From Aequorivita viscosa (GTDB lineage Bacteria > Bacteroidota > Bacteroidia > Flavobacteriales > Flavobacteriaceae): DNA of 64,000 nt. A model generated the notes under the pieces. It saw only the letters and a list, made by a program, of their open reading frames with translations, made no database searches and was not told where the DNA came from. Shown piece after piece: positions 1 to 64,000 of this stretch. The position numbers and the translations under genes were made by a program. Location: the NCBI RefSeq assembly GCF_900106795.1, contig NZ_FNNS01000002.1, positions 62,001 to 126,000 on the forward strand. The letters run 5' to 3'. Within the stretch, counting starts at the first letter, position 1. Each line of letters starts with the position of its first letter.

Positions 1-32
1 GAGGGACATTTTGGTATTCAGCAAAAAACCAA

Positions 33-293
33 TCAAAAATGTGGCTCATAATTGCTTCTGTCGGATTTTACGATTTTTATGTAAAGCAAACCGCGTTCTA
101 CTGCTTCAAGGGCTACCTTCATCTCTTTTTGAAGCATATTCATAACCTCATCATAATCGCCATAAACTTGTGTACTCAGCGGATTTTCAAGAACCGTAAG
201 TCCAGAATTTCTCAGGTTAGTTATAAAGTTTATTATCGCAGGTTCCCAATCGTCTTGCAACGGCGAAAGTGTGAGTTCTACTGAAATTTTCAT
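33..293 (-). CDS. Thiamine-binding/MTH1187-YkoF-like small protein
   Basis: Small cytosolic protein of 86 residues if started at the second ATG (MKISVELTLSP). The opening beta strand, the phrase NLRNSGLTVLENPLSTQVYGDY and the alternating strand/helix pattern resemble the MTH1187/YkoF ferredoxin-like family, some members of which bind thiamine. I prefer the inner start because the family normally begins directly with this strand; an upstream ATG would add 14 residues (start 335). It stands alone on the minus strand, with repeat-rich spacer on its right. The ligand is an inference from the family. Confidence 0.6.
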   Translation of the reverse strand: MKISVELTLSPLQDDWEPAIINFITNLRNSGLTVLENPLSTQVYGDYDEVMNMLQKEMKVALEAVERGLLYIKIVKSDRSNYEPHF

Positions 294-360
294 ATTCGAT
301 TTTTTTTCAAATTTATAGGTTTTCATTGTGGTCATTGGGGCTTAGCGGTATGTTTTTTTT

Positions 361-446
361 ACCACAGAGGCGCAGAGATCACAGAGGTTTTGAATTTTTG
401 GAATTTACAATTTTAAAATTTGTTTGGAATTTGGAATTTGGAATTT
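361..446. repeat. Dispersed intergenic repeat with TTTGGAA heptad array
   Basis: The spacer holds a short motif reading ACCACAGAGGCGCAGAGATC followed by ACAGAGG. After it comes AT-rich DNA with three exact TTTGGAA heptamers at 423-443. No gene is visible. The heptad periodicity recurs in other spacers of this window. Confidence 0.6.
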
Positions 447-459
447 ATTTTTTGGCACT

Positions 460-1155
460 TTAATCCTCAAAGGCTGTTCCCATCACAATCATATCTGCTC
501 CCGCAAGATATGCGGCCTGTTTTTGGGATTCAGATCTTATTCCACCGCCCACAATCAACGGGATTTTTATGGCTTCTTTTACTTTCGCTATTATTTCAGG
601 TTTCACAGGAAATTTAGCACCACTTCCTGCTTCCAAATAAATAAGTTTGGCGCCCATATACTGCCCGGCCAAAGCCGTGTGTACAATATCTTCAGCATTT
701 TCTTGTGATATTGGCTCTGTTGCAGTCACTTTTGAAACAGACGAATGATTTCCACCGTCGATCAATAAATAGCCCGTTGGAATGATTTCTAATGGCGAAT
801 TTTTCAACTTGGCAATAGACTTTACTTGTTGTCCCACTAAATATTCGGCATTGCGGCCAGAAAGCAAGGTTAAAAACAAAAGCACATCGGCCAAAGAAGT
901 AATATGCGAATAGTCGCCAGGAAAAAGGAAAATTGGGAGCTTTGTGTTTTGTTTTAATGCTTTCACGACACCTTCGGTTTCGCCGTTGGCCACAGTGCTG
1001 CCTCCTACAAAAAGATGTGTAGTATTATTAGGAATTTTATTCAGAAAAGCATCAATCTCAACATTGTCAAATTTATCAGGATCTATAAGAATAGCGAGCA
1101 ATTTTTCGTTCGCTTTTACCGATTTCAGAATAGCATTATAAAAAAGTTTGTCCAT
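460..1155 (-). CDS. Geranylgeranylglyceryl phosphate synthase family protein (PcrB-like)
   Basis: A 231-residue TIM-barrel prenyltransferase-like protein. Family signatures are visible: LIDPDKF near residue 24, FVGGSTVANG near 50, IFLFPGDYSHI near 75, YLEAGSGAKFPV near 174, PLIVGGGIRS near 200 and ADMIVMGTAFE at the C terminus; these form the phosphate and prenyl-diphosphate sites in GGGPS/PcrB enzymes. Archaeal members attach a geranylgeranyl chain to glycerol-1-phosphate for ether lipids. The bacterial substrate and product here are not shown by the sequence. The gene starts on the base after the PPTase stop, so the two are co-transcribed and probably translationally coupled. Confidence 0.88.
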   Translation of the reverse strand: MDKLFYNAILKSVKANEKLLAILIDPDKFDNVEIDAFLNKIPNNTTHLFVGGSTVANGETEGVVKALKQNTKLPIFLFPGDYSHITSLADVLLFLTLLSGRNAEYLVGQQVKSIAKLKNSPLEIIPTGYLLIDGGNHSSVSKVTATEPISQENAEDIVHTALAGQYMGAKLIYLEAGSGAKFPVKPEIIAKVKEAIKIPLIVGGGIRSESQKQAAYLAGADMIVMGTAFED

Positions 1156-1794
1156 TTAATTTCGGTTAGAAATAAGGGCATAGGCACAGGTAAATCCTTC
1201 AAACTCTAGAAAATCTATGTCATAAGTCACTTCTTTAGCGCCATAGGTAACAGTGGCGGTAGTTCTGTCGTGATCTAAGTCGAATTCATCAACATCTATA
1301 TGCTGAAGGAAACTCACGCTTTTTTCTGAAAAACTTTTATAAAGTGATTCTTTTGCACACCAAACAATGGTAAGCTTTCGCATTAAAGCATCTTCATTTG
1401 CGATAGTGCGATATTCTTCAATAGGTGTAAATTTATGGGCAATCCGAAGTATTTTAGGTCGTTGTTTTTCAATATCAATCCCCACTTCCATATCACTAAT
1501 TATAATTGCTGAAAAATTAAATGAATGCGTGATAGAAATATACTTATCATCATTTAAATGTGGTTTTCCATTTTCATCATAATACAAATCGTGATCTGTA
1601 TATCCCTCAATCGCTAATAACTGACGAATGCTCATAAATGCACGTCGGTGAATTTCGCTTTTCATATTTACCACCCGATTTGTACAATTTTCAGTGAGTT
1701 GAATATGCTTTGAAAGGACATCAAAAGACTCTTCAATTTTCCAAATAAGTACTTTGGTTGAGGGGTTTACTGTTATAGTTTTGTAAAGTGGCAT
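1156..1794 (-). CDS. 4'-phosphopantetheinyl transferase superfamily protein
   Basis: A 212-residue protein with the two diagnostic Sfp/AcpS-like motifs: GIDIEKQRP near residue 104 (Mg2+-binding aspartate/glutamate) and WCAKESLYKSF near 145 (catalytic glutamate/lysine). It should move phosphopantetheine from CoA to a serine of a carrier protein in the cytoplasm. The length fits the Sfp-type rather than the short AcpS type, and a separate acpS would be expected elsewhere. It is the first gene of a two-gene unit with the GGGPS-like gene, zero bases apart. The carrier protein it serves cannot be told from the context. Confidence 0.88.
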   Translation of the reverse strand: MPLYKTITVNPSTKVLIWKIEESFDVLSKHIQLTENCTNRVVNMKSEIHRRAFMSIRQLLAIEGYTDHDLYYDENGKPHLNDDKYISITHSFNFSAIIISDMEVGIDIEKQRPKILRIAHKFTPIEEYRTIANEDALMRKLTIVWCAKESLYKSFSEKSVSFLQHIDVDEFDLDHDRTTATVTYGAKEVTYDIDFLEFEGFTCAYALISNRN

Positions 1795-1867
1795 AGAATA
1801 TTAGAGAGATATTATGTACTTTTGCAGACCTAAATGAAAAATCAAAATTAGTTAATATCAATGAGTT

Positions 1868-1883
1868 TCCCGCCTTTGTGGGA
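1868..1883 (+). promoter_or_regulatory. TCCCGC hairpin in the ahcY leader
   Basis: TCCCGC-CTTT-GTGGGA can fold into a six-pair stem ending 17 bases before the ahcY start. A TACTTTTG element matching the Bacteroidota -7 consensus lies upstream at 1817-1824, so the hairpin should be in the 5' leader; I see no good -33 element. Similar hairpins precede other genes in this window. Confidence 0.4.
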
Positions 1884-1900
1884 GATAAAAATCAAAATTT

Positions 1901-3217
1901 ATGTCAACGAAAACAGTGCCTTACACGGCGTACAAAGTAAAAGACATTTCTCTTGCAGATTGGGGAAGAAAAGAAATTGAACTTGCGGAAGCAGAAATGC
2001 CAGGACTTATGAGTCTCCGTGAAGAATATGGAGCAGAGCAGCCTTTAAAAGGAACGCGTATTGCAGGATGTTTGCACATGACAATTCAAACTGCAGTACT
2101 TATAGAAACACTTGTTGCTTTAGGTGCTGAAGTTACTTGGAGCTCTTGTAATATTTTCTCAACTCAAGACCACGCTGCTGCGGCTATGGCTGCTGCAGGA
2201 ATTGCAGTGTATGCTTGGAAAGGAATGACAGAAGAAGAATTTGAATGGTGTATTGAGCAAACTCTTTTCTTCGGTGAGGAACGCAAGCCATTAAATATGA
2301 TTCTTGACGATGGCGGCGACCTTACCAATATGGTTTTAGACAAATATCCAGAGCTTGCTAGCGCAGTAAAAGGTATTTCTGAAGAAACCACAACGGGTGT
2401 TCACAGATTATACGAACGCGTTAAAAAAGGAACACTGCCTATGCCTGCTATCAACATTAACGATAGCGTTACAAAAAGTAAATTTGACAACAAATACGGA
2501 TGTCGCGAAAGTGCTGTGGATGCTATTCGCCGCGCAACAGATTTAATGCTTGCTGGAAAACGTGTAGTTGTATGTGGTTATGGTGATGTTGGTAAAGGAA
2601 CTGCAGCCTCGTTTAAAGGAGCTGGAAGTATTGTAACTGTTACCGAAATTGATCCAATTTGTGCACTACAAGCTGCAATGGACGGTTTTGAAGTTAAAAG
2701 ACTAGAAACTGTTATCGGAAATGCCGACATCGTGATTACTACAACTGGAAACAAAGATATTATTCGCGGAGAGCATTTTGAAGCAATGAAAGACAAAACA
2801 GTTGTTTGTAACATTGGTCACTTTGACAACGAAATTGACGTGGCTTGGTTAAAGAAAAACCACGGAAGCACACACGTTGAAATAAAACCACAAGTTGATA
2901 AATATACTATTAACGGAAAAGACATCATCCTTTTAGCTGAAGGCCGATTGGTGAATCTTGGTTGCGCTACAGGTCACCCAAGTTTTGTAATGAGCAATAG
3001 TTTTACCAACCAAACCCTTGCTCAAATTGAGCTTTGGAAAAATGGTGAAAACTACGAAAACAAAGTATATATGCTTCCTAAGCATTTAGATGAAAAAGTT
3101 GCAAAACTTCACCTTGAAAAAATTGGAGTTGAACTTACTGAGCTTAAGCCGGACCAAGCAGAATACATTGGAGTAACTGTTGAAGGCCCATACAAGCCTG
3201 AGTATTATAGATACTAA
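1901..3217 (+). CDS. ahcY: Adenosylhomocysteinase
   Basis: A 438-residue S-adenosylhomocysteine hydrolase. It splits SAH to adenosine and homocysteine, removing the product inhibitor of methyltransferases and feeding the methionine cycle. Visible features: [15 protein letters not shown] near residue 57 (substrate site), [14 protein letters not shown] near 82, [18 protein letters not shown] near 187 (catalytic lysine and aspartate region), the NAD-binding glycine motif [10 protein letters not shown] near 225, and the C-terminal NAD-binding residues near KPEYYRY. The length is normal for the bacterial enzyme. It is a single-gene unit between a leader with a hairpin and a strong terminator. The next gene on the same strand also acts on a methionine-cycle metabolite. 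Confidence 0.97.
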
Positions 3218-3264
3218 TTGATTTACGATTGTAGACTTTAGAATTACGATTCTATTCAAAATTG

Positions 3265-3294
3265 AAACCCTTGCAGCAATGTGAGGGTTTTTTT
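3265..3294 (+). terminator. Rho-independent terminator after ahcY
   Basis: AAACCCT pairs with AGGGTTT (3265-3271 and 3284-3290), followed by a run of T. It lies about 50 bases after the ahcY stop. The bases between (3222-3250) show a degenerate seven-base periodicity. Confidence 0.75.
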
Positions 3295-3353
3295 ATTGGC
3301 TGAAATAAATAGTAACTTCGACAAATACATTCGAATGTAAAATTTCAATCAAA

Positions 3354-4505
3354 ATGATTAAAAGCTCCAAACTCCCAAACATTCCAAATTCCATCTTCTC
3401 AATCATGAGTAAAATGGCGGCAGAACATAATGCTATTAATCTATCGCAAGGTTTCCCGAACTTCCCTAGTGATTCAAAACTGAATGATTTGGCAAGTGAG
3501 GCGATGCGTGAAGGGTTTAATCAATACGCACCAATGGCAGGCGATTTTGAACTTCGAATGGAAATTTCCAAAAAGATAGAAAAGCTTCACAGTCGTTTTT
3601 ACAATCCAGAGTCTGAAATAACCATAACTGCAGGTGCTACACAAGCTATTTTCACGATAATCGCTACAACCATTTCCAAAGACGACGAAGTGATTGTTTT
3701 CACCCCGGCGTATGATTGTTATGCGCCTACAGTAGAATTATTTGGCGGAAAGATTGTTCCCATTCAACTGAAGCCTCCGTTTTACACAGTAGATTGGACG
3801 GAAGTTGCCGATAAAATTTCTTCAAACACGAAAATGATAATCATCAATAGTCCGCATAATCCAAGTGGGATGCTCTTTTCTGAAGAGGATATGTTAGAGC
3901 TGCAAAAGTTGGCGGAAATACATGACCTATTGGTTTTAAGCGATGAAGTGTACGAGCATATTATTTTTGACGGTAATATCCACCAAAGTGCATCTAAATA
4001 TGAAACCTTGGCAAATCGAAGTTTTATTACAGCTTCCTTTGGAAAGACATTTCACAACACTGGTTGGAAAATGGGCTACTGTGCAGCTCCAGCATATTTA
4101 ATGAAAGAGTTTCAAAAAGTTCACCAATTCAATGTTTTTTGTGTGAACCATCCCTTTCAAAAGGCTTTTGCTACGTATTTAAAAAACGCTAATCACTATT
4201 TAAACCTTTCAAACTTCTATCAACAAAAGCGAGATTTCTTTTTGAATGTAATGGAAGGGTCAAAATTCAAAATTGTTCCTTCAAAAGGCACTTATTTTCA
4301 AATGCTAGACTTTTCTGATATTTCAAATGAAAACGATATTGCTTTTGCAGAAAGGCTCACAAAAGAATATAAGGTAGCCACAATACCTACTTCTGTCTTT
4401 AACAAAGACGGAGCAGACTACAAACAAATTCGTGTTTGTTTTGCAAAAACTGAAGAAACGCTAGCGGAAGCAGCAACAATTCTAAAAGAGTTTTCTAAGC
4501 TTTAA
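3354..4505 (+). CDS. Methionine/aromatic aminotransferase, class I/II (YbdL-KAT type)
   Basis: A 383-residue fold-type I PLP aminotransferase. It shows NLSQGFPNFPSD near residue 31 (substrate arginine loop of the kynurenine/methionine aminotransferase group), the ATQAI phosphate-binding turn near 95, NSPHNPSGM near 165, SDEVYEH near 199 and the Schiff-base lysine in SFGKTFHNTGWKMGY near 229. It probably transaminates methionine or 2-oxo-4-methylthiobutyrate, with aromatic amino acids as alternatives. It follows ahcY by 136 bases but lies beyond its terminator, so it is likely a separate transcript. The exact donor and acceptor are inferred. Confidence 0.9.
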   Translation: MIKSSKLPNIPNSIFSIMSKMAAEHNAINLSQGFPNFPSDSKLNDLASEAMREGFNQYAPMAGDFELRMEISKKIEKLHSRFYNPESEITITAGATQAIFTIIATTISKDDEVIVFTPAYDCYAPTVELFGGKIVPIQLKPPFYTVDWTEVADKISSNTKMIIINSPHNPSGMLFSEEDMLELQKLAEIHDLLVLSDEVYEHIIFDGNIHQSASKYETLANRSFITASFGKTFHNTGWKMGYCAAPAYLMKEFQKVHQFNVFCVNHPFQKAFATYLKNANHYLNLSNFYQQKRDFFLNVMEGSKFKIVPSKGTYFQMLDFSDISNENDIAFAERLTKEYKVATIPTSVFNKDGADYKQIRVCFAKTEETLAEAATILKEFSKL

Positions 4506-4536
4506 TTGAAATAAAAGATTTTCTATAACAATCAAA

Positions 4537-5430
4537 TTACAGCTTTTCGCAAAGCATTCTTACTTCTTTCTCATAGCGTTTAATTATCCTTTGCTGAAGC
4601 GTATTGTTTTTTGGAATACTTCGTCCATCGATTTCAACTATTGGTGTAAGTTCACCCATAGTACCTGTAGCGAAAACTCCATCGCCATTATAGAACTGAG
4701 ATAACGAAATATCCGCCTCGACAAGAGCGATTCCTTCCTTGTTACACATTTCCATTACTGAATTTCTTGTAATTCCAGGAAGACAAGCGTGGGCAAAGGG
4801 CGTATAAACTTTTCCATCTTTTACCATAAAAACATTGCTGCCATTCAGCTCAGCTACAAAACCGCGATCGTCTAACATTAACCCTGCATCTTTTCCAGCA
4901 ACATTGGCTTGAATTTTCGCGATGATATTATTGAGCAAGTTATTATGATGAATTTTGCTGTCTAAAAACTGAGGAGAATTTCTACGTTGACTTGTACTAA
5001 TTACTTTAATGCCGTGATCGTTATCGTATACTAGTATTTTCCATTCGGCTAAAACAATAAGGCAAGATCCGTTCTGGTTCAACCGTGGGTCCATACCACT
5101 GGTTATTTTTTCGCCACGTGTTAAAGTGAGGCGGATGTGTGTATCATCGGTCATTCCATTAGCATCGAGGGTTTGCTTTATTGCATCTTTAATAAACTCT
5201 TTAGAAGGAATATCGACAAAAGCCAACGTTTTAGCCGATTCGTGCAAACGGGTTAAATGTTTGTCAAGACAAACAACGCCTTCAGGATATACGCGCAGCC
5301 CTTCCCAAACGGCATCGCCCCCTTGAACTGAGCTATCGAAAACTGAAACTTTCGCTTCGCTTCGCGGGAATAAACGGTCCCTGATAAACACTTGAATGTT
5401 GTCGTTCTGCGGATTTGATTTTTGAAGCAT
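4537..5430 (-). CDS. Class IV PLP aminotransferase (BCAT/DAAT-like)
   Basis: A 297-residue fold-type IV aminotransferase. Features seen are GGDAVWEGLRVYPEGVVCLDKHLTRLHESA in the N-terminal domain (split here by FDSSVQ before it), LTLTRGEK near residue 100, the likely PLP lysine in LDSKIHHNNLLNN near 155, GFVAELNGSNVFMV near 190 and GTMGELTPIVEIDG near 257. These fit the branched-chain/D-amino-acid aminotransferase family without deciding the substrate. The sulfotransferase-like gene lies 39 bases upstream on the same strand, so they form a two-gene operon, and the substrate may be the same small molecule. I avoid the symbol ilvE because specificity is not shown. Confidence 0.82.
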   Translation of the reverse strand: MLQKSNPQNDNIQVFIRDRLFPRSEAKVSVFDSSVQGGDAVWEGLRVYPEGVVCLDKHLTRLHESAKTLAFVDIPSKEFIKDAIKQTLDANGMTDDTHIRLTLTRGEKITSGMDPRLNQNGSCLIVLAEWKILVYDNDHGIKVISTSQRRNSPQFLDSKIHHNNLLNNIIAKIQANVAGKDAGLMLDDRGFVAELNGSNVFMVKDGKVYTPFAHACLPGITRNSVMEMCNKEGIALVEADISLSQFYNGDGVFATGTMGELTPIVEIDGRSIPKNNTLQQRIIKRYEKEVRMLCEKL

Positions 5431-5469
5431 GGTTTCTATTTTTATTTAAGATTGAGGAATGTAGCACCT

Positions 5470-6192
5470 TCAATCATTAATTAATATGTTGTTTTTTAAA
5501 GTTTCGTAATAAGGCAAAGCTTCTTTCAGTAAAGGTTTTAAATGAATTGGTAACGGCTGAGAACTGCTTTTTTGAATAGCAAATCCATCAGAATTATGAA
5601 CGTTGTTATACCAATGTTTTGCCCAAACTCCATCTTCGGGAATACCGCCCTTCTTCCAGCGGAGCATTTTTTCAGAAAAGGGAATGTTTAGCAAAGCGCA
5701 CAGCTTCCTTAAATAAGTTTCCGGATTCTTTAAAAGTTCATCACTATCGATAACTAATGGAGTTTTACCGTTTTTCTTCAGAAATAAAAACAATTCCGAA
5801 GCTTTTTTAATTCCGATATCGTTTAAAGTTGGCGTATGTATCACTTTAGCGAAAGAAGCAATTAGCTTTTTTGGGTGTCGGATAAGTAGAATATTACTCC
5901 AATTTAATATGAAATATGGAGATTGCTCTAAGTAATGATGTGCCATTCCTTTAACGAAAACTTGTGTTGTTTCAGCAAGTGAATTTATACCGTGAACAAT
6001 CTCATCTGCGTTTAACTCCATGGATTGTAAAATTTCTTCTTGCGACGGGTGGCGGTTTTCAATTGAAGCATTGTTTAGATAATATCCATAAAAAGGCTCA
6101 TCCAAAACTGCTGTGTCTTGGCGTTGCGCAAAAGAATACATCAGAGCAGTTGAAAGGTTACGAGGGCCAGAAATGAGATTGATTACCTTCAT
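5470..6192 (-). CDS. Sulfotransferase-like P-loop protein
   Basis: A 240-residue soluble protein beginning with a beta strand and a loop, LISGPRNLSTALMYSFAQR, that matches the 5' phosphosulfate-binding loop of the PAPS sulfotransferase fold. LDEPFYGYYL follows near residue 30, and WSNILLIRHPKKLIASF near 98 resembles the 3' phosphate-binding segment. Homologues are often listed as sulfotransferase family or hypothetical. It is the first gene of an operon with a class IV aminotransferase. The acceptor is unknown, and a non-sulfotransferase role on the same fold is possible. Confidence 0.65.
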   Translation of the reverse strand: MKVINLISGPRNLSTALMYSFAQRQDTAVLDEPFYGYYLNNASIENRHPSQEEILQSMELNADEIVHGINSLAETTQVFVKGMAHHYLEQSPYFILNWSNILLIRHPKKLIASFAKVIHTPTLNDIGIKKASELFLFLKKNGKTPLVIDSDELLKNPETYLRKLCALLNIPFSEKMLRWKKGGIPEDGVWAKHWYNNVHNSDGFAIQKSSSQPLPIHLKPLLKEALPYYETLKNNILIND

Positions 6193-6274
6193 TTACTAAA
6201 AGTATTAATTTATTTGGAAACAGAACATTTCGAATAGGACTTTTAGAAATTTCCACAAACAGAATCCAATGAAA

Positions 6275-6315
6275 AGCGGCAATCACAAGAAATTGAATTC
6301 TTTATGATTGCCGCT
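6275..6315 (-). terminator. Terminator hairpin after glmS
   Basis: AGCGGCAATCA and TGATTGCCGCT form a perfect 11-base stem around a 19-base loop. On the minus strand the right arm is followed by a short T run, 43 bases past the glmS stop. Confidence 0.7.
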
Positions 6316-6357
6316 ATATAATTTGTGATCTAGAAATAAATCTAGTTCGTTTCTATA

Positions 6358-8205
6358 CTATTCTACTGTAACAGATTTTGCCAAATTTCGAGGCTGATCT
6401 ACATTGCGACCAAGCATTACTGCTATATGGTACGACAATAGTTGAAGTGGTATAGTTGTAAGTAAAGGCGTTAATGGCTCTGGAGTATGTGGCACTTCCA
6501 TTACATAATCTGCCATTTCGCTTACTACTTTATCCCCTTCAGAAACCACTGCAATGATTTTACCTTTTCTTGCTTTTATTTCTTGAATATTGCTCACTAC
6601 CTTTTCGTAATGCTCACTTTTTATTGCAACCACTACAACAGGCATAGACTCGTCGATAAGTGCAATAGGACCGTGTTTCATTTCGGCAGCTGGATACCCT
6701 TCTGCATGGATATAGGAGATTTCTTTAAGCTTTAAAGCCCCTTCTAAAGCAACTGGGAAGTTGTAACCTCTTCCTAAGTAAAGGAAATTACGTGCATCTT
6801 TAAAAACCGCGGCAATTTCTTTAATCTTACTTTCGGTTTTTAACGCTTCTTCCACGTGTGTTGGAATAAGCGCCAATTCGTGTAAATAACGCACAAAATC
6901 GCTATGGCTTATTGTTCCTTTGGCTTTTGCTAACCTAAGGGCCAACATAGTAAGCACTGTAATTTGAGTAGTAAACGCTTTGGTACTTGCAACCCCAATT
7001 TCAGGACCGGCATGCGTATACGTTCCGCTGTGTGTTTCGCGAGAAATTGTGGAACCTACCACGTTACAAATTCCATAAACAAAAGCGCCATGCTGTTTCG
7101 CTAGTTTTATAGCCGCCAACGTATCGGCAGTTTCGCCACTTTGTGAAATGGCAATTATTATATCTTTTGACGAAATAATAGGGTTTCTGTAACGGAATTC
7201 AGAAGCATATTCTACTTCTACAGGAATTCGCGTAAAGTCTTCGATAATGTATTCTGCAACTAGACCTGCATGCCAAGAAGTTCCACATGCTACAATGATG
7301 ATGCGCTCTGCGTTAAGAAATTTTTCAATGTGATTTTCTAAACCACCAAGTCGTACAATTCCTTCGTCTGGAAGTAATCGTCCGCGATAGGTATCTTTAA
7401 TTACTGAAGGTTGCTCGTAAATTTCCTTTAACATAAAGTGATCGTACCCTCCTTTTTCAATTTGCTCAAGATTCATTTGAAGCTCTTGAATATAAGGCGC
7501 CACTACTTTGTCATCTTTAATTTTACGAATTTTCACATCTCGTCCTAAACGGATAATTGCCATTTCTTCATCTTCAAGATAAATAGCATTATTTGTAAAT
7601 TCAATAAAAGGTGAAGCATCGCTAGCTACAAAAAATTCATCTTCCCCAATACCAATGGCTAATGGGCTTCCTAACTTTGCAACTACAATTTCGTCTGGCT
7701 TTTTTCTATCGAAAAGTGCAATTGCATATGCTCCTACCACTTGGTTTAAAGCAATTTGAACAGCTTTCCCTAGCTTTAGTTTTTGATTTTTTTGTATATC
7801 TTCAATAAGGTTTACTAACACTTCTGTATCGGTATCAGACTTAAAAGTATACCCTCTATTTATCAATTCCTTTTTAAGCGTGTCGTAATTTTCTATAATT
7901 CCATTATGAATAATCACTAAGTCTCCGCTATTGGAATAATGTGGATGGCTGTTTACGTCGTTAGGCACCCCGTGAGTAGCCCAACGTGTATGCCCAATAC
8001 CTAAGTTTCCGACTAAAGACATTTCGTTTTTAGCTTTTTCTTCAAGAGTAGCTACTTTGCCTTTTGTTTTACAAAGCTGAATATCCTTACCGTCAAACAA
8101 TGCAATCCCTGCACTGTCATAACCGCGATATTCTAATCTTTTTAACCCCTTAAGTATAATGGGATAAGCATCCCTTTTTCCGATATAACCAACAATTCCA
8201 CACAT
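6358..8205 (-). CDS. glmS: Glutamine-fructose-6-phosphate aminotransferase (isomerizing)
   Basis: A 615-residue enzyme making glucosamine-6-phosphate from fructose-6-phosphate and glutamine, the entry to UDP-GlcNAc and cell-envelope synthesis. The N-terminal Ntn amidotransferase domain begins MCGIVGYIGKRDA with the catalytic cysteine at position 2, then YRGYDSAGIAL, GIGHTRWATHG and NGIIENY. Two SIS isomerase domains follow, with ACGTSWHAG near residue 305, SQSGETADTL near 353 and EGALKLKEISYIHAEGYPAAEMKHGP near 490 (split by family motifs). It ends in the typical PRNLAKSVTVE. It is last in an operon after the DUF4270 gene. I see no glmS ribozyme upstream; the gap to the previous gene is only a few bases. 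Confidence 0.97.
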   Translation of the reverse strand: MCGIVGYIGKRDAYPIILKGLKRLEYRGYDSAGIALFDGKDIQLCKTKGKVATLEEKAKNEMSLVGNLGIGHTRWATHGVPNDVNSHPHYSNSGDLVIIHNGIIENYDTLKKELINRGYTFKSDTDTEVLVNLIEDIQKNQKLKLGKAVQIALNQVVGAYAIALFDRKKPDEIVVAKLGSPLAIGIGEDEFFVASDASPFIEFTNNAIYLEDEEMAIIRLGRDVKIRKIKDDKVVAPYIQELQMNLEQIEKGGYDHFMLKEIYEQPSVIKDTYRGRLLPDEGIVRLGGLENHIEKFLNAERIIIVACGTSWHAGLVAEYIIEDFTRIPVEVEYASEFRYRNPIISSKDIIIAISQSGETADTLAAIKLAKQHGAFVYGICNVVGSTISRETHSGTYTHAGPEIGVASTKAFTTQITVLTMLALRLAKAKGTISHSDFVRYLHELALIPTHVEEALKTESKIKEIAAVFKDARNFLYLGRGYNFPVALEGALKLKEISYIHAEGYPAAEMKHGPIALIDESMPVVVVAIKSEHYEKVVSNIQEIKARKGKIIAVVSEGDKVVSEMADYVMEVPHTPEPLTPLLTTIPLQLLSYHIAVMLGRNVDQPRNLAKSVTVE

Positions 8206-8210
8206 AGTTA

Positions 8211-9755
8211 TTATTCTTGTTTTGTATAATAAATTTGAAGTTTTAATCTTTTTTCTGGGTTCGGGGATGAGTTTCCGTGAAGAATAGTTCCTTCGTGGGA
8301 GATTACAGTCCCAGTTGGTACTTTTTCAATACTTGGCTCTGTAGTTTCCAGAAGTTTTTGATTTGTACGATTTAAAACGTTTTGCGTAACCACAACTCCG
8401 AGTGGTACGTTAGTACTGTCCTTATTTATAAGGTTACTTATATGGTTTGTTATTCTTAACTTATAATACTGACCTGCATTATCACTTCCTCTCTCAAGTC
8501 TTCCAAAGTGTGTTGTCATAGCCTCTACAGGCGGCAAACCACTTGTTGGGTCTAGGAAATAATCTGCTAGCAAACTACTGTTTTTAAGATCGTAAATCAT
8601 TATACGTTCGGGTTCGTTATTACCTCCCGTCATTAAATCTTGGTTTACGTAGAAAATTAAATTGGCTTCATTCACCAGCCATTTTTTAGCTCTAAGCAAT
8701 TCTAAATCATCTGGCACCCCGTTATCATCGCTGTCATTTCCAAATAATTCAACAACAGAAATAATACCATCTCCACCACGCAGATATAGATTATCATTGC
8801 CCGTTACAATATTCGGATTGTCCAGATCAGACTGAATAAACTGCGGCAGCGGATCATTTTCAAAGGTATTTACAGTTACATCTCCAAAATTTAATTTGAA
8901 GGTTTTGTTAACTCGCTCTTCTGGCTCATCTTCATCGTCATGACTATAATAAATAATAACATAAGCTTTGGTAGCATCAAAAACAAATAGGTTTCCGTTG
9001 TTGTTAATATCTGCTACTTGAAAATGTAGGCCGCGCAAATAATTTTTAAAATTATTATTATTTCGAAGTTCTTGCGAGCCTTCTTTATCTATTATTTTTT
9101 CCTGAAAAAATGTGTTAGGTAAAGCAACACGAAGTCCTGGCCCTAATTTTTCTTCATTATCTTCTCCTTTGTTAAAAACAAATCCGTTGCTAGTAGGAAT
9201 AAAATTTTCAGCAACAACGAGTTGAGAGCCTAAATTACTTCTAAAAAGAGGTCCTTGATTGCTGTAATAAGGCTGAGGATCCTGGAAGTCGCCTTCAGGA
9301 TCTAAGTCTCTTAAAAAATAATTGGATTCTGATATAGTAATGTTTATGGGCGAACCACCGTAAATTGAATCTGTGGTATAAGTTGTAGTACTATCTACCG
9401 TTGTACTTTTACTATAATAAGGTATGTAAACAAAAACGCTATCTGCCGTTGCATTCTCACCAAATTCGGGATTATTCTTAGGCATTTTTAGCTGTGTTAA
9501 TAAACTTACGCTTGTTTTGCCATAAACAGGATCGGCATAGACTCCCAACTGGTAAGCAGGCAGCCTATTGCTTTGAACTGGACTCAACTTTTTACTATAT
9601 GCAATAATTTTTTGAGATTCGTCCAATACTCCACTAGGAGGCTCGGATCCTAAAATTTCAGATCCAATTGTACTAATATCTTCTTGACAGGAAGCGAAGG
9701 CTATAATTAAAACAAGAATAACGCCAACTCTCGGCAACAATTTTGTATGGGTCAT
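8211..9755 (-). CDS. DUF4270 family lipoprotein
   Basis: About 514 residues from the ATG giving MTHTKLLPRVG; a TTG nine bases upstream is less likely. A lipoprotein signal is clear: hydrophobic VILVLIIAFAS followed by the lipobox cysteine in ASCQED. The rest is a large beta-rich, Asp/Asn-rich exported protein with GVYADPVYGKTSVSLLTQLKMP near the front, typical of DUF4270, a Bacteroidota family of unknown function. It sits 5 bases before glmS and 20 bases after the glycogen-synthase-like gene on one strand, a gene order I associate with flavobacteria. An envelope role is likely but untested. Confidence 0.85.
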   Translation of the reverse strand: MTHTKLLPRVGVILVLIIAFASCQEDISTIGSEILGSEPPSGVLDESQKIIAYSKKLSPVQSNRLPAYQLGVYADPVYGKTSVSLLTQLKMPKNNPEFGENATADSVFVYIPYYSKSTTVDSTTTYTTDSIYGGSPINITISESNYFLRDLDPEGDFQDPQPYYSNQGPLFRSNLGSQLVVAENFIPTSNGFVFNKGEDNEEKLGPGLRVALPNTFFQEKIIDKEGSQELRNNNNFKNYLRGLHFQVADINNNGNLFVFDATKAYVIIYYSHDDEDEPEERVNKTFKLNFGDVTVNTFENDPLPQFIQSDLDNPNIVTGNDNLYLRGGDGIISVVELFGNDSDDNGVPDDLELLRAKKWLVNEANLIFYVNQDLMTGGNNEPERIMIYDLKNSSLLADYFLDPTSGLPPVEAMTTHFGRLERGSDNAGQYYKLRITNHISNLINKDSTNVPLGVVVTQNVLNRTNQKLLETTEPSIEKVPTGTVISHEGTILHGNSSPNPEKRLKLQIYYTKQE

Positions 9756-9775
9756 ACTTAACAATAAGGGTGAAT

Positions 9776-10585
9776 TTATTTTAAAACATCGTTGCAGTAA
9801 AAGTCTTGATAAGCTTGGGAAAAATCTTCTACTTTATGATATTTTAACACAGGCTTTGACAAGGAGTCGATATAGCCTTGAAGATCTTCTGGCACATCTT
9901 GAGAACCAATAATTACCGCATCCGAATTTTGAATTGCAACCTTCATTAAATTAAGGTAATTCGGTTCTTCCAGATCTGCTAATGCTTCTTCATCAATAGC
10001 GTCAAAACGAATTTTATCAATAGTATTTGTACCTAAAGCTCCGTCAAAACCTTGTCCGTAAACTGAGGTTACGATTTTACTGTTTTCAAACAAAGGTTCG
10101 CTTCCGTAATAATTGCGAAGGTATAGCGGCAAAAAAGATGCTAACCATCCATGAACGTGTATAATGTCTGGCGCCCAATTTAGTTTTTTAACAGTTTCAA
10201 TTACTCCTTTAGCAAAAAATATTGCGCGTTCATCATTGTCTTTATAAAGATTTCCTTCTTCATCGGCGTAGGTTGCTTTTCGTTTAAAGTAATCGTCATT
10301 GTCTATAAAATAAACTTGAATTCTTTCTTTCGGAATTGACGCTACTTTAATGATTAGTGGCATATCCATATCATTAATTACCAGATTCATTCCCGATAGT
10401 CGGATTACTTCGTGTAATTGATGCCTTCTTTCATTGATATTTCCATATCGAGGCATAAAAATGCGAATTTGTCCACCCGAGCTGTTTATCATTCTAGGCG
10501 CTTCAAACGACATTGAAGAAATCTCGGTCTCAGGTAGATAAGGAATTACCTCTGAAGACACATATAAGACTCTCTTATCTTTCAT
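9776..10585 (-). CDS. Short glycogen/starch synthase-like protein (GT5 N-domain only)
   Basis: Only 269 residues, compared with about 480 for a full glycogen synthase. It begins VLYVSSEVIPYLP, as in GT5 enzymes, and retains GGQIRIFMPRYGNI, a KATYADEEGNLYKDNDERAIFFAKG segment (split here before YADEE), and APDIIHVHGWLASFLPLYLR near residue 135. The KxGGL ADP-glucose-binding motif expected after the first strand is replaced by ETEISSMSFEAPR, and the C-terminal Rossmann half is absent. It therefore probably does not make glycogen in the usual way and may bind a sugar nucleotide or act in regulation. It is the first gene of the operon with DUF4270 and glmS. Confidence 0.75.
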   Translation of the reverse strand: MKDKRVLYVSSEVIPYLPETEISSMSFEAPRMINSSGGQIRIFMPRYGNINERRHQLHEVIRLSGMNLVINDMDMPLIIKVASIPKERIQVYFIDNDDYFKRKATYADEEGNLYKDNDERAIFFAKGVIETVKKLNWAPDIIHVHGWLASFLPLYLRNYYGSEPLFENSKIVTSVYGQGFDGALGTNTIDKIRFDAIDEEALADLEEPNYLNLMKVAIQNSDAVIIGSQDVPEDLQGYIDSLSKPVLKYHKVEDFSQAYQDFYCNDVLK

Positions 10586-10718
10586 CTATATATTTTTTAC
10601 AATTGATTTTATTAGAAAAATGCCCATTTAATAGGCGCTAAACCGCAATAACCTAAGTCTATGGCGCTTTAAAAACACGCAAAATTACGAAAATTTATGT
10701 AGATTGCATTGAATATAT

Positions 10719-10726
10719 TAAATTTG
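10719..10726 (+). promoter_or_regulatory. panC: Candidate -7 element for panC
   Basis: TAAATTTG matches the Bacteroidota -7 consensus TAnnTTTG, 20 bases before the panC ATG, predicting a very short leader. No clear -33 element sits at the normal spacing. Confidence 0.4.
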
Positions 10727-10746
10727 CCCGCTCTTAAACCGTTTTT

Positions 10747-11613
10747 ATGGTGATACATACCACGAAGGAAACCTTGACACAGGCTTTATCTCTTAAAAGA
10801 AATAACGCCCGTAAGGCGGGAAAAAATTATAAAATCGGTTTTGTACCAACTATGGGTGCATTACACGAAGGACACCTATCATTGGTGCTTAAGGCATTGG
10901 AAGAAAATGATGTTGTTGTAGTTAGCATTTTTGTAAACCCAACACAATTTAACAACTCCAATGATCTTGAAAAATATCCACGAACCCCAGAAAAAGACCT
11001 CTCGCTACTCGAAGGTATTACAAAAGATTTAATTATATATCTTCCACAGGTTTTCGATATTTATGGGGATGATGTAGCTTCAAAGCAATATGATTTTGAA
11101 GGTTTAGAATTCGAGATGGAGGGAAAACATCGAAAAGGACATTTTGACGGAGTAGGAACTGTATTGACTAAATTCTTTCAGATAGTTGAACCCACAAAGG
11201 CATATTTTGGCGAAAAAGATTTTCAGCAATTACAAATTGTAAAAAAACTAGTTGCAGTTAATAAAATACCAGTTGAAATAGTGGGCTGCCCTATTTTAAG
11301 AGAAGAAAATGGCTTAGCTATGAGTTCGCGAAATGCGAGGTTAACTAAGCAACAATTTGAAGAAGCCTCCCTCATTTACAAAAGCTTGACGGAAGTCCGA
11401 GAAAAATTTGATTCTCACTCTATTGCCGACTTGAATAAAATAGTTGCGGAACGGTTTTTGCAAAACGAAGATATACAACTGGAATATTTCGAAATCGCTA
11501 ACGAAGACACGCTAAAAACGGCACTTGAGAAAGCCAACGCTACTAAATACAGGGCCTTTATAGCAGCTTTTTTAGGTGAGGTTAGATTAATCGATAATAT
11601 GCCTCTAAATTAA
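10747..11613 (+). CDS. panC: Pantoate-beta-alanine ligase
   Basis: A 288-residue pantothenate synthetase that joins pantoate and beta-alanine with ATP, the last step to vitamin B5. Motifs: FVPTMGALHEGHLSLV near residue 33 (HIGH-like nucleotide-binding motif), VVSIFVNPTQFN near 61, GKHRKGHFDGVGTVLTKFF near 129, KAYFGEKDFQQL near 152 and the KMSKS-like MSSRNARL near 192. The length is normal. panD follows by 12 bases, so the enzyme that makes beta-alanine is co-expressed with the one that uses it. Confidence 0.96.
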   Translation: MVIHTTKETLTQALSLKRNNARKAGKNYKIGFVPTMGALHEGHLSLVLKALEENDVVVVSIFVNPTQFNNSNDLEKYPRTPEKDLSLLEGITKDLIIYLPQVFDIYGDDVASKQYDFEGLEFEMEGKHRKGHFDGVGTVLTKFFQIVEPTKAYFGEKDFQQLQIVKKLVAVNKIPVEIVGCPILREENGLAMSSRNARLTKQQFEEASLIYKSLTEVREKFDSHSIADLNKIVAERFLQNEDIQLEYFEIANEDTLKTALEKANATKYRAFIAAFLGEVRLIDNMPLN

Positions 11614-11625
11614 TACCTTTGCGCC

Positions 11626-11976
11626 ATGCAAATACACGTAGTAAAATCTAAAATCCATAGGGTAAAAGTTACCGGTGCCGACCTAAATTATATAGGAAGC
11701 ATTACTATTGATCAAGATTTAATGGACGCCGCCAACATTATTGAAGGCGAAAAAGTTCAAATAGTTAATAATAACAACGGGGCTCGTTTGGAAACTTATG
11801 CCATTCCTGGCCCAAGAAATAGTGGCGAAATAACTTTGAACGGTGCAGCTGCTAGACTTGTTTCTCCGGGAGATGTGCTTATTCTAATTTGTTATGCGAT
11901 AATGGATATAGAGGAAGCCAAAACGTTCAAACCAGCATTGGTTTTTCCAGACGAAGACACCAATTTACTCCGCTAA
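11626..11976 (+). CDS. panD: Aspartate 1-decarboxylase precursor
   Basis: A 116-residue pyruvoyl enzyme that makes beta-alanine from aspartate. The self-cleavage site is visible as YIGSITID near residue 24; the serine after glycine becomes the pyruvoyl group. [14 protein letters not shown] before it, and [20 protein letters not shown] near residue 70, match the family. It lies between panC (12 bases upstream) and a TTG-started membrane gene one base downstream, so the three genes are one transcript. Confidence 0.96.
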
Positions 11977-11977
11977 A

Positions 11978-12946
11978 TTGAGCCGAAATCTCTCTAGATT
12001 CTTACAAATAACTATCCCTTTAGGGCTGGGAGTTTTCTTGATTTGGTACATCTATCAATCATTCACCCCGAGCCAACTTGCTGAAACCAAGAAGTATTTT
12101 TCTGATGCTAATTATGGCTTTGTTGCCCTTTCTGTTGCTTTAAGCATACTTAGCCATATATCGCGCGCTTACCGTTGGAGTTTTATGTTGGAACCATTGG
12201 GATATAAAACAAAAATGGCAAATAATTTCATGGCGATTTCAGTTGCGTATTTAATGAATATCTTCATTCCAAAAAGCGGAGAAGTTTCTAGAGCAATAAT
12301 TCTCGATAAATACGAAAATGTGCCATTTCAAAAAGGCTTCGGAACTATTATTTCGGAAAGAGTCGTTGACCTTCTTTTTTTACTAATTTATACTATTATT
12401 GCCATCACTATAAAGTTTGATGCGCTGTATGATTTTGTGGTCGACAGTATCCCTGAATCTACACTTTACCTTATTATCGCAGGGATTTCTGTAATTATAA
12501 TTGCAATTCCTTTATATATAAAATTTTCAAATTCGAATATCAACAAGAAACTAAAGAGTTTCGTTATCGGATTAAAAGAAGGAGTTTTCAGTATTCTGAA
12601 AATGAAAAAAAAGGGCGCATTTATTTTTCACACGTTTATAATCTGGATCCTCTACATTCTCTCGTTCTTCGCAGCACTACAAGCGTTGCCTATAACATCT
12701 GTGATTCCTATTGGCACCGTTATTATCGCTTTTGTTGTGGGCAGCTTTACGTTCGCTTTTACAAACAGTGGTTTTGGAACTTATCCAGCTGCCATTGCAG
12801 GAATATTAACCATTTTTGGAATCGCTAAAACTGCCGGTGTTGCCTTTGGTTGGATTGTTTGGATATCTAATATTGTTTCGGTTGTAGCTTTAGGGGTGTT
12901 ATCACTTTTGCTTTTACCCATTTATAACAGAAATCGGATTGAATGA
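11978..12946 (+). CDS. Flippase-like/lysylphosphatidylglycerol synthase TM-domain membrane protein
   Basis: A 322-residue integral membrane protein starting at TTG directly after the panD stop (one base between). I see about eight hydrophobic segments, starting ITIPLGLGVFLIWYIY, and the family motif AYRWSFMLEPLGYK near residue 65, with ISVAYLMNIFIPKSGEVSRAIIL near 90 (split here after NIFIP). This is the UPF0104/LPG-synthase TM family, related to the flippase half of MprF but without the transferase half. Its cargo is unknown. The link to panCD is probably genomic rather than functional. Confidence 0.82.
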   Translation: MSRNLSRFLQITIPLGLGVFLIWYIYQSFTPSQLAETKKYFSDANYGFVALSVALSILSHISRAYRWSFMLEPLGYKTKMANNFMAISVAYLMNIFIPKSGEVSRAIILDKYENVPFQKGFGTIISERVVDLLFLLIYTIIAITIKFDALYDFVVDSIPESTLYLIIAGISVIIIAIPLYIKFSNSNINKKLKSFVIGLKEGVFSILKMKKKGAFIFHTFIIWILYILSFFAALQALPITSVIPIGTVIIAFVVGSFTFAFTNSGFGTYPAAIAGILTIFGIAKTAGVAFGWIVWISNIVSVVALGVLSLLLLPIYNRNRIE

Positions 12947-13053
12947 TAAAGCTCTCTATTTTTCTTTCTCTCTTCTGAAAAAAATAAAATTACAACGAAA
13001 CATAATCAAAACATTAAACGTAAACTTTCGTTTTTTAATCGTTTTATTTCTAC

Positions 13054-13782
13054 CTACAAAATCAAAGTAGTTTCTTCAATTTTGGTTTTTATTTCAGCAT
13101 TAAAGAGGGCTACAAAATGCTTCAGCAATTTCCCCTTAACCTCTTCCATAGAAACCTGAGCAACGCCCAATTCAACGTTTAAAGAAGTGACCGCCTTCCC
13201 TTTTATTCCGCATGGAATCATGTTATCAAAATAACCTAAATCAGTATTTACATTCAGTGCGAAGCCGTGCATGGTTACCCACCTACTCGCTCGTACGCCC
13301 AGCGCGCATATTTTTCTTACAAATGGTGTTCCTACATCTAGCCAAACTCCAGTTTCGCCCTTGCTGCGTTCTGCTTTAAGTCCGTATTCTGCCAAGGTAA
13401 GAATAACCATTTCCTCAAGTAAACGGAGGTATTTATGAATATCGGTAAAGAAGTTTTCCAGATCGAGAATGGGATAGCCAACGATTTGTCCTGGACCGTG
13501 GTATGTAATGTCGCCTCCTCTATTTATTTTGTAGTACTTTGCACCTATTGCCTCGAGTTTTTCTTCAGAAATAAGCAAGTTTTCAATATGACCACTTTTT
13601 CCGAGGGTATACACGTGAGGATGCTCCACAAACAGAAAATAATTTGGTGTAGGCTTTTGGATAGCTTCCTTTCGGTTTTGGCTCTTTATTGCAATAATTT
13701 GATTAAAAAGAACTTCTTGATAGTCCCACGTTTCCTTATAGTCTTTTAAACCTAAATCTTTGAATTGTATGGTTGCGTTCAA
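13054..13782 (-). CDS. lipB: Octanoyltransferase
   Basis: A 242-residue lipoyl(octanoyl) transferase that moves octanoyl from ACP to lipoyl domains of 2-oxoacid dehydrogenases and the glycine cleavage H protein. Conserved parts: HPHVYTLGKSGHIENLL near residue 53, RGGDITYHGPGQIVGYPIL near 88 (catalytic fold), KICALGVRASRWVTMHGFALNVN near 155 (active-site lysine; split here after RASRW) and FDNMIPCGIKGKAVTSL near 185 with the active-site cysteine. It is monocistronic and convergent with the flippase-like gene. Confidence 0.95.
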   Translation of the reverse strand: MNATIQFKDLGLKDYKETWDYQEVLFNQIIAIKSQNRKEAIQKPTPNYFLFVEHPHVYTLGKSGHIENLLISEEKLEAIGAKYYKINRGGDITYHGPGQIVGYPILDLENFFTDIHKYLRLLEEMVILTLAEYGLKAERSKGETGVWLDVGTPFVRKICALGVRASRWVTMHGFALNVNTDLGYFDNMIPCGIKGKAVTSLNVELGVAQVSMEEVKGKLLKHFVALFNAEIKTKIEETTLIL

Positions 13783-14077
13783 TTTTTCTGATAATGAATG
13801 TTAGAATAATCTTATTAAAGGTATAAATGCACAATAAAAATGCTTCCCAGAAAGATTGTTAATCCCATTACGAGATGCACAAAGATATATATCAAGGATA
13901 ATTAAGAAGTGTTAAATATTACATTTATCAACCAAAGATATTTTTTGACTTAGCGATTCATTTTTTAACAAAATAATATACCTGCACAGTTACTAACCGT
14001 TTAACAAACTTGAAATAAAAGAAAAAAAATCTTCCTGTAAATTACAAGCAGATTTAGGGATTTTAGAATTATAACAC
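13783..14077. other. Gene-free AT-rich spacer
   Basis: About 295 bases between lipB and the broken paralogue. I see no ORF of interest, no convincing hairpin and no promoter consensus. It may hold the lipB promoter. Confidence 0.5.
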
Positions 14078-14818
14078 TTAATATCGATAGGCGGTATACA
14101 GCACTACAATAGCATCGGTATAATTATCTACGTTGAAAGTAAAACCATCCGAATTAAATGAAGTTAACGAAGCTGTAGTAAGGCCTAAGTTAGCTCCATT
14201 TCAATTTGCGTAACGAATACCAATACAATGGGAGTTTGAGGCATAGCGGGAAACATCATTAATAGAGTTTGAGCTACCGCCTCCCTGTATTATTTGTTGT
14301 ACAACAGCCCCTCCCGATTGATCTGCATATCCCGCCATAAAACCAAAGTAACCTTCCTTGGTATTGTCATTATTACTAGATCCGTTATCCGCATTTAGGT
14401 TATAACTATCCACATTGGCATAAGCAACAAACTCTATGCGCTTAGGTTTAAAAGGTAGTCCCGAAATTCTTTGACTTCCCGAAGTGTTGATTATAAACTT
14501 CCCCATATACACCTGTTTTTCAGGTTTGATTAATTGTAACCAATTTGTACCGCTCCAGTAATAAAACCCAGCTGGTTTTAAACCACCAACACCGTCGTTA
14601 TAAACCATAGTGCTGACAACTATTCCTGCCCCTCCTGGTATTGAGACAGTTGTGTTATCAGTCTTACTACTAAGTGTAACCCTTGGAATTAACACCCCTG
14701 AGTTTGAAGAAACTACATCTAGAGCAGCTTCTGGACTAGCTGTCCCAATCCCAACTTGAGCCTTTACAGTAAAGGATAATAACCTTCCTATTAAACTTAA
14801 ATATAATACTTTCTTCAT
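14078..14818 (-). pseudogene. Secreted paralogue 1, interrupted by an in-frame TGA
   Basis: The reading frame opens with a signal peptide (MKKVLYLSLIGRLLSFTVKAQ) and VGIGTASPEAALDV, and runs 205 residues to CIGIRYAN, where a TGA at 14201-14203 stops it. The same frame continues without a shift for 40 more codons, reading NGANLGLTTASLTSFNSDGF and ending VVLYTAYRY at a TAA. That tail matches the ends of the two neighbouring paralogues, and the full length (246 codons plus the internal stop) matches their 244-260. It is a single nonsense change, possibly GGA to TGA, and should remove the final beta strands. The decay looks recent because the remainder is intact. A sequencing error or read-through remains possible. 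Confidence 0.8.
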
Positions 14819-14850
14819 TTTTAATGTTTTAAATTGAGTTGATTACCTAG

Positions 14851-15633
14851 CTAAAATAATCTTAAGGGATTTCGGTAGTAATATTTATAAGCTGTATAAA
14901 AAACAAGTAAATTTCCAACAAGATTGCCTACTTGAGCATCTGTAACACTAAGAGTAAAACCGTTAGTATTAAACGATGTAACCGCACCAGATGTTACTCC
15001 AAGGTCATCTCCGTTATTGCCTGCATAACGCATCCCTATGCATTGGTTTGGATTGGCATACCTAGAAAAATCATTAATAGAATTTCCGCTTCCCAAATTA
15101 GAAATCAACTGCTGCTCAATACTTCCGCCAACATCTTTAGCAAAGCCTACTATATACCCAAAGTTGTTTCTTGCGCCAGTGTGATTCTTACCTTCTCCGT
15201 TTTTTGCATCAACATTGACAGAAAATATATTCGCAAAAGCTTTAAAAACTACTTTTTTTGGTTTAAACGGCAAAAATGAAATAGATATACTTCCAGTGCT
15301 GTTTAAAGTAAAATGTCCAGTATACACTTGTTTTTCATCCGAAACTAATTGAGTCCATTTAGCTCCTTCCCAATAATAGAAACCTGCAGGTTTTAACCCA
15401 CCATCCCCTGTGTTATAAACCATGGTACTCTCCGCTACCCCAGTACTGCCAGGTATAGTAACGGTTGTATTATCCGTTTCGCCAGTTAGCGTTACTCTGG
15501 GAATCAATAGGCCAGTATTGGCAGATTGAATATCCAATTCTGCTTCGGGGGTAGCTGTTCCGACGCCTACTTGAGCATTGGAATTAAGAACGACTCCAAT
15601 TAATAAGCTTAATAAGGTATAATATAGTTTCAT
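14851..15633 (-). CDS. Secreted paralogue 2, VGxGTxxPEAxLDI family
   Basis: A 260-residue protein with a signal peptide (MKLYYTLLSLLIGVVLNSNAQ). The segment VGVGTATPEAELDIQSANTG with LLIPRVTL is typical of flavobacterial surface proteins, often ahead of fibre-like domains. FYYWEGAKWTQL precedes a beta-rich C-terminal domain of about 150 residues containing SINDFSRYANPNQCIGMRYA. The domain is shared with both neighbours and I do not recognise it. The C terminus runs about ten residues past the paralogues (YYYRNPLRLF), perhaps from loss of the original stop. It lies 32 bases upstream of the broken copy. It is probably exported; the function is unknown. Confidence 0.75.
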   Translation of the reverse strand: MKLYYTLLSLLIGVVLNSNAQVGVGTATPEAELDIQSANTGLLIPRVTLTGETDNTTVTIPGSTGVAESTMVYNTGDGGLKPAGFYYWEGAKWTQLVSDEKQVYTGHFTLNSTGSISISFLPFKPKKVVFKAFANIFSVNVDAKNGEGKNHTGARNNFGYIVGFAKDVGGSIEQQLISNLGSGNSINDFSRYANPNQCIGMRYAGNNGDDLGVTSGAVTSFNTNGFTLSVTDAQVGNLVGNLLVFYTAYKYYYRNPLRLF

Positions 15634-15749
15634 TAAAAAATAATTTTGATATTGTTATTCTTGAAGTTCGTCCTAAGTCGCATTTTTAATTGACAACAAT
15701 GAAATCGAAAACCCTAAAGTGATTATGCACTTCAATCGGATCGCTTATT

Positions 15750-16484
15750 TTATGGTTTATAAGCAGTGTATATTACACCAAGCCCATCTGTAAAATTATC
15801 GACGTTTAACGTAAAACCATCCGCATTAAAAGAGGTTAAGGATGCTGTAGTTAACCCTAATGAAACACCATCCTGATCTGCATAACGCATACCAATACAC
15901 CTAGTACTAGACGCATAACGCGAATGATTATTTAGAGAAGCAGCACTTGCACCACCATGAACCACTTGTTGTAAAATAGACCCGCCTTCATTTTTTGCGT
16001 ACCCATACGAGTATCCAAAATAGTTTTGATACGTCCTAACACCATTTCCAACACCATTGTCACTATTTAAAGTATAGTCTTCAATATTTGCATACGTTTC
16101 AAAACGTATGGTTTCTGGCTGGAAAGGAAGCCCAGAAATAGACAAGCTACCTGAACCTGTAATACGAAATTTCCCAGTATGCACCTGCACTTCAGTTTTT
16201 TGAAACTGCAACCATTCGACACCATTCCAATAGTAAAAGCCAGCTGGCTGCAGCACTCCATTACCATCATTAAAAACCAACGTTCCCTCTTCAACTTGAA
16301 GTCCATCGGGAGTAGTAACCGTTACAACATCAGCTGTGCTCGCCAATGAAACCCGAGGTATTAAAAGCCCTGCATTTGTCGATGTAATATCTAAAGCTGC
16401 CTGCGGGTTGGTCGTATTTACTCCAACTTGAGCATTTGATAGCGCAAAGACTAATAAAAGTGAAAGTATAAAAAAATGCTTCAT
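15750..16484 (-). CDS. Secreted paralogue 3, VGxxTxxPQAALDI family
   Basis: A 244-residue protein with a signal peptide (MKHFFILSLLLVFALSNAQ) followed by VGVNTTNPQAALDITSTNAG and LLIPRVSL. FYYWNGVEWLQF, GYAKNEGGSILQQVVHGG and RYASSTRCIGMRYADQDG follow, ending VIYTAYKP. It is the best-preserved of three tandem copies and a useful reference for the others. All three lie on the minus strand in one array, probably from local duplication. There is no anchor or T9SS domain that I can see. A surface or adhesive role is a guess from the N-terminal motif. Confidence 0.75.
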   Translation of the reverse strand: MKHFFILSLLLVFALSNAQVGVNTTNPQAALDITSTNAGLLIPRVSLASTADVVTVTTPDGLQVEEGTLVFNDGNGVLQPAGFYYWNGVEWLQFQKTEVQVHTGKFRITGSGSLSISGLPFQPETIRFETYANIEDYTLNSDNGVGNGVRTYQNYFGYSYGYAKNEGGSILQQVVHGGASAASLNNHSRYASSTRCIGMRYADQDGVSLGLTTASLTSFNADGFTLNVDNFTDGLGVIYTAYKP

Positions 16485-17088
16485 TTTGGTCTGTAATTAA
16501 TTGGACTTTTAATAAATCAATAAAATTTTAAAAAAGAATCATAAAAACGTAAAAACAGATAAAATTATTTTTTTTATCAAATTTTTTTGTAATTTTTTAA
16601 GAAAATCTAATAAAAACACCCAATTCATTAGATTAAGATGAAAGATAAATACATCCAAATTTCTTGAAACTGGTATTTTTTGCAACTAATTTAAAGCGAT
16701 TAAAATCGTCTGTTCCATTGTTGAAAAGACATATAAATCATCACACGAACCATCAGCTTGATTATAATTCAAATTATTTCTAAGGGATTGCGAATGATCA
16801 AGCATTTTCCTGAGCCTTCAAATTAGAGAGCGTTTTCTGGAGTAAGAGAATGATTTAGACTCAAAGACTACCTTTAACAATAGAGATTAATTTAAGGTCG
16901 AAGCACTAGAATTAAAACGCACCAAACTGCGCCTAAAAACCATAAAAATGTTGTCTTCACAATTAAAATCATTCCATTTTTTTGTCTTTTTTCACAAAAA
17001 CCAGAAAGTTAGTGTCTTAAAAATTCCTTAAATTGCATAAAGGATGTTATCTTTACGCCTTAAACATTCACATAATTATACCTAAAAA
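16485..17088. other. AT-rich divergent spacer before the protease
   Basis: About 600 bases between the divergent paralogue array and the protease gene. It contains long A/T runs near 16520-16620 and a TATCTTTA near 17048, close to the Bacteroidota -7 consensus, but no -33 partner. I see no ORF, tRNA or strong hairpin. Promoters for both directions should be here. Confidence 0.45.
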
Positions 17089-19362
17089 ATGAAAACAAGC
17101 AATTTAAAATCGCTTCTATTTCTCGCCTTAATGATCGTTGGTTTAGGGATGAACGCACAGTCTACGCTGTGGGAGAAGGTTTCTCCTTCTGAAACCCAAA
17201 ATCGATCGACCGAACTTAGAAACAGCACACCTGAAAAGTTTGACTTATTTAAACTTAACACTACAGCTCTAAAAAATCTTTTGGCACAAGCTCCAGAAAG
17301 ATTTACAACAACATCTAACATTGTAATCGATTTACCGACGAACAATGGAGAGCTTCAAAGCTTTCGTGTTTACGAAGCTCCTACATTAGCCCCTGAGCTT
17401 CAAACAAAATACCCTAGTATCCGTTCTTATGCTGCACAAGGAATTGACGATGCTACTGCTATAGCACGATTTAGTGTTTCAGATATTGGCGTAAACGTAG
17501 CTATTACTTCGGCTCATTACTCTACCTTATATATTGACCCTTATACACAAGATAAAAACTTTTATATCGCTTATAACCTAAGTGATCTTCCAACTTCTAA
17601 CAATTTTGAATGTTTAGTTGAAGAATCTATTGCAGCAGAAATTCCTGTAGATGTGAACAGAAATGCCAATGATGGCAAGCTTCGTACTTACAGATTGGCT
17701 TTAGCGTGTACTCGTCAATACGCGAGTTTTCACCTTACCCGCCAAGGTGTAGATAATAATGCGACTGACGCAGTTAAAAAAGCAGCAGTCCTTTCAGCAA
17801 TGAACGTTACAATGACAAGAGTAAACGGTATTTATGAAAGAGACGTTGCTGTAACAATGGTTATTGTACCTAACTCAGATGAATTAATTTTCTTAACCGC
17901 TGCTACAGACCCATATACAAACAACAATGGCTTTACAATGTTGGGACAAAACCAAACACAATGTGATCAAAAAATTGGCAATGCCAACTACGATATAGGT
18001 CACGTATTTAGTACTGGTGGTGGTGGAATCGCTGGTTTACGCGTACCTTGTGTTACTGGACAAAAAGCACGTGGCGTAACAGGATTAGGCTCTCCAATTG
18101 GCGATAAATTTAATATTGACTTTGTGGCTCACGAAATGGGGCACCAATTTGGAGCAAACCACACATTCAACGGAACCGTTGGAGGTTGCGGCGGAGGGAA
18201 CAGAAACCTTTCTACAGCAATGGAGCCGGGAAGTGGTTCAACAATAATGGCGTATGCAGGACTATGTGGCGCACAAAATGTTCAGTATAACAGTGATGCT
18301 TATTTTCACGCTATTAGCATTCAAGAAATTTGGAGTAATATCAAGTACGGAAACAGTAGCTCTTGTGCTGTTTTAACTGATACAGGAAACACGCAACCTA
18401 CTGCAGATGCGGGGAGCAATTACACAATTCCAAAATCTACTCCGTTTGTTTTAACAGGTGTAGGAACAGATGCAGACGGTGATACACTTTCACACTGCTG
18501 GGAGCAAATGAACTCACAAAGTTCTACACAACCACCGGTACCTACATCGACAGGAGGACCAACATTCCGTACAAACATGCCAGAATCTACACCAGAGCGT
18601 TATTTCCCAAAAATGAGCTATGTACTTGCTGGTAACCTAGGAGGCCCTGGTACTTCAAATAAGTGGGAAGTAGTTCCTTCTGTTGGAAGAGCATTAAACT
18701 TTAAATATACCGTAAGAGATAACCACGCAGGTGGAGGATCTACTAACAGTTCTAACATGAAAGTAACAGTAGATGGTACTTCAGGACCTTTCAAAGTAAC
18801 TTCGCAAGCTTCTGCAACTACGTGGCAGACTACTACTACTGAAACAATTACCTGGGATGTAGCTGGTACTGATGCAGCTCCTGTTAGCTGTGCTACTGTA
18901 GATATTTTGTTCTCTACAGATTCTGGATACAATTACCCTGTTACGCTTGCATTAAACGTTCCAAATACGGGAAGTGCTGTTGTAAATGTTCCAAACCTAA
19001 ACACTACAACCGGTAGGCTTATGGTAAAAGGATCTGACAACATTTTCTTTAATGTAAACCAAGCTGTGATTTCTGTACAAGGAATTGTTGGTGTTTCAGA
19101 TTTCTCATTCGAAGATTTCTCTGTATACCCGAACCCATCAAATGGTACTTTTAACCTAAGGTTTACTCCTGCTTCTGCCGATGACATCGAAGTTTCTTTG
19201 TTCGATTTGAGAGGTAGAATGGTCAATCAAGTAGTATACAGTGATGCTTCTACTGGACTTTTCAACAAGCAGTTAGATTATAATTATATTGATTCTGGAA
19301 TGTATTTCTTAGTTGTTAAAAATGGCGACAAATCAGTAACTAAAAAACTGGTTAAGAAATAA
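17089..19362 (+). CDS. Secreted reprolysin-like zinc metalloprotease with T9SS C-terminal domain
   Basis: A 757-residue protein: signal peptide (LLFLALMIVGLGMNAQ), a propeptide region, then a catalytic domain with HEMGHQFGANH at residues 348-358. This is the HExxHxxGxxH zinc motif of the metzincin/M12B reprolysin group, with MAYAGLCG downstream as the Met-turn candidate. A Ser/Thr-rich beta region follows. The last 80 or so residues (FSVYPNPSNGTFNLRF, then MYFLVVKNGDKSVTKKLVKK) are a type A T9SS sorting domain, so it should be exported by the type IX system and either released or held on the surface. It is monocistronic, with a terminator. Confidence 0.93.
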   Translation: MKTSNLKSLLFLALMIVGLGMNAQSTLWEKVSPSETQNRSTELRNSTPEKFDLFKLNTTALKNLLAQAPERFTTTSNIVIDLPTNNGELQSFRVYEAPTLAPELQTKYPSIRSYAAQGIDDATAIARFSVSDIGVNVAITSAHYSTLYIDPYTQDKNFYIAYNLSDLPTSNNFECLVEESIAAEIPVDVNRNANDGKLRTYRLALACTRQYASFHLTRQGVDNNATDAVKKAAVLSAMNVTMTRVNGIYERDVAVTMVIVPNSDELIFLTAATDPYTNNNGFTMLGQNQTQCDQKIGNANYDIGHVFSTGGGGIAGLRVPCVTGQKARGVTGLGSPIGDKFNIDFVAHEMGHQFGANHTFNGTVGGCGGGNRNLSTAMEPGSGSTIMAYAGLCGAQNVQYNSDAYFHAISIQEIWSNIKYGNSSSCAVLTDTGNTQPTADAGSNYTIPKSTPFVLTGVGTDADGDTLSHCWEQMNSQSSTQPPVPTSTGGPTFRTNMPESTPERYFPKMSYVLAGNLGGPGTSNKWEVVPSVGRALNFKYTVRDNHAGGGSTNSSNMKVTVDGTSGPFKVTSQASATTWQTTTTETITWDVAGTDAAPVSCATVDILFSTDSGYNYPVTLALNVPNTGSAVVNVPNLNTTTGRLMVKGSDNIFFNVNQAVISVQGIVGVSDFSFEDFSVYPNPSNGTFNLRFTPASADDIEVSLFDLRGRMVNQVVYSDASTGLFNKQLDYNYIDSGMYFLVVKNGDKSVTKKLVKK

Positions 19363-19389
19363 GCACCACAAATAAAAATGTTTTAAAAG

Positions 19390-19422
19390 CGGTATCCAAA
19401 ATTCTGGATGCCGTTTTTTTTT
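19390..19422 (+). terminator. Terminator after the protease
   Basis: CGGTATCC and GGATGCCG form an eight-base stem with one mismatch-free core, followed by a run of nine T. It lies about 30 bases past the stop. Confidence 0.8.
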
Positions 19423-19708
19423 GTGTAAAATGCTAAGGTCTAACTCAATTAGCCCTAAAGAAATGAAAATACCGGAATGTTTTTATTGCGCTAGCAACGA
19501 TACTTATTTAAGTTAAAATTATAGGAACGATGAAACAGCAAGCAGATAAAAGCAGTTTTTAATTATTTTTACTCAGATAAAAATTTAAAGGCCAACACTT
19601 CTCTCAAGATATCGCTAAAGATTGCTATTGTTGAGGAATCAACTATTTTCAGGTCCAGGAGAAACGGGGACCCGCCTCTATTCTTCCAAATACTATTTTT
19701 CTTAAATC
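19423..19708. other. Gene-free spacer
   Basis: About 290 bases between the protease terminator and the tRNA-Leu terminator. I see no ORF with coding character and no clear structural RNA. Confidence 0.4.
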
Positions 19709-19739
19709 AAAAAAAGCTCCTCGATTAAGAGAAGCTTTT
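19709..19739 (-). terminator. Terminator of tRNA-Leu
   Basis: Read on the minus strand, AAAGCTTCTC and GAGGAGCTTT pair around a short loop and run into a T tract, 7 bases after the tRNA 3' end. Confidence 0.7.
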
Positions 19740-19745
19740 CGTTTG

Positions 19746-19827
19746 TGCGGGCGGAGAGACTCGAACTCTCACACCTCGCGGCACTAGATCCTAAGTCTAG
19801 CGTGTCTACCAATTCCACCACGCCCGC
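19746..19827 (-). tRNA. tRNA-Leu (anticodon TAG)
   Basis: The reverse complement folds as a class II tRNA. The acceptor GCGGGCG pairs with CGCCCGC, with discriminator A. The D-arm carries GGTAGACAC, the anticodon stem CTAGA/TCTAG encloses loop CTTAGGA (anticodon TAG), the long variable arm is TGCCGCGAGGTGT and the T-loop is GTTCGAGTC. CCA is not encoded. It decodes CUA and probably other CUN leucine codons. Confidence 0.95.
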
Positions 19828-20058
19828 ATTATTTTTACAAGAAATCCTAAAAAAATTAGGAGCTTGTTCGCCTTTCACTTTCGTAGTTAGCGGGTGCAAA
19901 TATAAACAAGAAATTTTATCTACAAGCAAAAAGTTTTCAGAAATATTAAATTTCTTTTGAAAAAAGATGTAAGCCATCAAGCTCTTGCCATATCTTCACG
20001 CGTTTCAGCCACTATTTTGTATCTTAGCACGAAGCTAAAAATTAACCTAAAAAAGAGA

Positions 20059-20077
20059 ATCCCGTTCTTCGCGGGGA
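20059..20077 (+). promoter_or_regulatory. TCCCG hairpin abutting the start of the M20 peptidase
   Basis: TCCCG and CGGGG (20060-20064, 20072-20076) can pair around GTTCTTCG-type sequence, right next to the first ATG. It would hide that start and favour the second. Related hairpins lie before ahcY and the sigma-54 activator. Confidence 0.4.
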
Positions 20078-20083
20078 ATGACT

Positions 20084-21472
20084 ATGAAAAGCGCAAAACC
20101 TTATATTGAAGAAAACAAACAACGTTTTATAGACGAGCTCATTGAATTACTGAAAATTCCATCAATTAGTGCAGATTCTGCTTATAAAAAAGACGTTATT
20201 TTGACTGCGGAAGCTGTTAAGGAACAATTGGAAAAAGCGGGATGTGATACGGTCGAAATCTGCGAAACACCTGGTTATCCTATTGTTTATGGCGAAAAAA
20301 TCATCGACAAAAACCTGCCCACCGTTTTGGTTTATGGCCATTACGACGTACAACCGCCAGATCCGTTGGAGTTATGGACTAGTCCACCGTTTGAGCCAGT
20401 TGTAAAAGAAACTGAACTTCACCCCGAAGGCGCCATCTTCGCACGTGGTAGTTGCGATGATAAAGGTCAGATGTATATGCACGTAAAGGCATTGGAATAT
20501 ATGACCAAAACCGACCAACTACCTTGTAACGTGAAATTTATGATTGAAGGCGAAGAAGAAGTAGGAAGCGTTAGTTTAGGGTGGTTTATTGAACGAAATC
20601 GAGAGAAACTTGCTAACGACGTTATTTTGATTAGTGACACTGGAATGATTTCAAAAGAAACTCCGTCTATAACAACCGGTCTGCGCGGCTTGAGTTATGT
20701 AGAAGTAGAAGTAACTGGGCCAAATCGTGATTTGCATAGCGGTCTATATGGAGGAGCTGTGGCAAACCCAATCAATGTATTGACAAAGATGATTGCTTCC
20801 CTTCACGATGAAAACAATCACATTACCATTCCTGGGTTTTATGATGATGTAGAGGAACTTTCAAAGGAAGAACGTGAAAAAATGGCGGAAGCTCCCTTTA
20901 GTTTAGAGGATTACAAAGCCGCTTTGGACATAGATGACGTGTACGGTGAAAAGGGATATTCTACAAACGAAAGAAACTCGATTCGTCCAACTTTAGACGT
21001 GAATGGAATTTGGGGTGGATACATTGGCGAAGGTGCTAAAACCGTAATTGCGAGTAAGGCTTTTGCAAAAATTAGTATGCGCTTAGTACCTGATCAAAAC
21101 TGGGAAAAGATAACTGAATTATTTAAAAATCACTTTGAAAGCATTGCTCCAAAAGGAGTTCGGGTAAAGGTAAAACCACATCACGGTGGTACAGCTTATG
21201 TTACGCCAATTGATAGTTTAGGCTATAAAGCAGCTGAAAAAGCGTACGAAGAAACTTTTGGAAAAACACCAATTCCACAACGAAGCGGGGGAAGTATTCC
21301 GATTGTAGCCTTGTTTGAAAAAGAATTGAAAAGTAAAACTATCTTGATGGGCTTTGGACTTGACAGTGATGCCATCCACTCCCCCAACGAGCATTTTGGA
21401 ATTTGGAACTACTTAAAAGGAATTGAAACCATTCCGCAGTTCTATCACTTCTTTACGGAGATGTCTAAGTAA
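20084..21472 (+). CDS. M20 family dipeptidase/peptidase
   Basis: About 462 residues; a zinc-dependent M20 metallopeptidase of the CNDP/dipeptidase type. Metal ligands are visible in VYGHYDVQPPDP near residue 84 (His, Asp), RGSCDDKGQMYMHVKA near 118 (bridging Asp), MIEGEEEVGS near 153 (catalytic Glu and ligand Glu), SDTGM near 186 and HSPNEHFGIWNYLKG near the C terminus. The dimerisation lid is marked by TGPNRDLHSGLYGGAVANP near 209. It should cleave short peptides in the cytoplasm. Two ATGs exist six bases apart; I choose the second because a hairpin ends at the first (20078). Confidence 0.92.
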   Translation: MKSAKPYIEENKQRFIDELIELLKIPSISADSAYKKDVILTAEAVKEQLEKAGCDTVEICETPGYPIVYGEKIIDKNLPTVLVYGHYDVQPPDPLELWTSPPFEPVVKETELHPEGAIFARGSCDDKGQMYMHVKALEYMTKTDQLPCNVKFMIEGEEEVGSVSLGWFIERNREKLANDVILISDTGMISKETPSITTGLRGLSYVEVEVTGPNRDLHSGLYGGAVANPINVLTKMIASLHDENNHITIPGFYDDVEELSKEEREKMAEAPFSLEDYKAALDIDDVYGEKGYSTNERNSIRPTLDVNGIWGGYIGEGAKTVIASKAFAKISMRLVPDQNWEKITELFKNHFESIAPKGVRVKVKPHHGGTAYVTPIDSLGYKAAEKAYEETFGKTPIPQRSGGSIPIVALFEKELKSKTILMGFGLDSDAIHSPNEHFGIWNYLKGIETIPQFYHFFTEMSK

Positions 21473-21477
21473 AACAT

Positions 21478-21514
21478 AAAGACCTGTCAGGTTTTAAAAA
21501 CCTGACAGGTCTTT
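21478..21514 (+). terminator. Perfect palindrome, terminator-like, CCTGTCAGG type
   Basis: AAAGACCTGTCAGGTTT is repeated inverted (21478-21494 and 21498-21514) with a three-base centre. It lies between two convergent stops and can serve both as a terminator. Relatives occur at 51395-51427 and, inside a gene, at 52373-52401. Confidence 0.7.
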
Positions 21515-21521
21515 ATATTAA

Positions 21522-22091
21522 TTACACTTTCTTCACGTAGTCAGTGATAATAACAATTTGCTGACCGTCAACTCTACCTTCAATATATTTTTCGTTTTCA
21601 CGATCTAGTGAAATTCTACGAACAGCAGTTCCTTGTTTGGCAATCATACTGCTTCCTTTCACTTTTAAATCTTTTATAAGCACTACTGAATCTCCTGCTT
21701 CTAAGATAACCCCATTGCTGTCGCGGTGAATTACAGCATCGCCTTTTTCTTCGGCTACACCAGCTTTAGCCCATTCTTTTACATCATCTTCCATATACAT
21801 CATATCCAGTAAATCTTGTGGCCAACCTTCAGCTTTTAATCTGGTAAGCATTCTCCAGGCTGTAACTTGCACAGCAGGAACTGTGCTCCACATACTGTCA
21901 TTCAAGCAACGCCAATGATTTGAATCAACTTTTTCTGGATCTTCAATTTGCTCTTTGCAAGTGTTGCAAGTTAAAACCGAAGCATCCGCCCCGCTTCCTG
22001 GTGAGTTGGGCACTTCAAAAACAGAAAGATTTTCTTCATTTCCGCAGAGTTCGCATTTGTTGCCGCTTCGCTGTTGTAATTCTTTTTCCAT
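21522..22091 (-). CDS. PhnA/YjdM domain protein
   Basis: A 189-residue cytosolic protein. CELCGNEENL near residue 18 and LTCNTCKEQIEDP near 41 give a four-cysteine zinc ribbon, and DSNGVILEAGDSVVLIKDLKVKGSSMIAKQGT (from residue 124, split here) is the PhnA C-terminal beta domain. The name comes from the E. coli phn region, but family members are not proven phosphonate enzymes and their role is unclear. It is longer than the 110-residue minimal form because of a middle segment (HWRCLNDSMWSTVPAVQVTA) common in bacterial homologues. It is convergent with the M20 peptidase across a palindrome. Confidence 0.88.
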   Translation of the reverse strand: MEKELQQRSGNKCELCGNEENLSVFEVPNSPGSGADASVLTCNTCKEQIEDPEKVDSNHWRCLNDSMWSTVPAVQVTAWRMLTRLKAEGWPQDLLDMMYMEDDVKEWAKAGVAEEKGDAVIHRDSNGVILEAGDSVVLIKDLKVKGSSMIAKQGTAVRRISLDRENEKYIEGRVDGQQIVIITDYVKKV

Positions 22092-22232
22092 AATGCTATA
22101 ATGTATTTCGACAAAGATAGCCGTTTGGTTAAAATTTATCTCGAAAACGAACCTTAAGATTATGGAATAAAGCTTGATGCCTAAATTTCGTATTTTTATA
22201 AAAGTTCCAGTTAAACCAATAACTCAAAAATC

Positions 22233-24596
22233 ATGTATTGTAAACCAATATTACCCTCGTCCTTCCCATTAAGTCTTATCTTAGTTTTAATTTCGGGTTT
22301 TTCGGGTTTCGGTCAAATCAAACAACCGGATTTGGTTTCATCCTATAAAGCATATACGGAATTACCACGTGAAATAGGATATGCACACTTAAACAAAACC
22401 ACATATCTAAAGGGAGAGATTATTGGATATACGGCCTATATTTTCGATAAAGCCAGCCACAAACTTTCAAGTACTGCCACAAATGTATACTGTACAATTT
22501 CAGACGAAAACAATACGACTATAAAAAGTGAAATGATTTTGGCCAACAATAGTGTTGCCAACGGGTCGTTTCAAATTGACAGTCTGTTTACTTCTGGAAA
22601 ATACACATTTAGAGCCTATACCAATTGGATGCGCAATTTTGAGGAGCCAAATTTCTATGGGCAGATTTTAAACATATTAGATTCTGAAGCGAAAGACACA
22701 CAAAAATCTATCGATTCTACTTCAAAACTGGATGCGCAATTTCTTCCCGAAGGAGGCCATTTTGTTGCCGATGTAAAAAACTCTGTTGGAGTAATTGTGA
22801 AGGATAGTTTTGGTTTTGGGGTTCCGAATCTAACGGGACATGTAGTGGATTCAGAAAACAATATACTCAACAATTTTACAACGAATAGTCTAGGTATTGG
22901 GAAATTCACTTTTAAACCCAATTCAACAGAACTGTATAAAGTGATTTTAAATTTTAATAATACAGAGCATATTTTTAATCTCAAAAAAGCAGCAGATCGT
23001 GGCATTGCTTTAACGATTAATGGTCTGGAGAATAGAGTGGCTATTTCTTTGCGAACCAATGAAAACACCAGTAAGCAGATAGGAAAACAAAATTACACCT
23101 TGGCGATTCACAACGGAAAGGTTTTAAAAACCATAAATATCAACTTTAAAAAATCTTTGGAAGTGATGAAAACCATCAATTTTGAAGATTTGAGTACTGG
23201 TATTAATATTTTTACGCTGTTTGATGAGCAGAATAAACCAATTCTCGAGCGGCTGTTTTTTAAATATGAAGGAATTAGGCTGCTAAACGCACAACCACCA
23301 CAAATTGAAAATTCAATAGATTCATTGACGATAAAAATTCCTTTAAATAACATTAACGATACGCTAATCAATAATTTTAGTGTATCCATACTTCCTGGAA
23401 ATACAAAATCCTACAATCCGAACAATAACATTATTTCCAGCATATATTTGCAACCGTACATAAATAGTTATATCGAAAATGCCGCTTATTATTTCACTGA
23501 CATAAGCCGAAAAAAGAAATTTGAATTAGATAATGTGCTTTTAACGCAGGGATGGAGTAGTTATGATTGGAACACGATTTTCAACAATCCACCAAAAGCA
23601 AATTATGAATATGAAAATGGTGTCAGTTTTAAAGCAAACGCCAACGACAGGAATATTTCAAAATATATAATGTATGCTACCCGAAACAATGATCTTCAAG
23701 TTTTTGAAATAGACCCAAAGACGAAAGACTTTCAAGCGACAGGTCTTTTACCTATGGATAATGAAAAGTTGCGATTTAGCGCAATTAAAAACAATAATGC
23801 TACTGTAAAACCAAATTTATACGTACAGTTCTCTCCTTTCCAAACACCAACTTTAGGCTACCAAGGAAACTTCGCTCCGATAAAGGAAAAATTGAATACT
23901 ATAAATAATGAAACACCGCCAATGTACCGACCGGGCTGGGAGAAGGTTGAAGACTTAGATGAAGTAACATTAACCGTAAATAAAGAAGCAGAACGCACCG
24001 ATAGATTAAAGCGTGTTGCTTTCGGAAAAGTTGATGTTTTCGACGATTTAAAGCGTACAACGTCAATTGATTTTGCTTCTTATCTCCGCACCCAAGGGTA
24101 TAAAGTTACAGAGTATATAGGAGAATTACAGATTATAAATACGAGAGGAAAATCGCCTATTGTTTATCTGGATAATATACGACTTTATAATACCGACGCC
24201 TTGTATAAATTTCCAATGGATAATGTAGATTACATTTCTATAAACAAGTTGGGAGGTGGCGAAGGCGGGGAGGCGGCAAATGGAGTAATAAAAATATTTA
24301 CAGACCCTACGATTTCCCAAAACAAGTTAAAACGAAATGTAACTCAGGAAGTACCTGTTCCGTTAACCTTCAGTAGTCCAAAAGAGTTTTATGTGCCAGA
24401 ATACACTTCCTATCAAAGTCAGTTTTATCAGGATTATGGAGTAATTGGATGGTTTCCGAGACTGAGGATTCAAGAAGATAGCAATCTAATTTTTAAAATT
24501 CCGATGCCTAAAGTAGAGACAATTTCCATTTTTATAGAAGGTACAGCAAATGATGGGAGTTTTATTTTTGAAGTAAAGAATATTTCTGTCCAATAA
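22233..24596 (+). CDS. Exported MG2/plug-like protein of the flavobacterial envelope
   Basis: A 787-residue protein with a signal peptide (LILVLISGFSGFGQ). GYAHLNKTTYLKGEIIGYTAYIF near residue 50 (split here after TTYLKG) and GSFQIDSLFTSGKYTFRAY near 110 resemble macroglobulin MG2-type strands. From about residue 590, DEVTLTVNKEAERTDRLKRV followed by IVYLDNIRLYNTDALYKFPMDNVDYI resembles the TonB-dependent receptor plug fold. No 22-strand barrel follows, so it cannot be a full receptor. It might act as a periplasmic partner or chaperone-like protein. Annotators often call these TonB-dependent receptor or carboxypeptidase-regulatory-like, and I would not assert transport. It is monocistronic. 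Confidence 0.65.
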   Translation: MYCKPILPSSFPLSLILVLISGFSGFGQIKQPDLVSSYKAYTELPREIGYAHLNKTTYLKGEIIGYTAYIFDKASHKLSSTATNVYCTISDENNTTIKSEMILANNSVANGSFQIDSLFTSGKYTFRAYTNWMRNFEEPNFYGQILNILDSEAKDTQKSIDSTSKLDAQFLPEGGHFVADVKNSVGVIVKDSFGFGVPNLTGHVVDSENNILNNFTTNSLGIGKFTFKPNSTELYKVILNFNNTEHIFNLKKAADRGIALTINGLENRVAISLRTNENTSKQIGKQNYTLAIHNGKVLKTININFKKSLEVMKTINFEDLSTGINIFTLFDEQNKPILERLFFKYEGIRLLNAQPPQIENSIDSLTIKIPLNNINDTLINNFSVSILPGNTKSYNPNNNIISSIYLQPYINSYIENAAYYFTDISRKKKFELDNVLLTQGWSSYDWNTIFNNPPKANYEYENGVSFKANANDRNISKYIMYATRNNDLQVFEIDPKTKDFQATGLLPMDNEKLRFSAIKNNNATVKPNLYVQFSPFQTPTLGYQGNFAPIKEKLNTINNETPPMYRPGWEKVEDLDEVTLTVNKEAERTDRLKRVAFGKVDVFDDLKRTTSIDFASYLRTQGYKVTEYIGELQIINTRGKSPIVYLDNIRLYNTDALYKFPMDNVDYISINKLGGGEGGEAANGVIKIFTDPTISQNKLKRNVTQEVPVPLTFSSPKEFYVPEYTSYQSQFYQDYGVIGWFPRLRIQEDSNLIFKIPMPKVETISIFIEGTANDGSFIFEVKNISVQ

Positions 24597-24705
24597 CTTT
24601 GAAACGGCTGGAATCTACTTCTGACAAAGATTTAATAGCAAACTGAATATCCATAAAAAGCTATTTTAAATCTTCTATTCAACCATAATTTGAAGAAATA
24701 ACCTA

Positions 24706-24721
24706 TTCTACACTTGTAGAA
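24706..24721. promoter_or_regulatory. BlaI-type operator 1
   Basis: TTCTAC-ACTT-GTAGAA is a perfect 16-base palindrome containing the TACAnnTGTA-like core of BlaI/MecI operators, 46 bases before the repressor ATG. Confidence 0.75.
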
Positions 24722-24734
24722 TTAAAATAATTAC

Positions 24735-24748
24735 TCTACGTTTGTAGA
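24735..24748. promoter_or_regulatory. BlaI-type operator 2
   Basis: TCTAC-GTTT-GTAGA repeats operator 1 with the same arms. The centres are 28 bases apart. It ends 19 bases before the repressor ATG, so repressor bound here should block its own operon. Confidence 0.75.
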
Positions 24749-24767
24749 ACAATAAAACATTTTGAAT

Positions 24768-25145
24768 ATGGCCTTATCAAATTCTGAAGAACAATTAATG
24801 CAACTCCTCTGGAAAAAGGAACGCGCTTTCATGAAAGATTTAGTGGAAGCATATCCAGAACCAAAGCCCGCCACCACAACAGTTGCCACGCTTTTAAAAA
24901 GAATGCAAGACAAGAAATTTGTCGATTACGAACAAATTGGACGTTCCCGTGAGTACTTTCCATTGGTGAAAAAGGAAGCCTATTTTTCGAAACACGTAAA
25001 TGGGTTAATTAAGAATTTCTTTAATAATAGTCCGTCGCAATTTGCTTCATTTTTTACTGAAGAAACCAACCTTTCCAAAAAGGAACTGGAAGAATTGAAA
25101 GCTTTAATAGATTCTGAAATTAAAAAGAAACATCCTTTAAAATAG
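24768..25145 (+). CDS. BlaI/MecI/CopY family transcriptional repressor
   Basis: A 125-residue winged-helix repressor. LSNSEEQLMQLLWKKERAFM at the start, TTVATLLKRMQDKKFVDYEQIGRSREYFPLV (recognition helix and wing, around residues 45-75, split by the family pattern) and a C-terminal dimerisation/cleavage helix LSKKELEELKALIDSEIKKK match the family. A TTG two codons upstream is possible, but the ATG is preferred. It is paired with an M56 membrane peptidase 78 bases downstream, the usual BlaI-BlaR1 arrangement, and carries two operators in its promoter. There is no beta-lactamase nearby, so the regulated stress is unknown. Confidence 0.9.
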   Translation: MALSNSEEQLMQLLWKKERAFMKDLVEAYPEPKPATTTVATLLKRMQDKKFVDYEQIGRSREYFPLVKKEAYFSKHVNGLIKNFFNNSPSQFASFFTEETNLSKKELEELKALIDSEIKKKHPLK

Positions 25146-25223
25146 TAAGTTATATCGACCTAAATGCAATTGAATGTTCAATCAATCCAATAAAAAACAA
25201 TAGTAACGCTTGATTAATTAGAT

Positions 25224-27335
25224 ATGGAAAATTATATATTAAAATCTGCCGCCTGTCTTGCCGTATTCTTCGCCTTTTATAAATTGGTTTTAGAAAACAC
25301 TTCCTTTCACCATTTTAAGCGATTTTATCTCTTAGGTGGTTTAGTTGCTTCATTTTTAATTCCGTTAATCACTTTTACAACTTATGTAGAAACATCACCT
25401 TCTACTTTAATATTGAATGAAGGGAATTCCCAAGAGATTTTATCCGAAGGCCCAGCATCTATTAATTATTGGCCAGCTATTTTATGGACGATTTACGGTT
25501 TAGGTGTACTATTTTTTAGTGTAAAATTCTTCAGAAACCTTTTTGGGTTAATTCAGAAAATACAAAAGAATCCAAAGTTTCGAAATCGCAGTTTTATAAA
25601 TATTCTCTTAACTGAAACGGTAATTCCTCATACATTTTTCAGTTATATATTTTTGAATAAAGAGCAATTTGAGCACGATGAAATTCCTTCAGAAGTAATG
25701 TTACACGAAGAAGCACACGCGCGTCAAAAACACAGTTTGGATATCGTTTTAATCGAAGTTTTTCAAATACTATTTTGGTTTAACCCGATATTTTATTTCC
25801 TGAAAAGAAGTGTAAAATTAAATCACGAATTTCTGGCAGATCGTGCGGTTTTGAATGCCGGTTCAGAAACTTCACACTATCAAAAAATATTATTGGCATT
25901 TTCAATTCCAAATAACTATCAGGAAACCGAGTCGCCGTCATTGGCACATTCACTTAATTATTCATCCACTAAAAAACGATTCAAAGCTATGAAAACTCGA
26001 ACTTCAAGTCGCACAATTTTATTAAGAAGTCTGTTGCTTTTGCCATTGCTATCGCTTTTGATATATGGATTTAGCACGAAGAAAGTTGAAAACATAAAGC
26101 ATTCCAGTCAAATTCTTGAAGGAAAGCCATTTCTCAAAGTACACGTGATTGGAAAAACTATTACTGTGAATGACGCAGAAACAACTATTTCCAATTTTGC
26201 TTCAGCTGTTAACGCAGTTACGAATGATTGGAGTAAAAAAGATTTTAGGCTATACGAATTGAATATAAAAGAAGAAAATGTTTCAGATTCATACCGCGAT
26301 CGTATCAATGCGGAATTTAGAAAAACAAATTTGGCAAAGCAATCCGAAGGAGAGAACATCTATATTTTAGGATCTTTTGGAGGATTACCACAACCACCTA
26401 TGCCACCTTCAATATATGATAATGTTCCTGGCCCAAATCAGCCTGTTGAGCATATAAAGGCTATGGAAAAAATGGATGCCATATTTCTATATAACGATAA
26501 GTCAATTACTGCCGAAAAAGCTATCGAATTACTAAAGACCAATAAAAACTTGGCAGTTCAGACAACGCTAAACGACCCCAAACCGCCAGTGGTCACTATT
26601 TCCAAAAGATCTGATGATAGATTAATTCAGCATAAAGCCAACAAAGCAGAAATTGCCGAATATAACAAACTGGCAAAGGCATATAATGCCGCCAATAATA
26701 AAAATCAAGTTATTAAAAAGAAGGATTTAGAAAGACTTCATTCTTTATACGGCAAAATGTCTATTGAACAAAAAGGAAGCTCCGAACCATTTCCGAATAT
26801 TCCGCCACCTTCACCGCCAGCACCTAAACCTATAAAAGTGAAAAGTGGTGATAATAACAATGTTCCGCCGCTTCCGCCACCGCCGCCAACTCCAAAGATT
26901 TCATATAATAAAAAAGTGAAATCTAACAAGAGTATGGATAAGGCTATTTATTATTATAATGATATGGTAATAACGCCTCAAAGAGCAACTGAGCTACTTA
27001 ATAACAACAAAAAACTAAAGGTGTACATAACAAAAACAGAAGATGGAAACGGCACCGTAACCTTATCTGAAACGCCTATTTATAATAATAACGATAAGTC
27101 GTTAAAAACTCCTTCAGCAGAAAACAAAAATTTATATATGGCAGCAGAAGCACCACCTGCTCCAAACGCAGACCCTGTTAAGTATATTAAAGAGTTAGGT
27201 AAAAGAGGTGCCGTTTTTTACATTGGGCCTCATAAATACAGCTTAGAAGAAGCTATAAAAATGGTGGAGAAAAGTGAAAATGAAGTCACAATAGATACTA
27301 GCAATTATCCCGACGTACATTTAGGAGGTTGTTAA
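25224..27335 (+). CDS. M56 (BlaR1-type) membrane metallopeptidase with repeated periplasmic tail
   Basis: A 703-residue protein. Membrane segments lie at about residues 5-20, 36-56, 82-105 and 268-284. The zinc motif HEEAHARQKHSLD is at residues 161-173, with LNHEFLADRAVL near 205 supplying the third ligand. This is the antirepressor peptidase fold that inactivates BlaI. Instead of a penicillin-binding sensor, the C-terminal 400 residues carry proline-rich linkers (PPSPPAPKP, PPLPPPPP) and three related segments beginning near residues 414, 571 and 659 of the form AIFYYNDxxITxExAIELLxxNK. The sensed signal is unknown. It is co-transcribed with the repressor. Confidence 0.85.
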   Translation: MENYILKSAACLAVFFAFYKLVLENTSFHHFKRFYLLGGLVASFLIPLITFTTYVETSPSTLILNEGNSQEILSEGPASINYWPAILWTIYGLGVLFFSVKFFRNLFGLIQKIQKNPKFRNRSFINILLTETVIPHTFFSYIFLNKEQFEHDEIPSEVMLHEEAHARQKHSLDIVLIEVFQILFWFNPIFYFLKRSVKLNHEFLADRAVLNAGSETSHYQKILLAFSIPNNYQETESPSLAHSLNYSSTKKRFKAMKTRTSSRTILLRSLLLLPLLSLLIYGFSTKKVENIKHSSQILEGKPFLKVHVIGKTITVNDAETTISNFASAVNAVTNDWSKKDFRLYELNIKEENVSDSYRDRINAEFRKTNLAKQSEGENIYILGSFGGLPQPPMPPSIYDNVPGPNQPVEHIKAMEKMDAIFLYNDKSITAEKAIELLKTNKNLAVQTTLNDPKPPVVTISKRSDDRLIQHKANKAEIAEYNKLAKAYNAANNKNQVIKKKDLERLHSLYGKMSIEQKGSSEPFPNIPPPSPPAPKPIKVKSGDNNNVPPLPPPPPTPKISYNKKVKSNKSMDKAIYYYNDMVITPQRATELLNNNKKLKVYITKTEDGNGTVTLSETPIYNNNDKSLKTPSAENKNLYMAAEAPPAPNADPVKYIKELGKRGAVFYIGPHKYSLEEAIKMVEKSENEVTIDTSNYPDVHLGGC

Positions 27336-27566
27336 TTAAGTTCACATATTATTCTAGTCGTGTCCGACTAAGACGTAAGACCGCTGCGCTTAAAGACATA
27401 AGATGTAAAACTTGCTTCTTAATTAGTTGATAATTAGGTTAAATTTTGGTGGTGAATTTAATAGCAAGCTATAATCTAATAAAAATGTCTTAAGTGCCTG
27501 TCAGGTTTCGCTGAACGGAATTTTGAAATATTTTAATCGGGTACTAATGATATTATTCCAAAAAAG
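27336..27566. other. Spacer with degenerate repeats
   Basis: Contains AAGACGT-AAGACCG and AAGACAT-AAGATGT, heptad pairs at 27375-27410 separated by CTGCGCT, and a half copy of the CCTGTCAGGTTT motif near 27498. No gene is visible. Confidence 0.45.
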
Positions 27567-27601
27567 AATGCTTCCAAATTTAAAATCTGGAAGCATTTTT
27601 T
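27567..27601. terminator. Bidirectional terminator between convergent genes
   Basis: AATGCTTCCA and TGGAAGCATT pair perfectly around an 11-base loop. A T run follows on both strands. It serves the M56 gene (+) and the M1 peptidase (-). Confidence 0.8.
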
Positions 27602-27615
27602 ATAGTTAGATTTTC

Positions 27616-29550
27616 TTATAACTTATTCCAAGCATCGTTCAAAATATTGATATCTGGTAACAATTTATTCGGATCTTGAACAACACGTTTAACCTGCTTA
27701 TCTGTTCTAAGTAAGTGGCTCCAGACATTGCCACGATGCCAAATTTCTACAGGTAGCTTGACTGTTTCTTGAGAGTCATCGGTGTATGTAACCAACAATT
27801 CTACAGGCATCGGGAAATCGCCGTTGTTTTCAACTGTAATTAAATAATCACCTTTGTAGGGTTCAACAGAAAGGATTCCTAAATCTATATTTCCGTTTCC
27901 AAAAAACCATCCCTTCCAGAACCAAGAAAGGTCTTCACCCACCACATTTTCAATATGATTAAAAAAGTCGTTTGGTTGCGGGTGTTTGTAGGCCCACGTT
28001 TTTATATAACTTTTAAAGGCATAGTCAAAGCGCTCGTGATCTAATATGTATTCACGAAGTAAATACAGTCCAGCTGCTGGCTTATAATAAGCTGTGTATG
28101 CAAGGTTTCGAGGGTTTGCAATATCGGCATAGGTGTCTATTCCTTCCCTGCCTTCTGCGGTTAAATATCCTATCAAAGTTCTAGGACTGCTAGACCGGGT
28201 TGGGTATTCACCATTATTAAATGCTTCGGTACTATAATGGTTTATGAAAATATTTAATCCTTCATCCATCCAAGGGAAGCGTCGCTCATTACTACCAACA
28301 ATCATCGGGAACCAGTTGTGCCCAAATTCGTGATCGGTAACACTCCAAAGCGCTGCTCCTCCTCTTTGATAGCCGCAGAAACTTACGCCTGGATATTCCA
28401 TACCCCCTACATTGGTAGCAACATTAATTGCATTGTGATATGGATAGGGATAATAGGTGTTTGAATGAAATTCTACAGAAGCTTTTGTATATTCGGTTGA
28501 ACGTCCCCAGGCGTGGTTGCCATCACTTTCTTTCGGGTACACAGATTGCGCCAAGCCCGTTTTTCCGTTTCCAAGATTAATTCGTGCGGCGTCCCAAATG
28601 AAAGCACGTGATGATGCCCACGCCACATCACGCGTATTTTCCATTTTAAAATGCCAAGTTAGGGTTCCATCTTTTTTAGCTTGCGCCACAGACTTTGCCA
28701 CCTCGTTTGGTTTAATAATATAAACAGTTTCGTCGCTTTTTTCTGCTTTTGCAATACGTTCCTGTTGCTTTTGTGTAAGCACCTCTTCCGGATTTTGTAA
28801 TACACCCGAGCAAACTACCGTTTGATCTGCCGCAGCTGTGATCTTTACATCAAAATCGCCATACTCGCAATAAAACTCACCAGCACCTAGATACGGATCT
28901 GTATTCCATCCAACAACATCATCAAATACTGCCACGCGTGGATACCATTGTGCAAGCGCATAAACAGTTCCGTCTTTTGCTTCGAACCTGCCCATACGAT
29001 CCATTCCTTCAACTGGAATTTTAAATTTAAAATCCATTTTAATTTCAACTTGCCCTCCTTTTGCTGCTAAAGGTTTGTCTAAAAAAAGCTGCATTCTCGT
29101 ATCTGAAATTAGGTGTTTGGAAGAAGAACCCGTTTTGGTTTTTGCCAAGACATTTGACAGTTCTAACCCACCTTCTATATCACCGCTGTACCTACTCCCA
29201 GTTACAGGTGTAGTTAACGTACCTCGAGATGTTTCCGTAAAACGATTCTGTTCTAAGAAAAGCCAGATAAAATCTAACGTTTCTGGGCTATTATTGGTGT
29301 ACTGAATAGTTACATTTCCTTTAATTGTGTGGTTTTTATCATCCAAGGTTGCCTCCAAAGAATAATCGGCGCTATTTTGCCAATATTCGGGACCAGGTTT
29401 TCCTGATGCTGTTCTGTAAACACTTCCTTGACGATACGTAAATTCATCAAATAAATGCTGGTTTCCATAATCGGCTTCTTGTGCGACGATTGAAAAAGAG
29501 AAAATAGAAATCAACAGAGAAAGAAAAAGGCTGCTTTTAAAATATTTCAT
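27616..29550 (-). CDS. M1 family aminopeptidase-like metallopeptidase
   Basis: A 644-residue exported protein (signal peptide FLSLLISIFSFSIVAQ). The zinc site is intact: HEFGH at residues 407-411 and E430 in WMDEGLNIF, matching HExxH-x18-E. GGMEYPG near 382 takes the place of the GAMEN exopeptidase motif, which suggests altered substrate choice. YKPAAGLYLLREY near 490 and an ENVVGEDLSWFWKGWFFG region near 535 fit the M1 helical domain. It probably works in the periplasm or at the surface, degrading peptides for nutrition. It is monocistronic, with a terminator shared with the convergent M56 gene. Confidence 0.93.
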   Translation of the reverse strand: MKYFKSSLFLSLLISIFSFSIVAQEADYGNQHLFDEFTYRQGSVYRTASGKPGPEYWQNSADYSLEATLDDKNHTIKGNVTIQYTNNSPETLDFIWLFLEQNRFTETSRGTLTTPVTGSRYSGDIEGGLELSNVLAKTKTGSSSKHLISDTRMQLFLDKPLAAKGGQVEIKMDFKFKIPVEGMDRMGRFEAKDGTVYALAQWYPRVAVFDDVVGWNTDPYLGAGEFYCEYGDFDVKITAAADQTVVCSGVLQNPEEVLTQKQQERIAKAEKSDETVYIIKPNEVAKSVAQAKKDGTLTWHFKMENTRDVAWASSRAFIWDAARINLGNGKTGLAQSVYPKESDGNHAWGRSTEYTKASVEFHSNTYYPYPYHNAINVATNVGGMEYPGVSFCGYQRGGAALWSVTDHEFGHNWFPMIVGSNERRFPWMDEGLNIFINHYSTEAFNNGEYPTRSSSPRTLIGYLTAEGREGIDTYADIANPRNLAYTAYYKPAAGLYLLREYILDHERFDYAFKSYIKTWAYKHPQPNDFFNHIENVVGEDLSWFWKGWFFGNGNIDLGILSVEPYKGDYLITVENNGDFPMPVELLVTYTDDSQETVKLPVEIWHRGNVWSHLLRTDKQVKRVVQDPNKLLPDINILNDAWNKL

Positions 29551-29764
29551 CGTATAAGGGTTTTTAATAAGAAGAGAATGCGAATATAGTGATTTGGACT
29601 TGATACTTAAAACGTTTCGCTATAGCCTAAAAGCAAAAAAGTCTTTATACTTCGGTTGCGCTATTAGAGATATCAACGCACAATTAGAATAGTGCAAATA
29701 ACAAGAAGTACCCATATATTCACGCTTCTTTTATAGCTTAACATAGGAGTATCTAAGGAGTTTA

Positions 29765-29841
29765 GTCGGCTTAGAGTCGGCATGCAGTCGGCATGCGGTC
29801 GGCTTTCAGTCGGCTTTCAGTCGGCTTGTAGTCGGCTTTGA
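29765..29841. repeat. Seven-copy 11-bp tandem repeat (GTCGGCNTNNA)
   Basis: Seven consecutive units each begin with GTCGGC and are exactly 11 bases long: GTCGGCTTAGA, GTCGGCATGCA, GTCGGCATGCG, two GTCGGCTTTCA, GTCGGCTTGTA and GTCGGCTTTGA. The block is far more GC-rich than its surroundings. It ends 60 bases before the likely start of the next gene. The 11-base spacing is close to one DNA turn, so all units face the same side of the helix. Confidence 0.9.
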
Positions 29842-29900
29842 AATTTGTTTTTTGGGAAGAAATGTATTATATTTACCTAAGGATCAACAAACTGTATGCC

Positions 29901-30551
29901 ATGAGAGGATTCAACTACGAAAATAATAAAAATAATCCGAGGATCTACAAAAACTCTGACGAAATGACATTATGCAGTGTTTTTGTGAAGGAATTTAAGA
30001 TTGGACTGCATCCCATTTTGAAGTATTATAGGGATGGGACGCTGCACAAGAGGCTAATGAAATTATTTATGGCGATAAAGGCAGTAGATGCTAAGTCTGC
30101 GCCTGGCAAATTAAACGTTGGAGAAGGTTTACGGACCTTAAAAGGGCAGCTACTACTGCGGCAATTTGTCTTTAATCCGAAATTGGGGATACGGCAGCAG
30201 TTAGGGAATCCACAGTTTAACGAGGAGGATTTTTCATTGTTATGGTCGGATTTTGACCCCTCCTCTACCCGATTTCCCAATAGCGCAACACATTTTGAGC
30301 TTCAATATTTGGTACTTGCCTATGACAGCGAACGCACTGTTTTTACGACTTACACTGCCGCTCCGGTGCGAAGGGCCCGGAAGGATGGGGCGGAAGAGTT
30401 GGAGTTGCGAACGGAGAAAGCGATTGTTAAGCAAAAAGGTGTTCAATATTTCTTGGCAATAGGGTTACGATTTTTGGAGATTCTCGGGGAGGAGGAATAT
30501 CCGTTGTTGGGCCAGAAAGCGGTGGGGATTGAGATTTTGGATGTGGTTTGA
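29901..30551 (+). CDS. Hypothetical protein, orphan beside the 11-bp repeat
   Basis: About 216 residues from the ATG giving MRGFNYENNKNN. Upstream in-frame starts at 29862 (ATG) and 29838 (TTG) exist, but the last overlaps the tandem repeat. I see no signal peptide, membrane segment or motif I know. The protein is basic in its first half (KLFMAIKAVDAKSAPGKLNV, LLLRQFVFNPKLG) with an acidic end (EILGEEEYP). The second half of the gene is more GC-rich than neighbouring genes, hinting at a different origin. No operon partner. It could belong to a flavobacterial hypothetical family linked to the repeats, but I have no function to offer. Confidence 0.6.
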   Translation: MRGFNYENNKNNPRIYKNSDEMTLCSVFVKEFKIGLHPILKYYRDGTLHKRLMKLFMAIKAVDAKSAPGKLNVGEGLRTLKGQLLLRQFVFNPKLGIRQQLGNPQFNEEDFSLLWSDFDPSSTRFPNSATHFELQYLVLAYDSERTVFTTYTAAPVRRARKDGAEELELRTEKAIVKQKGVQYFLAIGLRFLEILGEEEYPLLGQKAVGIEILDVV

Positions 30552-30788
30552 GGGGAATTGGGATTCGGGAACAGTGTTGTTTGAGAAAAGAACCAAGACC
30601 GCTGGCACTACTAGAACCAAGGGCCAAGACTTTTAAGCGTCGAAAATTATAAGTAGTTTTTAAAATTTGAAGCGACGGACTTGCTTAAGTATATCTGCAA
30701 ATCCAGCTTCGTCTACTTTGAAGGCTTTTTGCAGTTTGGGTACTATTTTGTTTGTATTGTTTTATTAAAACCTTTGAGTGACGGTCTC
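30552..30788. other. Spacer left of the restriction-modification island
   Basis: Contains two AGAACCAAG motifs (30589-30597 and 30613-30621) around a GACCGCTGGC segment, a recurrent type of decayed intergenic repeat. No gene is visible. Confidence 0.4.
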
Positions 30789-30896
30789 GGCTATGCGTAG
30801 TGCGGGATTTCAAGGCACTTCACTTTCCGTTTAGCTGTTAGTTTATTAAATGTAATTACTTTCATATCAGTACTTTCGCCCGAATTACGTATAGCC
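30789..30896. repeat. Imperfect inverted-repeat element next to the RM operon
   Basis: GGCTATGCGTAGTGCGGG at 30789-30806 and CCCGAATTACGTATAGCC at 30879-30896 are inverted copies matching at 15 of 18 positions, 72 bases apart. GTTGGGC follows shortly after the right arm. The overall design recalls attC-like or dispersed palindromic elements common in Bacteroidota. A short ORF runs through it, but it looks incidental. Confidence 0.55.
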
Positions 30897-31029
30897 ATTG
30901 TTGGGCAATCGTACTTTTTTTTCGTCCGTCTGTCAGCGTTGGCAAAGACATACTCTTTGGCAAGTTTTGGCTTGTGTGTTGGCTGGTGCGACTTGCCAAT
31001 GTGTATGGCTTTAAGCGTTGGCTTTTCCA

Positions 31030-32085
31030 TCAAAATATTATTTCGTTCAGCATTTGTTTTAGGTTCAGATGTTTTGCTCCACTAACAGTTTTTGAATTCA
31101 TTGAAACCAACTCAATCCAATCCATTATTTTTTTCTTTTCGCTCGTTTTTTCGTTCCAATATTCGGTTAACTCAATTGATGATGTGTTAATCAAAACCTC
31201 TAAAACCGAGTCTATATTCTCAAACAACTTAATATAGATTCTAGGAATATTCTTGTATGTCTTATTCTTGATTAGATAATCGTCTTTTCCGCCTGCTGTA
31301 AATAAATCTCTAATATTTGGGCATACAACAGATTCCTTTGTTACTAACCAAATAGCTAGTCGAGCAAATTTGTCTCCTCGATTACTAAAAACCTCTGGAA
31401 AGTAAACCATTGCTCTATTTTTTATTTCTTGCTTTTCTTTTTGGTTTAGATTATTCCAAATATTTATGACAAGGTTACTTGCTTGTTCTGTATCTTGTAT
31501 CCACCATAAATCCTGTCCGGGTTTTAATTTACTTTTATAGTAGTCTGTAATTGGTTTTATTGGGTTTTTCTTTTGTCTTAAAGTGTCGTAAGGCGTTTTG
31601 ATTTTGTCAAATATAGTTTTGCCTTTCTCCAAGTTCATATCTATTAAATATCTTGGCGAATGAGTAACAACGACTTCTGACAAGCATTCTTCATATGCTC
31701 TACATTTGAATTCAATCGGTTTGCCGAGTTTGCCAAATAACATAAATATTCTCTCAACATCTTCAACTCTTGTCGATTCCAAAAGGCTGTTTCCTGTTGT
31801 TTTCCAATGATTTTGAGTAGTCGTTTTTACTTCTATTCCGTAAAATTTATTTGCGATAATGTCAGGGAATTTTTGCCCGCCAATAACTTCAATAGAATTT
31901 TCAAAAGCAGTTCCTACTGCTAATTCAGTCATTACGTCTCCAACATAAGGTTCAAGTTTGTTGCCTTTTAGTTGTTCTATCTTTTTTGGTGATTTTTTGG
32001 CGTGTGCATTTAACTCAATAATTGTTGAATTAAGCAAAGCATTGAACTCGTTTTTATGCGGTTCTGAATTTACTGATACTACCAT
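31030..32085 (-). CDS. Putative type II restriction endonuclease (PD-(D/E)XK)
   Basis: A 351-residue protein with no family name I can give. A nuclease core is visible as GGQKFPDIIANKFYGIEVKTT near residue 88 (split: PD of KFPDI, then EVK of GIEVKTT), the PD-(D/E)XK pattern. It starts in a TAATG overlap with the methyltransferase stop, so the two are translationally coupled, the usual arrangement for a restriction enzyme with its protecting methylase. The C-terminal part has many charged residues and no other motif. The cut site is unknown. The gene is low in GC. It is third in the controller-methylase-nuclease operon. Confidence 0.8.
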   Translation of the reverse strand: MVVSVNSEPHKNEFNALLNSTIIELNAHAKKSPKKIEQLKGNKLEPYVGDVMTELAVGTAFENSIEVIGGQKFPDIIANKFYGIEVKTTTQNHWKTTGNSLLESTRVEDVERIFMLFGKLGKPIEFKCRAYEECLSEVVVTHSPRYLIDMNLEKGKTIFDKIKTPYDTLRQKKNPIKPITDYYKSKLKPGQDLWWIQDTEQASNLVINIWNNLNQKEKQEIKNRAMVYFPEVFSNRGDKFARLAIWLVTKESVVCPNIRDLFTAGGKDDYLIKNKTYKNIPRIYIKLFENIDSVLEVLINTSSIELTEYWNEKTSEKKKIMDWIELVSMNSKTVSGAKHLNLKQMLNEIIF

Positions 32086-33449
32086 TATTTTTTAAAATAT
32101 AAGTCCCAAACATCTTCTATTCTCTTTGCTAAATTGTAAGCGAGTAGAGGCGGAACAGCATTCCCAATTATTTTATATGCTTTTGATGGACTTACCAAAT
32201 ATGAGCCTTTACGACCTTGTTTATTCTCAATTACAAATTCATAATCGGGTGGAAAAGTCTGGATTAAAGCACATTCCCTTGGTGTTAAACGTCTTTCTTT
32301 TAGTCCTTTTGAAAGTTCTTCGGTCAATATTCCTCCATTTTTTTTGGATAATCGTCTGAACTCTATATTTCCGTGGTGTTCAGCTCGAATTGTTGGACTA
32401 ATTCCATCAGGCTTAATTTCTATTTGTCCTTGACAATGTTTACCCATAAACTTTGCTTTTGAGTAAAATTTTTGGGATAAATCATTGGATTTTTCTGGCT
32501 CTTCTAAATTTGCAAAAAGTTCTTTTAAATCTACGTGGCGTTTTAAATTATCACCGTCCGTAGTATAAGCGTGAGTTGGTTTTGGGTAAGGATTAAATTT
32601 TTCTGATATAATTTCCTTTTCCAATTTTTCTAGTGCGGATTTTTTTAAAGCAGATTTCTTGATTCCAATAAAGAAAACTCTTTCTCTTGATTGTGGAACT
32701 CCATAATCAGCTGCGTGTAAAACTCTTGGCTTTAAAACTAAATATCCATTATCTCCTGTAGATGAAAAATCACTTTGAATAATGTCTTTTACGTTTGAAA
32801 GGTTTACCAAACCCTTTACATTTTCTGCAATGAAAATTTTGGGTTGAGTAATTTCAATCACTTGCTTCATCCACATATAAAGCTTTCCGCGAGTTTCTTC
32901 TGTAGCACAAGTTTCAGTGTTTAGTTCGCCTTTGTGGTTTTTATGGGAATTGAAACCGTTTCTTTTTCCTGCGACACTAAAATCTTGGCAAGGAAAACCG
33001 CCTGTAACAATGTCGATATTTTCAGGAAATATTTTAGTTCCGCTTTGATGTAGTTTTACTAAATCTACGATACTATCGGTTTGATAGTCTTCTATATCGT
33101 GTCCTCTTTTGGAAAAATAATGCACCCAAGCATTTCTCGCATCTTTTAAAATGTCGTTTGCAAAAACTGTATTGAAACGAGTTTTTTTGAGTTGTACAAA
33201 ATTATTGTCAAGTTCCTTTTCTATAAAATCAGGGTTTAAAATTTCATTTACAGAAGATTTTAAAACAGAAAAATCGCCTTCAAACCCTAAATCCATACCT
33301 CCACATCCTGAAAATAGAGAAAGCATATTTAAAGTTGATTTTCCTTTTACCTCTTTTTTTTGCAATTCAGTTTTTACGTTGAATTTTACAGCCAATTGTG
33401 GTTCTTCAACTACGCTTGTGTTTTCAATATCAGTTGTCAATGTTCGCAT
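32085..33449 (-). CDS. DNA (cytosine-5-)-methyltransferase
   Basis: A 454-residue type II modification enzyme methylating cytosine at C5. It has motif I LSLFSGCGGMDLGFEG near residue 43, motif IV GGFPCQDFSVAG near 150 with catalytic C154, motif VI IFIAENVKGL, motif VIII PQSRERVFFIG, a target-recognition region, and motifs IX-X RRLTPRECALIQTFP and KIIGNAVPP. About 95 residues lie between motifs I and IV, longer than in small enzymes. I choose the ATG at 33449, two bases after the controller stop; a longer reading would overlap the controller by 73 bases. It overlaps the nuclease start as TAATG. Confidence 0.95.
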   Translation of the reverse strand: MRTLTTDIENTSVVEEPQLAVKFNVKTELQKKEVKGKSTLNMLSLFSGCGGMDLGFEGDFSVLKSSVNEILNPDFIEKELDNNFVQLKKTRFNTVFANDILKDARNAWVHYFSKRGHDIEDYQTDSIVDLVKLHQSGTKIFPENIDIVTGGFPCQDFSVAGKRNGFNSHKNHKGELNTETCATEETRGKLYMWMKQVIEITQPKIFIAENVKGLVNLSNVKDIIQSDFSSTGDNGYLVLKPRVLHAADYGVPQSRERVFFIGIKKSALKKSALEKLEKEIISEKFNPYPKPTHAYTTDGDNLKRHVDLKELFANLEEPEKSNDLSQKFYSKAKFMGKHCQGQIEIKPDGISPTIRAEHHGNIEFRRLSKKNGGILTEELSKGLKERRLTPRECALIQTFPPDYEFVIENKQGRKGSYLVSPSKAYKIIGNAVPPLLAYNLAKRIEDVWDLYFKK

Positions 33450-33451
33450 AG

Positions 33452-33760
33452 TTAATTTTTTACAGGATGAGATTTTAAATATTTTATTTTTCTTTCTGCC
33501 ACTTTTAAAGCTTTGTTTGCACAATCTTCGTTTGCAATTTCATAAGCAATTTTGTCACTTATAAATTGAATCATTAATTCATCTTTATCGAGTTTTAGGA
33601 TTTCGGCAAGTCGTTCCAACATTTCCTTCGTTGGTTTCCGCTCGTTTCTTTCTATTTTACTCAATATTGCTTGGTCAATATCAACATAAGCAGAAACTTG
33701 TCTTAAAAGCAGTCCCAACTCTTGTCTTTTGTTCCTTAATATTTGTCCGATTGTTTCCAT
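33452..33760 (-). CDS. XRE-type controller of the RM operon
   Basis: A 102-residue helix-turn-helix protein. IGQILRNKRQELGLLLRQVS, DIDQAILSKIERNERKPTKE and LAEILKLDKDEL form a standard five-helix XRE domain; the C-terminal third is a charged helix. It is first in the operon, two bases before the methyltransferase start. A perfect operator palindrome lies 15 bases upstream of its ATG. This matches C-protein-like control of restriction-modification systems, and repression of its own promoter is expected. It may also be a simple repressor without the activating role of classical C proteins. Confidence 0.88.
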   Translation of the reverse strand: METIGQILRNKRQELGLLLRQVSAYVDIDQAILSKIERNERKPTKEMLERLAEILKLDKDELMIQFISDKIAYEIANEDCANKALKVAERKIKYLKSHPVKN

Positions 33761-33774
33761 TTGAAATTTATAAC

Positions 33775-33791
33775 TTGACAGTAAGTGTCAA
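33775..33791. promoter_or_regulatory. Operator palindrome of the RM controller
   Basis: TTGACA-N5-TGTCAA is a perfect palindrome with a five-base centre. Its right edge overlaps the -7 element at 33789-33796, so bound protein would block RNA polymerase. Confidence 0.75.
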
Positions 33792-33796
33792 ATATA
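33789..33796 (-). promoter_or_regulatory. -7 element of the RM operon promoter
   Basis: On the minus strand this reads TATATTTG, an exact match to TAnnTTTG, 29 bases before the controller ATG. I find no TTG at the usual upstream spacing. Confidence 0.5.
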
Positions 33797-34650
33797 GATA
33801 AAATTTTTTAAGGCTAGTATTCAGATTGTATTTTTTCGAGCGTTGGAAAAAAACAGCTCTTTTGGTTTTTCAGGGTTGGGTTTTAGCATTGGCAAAAACC
33901 AAATGTGCTATTTGTGCGGTGAGCTTTTTGTATGTTGCCAAACATGTATATACCCGAAGTATCACAACAAATCGTGGTGTATATATCGCATAAAAACGAA
34001 ACTCAAGAAAGAAATTATAATACTATCGGTATTCAAACTTAATTAAAATATAATTGAATTTATTACGGAAAACCGTATTCAAGTAATACTTAATAACAAT
34101 TTTACCTAAAAATTATAAATACCACATCAAAATAGTAAACACCAAGGAGGACATTCAACCTTAGCAAAAAAAGAGGTCAACGATCCCAAATCAGGGCAAA
34201 CCGACATACACTGGTTCAGTCAACACTGCATTCATGTTGGGTTCCCGAAAAACTCGGGACAAGCAGTGCCGACCACACGAATGTTTAGTTATTGTGGGCT
34301 CGTTCTTTTTCCACGTTTAGTTTGGGGAATGTAGACTAAAACACTTCGACTGCGCTCAGTGTAACAGTTGGAAGTCCATAACAAAGGGGAGGCAAAATTG
34401 TATGTTTTTTCCTATTTAGACTAACAACAATTTTTGCATAATCCTGAAATCCCACAACTTTTGGACTTGATCCCTTGATCCTTGGAAGTTTATAACAAAG
34501 GGGAGAACCGGTATTAAACAAAAAAAGCCTCTCCACTTCGGCTCCGCTCAGTGCGGGCTTTAGGAAAAGCTTCTCATCGGTCTATTTCTAAACCACAAGC
34601 CACCTTTAAGTGACTCAACACAACATTATTGCTCTCTCCGTGTGAAAGAG
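33797..34650. repeat. Repeat-rich gene-free spacer by tRNA-Asp
   Basis: About 850 bases with no convincing gene. It contains AGCGTTGG (33840), also found at 31014 on the other side of the RM operon; a TCCCGA-N5-TCGGGA hairpin (34243-34259); a 24-base direct repeat starting TTGGAAGT and ending ACAAAGGGGAG at 34368-34391 and 34482-34505 (two mismatches); and two copies of CACTTCGRCTSCGCTCAGTG at 34342-34361 and 34534-34553. It looks like accumulated decayed repeats. Confidence 0.6.
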
Positions 34651-34670
34651 ATTCCCTCCTTCGAGGGAAT
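34651..34670 (-). terminator. Hairpin after tRNA-Asp
   Basis: ATTCCCTC and GAGGGAAT form a perfect eight-base stem with a four-base loop, three bases past the tRNA 3' end. The following T run is weak. Confidence 0.55.
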
Positions 34671-34673
34671 ATG

Positions 34674-34747
34674 CGGTCTGGACGAGACTCGAACTCGCGA
34701 CCCCCTGCGTGACAGGCAGGTATTCTAACCAACTGAACTACCAGACC
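34674..34747 (-). tRNA. tRNA-Asp (anticodon GTC)
   Basis: The reverse complement gives acceptor GGTCTGG/CCAGACC with discriminator G, D-loop AGTTGGTTAGA, anticodon stem CCTGC/GCAGG enclosing CTGTCAC (anticodon GTC) and T-loop GTTCGAGTC. CCA is not encoded. Its 3' end faces the RM island, a typical integration side, but I see no duplicated tRNA end or integrase. Confidence 0.96.
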
Positions 34748-34984
34748 AAGTTTTTCAATCCGCCACGGCGGACCTCAACAACAGTTGAGCAAAGTGAAAA
34801 ATTGTTACCATACATTTTGAGACTACTCTCTTGCCGTATTTAGCGGTGGCAAATATACCACTCCATTTGATTCCTACAAACTATTTTTAAAAAAAAATGA
34901 AATAATTATTTTCATTCGTCATTTCCCATCCTAATGCAACTCTTAAAAATCAAATGCAAACAATCTGATGGCGCATGCTTAAAA

Positions 34985-35914
34985 CTAGCCAAACTTCTGA
35001 CGCTCTACTAAATAAGTAGTCAATATTTTATTAAAACTGTCATTTATATTTGTACTTACATACTTAATTCTGTATTGTGCACATCGCAACTGTAATTCTT
35101 GAAAATAGTCTTGAATAGCTTCTTCATACTGATGTTTGATGTTGTCTGCATACAAATTAATGTGTTCTCCAGTTTCGACATCCACAAAACGCTTTGGGCG
35201 ATTGTTAAAATCAAAGTTAACTTCGTGTTTTTTGTCGAACGTATGAAAGAGGATTACTTCGTGCTTATTGTATTTTAAATGCTGCAGCGCTTCAAAAAGC
35301 TTTTCTGCTTCTACATCGCTTTGTAACATATCTGTAAAAAGAAATACTAACGACCTTCGTTTCAACTTTTCAGCAATTAAATGAAGGTGCTGATACGTTT
35401 CAGTAGTTGATTTTTCTTTTAAAGAGCGTAACGCTTCTTGTAATTTCTGAAGAAGCATTTGATGATGTCGCTCACTACCTTTTTCAGACGAATAAAACTC
35501 GTATTCTTCACTATAGATACTTAATCCCACTGCATCGCGTTGACGTTTCATCAAATTCATAATAGCTGCAGACGCCAAAACTGAAAAACCAATTTTATTT
35601 AAGGAATTTATATTGAACTGTTTTAGTTTTGGGTAGTGCATTGAACTGCTATTATCCACAATTAGATGACAACGCAAGTTTGTTTCCTCCTCGTAACGCT
35701 TTGTATAAAGTTTATCTGTTTTTGCAAATAACTTCCAATCTATGTGTTTTGTGCTTTCGCCAGCGTTATAAATTTTATGTTCGGCAAATTCCGCAGAAAA
35801 ACCATGAAACGGACTTTTATGTAATCCAGAAATAAAGCCTTCTACCACCTGTTTTGCAAGTAGTTCGAGGTTTTTAAAACCTGTAATTTCATTTATTTCC
35901 TTTTCTATATTCAT
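34985..35914 (-). CDS. DUF58 domain protein
   Basis: A 309-residue cytosolic protein. It shows HKSPFHGFSAEFAEHKIYNAGESTKHIDWKLFAKTDKLYTKRYEEET near residues 33-79, the DUF58 core (split here before TDKLY), and HLIVDNSSSMHYP near 84, a von Willebrand A-like DxSxS metal site. DUF58 proteins usually partner MoxR ATPases in protein maturation. No moxR is visible beside it in this window, so the partner must be elsewhere. It is probably monocistronic, 67 bases from the NlpE-like gene on the same strand. Confidence 0.9.
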   Translation of the reverse strand: MNIEKEINEITGFKNLELLAKQVVEGFISGLHKSPFHGFSAEFAEHKIYNAGESTKHIDWKLFAKTDKLYTKRYEEETNLRCHLIVDNSSSMHYPKLKQFNINSLNKIGFSVLASAAIMNLMKRQRDAVGLSIYSEEYEFYSSEKGSERHHQMLLQKLQEALRSLKEKSTTETYQHLHLIAEKLKRRSLVFLFTDMLQSDVEAEKLFEALQHLKYNKHEVILFHTFDKKHEVNFDFNNRPKRFVDVETGEHINLYADNIKHQYEEAIQDYFQELQLRCAQYRIKYVSTNINDSFNKILTTYLVERQKFG

Positions 35915-35981
35915 TTAATAATTTGAAGCATTTTCGAAGATTTTTTAGAATTTATAAAATTAATGCAAAAAAATACCTTAA

Positions 35982-36440
35982 TTAGTTAGTCGATTTTTTA
36001 AGAATAAAGAGTTTTTCAAAATCACCTTTAATAATATTTTTATCGCCATCGAGCATCCAAACCTGGTTCTCTCCAACTTTAAACCAAATAGGCTGATCTT
36101 CAGTTTTAAGAGAAACTTTTGAACCCGATTTATCCCAAGTAAACTCTCCTTGTTCTTTAAGAGGCTCTACCAGTGGTTTTCCTAAATAAGTCATAGAAAG
36201 TGAATATGTATTATCGTTATTAAGTTCTAATACTATTTTAATGCCTTCGCAATCTGCACAAGGAGTTACACCTTCATAAACACCAGCCCAATCTAAAGAA
36301 TTTTGAGAATTGTGATCATCAACAACCTCTGACACCATTACATCCATATTTTCTTCGACAACCATTTCTTTCTTTTCTTGATTTTTACAACCAGTCAAAG
36401 TAAGAAGGGCTATTCCGAAAACGAAAATTAATTTTTTCAT
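35982..36440 (-). CDS. NlpE-like lipoprotein
   Basis: A 152-residue lipoprotein. The signal LIFVFGIALLTLTGCKNQ has a lipobox cysteine. WAGVYEGVTPCADCEGIKIVLELNNDNTYSLSM (near residue 50, split at GIK) is the NlpE N-terminal beta-barrel domain with its CxxC pair. In E. coli the protein senses surface contact and copper through Cpx; this short form has only the N-terminal domain. A sensing or metal role is an inference. It lies between clpP-like and DUF58 genes, all on the minus strand. Confidence 0.88.
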   Translation of the reverse strand: MKKLIFVFGIALLTLTGCKNQEKKEMVVEENMDVMVSEVVDDHNSQNSLDWAGVYEGVTPCADCEGIKIVLELNNDNTYSLSMTYLGKPLVEPLKEQGEFTWDKSGSKVSLKTEDQPIWFKVGENQVWMLDGDKNIIKGDFEKLFILKKSTN

Positions 36441-36496
36441 GTTTTTGTGATTATTTTATAATTTGAATACTTCCGAAGTTTACTAAATTCGAAATA

Positions 36497-37042
36497 TTAT
36501 TCCATTACACCATCAACTATTCCGTATGCTACAGATTCTGAAGCGTCCATCCAATGATCTCGATTGAAATCTTTCATCACTTTTTCAAAATCTTGTCCAC
36601 AGTTTTCAGCAAGAATTCTCGCACTTATTTCTTTGGTTTTCAGAATTTCTTGTGCCGTAATTTCAATGTCGCTAGCTACACCACGCGCTCCACCACTTGG
36701 TTGATGAATCATAACACGAGCGTGTGGCTGAATGAATCTTTTTCCTTTATCGCCTGCTGAGAGCAATATACTTCCCATTGAAGCTGCCAAACCAGTACAG
36801 ATTGTAGTGACTGGACTTTTAATTGCGCGCATGGTATCGTAAATGGAAAACCCAGAAGTTACATATCCACCTGGACTATTAATGTAAAACTTAATTTCGT
36901 CATGGCTTAAGGCGTCTAAATACATTAAACGCTCCACGATATGTCGCGCACTTCTGTCGTCTACCATTCCCCAAAGAAACACTTTTCGTTCTTCAAGTAA
37001 TTTACCATCTATTTTATCCTGCACTTTATTTGTTTTGCTCAT
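36497..37042 (-). CDS. ClpP-family serine protease
   Basis: 181 residues from the ATG giving MSKTNKVQDKIDG; an upstream ATG (37090) adds 16 residues I think are not native. YINSPGGYVTSGFSIYDTM, CTGLAASMGSILLSAG with the catalytic serine, and RVMIHQPSGGARG with the catalytic histidine match ClpP; the aspartate lies in the RDHWMDASE region. Flavobacteria usually carry another clpP beside clpX, so this may be a second paralogue, which is why no symbol is given. It should form a barrel with a Clp ATPase in the cytoplasm. Confidence 0.88.
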   Translation of the reverse strand: MSKTNKVQDKIDGKLLEERKVFLWGMVDDRSARHIVERLMYLDALSHDEIKFYINSPGGYVTSGFSIYDTMRAIKSPVTTICTGLAASMGSILLSAGDKGKRFIQPHARVMIHQPSGGARGVASDIEITAQEILKTKEISARILAENCGQDFEKVMKDFNRDHWMDASESVAYGIVDGVME

Positions 37043-37223
37043 AGTTTTTTTGTCTATCCTCACAAGTAAATTGCGAGGTTGTTTTATCATTTTATTTATT
37101 AGAAATCCTATCTGAGCTTAGACTAGAAAACGGGTTGTAAACTCATTTAGAGATTTTACTAATATAGAAAAAGGCTCAGCAATACGCCAAGCCTTTCGTT
37201 ATTTTATTTTTTTTAAAAACGTA

Positions 37224-37541
37224 TTAGAGTAACGAGTCTATCGCTTCTGCGTATACATTTTTAGGAGCAACACCTACTTGGCGGCCCACAACTTCACCAT
37301 TTTGGAAAACCAAAACTGTAGGAATATTTCGCACACCGTATTTGGCTGCAAATTCCTGATTTGCGTCTACATCAACTTTTCCTACAACAGCTTTGCCATC
37401 ATATTCTTTGCTGAGTTCTTCCATAATAGGACCTACCATTCGGCAAGGCCCACACCATGCTGCCCAAAAATCAACCAACACGGGCTTGTCACTTTTTAAT
37501 ACCGCTTCTTCAAATGTTGCGTCTGTTATTTCTAATGCCAT
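37224..37541 (-). CDS. trxA: Thioredoxin
   Basis: A 105-residue thioredoxin reducing disulfides in the cytoplasm. VLVDFWAAWCGPCRMVGPI carries the WCGPC redox centre at about residues 29-33, and VRNIPTVLVFQNGEVVGRQVG supplies the cis-proline. The length matches the E. coli protein closely. It has no signal peptide. It is followed on the same strand by the clpP-like gene across a 130-base gap, and dnaE lies upstream. Confidence 0.97.
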   Translation of the reverse strand: MALEITDATFEEAVLKSDKPVLVDFWAAWCGPCRMVGPIMEELSKEYDGKAVVGKVDVDANQEFAAKYGVRNIPTVLVFQNGEVVGRQVGVAPKNVYAEAIDSLL

Positions 37542-37752
37542 AATCTTGTTTTTAATTAATATACAAAAGTAGTCAATTTTTATACGAAACCTTACAGCCC
37601 TAACATACGTTTAGGAAATGATTGTATTGATTTTATCTATTCTTTTGAAGTTTTAAATTAAATCAATAACACCTTAGCACTAAAATAATGAGCTAATTTT
37701 CCTCGGTATTTCGGGCGGGTATATGTTTAAAAATATTTCGATTAGCTTAAAA

Positions 37753-40700
37753 TTAGTTCAATTTATATTTTATTTGTTCTTTTTGCAATTCTTCCAAAAA
37801 TTCTTTAGAAATATTGATTTTGTGCTTTCTACTCGGCATGGTTAACTTTATTTTTTCGGCTACTTCATACACCACAAAATACAGCTGTTTTTCGCCTTTG
37901 TGCGTTTCTATTAGTCCTTTTAGTTTTTCAATTTTACCATCTTCCAAATCGCTCAATGGCATTTGAAGCGTCAGTTTTTTTGAATGATTTTCCATTACAT
38001 CGTGAAGCAACTGAAAATTGTTGTACTGCAACCTAGGCTCACCTTTTTTGCCTGTATCCCTGTTCATCCATCCTTCCTTTACGAATATCTTTCCATAAAT
38101 AAAGGAATTGGGAACTAAGAAATGGCGCCATTTTAAATAATCTTCACCAAAAATCTTAAATTCGAAACTGTCGTCATAATCTTCCACAGTAAAAATCGCC
38201 CAACCCTTTCCTGCTTTCGATTCTCGATGTTGCACATCGCTTACCACTCCGCCAAAACTCATTTCCTTGTTCAAAAATTCTTCTAAACGGTTAAAGTCAG
38301 AAACTTTACAATTGGTAAAACTTCGCATTTCGATTTTAAAATCGTCCAGGGGATGTCCAGAAATATAAACTCCAACTACTTCCCGTTCTTGTTTTAATTT
38401 TTTCATTGTGCCCCACTCCTCACAAGGTGGAACCTCTGGCTCTGGAATCTGCACTTCGCTTGCGTCTCCAAACAAACTAACCTGAGCTGAGTTTTGGGTT
38501 TCTTGATATCTGGCGGCGTAACGCAGCACTTTTTCAACAAACATTACGCCGTCGCCATCGTCGTGTAGGTATTGTGCTCGGTGGGTATTGAAACTATCAA
38601 ACCCTCCAGCCAAGGCAAGGTTTTCGAACGCCTTTTTATTTGCCGCCCTAAGGTCTATGCGTTTGGCTAAATCAAAAATCGATTTGTATTCTCCGTCTTT
38701 CCTGTTTTCAACAATAGTAGCAACTGCGCTACTGCCAACTCCTTTTACCGCACCCATTCCAAAACGCACTGCTCCTTCGTCGTTTACTGTGAATTTATGA
38801 AAGGATTCGTTTACGTCTGGACCTAAAACTTTTAGCCCCATGCGCTTACACTCGTCCATAAAAAAGGTGACTTGTTTAATATCACTCATGTTGTTACTTA
38901 GCACCGCAGCCATATATTCTGCAGGGTAATGCGCTTTTAAATAGGCTGTTTGATATGCAATCCAAGCGTAACACGTAGAGTGTGATTTGTTGAACGCGTA
39001 ACTTGCAAATGCTTCCCAATCTTTCCATATTTTCTCCAGTTTCTCTGGGTCGTGTCCTTTTTCAGAAGCTTGGGAAATAAACTGCGGCTTCATTTTATCC
39101 AGTACCGCCTTTTGCTTTTTCCCCATTGCTTTTCGAAGTACGTCGGCTTCACCTTTTGTAAAACCAGCTAACTTTTGGGAAAGCAACATCACCTGCTCTT
39201 GGTATACGGTAATTCCGTAGGTTTCTTTTAGGTACTCTTCCATTGCTGGAAGATCGTATTCAATTTCCTCTTCTCCGTGCTTTCTTCTTACGAAACTAGG
39301 GATGTATTCCATCGGCCCCGGACGGTATAATGCGTTCATCGCTATTAAATCGGCAAAGACCGTTGGCTTTAATTCTTTCATATACTTCTGCATACCAGCA
39401 GATTCGTATTGAAAAATTCCTACAGTTTCGCCTCGTTGGAAAAGTTCGTAGGTTTTTTCATCGTCGAGCGGAAAGGAATCGGGGTCTAAATCGATATTAT
39501 GCTTGTGCTTTACTAACTTTACGGTATCCTTTATTAACGTAAGCGTCTTTAAACCAAGGAAGTCCATTTTTAGTAGTCCTGCACTTTCAACAACTGAGTT
39601 ATCGAACTGAGTTACATATAATTCTGAGTCTTTTGCTTTGGAGACAGGTACAAAATCTGTAATATCACTCGGGGTAATAATTACACCACACGCATGAATC
39701 CCAGTATTTCGAACAGAGCCTTCTAGAATTTTTGCCTGGTTAATGGTTTGCGCCTCTAAGTCGAAACCTTCCGCAAGATTAAGAAGTTCTTGAACCTTGG
39801 GGAGTTCGTCACTTCGGAAACGTCCTCTTAATTCTGCATCGCTCAAGCCGAAAATTTTGTTCAGCTTGGTCATATTAGGAATTAATTTTGAAATTCTATC
39901 GGCATCATTCAAAGGCAAATCTAGCACCCGGGCAGTATCGCGAATGGAGGATTTTGCCGCCATAGTTCCATACGTTATAATCTGAGCTACTTGGTTGCTA
40001 CCGTACTTTTCGATTACGTAATCCATTACCTTACTTCGGCCTTCATCATCGAAGTCAATATCAATATCGGGCATACTTACACGATCTGGATTTAAGAAAC
40101 GCTCAAAAAGCAGGTCGTATTTAATAGGACATATATTCGTTATTCCCAAGCAATAGGCCACTGCGCTTCCTGCGGCAGAACCTCGCCCAGGACCAACAGA
40201 AACCCCCATTCTTCGGGCTTCTGCAATAAAATCTTGAACAATCAAGAAGTAACCTGGATATCCCGTATTTGCAATTACTTCTAACTCAAAATCTAGACGT
40301 TGTTTTATTTCTTTTATCCTATCGGAAGCTTCTTCAGGAATTTCTTCTCCCGTTAAGCTTTCGTATGAAACTTCTATTAATTCGGGATAGCGTCGTTTTG
40401 CTCCTTTGTAGGTTAAATGGCGTAAATACGCATTTTCCCCTCTTTTGCCTCCATCTGCATCTTCTGGACTTAAAAACTCTTCTGGAATTGTAAAATTGGG
40501 AAGCAATACATCGCGATGCAATACAAAAGGTTCTATTTTAGAAACAACTTCTTCTATATTTAAAATGGCTTCAGGAAGATCTTTGAACAGAAGCTTCATT
40601 TCGTCCTGACTCTTGAAATAATATTCTTGGTTTGGCAATCCATAACGATAGCCACGGCCGCGGCCTATTGGTGTTGCTTGCTTTTCACCATCCTTTACAC

Positions 40701-42162
40701 AGAGTAAAATATCGTGAGCGTTTGCGTCTTCCTTATTTATGTAGTAGGTGTTATTACACGCCACCAGTTTTACATTGTTACGCTTAGCCATTTCGACCAA
40801 AACTTCATTCACGCGATTTTCGTCTTCTTGACCGTGTCGCATAATTTCGACATAAAGGTCGTCGCCAAACATTTCCTTCCACCAAAGCAAAGCTTCTTCT
40901 GCTTGGCTTTCACCTATGTTCAAAATTTTTCCGGGCACTTCTCCGTAAATACCACCCGTTAATACTATTATGTCTTCTTTATATTTTTCAATTATATTTC
41001 TATCAATTCGAGGCACATAATAAAATCCATCGATATAAGCGATTGACGCCATTTTTGCCAAGTTGTGATACCCATTTTTATTCTTGGCAAGTAGGACAAC
41101 TTGATACCCATTGTCTTTTTGAGATTTGTTGAGATGATCCTCACAAACGAAAAATTCGCAGCCCACGATTCCCTTTAATTTTTTTGCCGAATCTTCTTCA
41201 GAAAGCGATTTGTTATAGGTATTTACAGCTTGCACAAAATGAAACGCTCCCATCATATTTCCCGAATCGGTCAGGGCAACGGCGGGCATATTATTGGCAA
41301 CGGCAGCATTGACTAAATCTGCTGTGCTAGAAGTAGATTGTAATATTGAATACTGCGAATGGTTGTGAAGGTGAACAAAAGGCGCATCTTCAAGAGTGGC
41401 AATATTTTCTTTAATTTCTTCGGAAGAAATCTCCTCAGTTTCAGAAGAAGCCTGAATTTGCTCCCTAATTTTTTTCGAGGCTTTTTTAAGATTGATGTGC
41501 TTTAACCCAATTAACTGAATGGTCTTTGGGTTAGCTTCCGAAAAATTTTCGAAATAATCTGGCTGAACATCAAGTTCTTCTTTGGTGAAAATCTCACGTC
41601 GTATTAGCTCGAAAAAACAGCGAGTAGTGGCCTCAACGTCGGCAGTAGCGTTGTGTGCTTCAGAAAAAGGAATGTTGAATAGATATTCGTGTAATTCGGT
41701 TAATGTTGGAAGTTTAAATTTACCTCCACGCCCTCCTGGAATTTGACAAAGCTGCGCCGTTGTTTCAGTACAAGTATCCAGAACAGGAAGTGTTGTTAAT
41801 GGCGACTCAATACCCAAGCGGTAAAACTCCGCTCCCATAATATTTACATCGAACCCAACATTTTGACCTACTACAAATTTTGTTTTAGAAAGTGCGATGT
41901 TGAACTTCTCAATAACTTCTTCCAAAGGAACACCTTTGGCCATTGCCAATTCTGTAGAAATTCCGTGAATTTTTTCGGCATCAAAAGGGATGTTAAAACC
42001 TTCGGGTTTCACCAAATAATCTTGGTGTTCAATCACATTTCCCATTGCGTCGTGAAGCTGCCAAGCAATTTGAATACAGCGCGGCCAGTTATCGGTGTCG
42101 CTTATGGGCGCATTAAAACGCTTTGGAAGACCAGTAGTTTCTGTGTCGAAGATTAAATACAT
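37753..42162 (-). CDS. dnaE: DNA polymerase III alpha subunit with fused N-terminal exonuclease
   Basis: A 1469-residue replicative polymerase. Residues 1-190 are a DEDDh exonuclease: FDTETTGLPKRF (D6, E8), VVGQNVGFDVNIM and HNATADVEATT. A PHP domain follows from about residue 263 (VHLHNHSQYSILQS), but its later metal motif reads ALTDSGNM where an active PHP would have a histidine. The polymerase core has SVGPGRGSAAGSAVAYCLGI, then PDIDIDFDDEGRS with the catalytic aspartates, HACGVIITPSD and AFNKSHSTCYAWIAYQTAYL. An OB fold is near the C terminus. Proofreading is probably carried by the fused exonuclease. It is monocistronic; the spacer upstream has heptad repeats. Confidence 0.96.
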   Translation of the reverse strand: MYLIFDTETTGLPKRFNAPISDTDNWPRCIQIAWQLHDAMGNVIEHQDYLVKPEGFNIPFDAEKIHGISTELAMAKGVPLEEVIEKFNIALSKTKFVVGQNVGFDVNIMGAEFYRLGIESPLTTLPVLDTCTETTAQLCQIPGGRGGKFKLPTLTELHEYLFNIPFSEAHNATADVEATTRCFFELIRREIFTKEELDVQPDYFENFSEANPKTIQLIGLKHINLKKASKKIREQIQASSETEEISSEEIKENIATLEDAPFVHLHNHSQYSILQSTSSTADLVNAAVANNMPAVALTDSGNMMGAFHFVQAVNTYNKSLSEEDSAKKLKGIVGCEFFVCEDHLNKSQKDNGYQVVLLAKNKNGYHNLAKMASIAYIDGFYYVPRIDRNIIEKYKEDIIVLTGGIYGEVPGKILNIGESQAEEALLWWKEMFGDDLYVEIMRHGQEDENRVNEVLVEMAKRNNVKLVACNNTYYINKEDANAHDILLCVKDGEKQATPIGRGRGYRYGLPNQEYYFKSQDEMKLLFKDLPEAILNIEEVVSKIEPFVLHRDVLLPNFTIPEEFLSPEDADGGKRGENAYLRHLTYKGAKRRYPELIEVSYESLTGEEIPEEASDRIKEIKQRLDFELEVIANTGYPGYFLIVQDFIAEARRMGVSVGPGRGSAAGSAVAYCLGITNICPIKYDLLFERFLNPDRVSMPDIDIDFDDEGRSKVMDYVIEKYGSNQVAQIITYGTMAAKSSIRDTARVLDLPLNDADRISKLIPNMTKLNKIFGLSDAELRGRFRSDELPKVQELLNLAEGFDLEAQTINQAKILEGSVRNTGIHACGVIITPSDITDFVPVSKAKDSELYVTQFDNSVVESAGLLKMDFLGLKTLTLIKDTVKLVKHKHNIDLDPDSFPLDDEKTYELFQRGETVGIFQYESAGMQKYMKELKPTVFADLIAMNALYRPGPMEYIPSFVRRKHGEEEIEYDLPAMEEYLKETYGITVYQEQVMLLSQKLAGFTKGEADVLRKAMGKKQKAVLDKMKPQFISQASEKGHDPEKLEKIWKDWEAFASYAFNKSHSTCYAWIAYQTAYLKAHYPAEYMAAVLSNNMSDIKQVTFFMDECKRMGLKVLGPDVNESFHKFTVNDEGAVRFGMGAVKGVGSSAVATIVENRKDGEYKSIFDLAKRIDLRAANKKAFENLALAGGFDSFNTHRAQYLHDDGDGVMFVEKVLRYAARYQETQNSAQVSLFGDASEVQIPEPEVPPCEEWGTMKKLKQEREVVGVYISGHPLDDFKIEMRSFTNCKVSDFNRLEEFLNKEMSFGGVVSDVQHRESKAGKGWAIFTVEDYDDSFEFKIFGEDYLKWRHFLVPNSFIYGKIFVKEGWMNRDTGKKGEPRLQYNNFQLLHDVMENHSKKLTLQMPLSDLEDGKIEKLKGLIETHKGEKQLYFVVYEVAEKIKLTMPSRKHKINISKEFLEELQKEQIKYKLN

Positions 42163-42170
42163 TTTTTGAA

Positions 42171-42191
42171 TTATGAGTTATGAGTTATGAA
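42171..42191. repeat. TTATGAG heptad repeat
   Basis: Three tandem heptamers, TTATGAG, TTATGAG, TTATGAA, lie 8 bases upstream of the dnaE start on its template side. They belong to the seven-base-period repeats seen in other spacers. Confidence 0.6.
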
Positions 42192-42434
42192 TTTTGCGTT
42201 TTGGCAGTAAATTCTGAAGTTCTGGAAATTCGCATTTTCTTAAAAAGTAAAAATAGAAAAATCGACCATTTTGGGGAAGGAAAAAGGAAAGGAGTTGTTC
42301 ACAAAAATCAATTCTGTTATATCCAAAAATTACCTCTTCAATTGGCTCCTCAAAGTTCAAATTATTATTTCAAAACTTATAGTTTCTTGAAAGCACATTA
42401 CTCAATATTTTTTCCACAAAACCCAATATGACAC

Positions 42435-42465
42435 TTTGTCACCATTTCTTAAAGCTGTATCTTTG
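42435..42465 (+). promoter_or_regulatory. miaB: Promoter of miaB
   Basis: TTTG (42435-42438), 19 bases, then TATCTTTG (42458-42465): an exact match to the Bacteroidota TTTG-N19-TAnnTTTG promoter, 48 bases before the ATG. Confidence 0.75.
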
Positions 42466-42513
42466 CAATCCGAACCGAAAAGGTATTTGACTCGGTTTGA
42501 ATTTTATTAGATT

Positions 42514-43953
42514 ATGGAAAAAGTTATTGACGAAGCAAAACAAGGAGACACTTTAACGCTTGACGCTAAAGAATCGAATTCTAAGAAATTATATTTAGAA
42601 AGCTATGGTTGCGCCATGAATTTTAGCGACAGTGAAATTGTTGCTTCTATATTGACGGAACAAGGGTACAACACTACAAACTCTTTGGAAGATGCAGATT
42701 TGGTTTTAGTAAACACGTGCTCTATCCGTGATAAAGCTGAGCAAACAATCCGAAAGCGTTTGGAGAAATACAATGCGGTAAAGCGCAGTGGTAATCCGAA
42801 AATGAAGGTTGGGGTTTTGGGCTGTATGGCTGAACGCCTTAAAGAAAAATTTCTTGAGGAGGAAAAAATCGTCGACTTGGTGGTTGGGCCAGATGCTTAT
42901 AAAGACATTCCAAACTTATTAAAAGAAGTTGAAGAAGGTCGCGACGCCGTAAATGTAATTCTATCAAAAGAAGAAACTTATGGCGACATTTCACCTGTTC
43001 GTTTAGGCGGTAATGGAATAACAGCCTATGTAAGCATTACCAGAGGTTGCGACAATATGTGTACCTTTTGTGTGGTTCCATTTACTCGCGGTCGCGAACG
43101 TAGCCGCGATCCACATAGTATTATAGCAGAAGTTAATGATTTAGCCGAAAAAGGTTACAAAGAAATTACGCTACTCGGCCAAAATGTAGATAGCTACCTT
43201 TGGTATGGTGGAGGGCTAAAAAAAGATTTTAAAAACGCCTCACCAATGCAACAAGCTACCGCAACCAATTTTGCGCAGCTTCTCGAAATGGTTACAAAAG
43301 CACAACCTAAAATGCGAATTCGCTTTTCTACCAGCAACCCTCAGGACATGACAGAGGACGTGCTTCACGTCATGGCCAAATACGACAATATTTGCAATCA
43401 CGTTCACCTACCAGTTCAAAGTGGAAGCACTCGTATTTTGAAAGAAATGAACAGGCAACACACCCGTGAAGAATATATTGCGCTAATCGATAAGGTGCGT
43501 GAAATTATTCCCGATTGCGCCATTTCACAGGATATGATTGTGGGTTTCCCAACGGAAACCGAGGAAGACCACAAAGAAACCTTGAGCTTGATGGAATATG
43601 TGAAATATGATTTTGGCTATATGTACAAATATTCCGAAAGGCCCGGCACCATGGCCGCCCGGAAGCTGGAAGACGACGTGCCCGAAGAAACAAAAAGCCG
43701 CCGATTGACCGAAATTGTGGACCTCCAGCAAAAACACAGCGCCATTCGCACCGCGGAATTTTTAGGAAAAACGGTGACTGTTTTAATTGAAAAAGAGTCG
43801 AAGAAAAACAAAGACGAATGGAGCGGAAGAACGGAACACAATAATGTTGCGGTATTTCCGAAGTCAACTTATAAACCTGGCGATTTTGTAAAAGTAAAAG
43901 TAACCGATTGTACCACTGCAACGCTCATTGGCGAAGTAGTGGAGCATTCATGA
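42514..43953 (+). CDS. miaB: tRNA-2-methylthio-N6-dimethylallyladenosine synthase
   Basis: A 479-residue radical SAM methylthiotransferase that adds a methylthio group to i6A37 of tRNAs reading UNN codons. The N-terminal domain has YGCAMNFSDSEI (first Fe-S cysteine), LVNTCSIRDKAE and VGVLGCMAERLKE (second and third). The radical SAM motif CDNMCTFCVVPFTRGRERSR lies near residue 180. A TRAM domain ends the protein (GRTEHNNVAVFP to VKVKVTDCTTATLIGEV). The length is normal. It has a strong promoter and begins a run of same-strand genes. Confidence 0.96.
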   Translation: MEKVIDEAKQGDTLTLDAKESNSKKLYLESYGCAMNFSDSEIVASILTEQGYNTTNSLEDADLVLVNTCSIRDKAEQTIRKRLEKYNAVKRSGNPKMKVGVLGCMAERLKEKFLEEEKIVDLVVGPDAYKDIPNLLKEVEEGRDAVNVILSKEETYGDISPVRLGGNGITAYVSITRGCDNMCTFCVVPFTRGRERSRDPHSIIAEVNDLAEKGYKEITLLGQNVDSYLWYGGGLKKDFKNASPMQQATATNFAQLLEMVTKAQPKMRIRFSTSNPQDMTEDVLHVMAKYDNICNHVHLPVQSGSTRILKEMNRQHTREEYIALIDKVREIIPDCAISQDMIVGFPTETEEDHKETLSLMEYVKYDFGYMYKYSERPGTMAARKLEDDVPEETKSRRLTEIVDLQQKHSAIRTAEFLGKTVTVLIEKESKKNKDEWSGRTEHNNVAVFPKSTYKPGDFVKVKVTDCTTATLIGEVVEHS

Positions 43954-43964
43954 ACCAATAAATT

Positions 43965-44834
43965 ATGAAACGTATTCTATTTCTTTTTACAGCAAGTCTA
44001 TTGTTTTTGGCGTGTTCTAATGACGATAATAACGGTTCAGAAAACCCACAAGAACTGAAAATCAAAAAATATACAAGCATCTCTTTTGATGCTAACGGAA
44101 CTCCAAATGGAGAAATGGTTGAGTATTTTTTTGATGAAAACGGCAAAAAAACAAAAGACCATATTATTGACGCTTTTTACGACTATTTCTGGGAGTATGC
44201 CTACAACGATTTTGGGCAAATTACAAGAAAAGCCCACAATCACTTGAATTACCCTGTTGATTTTGTTGAAAACTACTATTATGACCAAAACAGCAGGCCC
44301 TGGGTAGTTTTTAGGGATTGGGACGCAGATGGAATTGATATGGATTCCATAAGCTTTAGCTATCAACCGCAACAGATCAACGTGCAATGGTTTACCCCGA
44401 CACAAGAACGAACAGAATTTTATTATAATACTACAGATGTACTAACCGCAGTAAAACATATAGGTGACCTGGGAATCGTTAGCGATGAAATCATCACTTA
44501 TGATAGTACTCTGAACATCACCAACCTTAACCTTACCACAGATTATTTTAATTTGGAAATAAACCATACGTATGAATATGACGTAAAAATAAATCCATTC
44601 TACGAAGAGTTTCATAACTACCCCTTCAACACTTATTATTATGGGTATCTTTTCGACCATTCATTATTTATATCGCCAAGCAATGCCACGAAAATAACCC
44701 GAACAGGGACTGATACTTCGGAAAATTATGTTTTGGAAATTACATTTCAGTATAACGATTCCGATTATCCCATAAGCTCCGAAACAAAAAAGGATGGTGT
44801 TTTATTTTCGAGAGCAACCTACGAATATTATTAA
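43965..44834 (+). CDS. Lipoprotein of unknown function
   Basis: A 289-residue protein with a lipoprotein signal (ILFLFTASLLFLACSNDDN). The mature part has repeated aromatic turns such as VEYFFDENGKKTKDHII, WEYAYNDFGQITRKAHNH, VENYYYDQNSRPW and LEITFQYNDSDYPISSETK, resembling short YD/RHS-like beta repeats but too few and too degenerate to call an RHS protein. It starts 11 bases after miaB and is probably co-transcribed. An envelope location is likely; the function is unknown. Confidence 0.75.
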   Translation: MKRILFLFTASLLFLACSNDDNNGSENPQELKIKKYTSISFDANGTPNGEMVEYFFDENGKKTKDHIIDAFYDYFWEYAYNDFGQITRKAHNHLNYPVDFVENYYYDQNSRPWVVFRDWDADGIDMDSISFSYQPQQINVQWFTPTQERTEFYYNTTDVLTAVKHIGDLGIVSDEIITYDSTLNITNLNLTTDYFNLEINHTYEYDVKINPFYEEFHNYPFNTYYYGYLFDHSLFISPSNATKITRTGTDTSENYVLEITFQYNDSDYPISSETKKDGVLFSRATYEYY

Positions 44835-44846
44835 TTAAAATTTAGT

Positions 44847-44864
44847 TCCCGCACTTTGCTGGGA
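44847..44864 (+). promoter_or_regulatory. TCCCGC hairpin before the sigma-54 activator
   Basis: TCCC-GC and GC-T-GGGA can pair across an ACTTT loop, ending 6 bases before the ATG. The placement close to the ribosome-binding region suggests an effect on translation. Confidence 0.4.
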
Positions 44865-44870
44865 TAAAAT

Positions 44871-46148
44871 ATGGAAAGCATACAAGCAACAAAACAACGA
44901 TTCGGAATAATAGGAAACGACCCAAAATTGAACCGCGCTGTGGAAAAAGCAATTCAAGTGGCTCCAACAGACATTTCAGTATTGGTTACTGGTGAAAGTG
45001 GAGTGGGAAAGGAAAGTATTCCAAAGATAATTCACTCACTTTCACATAGAAAACACGGAAAATATATTGCCGTTAACTGTGGTGCAATTCCTGAAGGAAC
45101 CATAGACAGTGAGCTCTTTGGACACGAAAAAGGTTCTTTTACAGGTGCTACGACAACAAGAAGTGGTTATTTTGAAGTTGCCGATGGAGGCACCATATTT
45201 TTAGACGAAGTAGGCGAATTACCATTACCAACCCAAGTTCGACTTTTAAGGGTTTTGGAAAATGGGGAGTTCCTAAAAGTAGGTTCTTCTGCTACCCAAA
45301 AAACCGATGTACGCATTGTAGCAGCAACAAATGTGAGAATGATTGAAGCCATTGAAAAAGGTAGGTTCCGTGAAGATCTTTATTACAGGTTAAGCACGGT
45401 AGAAATAAACCTTCCTCCCCTTCGAGAAAGACGTGAGGACATTCACCTACTTTTTAGAAAATTTGCAGCAGACTTTGCCCAGAAATATAAAATGCCGACC
45501 ATTCGCTTGGACGAACGCGCAATTGAATTGTTGCTACAGTATCGCTGGTCCGGGAACATACGCCAACTTCGAAATGTAGCCGAGCAAATTTCAGTTTTAG
45601 AACAAAATAGAGAAATTACATACGCAACCTTAAAGCATTATCTTCCAGATATGGGCAGCAATCTTCCTGCCGTGGTTAACGAAAAGAAAACCGAAAGCGA
45701 TTTTAGCAGTGAACGGGAAATACTCTACAAAGTATTATTCGATATGAAGCGCGATGTAAACGACCTAAAAAAGCTTACATTAGAATTGATGAAAACCGGA
45801 AGCGCGGCAAAGGTAAAAGAGGAACAATCAACACTCATCAATAAAATTTATTCTGAAGAAAGCAATGCCGAAGAAGAATTAGCTGCTATTATTGAGGAAG
45901 AGAACAACAGCAATATTTCGGATGTCGAGGTTTTTAGCATTCCAGAACATGCCTCAGAAGCCCGTAAGGACAAATATGAGTACGCCGAAGAAGTTGAAGA
46001 AGAAGAAAATCTTTCACTTCAACAAAAGGAATTGGAGCTCATTAAAAAATCTTTAGAAAAATATAAAGGCAAACGAAAAGACGCCGCTGACGAATTGGGT
46101 ATTTCGGAAAGGACGTTATACCGAAAAATCAAACAATACAATTTGTAA
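44871..46148 (+). CDS. Sigma-54-dependent transcriptional activator (no receiver domain)
   Basis: A 425-residue AAA+ activator that opens sigma-54 promoters. Walker A VTGESGVGKES near residue 38, the sigma-54 contact loop ELFGHEKGSFTGATTTRSG near 82, GGTIFLDEVGELPLPTQVRLLRVLE (Walker B, near 104; split here after LPTQV) and YRLSTVEINLPPLRERREDI near 165. A C-terminal HTH is seen in KRKDAADELGISERTLYRKIKQYN. No receiver or other sensor precedes the AAA+ domain, so control must come through levels or partners. It leads an lptE, TPR, secG group, and groESL downstream has a -24/-12 promoter. Confidence 0.93.
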   Translation: MESIQATKQRFGIIGNDPKLNRAVEKAIQVAPTDISVLVTGESGVGKESIPKIIHSLSHRKHGKYIAVNCGAIPEGTIDSELFGHEKGSFTGATTTRSGYFEVADGGTIFLDEVGELPLPTQVRLLRVLENGEFLKVGSSATQKTDVRIVAATNVRMIEAIEKGRFREDLYYRLSTVEINLPPLRERREDIHLLFRKFAADFAQKYKMPTIRLDERAIELLLQYRWSGNIRQLRNVAEQISVLEQNREITYATLKHYLPDMGSNLPAVVNEKKTESDFSSEREILYKVLFDMKRDVNDLKKLTLELMKTGSAAKVKEEQSTLINKIYSEESNAEEELAAIIEEENNSNISDVEVFSIPEHASEARKDKYEYAEEVEEEENLSLQQKELELIKKSLEKYKGKRKDAADELGISERTLYRKIKQYNL

Positions 46149-46172
46149 TTTACAATAATTCACACCTTTTAA

Positions 46173-46685
46173 ATGTCAAAAATAGTTTCAATTTTCCTGT
46201 TAATAGGTATCGCCTTTTGCTTTCAAGGTTGTGGATCGTATTCATTTACTGGAGCAGACATTAATTACAACACGACAAAGACGGTTCAGGTAAATTATTT
46301 TCAGAATATCGCTCCCATCGTAGAGCCGGGAATAGCTAGGGATTTCACTCAAAAGCTGCAAGACTTATTGTTAAATCAAACCAGTTTGGATCTGGTAAAC
46401 TCAAATGGCGACTTAGTTTATGAAGGCGAAATCACACAATATTATATCGCTCCAATTACAGCAACATCAGATAGTAGAGCTGCGCAAAACAGACTCACAG
46501 TTACCGTTAATGTGAGATTTTACAACACTAAAGAACCTTTAAAAGATTTTGAACAAGCATTCAGTTTCTATTATGATTATCCTGGGCAAACACAGTTAAC
46601 GGGTGCTCAATTAACTACAGCAATAGAAACTATTTTTGAACGATTGACCCAAGATATTTTTAATAAATCGTTAGCTAATTGGTAA
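46173..46685 (+). CDS. LptE-like LPS-assembly lipoprotein
   Basis: A 170-residue outer-membrane lipoprotein (LLIGIAFCFQGCGSYSFTG, lipobox cysteine). TVQVNYFQNIAPIVEPGIARDFTQKLQDLLL and LVYEGEITQYYIAPITATSD, with YYDYPGQTQLTGAQLTTAIETI at the end, match the Bacteroidota LptE family (segments quoted in part). It plugs LptD and helps place LPS in the outer leaflet. It follows the sigma-54 activator by 24 bases and precedes a TPR-like gene, so it is in an operon. Confidence 0.88.
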   Translation: MSKIVSIFLLIGIAFCFQGCGSYSFTGADINYNTTKTVQVNYFQNIAPIVEPGIARDFTQKLQDLLLNQTSLDLVNSNGDLVYEGEITQYYIAPITATSDSRAAQNRLTVTVNVRFYNTKEPLKDFEQAFSFYYDYPGQTQLTGAQLTTAIETIFERLTQDIFNKSLANW

Positions 46686-46730
46686 ATATCACTCAAAGCA
46701 AAGTAGCAGCGTAAAACTTGAATTTAAATT

Positions 46731-47711
46731 TTGAATATTTCAACCTATACATATCTCCTCGCCAATCCACAGAAAATAACCCCTGAGGATTTAACTGAAT
46801 TGGATATCCTCGTTCAGAAATATCCTTATTTTCAAAGTGCGCGTGCTATTCAACTAAAAGGCCTAAAAAACCAAGATAGCTATCGATATAACGAGGCGTT
46901 GAAACTCGCTGCAGCTCACACTACCGACCGCGACATCCTGTTTGAATATATTACTTCTGAAAAATTTATTCAAAATGAAATTTCGCAAACAATCTTGCAG
47001 CACGATACTTCCGTTATGGAAATAGATGTAGTCTCAGAAGATGTATCAGAAGAAATTCGCGTTGAACAAAATAAAGAATGGCAAGTAGAAAGAGAAAAGG
47101 CCGATGCTATTTTAAATCCCAATTTATTCCAAAGAAAAATTGAGTCTTTAGTCAATTTTGGTGCAAACGATGATAGCGCTTCAAAGAAAAGCAACGAATT
47201 ATCTGAGAAGCCTTTAGAAATTGATAAACCGTTAGAGTTCACAAAAAAAGACACACATTCTTTTTCAGAATGGTTAAAGCTGACCAAAGCCAAACCAATT
47301 GAACGATCAGTTGAAGCTCCTAAACAGCAAGATGCAGAAAATGAATCATCTACAAATAGTAATAAAGAAGCTGTTTTAGCTGAAGAGGAAAAAGAAAGAA
47401 AATTTGAATTGATTGATAAATTTATTCAAGAACGCCCAAAAATAACGCCTATTCCGGCGCCAGGAAACACACCTGAACCTTCTCAAAAACAAACAGTTAA
47501 AGACAGTTTAAAAGACTTAGAAGCCCCATACCCACGACCCACTGATTCACTAATGACCGAAACATTGGCGCGAGTTTATTTGCAACAAAAGAACTATAAA
47601 AAGGCAATACAAGCATATAAAATATTAATTTTGAAAAATCCCGAAAAAAGTGGTTTCTTTGCAGACCAAATTCGGGCAATAGAAAAATCGATTAATCCAG
47701 AAGCACAATGA
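46731..47711 (+). CDS. TPR-like hypothetical protein
   Basis: A 326-residue protein from a TTG start giving MNISTYTYLLANPQKI; no ATG lies close enough. Helical repeats are seen at LTELDILVQKYPYFQSARAI near the front and LARVYLQQKNYKKAIQAYKILILKNPEKSGFF near the end (a TPR unit, split at KAIQA). The middle is charged and low-complexity. No signal peptide. It overlaps secG by ATGA and is part of the lptE-secG operon. It probably binds a partner protein; the function is unknown. Confidence 0.8.
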   Translation: MNISTYTYLLANPQKITPEDLTELDILVQKYPYFQSARAIQLKGLKNQDSYRYNEALKLAAAHTTDRDILFEYITSEKFIQNEISQTILQHDTSVMEIDVVSEDVSEEIRVEQNKEWQVEREKADAILNPNLFQRKIESLVNFGANDDSASKKSNELSEKPLEIDKPLEFTKKDTHSFSEWLKLTKAKPIERSVEAPKQQDAENESSTNSNKEAVLAEEEKERKFELIDKFIQERPKITPIPAPGNTPEPSQKQTVKDSLKDLEAPYPRPTDSLMTETLARVYLQQKNYKKAIQAYKILILKNPEKSGFFADQIRAIEKSINPEAQ

Positions 47712-48031
47712 GTACGTTTACAATATTTTTAGTTTTAATAATGATAGTGGCCTTTTTATTGGTCGTAGTTATAATGGTACAAAATCCAAAAGGTGGTGGA
47801 CTTTCATCTTCGTTTGGAGGTGGCGGTGGCGCTCAAATTGGCGGTGTGCAGAAAACGAGCGACTTTTTAGACAAGAGTACTTGGACCCTTGCAACCATTA
47901 TGTTAGCGTTGATTTTATTTTCCAACATTTTTATTATGGGAGGAAAAAGCCTAGAATCTAAAACTTTTGACCAAAACGCAATTCCAGCAGTTCCAACTAC
48001 CGAAGCACCAGCACCAACAACTACAGAATAA
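47708..48031 (+). CDS. secG: Preprotein translocase subunit SecG
   Basis: A 107-residue inner-membrane protein with two hydrophobic segments (FTIFLVLIMIVAFLLVVVIM and WTLATIMLALILFSNIFIMG). QNPKGGGLSSSFGGGGGAQIGG lies between them, the SecG signature. It assists the SecYE channel in export. The Thr/Pro/Ala-rich tail is usual in Bacteroidota. Its start overlaps the TPR-like stop by ATGA. A terminator follows. Confidence 0.95.
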   Translation: MSTFTIFLVLIMIVAFLLVVVIMVQNPKGGGLSSSFGGGGGAQIGGVQKTSDFLDKSTWTLATIMLALILFSNIFIMGGKSLESKTFDQNAIPAVPTTEAPAPTTTE

Positions 48032-48053
48032 TTTTTGTTAAATATATAACGTA

Positions 48054-48088
48054 AAATGCCATCTCGTAAAGAGGTGGCATTTTTTTTA
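48054..48088 (+). terminator. Terminator after secG
   Basis: AAATGCCATCTC and GAGGTGGCATTT form a 12-base stem with one G-T pair, a five-base loop and a long T run. Confidence 0.85.
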
Positions 48089-48126
48089 TTAAAATTGTCG
48101 TATCTTTATATGTAAAGAAAACAACA

Positions 48127-49152
48127 ATGAAAGCTAGAAACATCATTCTACTCGTAATATCTAGCTTCTTACTCCTTTCCTGTTACGGAGACGGAACAGG
48201 TTTAAAAAGAACGTGCGAAAATTTATATGGTTTAGACCCAAAAAAAGACTTGATACTTACCACTCAAGATCACGTAGATCAAGTTTTCACTCAAACTCAC
48301 GTATCAGGAAACGTATATATTGGCCATTGTCCGGACAAAAATTCTTCGAGAATTACAAATCTTAACGGATTACGAAATTTGACAAAAATTGATGGCAGCT
48401 TATTAATTTTTGAAACAGATATTTCGGTACTAGATGGATTAGATAACCTTCAAGAAATTGGAGGTGTTTTAAGTATTTATATGAATTCTTCTTTAAAGGA
48501 AATAAAAAACTTAAATGCCCTTAAAACCGTCAATGAATTGAATGTTTTCGGAAATGATAAACTATTACACATTAATGGTTTTAATAACCTAACGAATTGC
48601 AATACAACCCTCACGATAAATGTAAATGCCAACTTAGAAACAATTGAAGGTTTTAATAACCTAACTTATATAGGCGAAGATTTATCGATTATGTCGAGTA
48701 ACAAACTTGTAATGGTTAATGGCTTTGATTCATTAACCCATGTAGGGAAGAATCTATTGTTCGGAAGCAACATTCTCATAAAAAAGATAGAAGCATTCAA
48801 CAACCTTAAAACGATCGGAGAGGACTTAGATTTTCGATACAATTGGGGCTTAGAAAGGTTTGATATTTTTCCAAATCTAGAAACGATTCAAGGACGTTTA
48901 ATAATTGAAAACCACAAAGCGTTACAATCTATTAATGGTTTAACCAATTTAACTTTAATTGGAAATCAACTATACATTGCAGAAAACCCAAAGCTGTCAG
49001 ATTATTGTGGCCTTACGCAATTATTACAAACAGAAGGAGGACTTCAAGAAGGGGATACTGGTTCACCCTATAATGTTCCGTATTTCGTAATTAAAAATAA
49101 CTTATACAATCCATCACGACAAGATTTGCAGGATGGGTATTGTTCTGAATAA
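48127..49152 (+). CDS. Leucine-rich-repeat-like (receptor L-domain) lipoprotein
   Basis: A 341-residue protein with a lipoprotein signal (IILLVISSFLLLSCYGDG). At least seven repeats of about 22-24 residues follow, e.g. LNGLRNLTKIDGSLLIFE, LDGLDNLQEIGGVLSIYM, INGFNNLTNCNTTLTINV, IEGFNNLTYIGEDLSIMS and INGLTNLTLIGNQLYIAE. This is the L-domain-like solenoid of many flavobacterial surface proteins, suited to binding ligands. Exposure at the outer membrane is likely; the partner is unknown. It lies between two terminators, so it is monocistronic. Confidence 0.85.
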   Translation: MKARNIILLVISSFLLLSCYGDGTGLKRTCENLYGLDPKKDLILTTQDHVDQVFTQTHVSGNVYIGHCPDKNSSRITNLNGLRNLTKIDGSLLIFETDISVLDGLDNLQEIGGVLSIYMNSSLKEIKNLNALKTVNELNVFGNDKLLHINGFNNLTNCNTTLTINVNANLETIEGFNNLTYIGEDLSIMSSNKLVMVNGFDSLTHVGKNLLFGSNILIKKIEAFNNLKTIGEDLDFRYNWGLERFDIFPNLETIQGRLIIENHKALQSINGLTNLTLIGNQLYIAENPKLSDYCGLTQLLQTEGGLQEGDTGSPYNVPYFVIKNNLYNPSRQDLQDGYCSE

Positions 49153-49174
49153 AAAACACGTATTTAAAACACCA

Positions 49175-49205
49175 AAAATGCCAGCCTCTGACAAGCTGGC
49201 ATTTT
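49175..49205 (+). terminator. Terminator after the L-domain lipoprotein
   Basis: AAAATGCCAGC and GCTGGCATTTT pair perfectly around nine bases, with T on the 3' side. Confidence 0.8.
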
Positions 49206-49217
49206 TCATTCCATAAG

Positions 49218-49250
49218 GTGTCAGTTTTACCCACTGGCACAGTTTCTGCC
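49218..49250 (+). promoter_or_regulatory. groS: Sigma-54-type -24/-12 promoter for groESL
   Basis: TGGCAC at 49235-49240, five bases, then CTGCC at 49246-49250, giving the invariant GG-N10-GC spacing of sigma-54 promoters; the -12 box differs from TTGC at one base. An inverted repeat GTGTCAG-N9-CTGGCAC (49218-49240) overlaps the -24 box. The predicted start is near 49261, 45 bases before groES. Confidence 0.6.
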
Positions 49251-49305
49251 AATTAATCACCAGAACATTTAAACTTAAGTTTAACAACTATAAAAAATAA
49301 AAAAA

Positions 49306-49581
49306 ATGGCATTAAAAATTCAACCGCTTGCAGACCGTGTATTGGTTCAGCCAGAAGAAGCAGAAACAAAAACCGCATCTGGACTTTATATTCCAGACTC
49401 TGCAAAAGAAAAACCGCAACAAGGAAAAGTAGTAGCTGTTGGTAAAGGAAAAGAAGACCACAAAATGACAGTTAAAGTTGGTGATTCTGTTCTTTACGGA
49501 AAATACGCCGGAAGTGAATTAAAATTTGATGGCAAAGATTATATGATTATGCGCGAGGACGATATACTCGCTATTATCTAA
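49306..49581 (+). CDS. groS: Co-chaperonin GroES
   Basis: A 91-residue lid protein of the GroEL chamber. [44 protein letters not shown] (quoted in part) includes the mobile loop, and [19 protein letters not shown] follows. The length is normal. It lies 138 bases before groEL; the gap holds seven-base-period repeats and a small hairpin, with no terminator, so they are probably one transcript. Confidence 0.97.
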
Positions 49582-49599
49582 CGAGAATATCTCGCAAAT

Positions 49600-51357
<1,758 letters not shown>

Positions 51358-51394
51358 AAATAAGTGCCTAGTATTCAGCACAAAGTAAATTAGT

Positions 51395-51427
51395 AAGCCT
51401 CACAGGTATCAAAGACCTGTGAGGCTT
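51395..51427 (+). terminator. Palindromic terminator after groEL, CCTGTGAGG type
   Basis: AAGCCTCACAGGT and ACCTGTGAGGCTT pair perfectly (13 bases) around seven bases. It is one of the recurrent palindromes; a shorter relative lies inside the next gene. Confidence 0.7.
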
Positions 51428-51574
51428 CTTCATTCTTATGAATTTTTAAAAATGAAAAATGCAATCTCATATATGGCCAAAAAATTAAAATCATCTTAAT
51501 TTTAAACATATAGCTACATTTGGAAATCTAAAAGATGAAAATTAGTTACAACCATAAATCGATTTACAAACGAC

Positions 51575-53029
51575 TTGAATATTATTAAAACTTATAAAAA
51601 CCCAGTTCTCGTCGCTTTAGTATCGATTGTACTTTACTTAGGTTTTGCATATAATTTGGAGCGCAGTGAGTTCATAAAACTCATATGTCTTTATGCTGCG
51701 TTATTTATCACTTCTTATCTATTTATAGAAAAATATCTCTCACGACATCAATTGCGTTTTTGGGTTTTAGCGAGTATTGGAATTATTTTTAGATTAGCTT
51801 TTGTTGTTTCAATTCCGAATCTTTCGCAAGACTTTTATCGCTTTTTATGGGATGGCAGATTGTTAATTCAAGGGTTTAGTCCGTATTTATTTACACCCTC
51901 TACATCAACTGCGTTTGACGTAACAATAGCACAATCCCAGGAGCTAATTGAAGGAATGGGTGCGCTTAATGCAAGTCACTTCAGTAATTACCCTCCAGTT
52001 AATCAGTTGTTCTTCGCAATTGCTGGGCTGTTTGCTGGAACGAGTATTTTAGGGTCGGTTATTGTGCTTCGAATGGCGATTATCTTGGCAGATGTAGGTA
52101 TTCTCTACTTCGGAAAAAAAGTATTAGAGCAATTAAACCTTCCTGTGAAGAATATTTTCTGGTATTTCCTAAATCCTTTTATAATCATTGAACTTACAGG
52201 AAACCTACATTTTGAAGGAATAATGTTATTCTTTTTTGTTTGGGCACTTTATTTGTTATTCAACGGAAAATGGTTTTGGGCAGCCGCTCTAATTGGTATT
52301 TCAGTTTCGGTCAAATTGCTTCCGTTATTATTTTTGCCTTTGTTTTTGAAATATTTCACAAAGTCAAACAAAACCTCACAGGTTTTTAAAACCTGTGAGG
52401 TCTCAACGAAATCTGTTTTGATTGATCTAGGAGGATGTGGCTGGAAAATATTATTAAAATTATATTTAGTAGTCGGAGTAACGGTTTTAATAACTTTTCT
52501 GCCTTTTCTATCTTCTGAATTTATTCAAAACTTCGCAGCTACCATCGGACTTTGGTTTCAAAACTTTGAATTTAATGCAAGTATCTATTATATAATTCGA
52601 TGGATTGGGTTTCAAGTTGTAGGTTGGAATATTATTGGAACTGTTGGAAAAATACTGCCAATGATAGTTGTGCTTTTTATCCTAGGACTTTCATTCCTTA
52701 AAAAGAATAGTACACCTCAACAGTTAATTACGTCAATGCTATTTGCGGTATCTTTCTACTTCCTGTTATCCACAACGGTACATCCGTGGTACATTGCAAC
52801 GCCACTTATCCTTTCGGTTTTTACGAAGTATAAATTTCCGATTGTATGGAGTTTTCTGGTAGTATTAAGTTATTCCGCTTATGGTAAAAATGGTTTTGAC
52901 GAAAACCTATGGCTAGTCGCTTTAGAATATATTATAGTGATTATAGTCGCAATATGGGAAGTATTACGCGCAAGACTAAAACCTACAAGGAGCTCCACAG
53001 AAAAAACGGGGAACACCTTGCAGGTTTGA
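51575..53029 (+). CDS. GT-C type membrane glycosyltransferase (mannosyltransferase-like)
   Basis: A 484-residue membrane protein with about 11-12 hydrophobic segments, started at TTG. The loop NLSQDFYRFLWDGRLLIQGF SPY near residue 88 matches the acidic first loop of GT-C enzymes such as MptA/PIG-M-like mannosyltransferases, which use polyprenyl-phosphate sugars in the membrane. NHPVNQ-like FSNYPPVNQLFF near 145 and STTVHPWYIATPLIL near 410 fit as well. Residues about 267-275 (KTSQVFKTCE) are encoded by a perfect palindrome that looks inserted in frame. The donor and acceptor are unknown. Its stop is two bases from the convergent next gene's stop. Confidence 0.75.
   Translation: MNIIKTYKNPVLVALVSIVLYLGFAYNLERSEFIKLICLYAALFITSYLFIEKYLSRHQLRFWVLASIGIIFRLAFVVSIPNLSQDFYRFLWDGRLLIQGFSPYLFTPSTSTAFDVTIAQSQELIEGMGALNASHFSNYPPVNQLFFAIAGLFAGTSILGSVIVLRMAIILADVGILYFGKKVLEQLNLPVKNIFWYFLNPFIIIELTGNLHFEGIMLFFFVWALYLLFNGKWFWAAALIGISVSVKLLPLLFLPLFLKYFTKSNKTSQVFKTCEVSTKSVLIDLGGCGWKILLKLYLVVGVTVLITFLPFLSSEFIQNFAATIGLWFQNFEFNASIYYIIRWIGFQVVGWNIIGTVGKILPMIVVLFILGLSFLKKNSTPQQLITSMLFAVSFYFLLSTTVHPWYIATPLILSVFTKYKFPIVWSFLVVLSYSAYGKNGFDENLWLVALEYIIVIIVAIWEVLRARLKPTRSSTEKTGNTLQV
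52373..52401. repeat. Palindrome inside the GT-C coding sequence
   Basis: ACCTCACAGGTTTT and AAAACCTGTGAGGT are perfect 14-base inverted arms around one T, lying in frame within an open reading frame. The same core is in the groEL terminator about 1 kb upstream. Confidence 0.85.
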
Positions 53030-53031
53030 AC

Positions 53032-54570
53032 TTACTTTTTTACGCGTTCCAATCTATAAAAGTCTTTTCTTCTGTCTTTCAAATTATGAACTGCCCCAAA
53101 AGTGTGCAATTCACGAAGTAAATCGAGATCTACGTCTGCCACCAAAATCATTTCTGTGTTTGGAGTAGCTTCGGCTTTAATTCCGTTGCTTGGAAAAGAA
53201 AAATCACAAGGCGTAAATACAGCCGATTGAGCGTATTGTATATCCATATTATGAACTTTAGGAAGGTTTCCTACACTTCCAGCAATCGCTACATAACATT
53301 CGTTTTCAACAGCTCTAGCCTGGGCACAAAGACGAACTCGCGAATATCCGTTCTGAGTATCTGTAAGGAAAGGGACAAAAAGAATGTCCATACCTTCATC
53401 TGCAAGTAAACGGGAAAGTTCTGGAAATTCAACATCATAACAGATTAATACACCAATTTTACCACAATCTGTATTAAAGGTTTTTAGCACGCTACCGGTT
53501 TGCATTCCCCATACGCGCTCCTCATCTGGGGTAACGTGAATTTTTTCAAAGCGTTCTACACTTCCATCACGACGGCATAAGTAACCAACGTTATAAAGTT
53601 TCCCTCGGACTATTTCGGGCATACTTCCAGTAATTATATTAATGTTATAAGAAATGGAAAGTTGAGACATACGCTCTTTAATTTCTTTGGTGTGCTGTGC
53701 CAATTCTCGAATGGCATCCGGTTCGCTCATATGGTTATATTCAGCCATAAGAGGCGCATTAAAGAATTCAGGAAACATTGCAAAATCACAACGATAACCA
53801 GCAACGCTATCTATAAAGTATTCTGCCTGGTGCATCAATTCTTCCATTCCAGAATAACTTCGCATTTGCCACTGAATTAATCCGAGTCTAACCACACTTT
53901 TTATAGCAGTAGGTTTCGGTTTCTTTTCAGGTTTGGAGTAATAAATATTATCCCACTCCATCAATACGGCAAACTCTCCCGAAGCTTTATCACCTTCTAA
54001 ATACCCTTTTAACACCCGCACTGGGTGAAAATCGTTTGATACTTGAAAGTTAAGGACTGGGTCGTCAATTTGCTTCCGCTTAACTTTTTCGATGTATTGT
54101 TTTGGAGAAAGTTTATCGGCGTATAAATGGTAGTTTGGCATTCTACCACCAAAAACAATACTTTTCAAATTTAAGTTTTCACAGAGTTCTTTTCTGTAAT
54201 CATATAACCTTCTTCCCAGACGAAGACCACGAAAATCTGGACGGATAAAAACGTCTATTCCGTATAGCACATCGCCTTCTGGATCGTGAATTTCGAACGT
54301 CGGATCGTCGGTAACATCTTTATATGTATGCTTTTCGCCTAATTCGTCAAAATCGACGATAATTGAAAGTGCACAACCAGCGATTTCACCATCGGCCATA
54401 ATTAACACCTGCCCTTCCGGAAAAACGTCGATAAGGTTACCTATTTCGTTGATTTTCCAATAGCTATTTGGCATCCCACCATAGGATTGAATAGTCGCCT
54501 TTTTTAAAGCTTCATAATCTTTTAAAGTTAAAAACTTTAGCTCAATATTCTCAATCTTTTTTGGATCCAT
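53032..54570 (-). CDS. GNAT acetyltransferase-nitrilase fusion
   Basis: A 512-residue two-domain protein. Residues about 10-195 are a GNAT fold (DVFIRPDFRGLRLGRRLYDYR near 107 is the acetyl-CoA pyrophosphate loop). Residues about 225-500 are a carbon-nitrogen hydrolase with the Glu-Lys-Cys triad: MFPEFFNAPL, FEKIHVTPDE and GVLICYDVEFPELSR. The fusion is common in bacteria; it may acetylate an amine and hydrolyse an amide of related compounds, but the substrate is not known. It is followed across a short gap by nothing on its strand and is upstream-adjacent to the RES toxin gene. Confidence 0.92.
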   Translation of the reverse strand: MDPKKIENIELKFLTLKDYEALKKATIQSYGGMPNSYWKINEIGNLIDVFPEGQVLIMADGEIAGCALSIIVDFDELGEKHTYKDVTDDPTFEIHDPEGDVLYGIDVFIRPDFRGLRLGRRLYDYRKELCENLNLKSIVFGGRMPNYHLYADKLSPKQYIEKVKRKQIDDPVLNFQVSNDFHPVRVLKGYLEGDKASGEFAVLMEWDNIYYSKPEKKPKPTAIKSVVRLGLIQWQMRSYSGMEELMHQAEYFIDSVAGYRCDFAMFPEFFNAPLMAEYNHMSEPDAIRELAQHTKEIKERMSQLSISYNINIITGSMPEIVRGKLYNVGYLCRRDGSVERFEKIHVTPDEERVWGMQTGSVLKTFNTDCGKIGVLICYDVEFPELSRLLADEGMDILFVPFLTDTQNGYSRVRLCAQARAVENECYVAIAGSVGNLPKVHNMDIQYAQSAVFTPCDFSFPSNGIKAEATPNTEMILVADVDLDLLRELHTFGAVHNLKDRRKDFYRLERVKK

Positions 54571-54584
54571 ATAGTTGGGGGGTT

Positions 54585-55043
54585 CTAATTAAATATCCTT
54601 TCATCAAAAGGAAAGTTGGTAACATCAATAATTTTAATTTTTTTAAAATCTGGGTGGTTTGGATTCAGCAAATAATTGTAATCGCCTTTTACCACTGCAG
54701 ACGGTAGTTTAAGAACGCAATGTTGTTTTGAATAAATAAATCTATCGCCTAGAAGTTGGGTATGGGACCTTGGTGGGTTTGAATTCCAGTTAGCACTTAA
54801 GCTCCCTGGTTTTAGCACTTCTATTTTAATCGACTCAGGAACTTCAATTTCAATCATCATATAATCATCAGGCAATGAAGCTAAGCTTAAATGCACCACT
54901 ACTTCAGCCATTGCCAGCGCTCGACTTTCAGCGGTGTACAGCATTTCGACACCTTTGGAATTCCAACGGTTGCCAAACAGAGCTGCTCCCTTCCCACGTA
55001 AGTCTTCAGCATATTTTTTTCTCGATAGCCTGAAAACCTTCAT
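54585..55043 (-). CDS. RES-domain NAD+-degrading toxin
   Basis: A 152-residue RES protein. GAALFGNRWNSKGVEMLYTAESRALAMAEVVVHL near residues 19-52 (split here after NSKGV) carries the conserved Arg, Glu and Ser of the domain. RES toxins break down NAD+ when free of antitoxin. It overlaps the Xre antitoxin gene as TAATG, the standard antitoxin-first order for this pair. It shows no truncation. Confidence 0.92.
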   Translation of the reverse strand: MKVFRLSRKKYAEDLRGKGAALFGNRWNSKGVEMLYTAESRALAMAEVVVHLSLASLPDDYMMIEIEVPESIKIEVLKPGSLSANWNSNPPRSHTQLLGDRFIYSKQHCVLKLPSAVVKGDYNYLLNPNHPDFKKIKIIDVTNFPFDERIFN

Positions 55044-55531
55044 TACGCAAATATTCCATGCTCAATTCTATTAAGCTCTGCCATAACCATTTCTTTGCCA
55101 TACGAATCTTTAAGAAGTTCGCCAGGTTTATAACCATTTAGTGCAAAAGTTGGAGTATTTAACCAATCGTAAAACTTTTCGGAAGAACCAAAAACTTCAA
55201 TTCCAAAAGTTGTAACCTCGGCAAGCTCAAAAATTTTTTCGGTATGAATAGGTTTAAAAGAAAAGTTTTTGTCGTCTCGATATCGTTGCAGTGATTTAGT
55301 AGAAAGATCTAAATATTCTGCCCAATCTGCATCGGTAAATGGTGTGAAAGATTTTATTTGTTTAAAGATTTTGTACGGAAGCCCTCGCCGTATTGCTTGA
55401 ACAATGAGCATCTTATCAAGAAAAAAATCTGCAAAAGAAATGTTTCTTGATAAGTTGCCAATGTTTTTTACGTAAACGCTTAAAGGTTCGTTTACTTCAT
55501 TTATTGCGATATTTTGTTCATCGTAACTCAT
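55043..55531 (-). CDS. Xre/MbcA/ParS-type antitoxin
   Basis: 162 residues from the ATG giving MSYDEQNIAI; an upstream ATG at 55579 would place the promoter inside the gene and is rejected. An N-terminal helix region (LPYKIFKQIKSFTPFTDADWAEYLDLSTKSLQRYRDD, quoted in part) is followed by the DUF2384 end with FDWLNTPTFALNG-like FYDWLNTPTFALNGYKPGEL near residue 130. It neutralises the RES toxin and should repress its own promoter, where a repeated ATTTGTCTT is seen. It overlaps the toxin start. Confidence 0.9.
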   Translation of the reverse strand: MSYDEQNIAINEVNEPLSVYVKNIGNLSRNISFADFFLDKMLIVQAIRRGLPYKIFKQIKSFTPFTDADWAEYLDLSTKSLQRYRDDKNFSFKPIHTEKIFELAEVTTFGIEVFGSSEKFYDWLNTPTFALNGYKPGELLKDSYGKEMVMAELNRIEHGIFA

Positions 55532-55540
55532 AACAAGTAT

Positions 55541-55581
55541 ATTTGTCTTCAAATTTACGACATTTGTCTTGAGCAGCAAAA
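55541..55581 (-). promoter_or_regulatory. Promoter and paired repeats of the RES-Xre operon
   Basis: On the minus strand TTTTG, 19 bases, then TAAATTTG matches the Bacteroidota promoter (plus strand 55577-55581 and 55550-55557). ATTTGTCTT occurs on the plus strand at 55541-55549 and 55562-55570, 21 bases apart (two helical turns), flanking the -7 element, as an antitoxin operator would. Confidence 0.7.
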
Positions 55582-55598
55582 CAATTTAACACAATTTA

Positions 55599-56576
55599 CT
55601 ACATATCAAGCACGTAGGCAAAAACTAAGGGTGCTACTATAGTCGCATCACTCTCAATTATAAATTTTGGAGTGTCTATATCCAATTTTCCCCAAGTAAT
55701 TTTTTCATTTGGAACTGCTCCTGAATAACTTCCAAAACTGGTGGTTGAATCACTGATTTGGCAGAAATAGCTCCAAAAAGGAGTCTCTGGACGCTCCATA
55801 TCCTGATAAAGCATTGGCACTACACAAATTGGAAAATCTCCAGAAATTCCACCTCCAATTTGGAAAAATCCTATTCCGTTTTTAGAGTTTTCAGTATACC
55901 AATCTGCAAGGAAAGTCATGTATTCAATTCCACTTTTCATTGTAGAAGCTTTCAACTCTCCCTTCAAAACATAGCTAGCAAAGATGTTTCCCATTGTGCT
56001 ATCTTCCCAACCTGGGCAAATTATAGGTAGGTTTTTTTCGGCAGCAGCATACATCCAGGAATCCTTTAAATCTATTTCGTAATGCTCTTCCATTACCCCA
56101 CTTAGAAGTAATTTGTACATATACTCGTGTGGCAGATAACGCTTGCCTTCTGCTTCTGCATCTTTCCAGATTTTCACAATGTGCTTTTGAATTCTTCGGA
56201 AAGCTTCTTCCTCAGGAATACACGTATCTGTAACTCGATTTAATCCTTTTTCAAGCAAATCCCATTCGTCTTGCGGCGTTAAATCGCGATAATTTGGAAT
56301 GCGCTTATAATGGCTATGCGCCACAAGATTCATAATGTCTTCTTCAAGGTTAGCTCCCGTACAAGATATTATTTGAACTTTGTCTTGGCGAATCATTTCA
56401 GCAAAAATTTTGCCTAATTCAGCAGTACTCATAGCGCCTCCAAGGGATACTAGCATTTTTGAGCCCTTAGCAAGTTGTGCTTCATAGCCCTTTGCAGCAT
56501 CCACGAGAGCGGCAGCGTTAAAGTGTAAATAATATTTTTCAATAAATTGGGAAATAGCCCCTTTGTTAGTACTCAT
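55599..56576 (-). CDS. Deoxyhypusine synthase family protein
   Basis: A 325-residue NAD-dependent enzyme fold. KMLVSLGGAMSTAELGKIFAEMI near residue 39 (quoted in part), CTGANLEEDIMN near 73, CPGWEDSTMGNIFASYVL near 193 and GAVPNEKITWGKLDIDTP near 293, with the catalytic lysine in the TWGK segment, match the DHS family. In eukaryotes it moves aminobutyl from spermidine to eIF5A, which bacteria lack, so here it probably makes a polyamine such as homospermidine from putrescine-type substrates. It overlaps the agmatinase gene by 11 bases and is third in the polyamine operon. Confidence 0.9.
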   Translation of the reverse strand: MSTNKGAISQFIEKYYLHFNAAALVDAAKGYEAQLAKGSKMLVSLGGAMSTAELGKIFAEMIRQDKVQIISCTGANLEEDIMNLVAHSHYKRIPNYRDLTPQDEWDLLEKGLNRVTDTCIPEEEAFRRIQKHIVKIWKDAEAEGKRYLPHEYMYKLLLSGVMEEHYEIDLKDSWMYAAAEKNLPIICPGWEDSTMGNIFASYVLKGELKASTMKSGIEYMTFLADWYTENSKNGIGFFQIGGGISGDFPICVVPMLYQDMERPETPFWSYFCQISDSTTSFGSYSGAVPNEKITWGKLDIDTPKFIIESDATIVAPLVFAYVLDM

Positions 56577-57519
56577 CTTCGTCTGTATTAAATTTAGAAT
56601 TACCTTTTTTACCCGATTCTGTCGGAATGGAGATATTATAATTGTTTTCGTAGTCGTCGCCCTCTTCTACTCCTTCAAATTTATACGACAACATCTTATA
56701 ATAAAGTTTAGCCGCTACAAAGTCTGAAGATTTCTCGTCTTCTTTCGGACAAAGTTCTACAATGTCGAACCCTACAACATTTCGTTCTTCAAAAACTTGT
56801 TTTAAGAAATCTAGTGTTTCATACCAAAATAACCCACCTGGTTCAGGAGTTCCAGTAGAAGGTAAAATTGAAGGGTCAAAAGCGTCAAGATCGAAGGTGA
56901 TAAAAACATTTTCGCCTAAAGCTTCAATAACTTTATCAATCCAATATTCATCTTTTACCATATCATGAGCGAAAAAAACTTTCTCCTCGTCCATAACTCT
57001 AGTTTCAGCAACATCCATACTACGAATACCAACTTGAATCAAGTTTGTAGTCTGGCTCGCTTCGTACACAGCACAAGCGTGATTGCATTTAGTTCCTTCG
57101 TATTCTTTACGTAAATCGGCGTGCGCATCAATATGAAGCACTGTAAGATCGTCGAAGCATTCATTAAACGCTCGAATAGATCCAATAGATATACTATGCT
57201 CGCCTCCAAATAAAGTAACAAATTTGTTGCGTTTAATATAGTCCTTCGTTGTTTTGTGCACTGCGTCTACCATTGCTTCTGGCGAAGAATTTTCGGTAAT
57301 GGCATCGGCCAAATAAACGCCCTGTTTGTAAACCTCTGATTGGGTTTCAATGTCGTAAAGCTCCATATTTTCTGAAGCATCCAAAAAGGCCTCGGGACCT
57401 TTGTCTGCACCTTTTTGCCAAGTGCTTGTTCCGTCATAAGGAACTGGGATCAATACAATTTTTGATGTTTCAAGTGCCGCATACTGTTGCGGGATACCTG
57501 CGTACGTTTTAGTGCTCAT
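56566..57519 (-). CDS. speB: Agmatinase/ureohydrolase
   Basis: A 317-residue binuclear manganese ureohydrolase that turns agmatine into putrescine and urea. Metal ligands: FGGEHSISIGSIRAF near residue 101 (His), VLHIDAHADLRKEYEG near 128 (Asp, His, Asp) and VFITFDLDAFDPSILPSTGTPEPGG near 210 (Asp, Asp). An added acidic tail (EEGDDYENN...) follows the core. It overlaps the arginine decarboxylase by 11 bases and the DHS-like gene by 11 bases, so the pathway arginine to agmatine to putrescine is encoded in order. Confidence 0.93.
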   Translation of the reverse strand: MSTKTYAGIPQQYAALETSKIVLIPVPYDGTSTWQKGADKGPEAFLDASENMELYDIETQSEVYKQGVYLADAITENSSPEAMVDAVHKTTKDYIKRNKFVTLFGGEHSISIGSIRAFNECFDDLTVLHIDAHADLRKEYEGTKCNHACAVYEASQTTNLIQVGIRSMDVAETRVMDEEKVFFAHDMVKDEYWIDKVIEALGENVFITFDLDAFDPSILPSTGTPEPGGLFWYETLDFLKQVFEERNVVGFDIVELCPKEDEKSSDFVAAKLYYKMLSYKFEGVEEGDDYENNYNISIPTESGKKGNSKFNTDEDEY

Positions 57520-58906
57520 AACCTAAAATGTTTAGCAATTGCTCGCTTGTTTGTTGTTCTGAAAAAAGTTTAGTTGTAATATTATTGTTTTCGTCTCTAT
57601 CAATTAAAATGTGTTTTGGTTGCGGAATCAAACAGTGTTGAAGCCCACCAAAACCACCGATAGTTTCCTGATATGCACCTGTATTAAAGAAGCCGATATA
57701 GAGCGGTTTTTCTTTTCTGAATTTTGGCAAATAAATAGCTGCCATATTCTGCTCACTGTTATAATAGTCATCACTATCGCACGTCAGCCCTCCTAGCAGC
57801 ACACGCTCATATTCGTCGTTCCAACGATTTAAAGGTAGCATAATAAACTTCTTACTAATTGCCCAAGTATCAGGCAAGGTTGTAATAAACGAAGAGTTTA
57901 TCATATTCCACTTCTCACGATCGTTTTGCTGCTTTTGGTACAGAATTTCATAAATAGCACCTCCACTTTCGCCCACGGTAAAGCTTCCAAATTCGGTAAA
58001 AATATTTGGAACTGGCACCTCGGCTTCAGCACAAGTAATACTTATTTGATTGATAATTTCATCAACCATATATTGATAGTCGTACTCAAAATGCAGTGAA
58101 TTTTTAATCGGGAAACCGCCGCCAATATTCAAGCTATCTAAAGACGGACACATTTTTTTAAGGCGTACATACACTTTTAAACATTTTACCAACTCGTTCC
58201 AGTAGTAGGCAGTATCACGAATACCTGTATTAATAAAGAAGTGAAGCATTTTTAGATCCACTTTATCATTGTTTTTAATTTGGTTTTCGTAAAATGGAAT
58301 AATGTTTTTATATCCTATTCCTAAACGGGAAGTGTAAAATTCGAATTTTGGTTCTTCTTCTGAAGCTATTCGAATTCCAACCTGAAAATGATCGTTTATG
58401 CTATCTGAAAGCAAATCTATTTCTTCGTAATTGTCTATAATTGGAATACAATTTTCGTGACCATCATTTATAAGGCGCGCAATATTTTCAATATATCTTT
58501 CACGTTTAAAACCATTGCAAATAACAAAAGTTTTATCCGTTAGCTTTCCTGTTTTTTTAAGGCTTTCAACAATATTAATATCGAAAGCGGAAGACGTTTC
58601 AATATGAATATCATTCTTTAATGCTTCGTCTAAAACGTGCTTAAAGTGTGAGCTTTTAGTACAGTAGCAATAGTTATAATTACCTTTGTAGTTATGTTTT
58701 TCAATTGCAGAATTAAACCATTTTTTCGCCAGGTTTATATTTTCTGAAATCTTTGGGAGGTAGGTGAATTTTAAGGGAGCGCCATATTCTTCAACAAGTT
58801 TCATGGTATCTACTCCGTGAAATTCAAGCCCATTTTCTCCAATCTGGAATTCTTCTTGTGGAAAATAATACGTTTGGTTTATTAAATCTATGTATTTAGT
58901 ATTCAT
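57509..58906 (-). CDS. Arginine decarboxylase (alanine-racemase-fold type)
   Basis: A 465-residue PLP decarboxylase of fold type III. YCTKSSHFKHVLDEALKNDIHIETSSAFDI near residue 82 (PLP lysine of the family; quoted in part), FINTGIRDTAYYW near 222, LNIGGGFPIKNS near 262, and LGGLTCDSDDYY and FNTGAYQETIGGFGG near the end. It is shorter than E. coli SpeA (about 650) and resembles the lysine/ornithine/DAP decarboxylase branch, but the agmatinase partner points to arginine. It is first in the operon, upstream of a spacer with a palindrome. Confidence 0.85.
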   Translation of the reverse strand: MNTKYIDLINQTYYFPQEEFQIGENGLEFHGVDTMKLVEEYGAPLKFTYLPKISENINLAKKWFNSAIEKHNYKGNYNYCYCTKSSHFKHVLDEALKNDIHIETSSAFDINIVESLKKTGKLTDKTFVICNGFKRERYIENIARLINDGHENCIPIIDNYEEIDLLSDSINDHFQVGIRIASEEEPKFEFYTSRLGIGYKNIIPFYENQIKNNDKVDLKMLHFFINTGIRDTAYYWNELVKCLKVYVRLKKMCPSLDSLNIGGGFPIKNSLHFEYDYQYMVDEIINQISITCAEAEVPVPNIFTEFGSFTVGESGGAIYEILYQKQQNDREKWNMINSSFITTLPDTWAISKKFIMLPLNRWNDEYERVLLGGLTCDSDDYYNSEQNMAAIYLPKFRKEKPLYIGFFNTGAYQETIGGFGGLQHCLIPQPKHILIDRDENNNITTKLFSEQQTSEQLLNILGYEH

Positions 58907-59214
58907 TCTATAGTTTTCGGTGAAAAGTGTAAATTAAAAATCTATTCTGACAATCCTTCCAGAATGAGAAGGTATAACAAAAAATTAACTTGTAAATTAA
59001 ATATGAATAGGCAAGGCATTAAGAATGAAACTTTTACCAGATACCTGCAGCGTTAACGCTGGAAGAAGAAAAAATGTGTTGTTCATTTAAAATTTTATTC
59101 CTGAAATACATCAGAAACCAACCATTTATAATAACTAATTCTTTATTATTTAAGATACAAATGTGATAAAAAAAAATTAATAATTATCACTATTACAAAA
59201 CTTTTCACTTAAAA
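58907..59214. other. Divergence-free spacer with CAGCGTTAACGCTG palindrome
   Basis: About 300 bases upstream of the polyamine operon. It contains the perfect palindrome CAGCGTTAACGCTG at 59048-59061, 142 bases from the decarboxylase start, a possible regulator site. No ORF or RNA gene is seen. Confidence 0.5.
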
Positions 59215-60153
59215 CTAAGCCATACTAAATAAATTGAGCTCGTTTTCGGTAAGATGACGATAACGGCCTCGAGGAAGGTCCTTTTTAGTGAGTGGCCCTA
59301 GTGTTACGCAATCTACACGTACAACATCATACCCAAGGCTTTCAAAAATCATTCTGATAACACTATTTCCAGTATGCTTCATCTTTAAACCAACTTCACT
59401 TTTTGGCGCTTTGTCCACATAGCTAATATCTTCAACCTGAATCTCTTTATCTTCTATTTTAAAACCTTCGCGAATCTTTTTTAAATGCTCCTGCTTCAAG
59501 TTTTTATCAAGTTCAACATGAAAAAGTCGTGTTATACCTTTTTTCATGAATTTCTGAACAAATTCGTCGTCATTTGTAAATAGTAGTAATCCCGTTGCAT
59601 TTCTTCCCAAACGTCCAAAAGGCTTAATCTTGGCCGTTGTTGCATTGGCAACCAAATCCATTACTGTCATTCCTTTCGAATTACTGTCGGTTGTTGCAAA
59701 CCCTTTAGGCTTGTTTAGAAGCACATAGGTTTTTGGTTCTGGATTAAGACGGCGTCCGTCAAAACGAACATCGTCACCCAGCTGAACTTTATGGCCCATT
59801 TCGTTAATAATTTCGCCATTTACCGTTACCAAGCCTGTAGCGATGAAAGTATCTGCCTCACGACGAGAGCAAACACCACTATTGGCGATGTATTTATTTA
59901 ATCGAATTCCATCTGCCGGATTACTTTTTTTGACTTGAACAACTGGTTTTGGTCGCCTACCGATTTCTTTTCCATCTTTATCAAATTTCAATTTTGGTTT
60001 TGACCTTGTTGTTGGGTCTTGTTGACGCCCAGTTTTTCTTGGAGCGCCTTCATTTTTAAGAGGAGCATTGCCACGAGCCATACTTTTCTTTCTTGCATTC
60101 TTCCCTGGCTTTTTGGAACCTCTTCCGCTATCGTAATTGTCTTGTGTGCTCAT
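59215..60153 (-). CDS. RsuA/RluB-family pseudouridine synthase with changed catalytic position
   Basis: A 312-residue protein. Residues 1-80 are a basic, low-complexity extension. An S4 RNA-binding domain runs about 82-140 (IRLNKYIANSGVCSRREADT), then the synthase fold: LLNKPKGFATT near 145, PFGRLGRNATGLLLFTNDDE near 178, and GRYRHLTENE at the end. The family norm is GRLD at the catalytic aspartate, but codon 183 reads GGA (Gly; plus strand 59605-59607). Going from Asp to GGA needs two base changes, so a simple error is unlikely. It may bind RNA without isomerising uridine, or use another residue. It is monocistronic. Confidence 0.8.
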   Translation of the reverse strand: MSTQDNYDSGRGSKKPGKNARKKSMARGNAPLKNEGAPRKTGRQQDPTTRSKPKLKFDKDGKEIGRRPKPVVQVKKSNPADGIRLNKYIANSGVCSRREADTFIATGLVTVNGEIINEMGHKVQLGDDVRFDGRRLNPEPKTYVLLNKPKGFATTDSNSKGMTVMDLVANATTAKIKPFGRLGRNATGLLLFTNDDEFVQKFMKKGITRLFHVELDKNLKQEHLKKIREGFKIEDKEIQVEDISYVDKAPKSEVGLKMKHTGNSVIRMIFESLGYDVVRVDCVTLGPLTKKDLPRGRYRHLTENELNLFSMA

Positions 60154-60308
60154 TTTTTATTTTTTGCAAAGATAATGAATGTACTCAAGGTATAACGTAT
60201 AGCATTTACCGAAAATCAAAATCATAAGAATACTTTATGATAATTTGTAAACACCAGTATTTAAATGGCTTTAGACGCATATTAACATCAATATTTTTCT
60301 TTTCATCA

Positions 60309-60338
60309 TTGACCTCCATATAAATTTTCATACTTTTG
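60309..60338 (+). promoter_or_regulatory. Promoter of the lipocalin-like lipoprotein
   Basis: TTG (60309-60311), 19 bases, TACTTTTG (60331-60338), an exact fit to the Bacteroidota promoter, 33 bases before the ATG. Confidence 0.7.
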
Positions 60339-60371
60339 GCCACTAACTATTCCTTTAAAAATTAAAACATT

Positions 60372-60908
60372 ATGAAAACTATTAAATTACTATTGGCAAG
60401 CTTTTTTATCATTAGCATGATTTCTTGTTCTAAAAGTGATGACAGTCAACCCGCTGCTAGTATTGTTGGAGACTGGACGATAACCGAAGGCTTAGTAGAG
60501 CCAACATCAATAACCATAGATATGGGAGGAATGCCAATTCCTGTTGAAATTTCTGGAAGCTTTGTCGATATTGATCCACAAAACAGACTTACGTTTAATG
60601 AAAACAAATCATTTACCTCTGTTACTGGTAGCATTTCAGTAGAAGTGAATATTACCGCCTTGGGAATTCCGCAAACTGAAGTATTTGAAGCAGATGAACT
60701 TTTTGGTCAAGGCACTTGGGAGTTAAATGGAAACCAATTGAAGATTCACAACGAAAATGGCACGACAATTACCTATCAAGTTGATAAAATCACGGAAACA
60801 GAATTGGAATTGAGCAGTAATATTAGCGAAATGGAAATGGAAGGCGGAAATGACCCTATGCTAAACCAATTTGACGTTATAGTTAGAGTGAAGCTTAGAA
60901 GGGTATAA
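60372..60908 (+). CDS. Lipocalin-like lipoprotein
   Basis: A 178-residue lipoprotein (LLLASFFIISMISCSKSDD, lipobox cysteine). SIVGDWTITEGLVEPTSITI opens a lipocalin-type beta barrel, and FGQGTWELNGNQLKIHNENGTTITYQVDKI is its typical later strand pair (quoted in part). These small proteins are common in flavobacteria and bind unknown ligands. It has a strong promoter and is monocistronic; the 260 bases after it hold two inverted repeats. Confidence 0.78.
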   Translation: MKTIKLLLASFFIISMISCSKSDDSQPAASIVGDWTITEGLVEPTSITIDMGGMPIPVEISGSFVDIDPQNRLTFNENKSFTSVTGSISVEVNITALGIPQTEVFEADELFGQGTWELNGNQLKIHNENGTTITYQVDKITETELELSSNISEMEMEGGNDPMLNQFDVIVRVKLRRV

Positions 60909-60990
60909 CTCCTTTGTTATTTTTATGTCAGCCCTATTGTGTATTATAAACAGACTTTAACAATACTACATAAAGTTAATGCGTTATTAT

Positions 60991-61038
60991 CAAAATCTTT
61001 ATTTCACCCTTTAAAATTTAGGAAAAATAAAGATTTTG
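60991..61038. repeat. Long perfect inverted repeat
   Basis: CAAAATCTTTATTT and AAATAAAGATTTTG are perfect 14-base arms around 20 bases, about 80 bases past the lipoprotein stop. It could be a terminator remnant or part of a small RNA. Confidence 0.5.
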
Positions 61039-61106
61039 TCGTTCCAAACTCATTTAGAATCATATTACACAGTGGGTTATTTAGGATAATGAAATAACTT
61101 ATTAGT

Positions 61107-61140
61107 TAGGCACAGTTGCTATCAACGCTGTGCCTATTTT
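61107..61140 (+). terminator. Terminator-like hairpin TAGGCACAG/CTGTGCCTA
   Basis: TAGGCACAG and CTGTGCCTA pair perfectly around 12 bases, then TTTT on the plus strand. It lies between convergent genes and may serve the lipoprotein transcript or an RNA from the spacer. Confidence 0.6.
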
Positions 61141-61168
61141 AAGCAATAAAACTAGAAGTTAAACGATT

Positions 61169-62305
61169 TTAATTCACGATTCGTTTCAGAATCTCCAAGT
61201 AATCTGCTCTGTTTTTTACAAAATCCATTTCAGAAATATCTATAATTTTAATATTTCCTGAATCTTGCGACTTGATAAACTCAAGGTATCCCGCATTTAA
61301 TTTCTGAAGGTAATCTGGCGCAATAGATTTTTCATATTTTCTCCCACGTTTTTTAATGTTTTGCAAGAGTCGCTCTGTATTTTGGTATAGATAAACATAA
61401 ATATCGGGCTTGGGCAAGTCTTTATGCATCACTTGAAATAGCTTTCTATAAAGCGCATATTCTTCTTCCGGTAAGGTAATACTTGCAAAAATCAACGATT
61501 TATTGACGTCATAATCCGACACGACCGATTCTTTAAACAAATCGAATTGTGTAATATCATCCACCAATTGCTGATAACGGTCTGCCAAAAACGACATTTC
61601 TAGTGGAAAAGCATACCGCACAGCATCTTCATAAAATTTGGGTAAAAACGGATTGTCTTTAAACCGCTCTAAAATTAATTTTGCATTAAAATCGTGTGCA
61701 ATTTTTGTAGCCAAACTTGTTTTTCCTGCGCCAATATTGCCTTCAATCGCCATATAATTGAATTGCGAAATATTATAATCCCGCATTGGATTGTTCAGCC
61801 ATTTCGCTTGTTTTACAATTTCACTATCGTCTCGAATTTCTTTCAAAAGTGCAGCAATCGACTTGTGCGAAATGGGATGTGTAAACTGAAGGTCTAAATG
61901 AGTTAATGGCTCCAAAACAAATTTGCGATCCTCCATGCGTGGATGAGGAACGATTAGTGTTTCAGAATTAATAATCATTTCATCAATAAAAATGATGTCG
62001 ATATCAATGGGTCTAGAATTATATTCTCCCGAACGGTTTCGGACCCTACCTAATTTTTTTTCAATTTGAAGAATGGCTTTTAACGCTTTTGTTGGACTTA
62101 GCTCAGTATTTACCAACACAGCACAGTTTAAAAATGGAGCGCCATCAAATCCAATTGCTGGAGTTTCATAAACCGGTGATATTTTAAAAATAGCTCCCAC
62201 ATCTTTAAAAAGACTATCTACCGCATTTTGTAGATTAGTAAAGCGATCGCCCATATTACTTCCGAGGGAGAGATAAAGATTATGAGTGGATTGGTCGTTG
62301 TTCAA
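61169..62305 (-). CDS. HPPK-deoxynucleoside kinase fusion
   Basis: A 378-residue fusion. Residues 1-165 are 6-hydroxymethyl-7,8-dihydropterin pyrophosphokinase (folK): LYLSLGSNMGDRFTNLQNAV, FLNCAVLVNTELSP, and RPIDIDIIFIDEM with VPHPRMEDRKFVLEPL. From about 185 a deoxynucleoside kinase follows: YMAIEGNIGAGKTSLATKIA (Walker A), LILERFKDNPFLPKFYED, MSFLADRYQQLVDD and KRGRKYEKSIAPDYLQKLNAGYLEFI. One chain thus makes a folate precursor and phosphorylates a salvage nucleoside, both serving dTMP supply. The fusion is known in Bacteroidota. It is monocistronic. Confidence 0.93.
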   Translation of the reverse strand: MNNDQSTHNLYLSLGSNMGDRFTNLQNAVDSLFKDVGAIFKISPVYETPAIGFDGAPFLNCAVLVNTELSPTKALKAILQIEKKLGRVRNRSGEYNSRPIDIDIIFIDEMIINSETLIVPHPRMEDRKFVLEPLTHLDLQFTHPISHKSIAALLKEIRDDSEIVKQAKWLNNPMRDYNISQFNYMAIEGNIGAGKTSLATKIAHDFNAKLILERFKDNPFLPKFYEDAVRYAFPLEMSFLADRYQQLVDDITQFDLFKESVVSDYDVNKSLIFASITLPEEEYALYRKLFQVMHKDLPKPDIYVYLYQNTERLLQNIKKRGRKYEKSIAPDYLQKLNAGYLEFIKSQDSGNIKIIDISEMDFVKNRADYLEILKRIVN

Positions 62306-62444
62306 GATTTAACATTTAAGATGAAATTAAGGAAAAGAAATAGACTTCACCTTACATTTGCGTAAAGGTGTAAAAATATATCAAAAACTGCTTTATTTGA
62401 AGTGGTTTCGACACAGTTTTTAAAAAATATAACTACTAAAGATT

Positions 62445-64000
62445 ATGAAAAAAGCGTTTAAAATATTTGGAATCATTATAGGTGTTTTGGTTCTATTATT
62501 AATTGCCGCCCCTTTTCTTTTTAAAGGAAGTTTGGAGAAAATGCTTAAACGCACGATTAATGAAAACCTTAATGCCACGGTTGAATGGCAAGAGCTAGAC
62601 CTGAGCCTTTTTAGCAGTTTCCCAGATGCATCACTTAAATTAAACAATTTTAGTGTAACAAATAAAGCTCCATTTTTAGGAGATACACTTGCAAGTGGCA
62701 ATACCCTAAAACTGGATATGGGCATTATGCAGCTGTTCAAATCGAAAGATTTAAAAATCGATGCCGTAAAACTTGATAATGCCCTTATCAACATTAAAAT
62801 TGACTCTCTCGGAAATGCCAATTACGACGTTGCAATAAAGGACGAAAACGCCGTTGTTTCAGAAAACACCTCAGAAGAAGGGTTTACGTTTGACCTTCGG
62901 AATTATGAAATTACAAACTCACGGATTAATTATCTAGATAAACAAAACAAAACGTACCTAACACTTACAGATGTTCAGCATACAGGAAGTGGCGATTTAT
63001 CTGAAGAAATAAGCAACCTCGACACCAAAACCCAAGCCTTTGTTTCATTCAAATTTGACGAGACCGAATACCTCACAAAAAATCGAGTTTCGCTTGATGC
63101 TGTTTTTAAATTAGATTTAAAAAACCAGCAATACACGTTTTTGGAAAACGAAGCAAAAATCAACGACTTAGCCTTGACTTTTGATGGTTTCGTGAAAATA
63201 AATGAAACCAATAACGAAGTGGACATTACGTTTAAAACACCTTCGTCAGATTTTAAAAACTTTCTTGCGGTGATTCCTGAGACTTATTTGAAACAAATAA
63301 GCGATGTAAAAACAACAGGGAACTTCATCGTTACAGGAATGTTAAAAGGAATTGTGGATGAAACCTATATTCCTACGATGGACATTAAAGTAACTAGCGA
63401 CAACGCCTCCTTTAAATATCCAGATTTACCAAAAACAGTAGATAACATTACAATTGACGCACAGCTTAAGAACGAAACGGGTTTATTGAAAGACACCTAC
63501 CTCAACATTCCAAAACTAACTTTTAGAATAGACGGCGAACCTTTTAGAATGAACGGGAATATTAAAAACATGACCGAAAACCCGTTGATAAACCTTGAAA
63601 TGCAAGGCACGCTAAACTTGGCTAACATCAAAAAAGTGCTTCCTATGGAAATGGAACAAGACCTCAGCGGAATTTTTAAAGCTGATATTTTTGCTCGTTT
63701 TGATATGGAATCGGTGGAAAAAGAACAGTATCAAAAAATGGATATTCGCGGAACTGCGAGCCTAACAAACTTTACATATGACGCTGGATTTAAAAACGAA
63801 TTGAAAGTTACAAACGCAAGTCTTTCGCTTCAACCGGGCGCATTTACCCTAAAAGAATTAAATGCCAAAACAGGCCAAACCGATATAAAAGCCTCAGGAA
63901 ATATTCAGAATTTGATTCCGTTTTTGGTGAGTAAACAAGATTTAAAAGGACGCTTTGCTGTTCAGTCTAACACTTTTAATGTGAATGATTTTATGGCAAC
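62445..64000 (+). CDS. AsmA-like protein (runs off the window)
   Basis: A partial gene with at least 518 codons, open to the last base. It starts MKKAFKIFGIIIGVLVLLLI, a membrane anchor, and continues with ATVEWQELDLSLFSSFPDAS LKLNNFSVTN (AsmA N-domain) and repeated beta strands such as DAVKLDNALINIKIDSLGNANYDV (quoted in part). AsmA-like proteins span the periplasm and move phospholipids or affect outer-membrane lipids. The C-terminal half is outside the window. It reads divergently from the HPPK-dNK gene. Confidence 0.88.
   Translation, partial: MKKAFKIFGIIIGVLVLLLIAAPFLFKGSLEKMLKRTINENLNATVEWQELDLSLFSSFPDASLKLNNFSVTNKAPFLGDTLASGNTLKLDMGIMQLFKSKDLKIDAVKLDNALINIKIDSLGNANYDVAIKDENAVVSENTSEEGFTFDLRNYEITNSRINYLDKQNKTYLTLTDVQHTGSGDLSEEISNLDTKTQAFVSFKFDETEYLTKNRVSLDAVFKLDLKNQQYTFLENEAKINDLALTFDGFVKINETNNEVDITFKTPSSDFKNFLAVIPETYLKQISDVKTTGNFIVTGMLKGIVDETYIPTMDIKVTSDNASFKYPDLPKTVDNITIDAQLKNETGLLKDTYLNIPKLTFRIDGEPFRMNGNIKNMTENPLINLEMQGTLNLANIKKVLPMEMEQDLSGIFKADIFARFDMESVEKEQYQKMDIRGTASLTNFTYDAGFKNELKVTNASLSLQPGAFTLKELNAKTGQTDIKASGNIQNLIPFLVSKQDLKGRFAVQSNTFNVNDFMA

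Follow-up and report, generated by a model that had tools for sequence, protein, structure and literature searches.

A phased array of 11-bp repeats at the predicted promoter of an orphan gene in Aequorivita viscosa

Introduction

What is the role of a row of GTCGGC repeats that are set exactly 11 bp apart and stand directly before an orphan gene in a flavobacterial genome? The question is raised by a window of 64,000 nucleotides from Aequorivita viscosa (contig NZ_FNNS01000002.1, positions 62,001 to 126,000), the whole stretch of DNA analysed here. Operators of the PhoB/OmpR type, including the pho box with its word CTGTCAT, consist of 11-bp direct repeats, usually two to four, which are bound by tandem winged-helix response regulators and take the place of the -35 box. 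In type III toxin-antitoxin systems (ToxIN), repeat units of ~36 nt are transcribed together with the toxin gene. The SARP operators of Streptomyces (e.g. PimR) are likewise built of 11-bp direct repeats, each with a 7-bp core and a 4-bp spacer; monomers bind to them cooperatively along one face of the helix, and the repeats overlap the -35 box or lie next to it (PMC5930380). Intergenic direct repeats of the heptamer TAACTGA, dispersed 5' of unrelated genes, have been described also in Aequorivita sublithincola; they lie near start codons and were proposed to act on RNA (MacGregor 2015, PMC4679880).

Results

The array occupies positions 29765..29841 on the forward strand and consists of seven 11-bp units with the consensus GTCGGCWTNNN. 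The tails that follow GTCGGC are, in order, TTAGA, ATGCA, ATGCG, TTTCA, TTTCA, TTGTA and TTTGA. From base composition, seven in-phase cores are expected by chance in the window at ~5e-25, and the seven units with their exact 11-bp step are as the initial annotation had described them, as is the richness in GC (58% in the array, 34% and 40% in the two flanking stretches of 500 bp). Pairs of the form GTCGGC-N5-GTCGGC occur 23 times in the same genome, spread over four arrays, the reversed control pattern not once. Between its end and the ATG at 29901 lie 59 bp. Its true start lies earlier than the initial annotation had placed it: two leading 11-mers in the same phase, GGAGTATCTAA and GGAGTTTAGTC (the latter being GGAGTTTA plus GTC and running into the first GTCGGC), belong to the array as GGAGT-type units at 29746..29767 on the forward strand. 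GGAGTATCTAT-like or GGAGT-type units stand in the same 11-bp register 5' of most GTCGGC arrays in the genus.

Unit statistics were drawn from 121 interior units, which were picked out by their phase, without regard to core match. GTCGGC and the T at position 8 hold 1.2-1.9 bits per position, positions 9-11 only 0.2-0.65 bits. The variability first ascribed to the last five bases therefore applies to positions 9-11, but not to position 7, which is A or T only, nor to position 8, which is T in 99% of units. Steps from unit to unit measure 11 bp in 177 of 190 cases and 22 bp in 7 of 190, a phasing on one helix face which, as judged from the sequence, would be compatible with the protein binding suggested at the outset. 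Between the window and Aequorivita vitellina, 1 of 42 core positions has changed as compared to 10 of 21 at tail positions 9-11 and 50 of 213 third codon positions of the gene. The core is thus under purifying selection while the three tail bases evolve fast, in agreement with the earlier proposal of selection on the core and not only slippage. The order of units with distinct tails is kept between species (L103/L123, L114/L121, L093/L117/L133). Nearly homogeneous arrays also exist (L027, L101), and at some loci the copy number at one site ranges from 3 to 6 between species, so that the free variation named beforehand as a mark of neutral satellites is found in part.

The published promoter consensus of Bacteroidota is TTTG / TAHHTTTG (PMC6847099). 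Consensus matches to both elements were found between the array and the orphan gene: a -33 element TTG at 29845..29847, 8 bp after the last GTCGGC, and a -7 element TATATTTA at 29868..29875, 20 bp after the TTG, both on the forward strand. Together they form a predicted Bacteroidota-type promoter, TTG-N20-TATATTTA, directed into the gene. Since this promoter follows the array, and since a unit of 11 nt shifts the reading frame, we rejected the view that the array is coding or is included in the transcript of the gene.

Short leader, array, promoter and open reading frame make up a self-contained cassette (29713..30540, forward strand), which is matched in A. vitellina (G021, L128) over 828 bp, ungapped, at 87%. 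The match begins 33 bp before the first leading unit and stops within ~11 bp of the stop codon, and the flanking genes on both sides are unrelated between the two cassettes. By this comparison, array and gene appear to move as one sharp-edged cassette. In 27 other species no homologs of the window's neighbours were found beside the orthologous peptidase gene, nor was an array at this site among the matches listed. A type II restriction-modification set adjoins the cassette at 31030-33760 on the reverse strand; it is complete, with a restriction enzyme (PADLOC REase_II, E 1.5e-36), a methylase of the C5-cytosine type and a small, controller-like HTH gene.

GTCGGC arrays, with mismatches allowed, are present in at least 13 of 28 Aequorivita genomes; exact triple arrays were absent from the other genera sampled. 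We fetched and examined 48 array loci, 46 of which had enough flank for the counts, with promoters scored as consensus matches. An orphan-family gene follows the array in 10 of these 46 loci. All ten carry a promoter into the gene 3' of the array, as compared to 8.5% in shuffled flanks, and in none does a consensus promoter on the gene's strand precede the array. The spacing from the last core to the -33 TTG is 8-9 bp in every one of them; at L094, L113 and L134 it was read from the sequence by eye, since a 10-bp step confounds the automatic location of the last core. The ten comprise seven close homologs and three more distant ones, and as the loci are related by descent, their spacings count for about five independent cases. 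The fixed offset shared by close and distant homologs bears out the link between array and orphan gene on which the initial annotation was built. A tandem nucleotide array directly 5' of a protein gene is reminiscent of ToxIN, from which the present loci differ in having the promoter between array and gene; given this arrangement at ten of ten loci, none of which has a same-strand promoter before the array, a type III toxin-antitoxin system was rejected.

The remaining 36 of 46 arrays have no such gene. The same promoter type is found downstream of 25 of the 36, on the opposite strand and pointing into the array (6.6% expected), while a forward promoter occurs in only two, one of which (L108) has the geometry of the gene-linked loci and is followed by another reading frame. 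Arrays standing apart from a shared gene, which were to speak against the initial proposal, are thus in the majority, but their organisation is not random. Taken modulo 11, the distances between inward promoter and array vary (offsets read by the author). At some loci the next gene (c10, c31 or c25) begins directly behind the array. In the A. viscosa genome each of the three gene-less GTCGGC arrays (L027, L028, L029) closely follows tRNA genes (Ala, Gln, Arg-Pro-Ser). A search of eight array loci against Rfam 15 at gathering score returned only tRNAs. The predicted gene-less transcripts are no more structured than shuffled sequences (single-sequence z -1.5 to +3.0), and the consensus fold of the three A. 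viscosa copies is weak. Gene-less GTCGGC arrays are probably small transcription units of promoter, leader and array; they may be genes for small RNAs, sites of titration or leader regions of the gene that follows.

Paralogs of the orphan gene within Aequorivita carry other 11-mers in the same place, CTAGAAGGAAA followed by CATATAGTCNN in one group and CGCTATAAATA in another. In the latter, CGCTATA-type group, ~31 bp (also 21, 32 or 41) separate the last array C from the -7 box downstream, and many loci have no -33 TTG, as though the array stood in its stead. Their phase to the -7 box is non-uniform (Rayleigh p ~0.017, a value obtained from relatives that are not independent and including some mis-parsed loci). 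Outside the genus, lag-11 periodicity at p<=0.005 was detected upstream of 16 of 28 relatives in other genera of Flavobacteriaceae and of 12 of 27 in the phylum sample, i.e. 28 of 55 in total as compared to 3 of 158 control regions; not every family member has an array. One relative, from another genus (L305), has a related GGCATATAGTC array upstream. The repeat word changes between paralogs; phase and position stay. Further 11-bp arrays of GGCTTATCTAT/GGAGTATCTAT units were seen at L135, L142, L143, L145 and L146, some of them followed by a possible insertion-sequence end (GTCCTAAAAT).

In five species a gene-less element of 340-490 bp lies between two convergent genes, which in most other species are separated by only -4 to ~180 bp and in a few by long unrelated spacers. 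Two gene-less copies in A. vitellina are near-identical over ~163 bp, up to the -33 box of the promoter, where they diverge, and the A. viscosa genome contains at least seven CGCTATAAACA arrays within a dispersed element of ~430 bp. The cassette edges, the element between convergent genes and the dispersed copies together indicate that arrays travel with promoters. Neither terminal inverted repeats nor target duplications were evident on inspection of the edges of the window/L128 pair, the A. vitellina copies and those of the own genome. A promoter-like module, GGATCAAGAACAATTGTTGTGTTTATGCAAAAATTGTAGTTTACC, is dispersed over many intergenic sites (L240, L242, L243, L245, L246, L027, L253) and forms a tandem pair in L242 and L246.

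The orphan gene itself (29901..30551, forward strand) encodes a protein of 216 aa which belongs to an unnamed Bacteroidia family and, according to the family alignment, is without the N-terminal ~33 residues present in paralogs. It had no profile match in Pfam, PHROGs, NCBIfam or PADLOC, and its relatives had no useful one. The AlphaFold model (mean pLDDT 88) predicts a helical N-terminal half and an Ig-like beta-sandwich in the C-terminal half; structure searches returned just the common Ig-like sandwich (VIA Z <=6.9, residues 92-215; Foldseek best E 0.003) and no telling relative. A phage origin was rejected after 0 matches in 50,697 phage records; a single plasmid match came from Marivirga. 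The family is present in 48 of 149 Flavobacteriaceae genomes and in 27 of 296 genomes of the phylum sample. No regulator gene was found to recur beside its members, whose neighbours include T9SS-type secreted proteins, DUF5675, a zinc-finger protein and a tyrosine recombinase. The subfamily adjoining DUF5675 is mostly without arrays; in the A. viscosa genome, members of the MAKQKGILKLKGTMGD type (L242, L247-L250, L209) adjoin a DUF5675 gene, with which they possibly form a two-gene unit. A treble-clef zinc-finger gene and a XerA/integron-integrase-like tyrosine recombinase lie 3' of the orphan gene at L104 (3844-5465), L099, L065, L066 and L083. Heptamer-like microsatellites (TTTGGAATTTGGGAT, AACCGAC, GAACTGA, ACTGAAT) directly flank many family genes (L063, L067, L082, L084, L250, L185 and others).

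Discussion

On balance we favour, with moderate confidence, the view that the array is a promoter-proximal row of candidate sites for one sequence-specific DNA-binding protein controlling the orphan gene. The protein would bind head to tail, with a monomer at each helical turn and all of them on one face of the helix. Since the row ends at the -33 position, the last bound protein would touch RNA polymerase, and the bound row would control the gene, most likely by activation. The different repeat words suggest that each paralog group may have its own binder; this, like protein binding as such and activation in place of repression, is what we infer, whereas the geometry and the selection on the core are seen in the sequences.

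One-helical-turn direct repeats, as in phased operators, make up nearly all steps between units, and the register to the promoter is fixed at all ten gene-linked GTCGGC-type loci, more weakly so for the CGCTATA type. With PhoB/OmpR operators the arrays share 11-bp direct repeats, although their sequence is unrelated to CTGTCAT and no cognate regulator was found. With SARP operators they share the 11-bp pitch, the single helix face and the place at or just upstream of the -35/-33 element; they differ in having 3-9 repeats instead of 2-3, in belonging to another phylum, in having no SARP gene tied to them and in a unit word which changes between paralogs. By analogy, our best reading is that the array works like a PhoB or SARP operator, while membership in either class needs the regulator. 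The TAACTGA heptamers are similar in being short, direct, dispersed and intergenic, but have a non-helical 7-bp pitch and no common downstream gene family.

Several observations speak against a row of activator sites. No binding protein was found and no regulator gene recurs beside the family, part of which has no array. Most GTCGGC arrays do not precede a gene of this family, and in 25 of these a promoter on the opposite strand reads into the array, which a simple activator site does not explain. With the array out of helical register with the promoter, the same protein might there act as a block or be titrated. More speculatively, two linked kinds of mobile cassette could share one code, gene cassettes having a paralog-specific 11-bp promoter array and gene-less cassettes transcribing the array as non-coding RNA; RNA and DNA copies would titrate the binder, and cassette number would set expression of the family, a scheme that we hold to be decidedly unlikely. 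Quite unlikely, too, is the view that the RNA is the functional form, the gene-less loci being small RNA genes whose repeats bind an RNA-binding protein as a sponge, and the gene-upstream arrays being derived from them. The inward promoters, far above expectation, argue for it, and the unstructured predicted transcripts would suit single-stranded multi-site decoys. The gene-linked arrays, however, lie upstream of the promoter and outside the gene's transcript, none with a consensus promoter before it on the gene's strand; an exact helical step matters to duplex DNA, not to RNA, and Rfam matched nothing but tRNAs.

We consider it unlikely that the array serves to be recognised by a recombinase or transposase which moves cassettes with or without the gene, the promoter being close by incidentally. 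Such a role would be in keeping with a sharp-edged cassette in unrelated neighbourhoods, with whole promoter-plus-array elements being present or absent between the same convergent genes across species, with two A. vitellina copies whose near-identity ends exactly at the -33 box, with C-type elements dispersed in at least seven copies in one genome and with a XerA/integron-integrase-like recombinase near five gene-linked loci. Yet the arrays are internal to the cassettes, terminal inverted repeats and target duplications were not evident at the edges inspected, the recombinase is absent from most loci, the window's cassette included, and the fixed promoter offset would go unexplained. This offset is equally unexpected of a neutral satellite arising by slippage, to which we give hardly any credence: varying copy number and near-homogeneous arrays fit it, whereas a conserved core with tails diverging faster than third codon positions, a preserved order of units and different units in the same place in paralogs do not. 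Phased repeats might also merely bend the DNA upstream of the promoter without a specific protein, and an A/T-rich step (CTAT, CATA, CTTA) does recur once per turn in every unit type; in the window's unit conservation is highest in GTCGGC, which is G/C-rich and no A-tract, and bending alone is very improbable.

If the candidate operator row is what it appears to be, a widespread unnamed family of Bacteroidia now has a common promoter architecture, which would offer a handle on its regulator and its function. The arrays would constitute a natural operator-array series, from 3 to 9 sites, on which cooperative activation could be studied in a phylum whose sigma factor is divergent, and the gene-less copies mark loci, several in each genome, for which current annotation has no entry.
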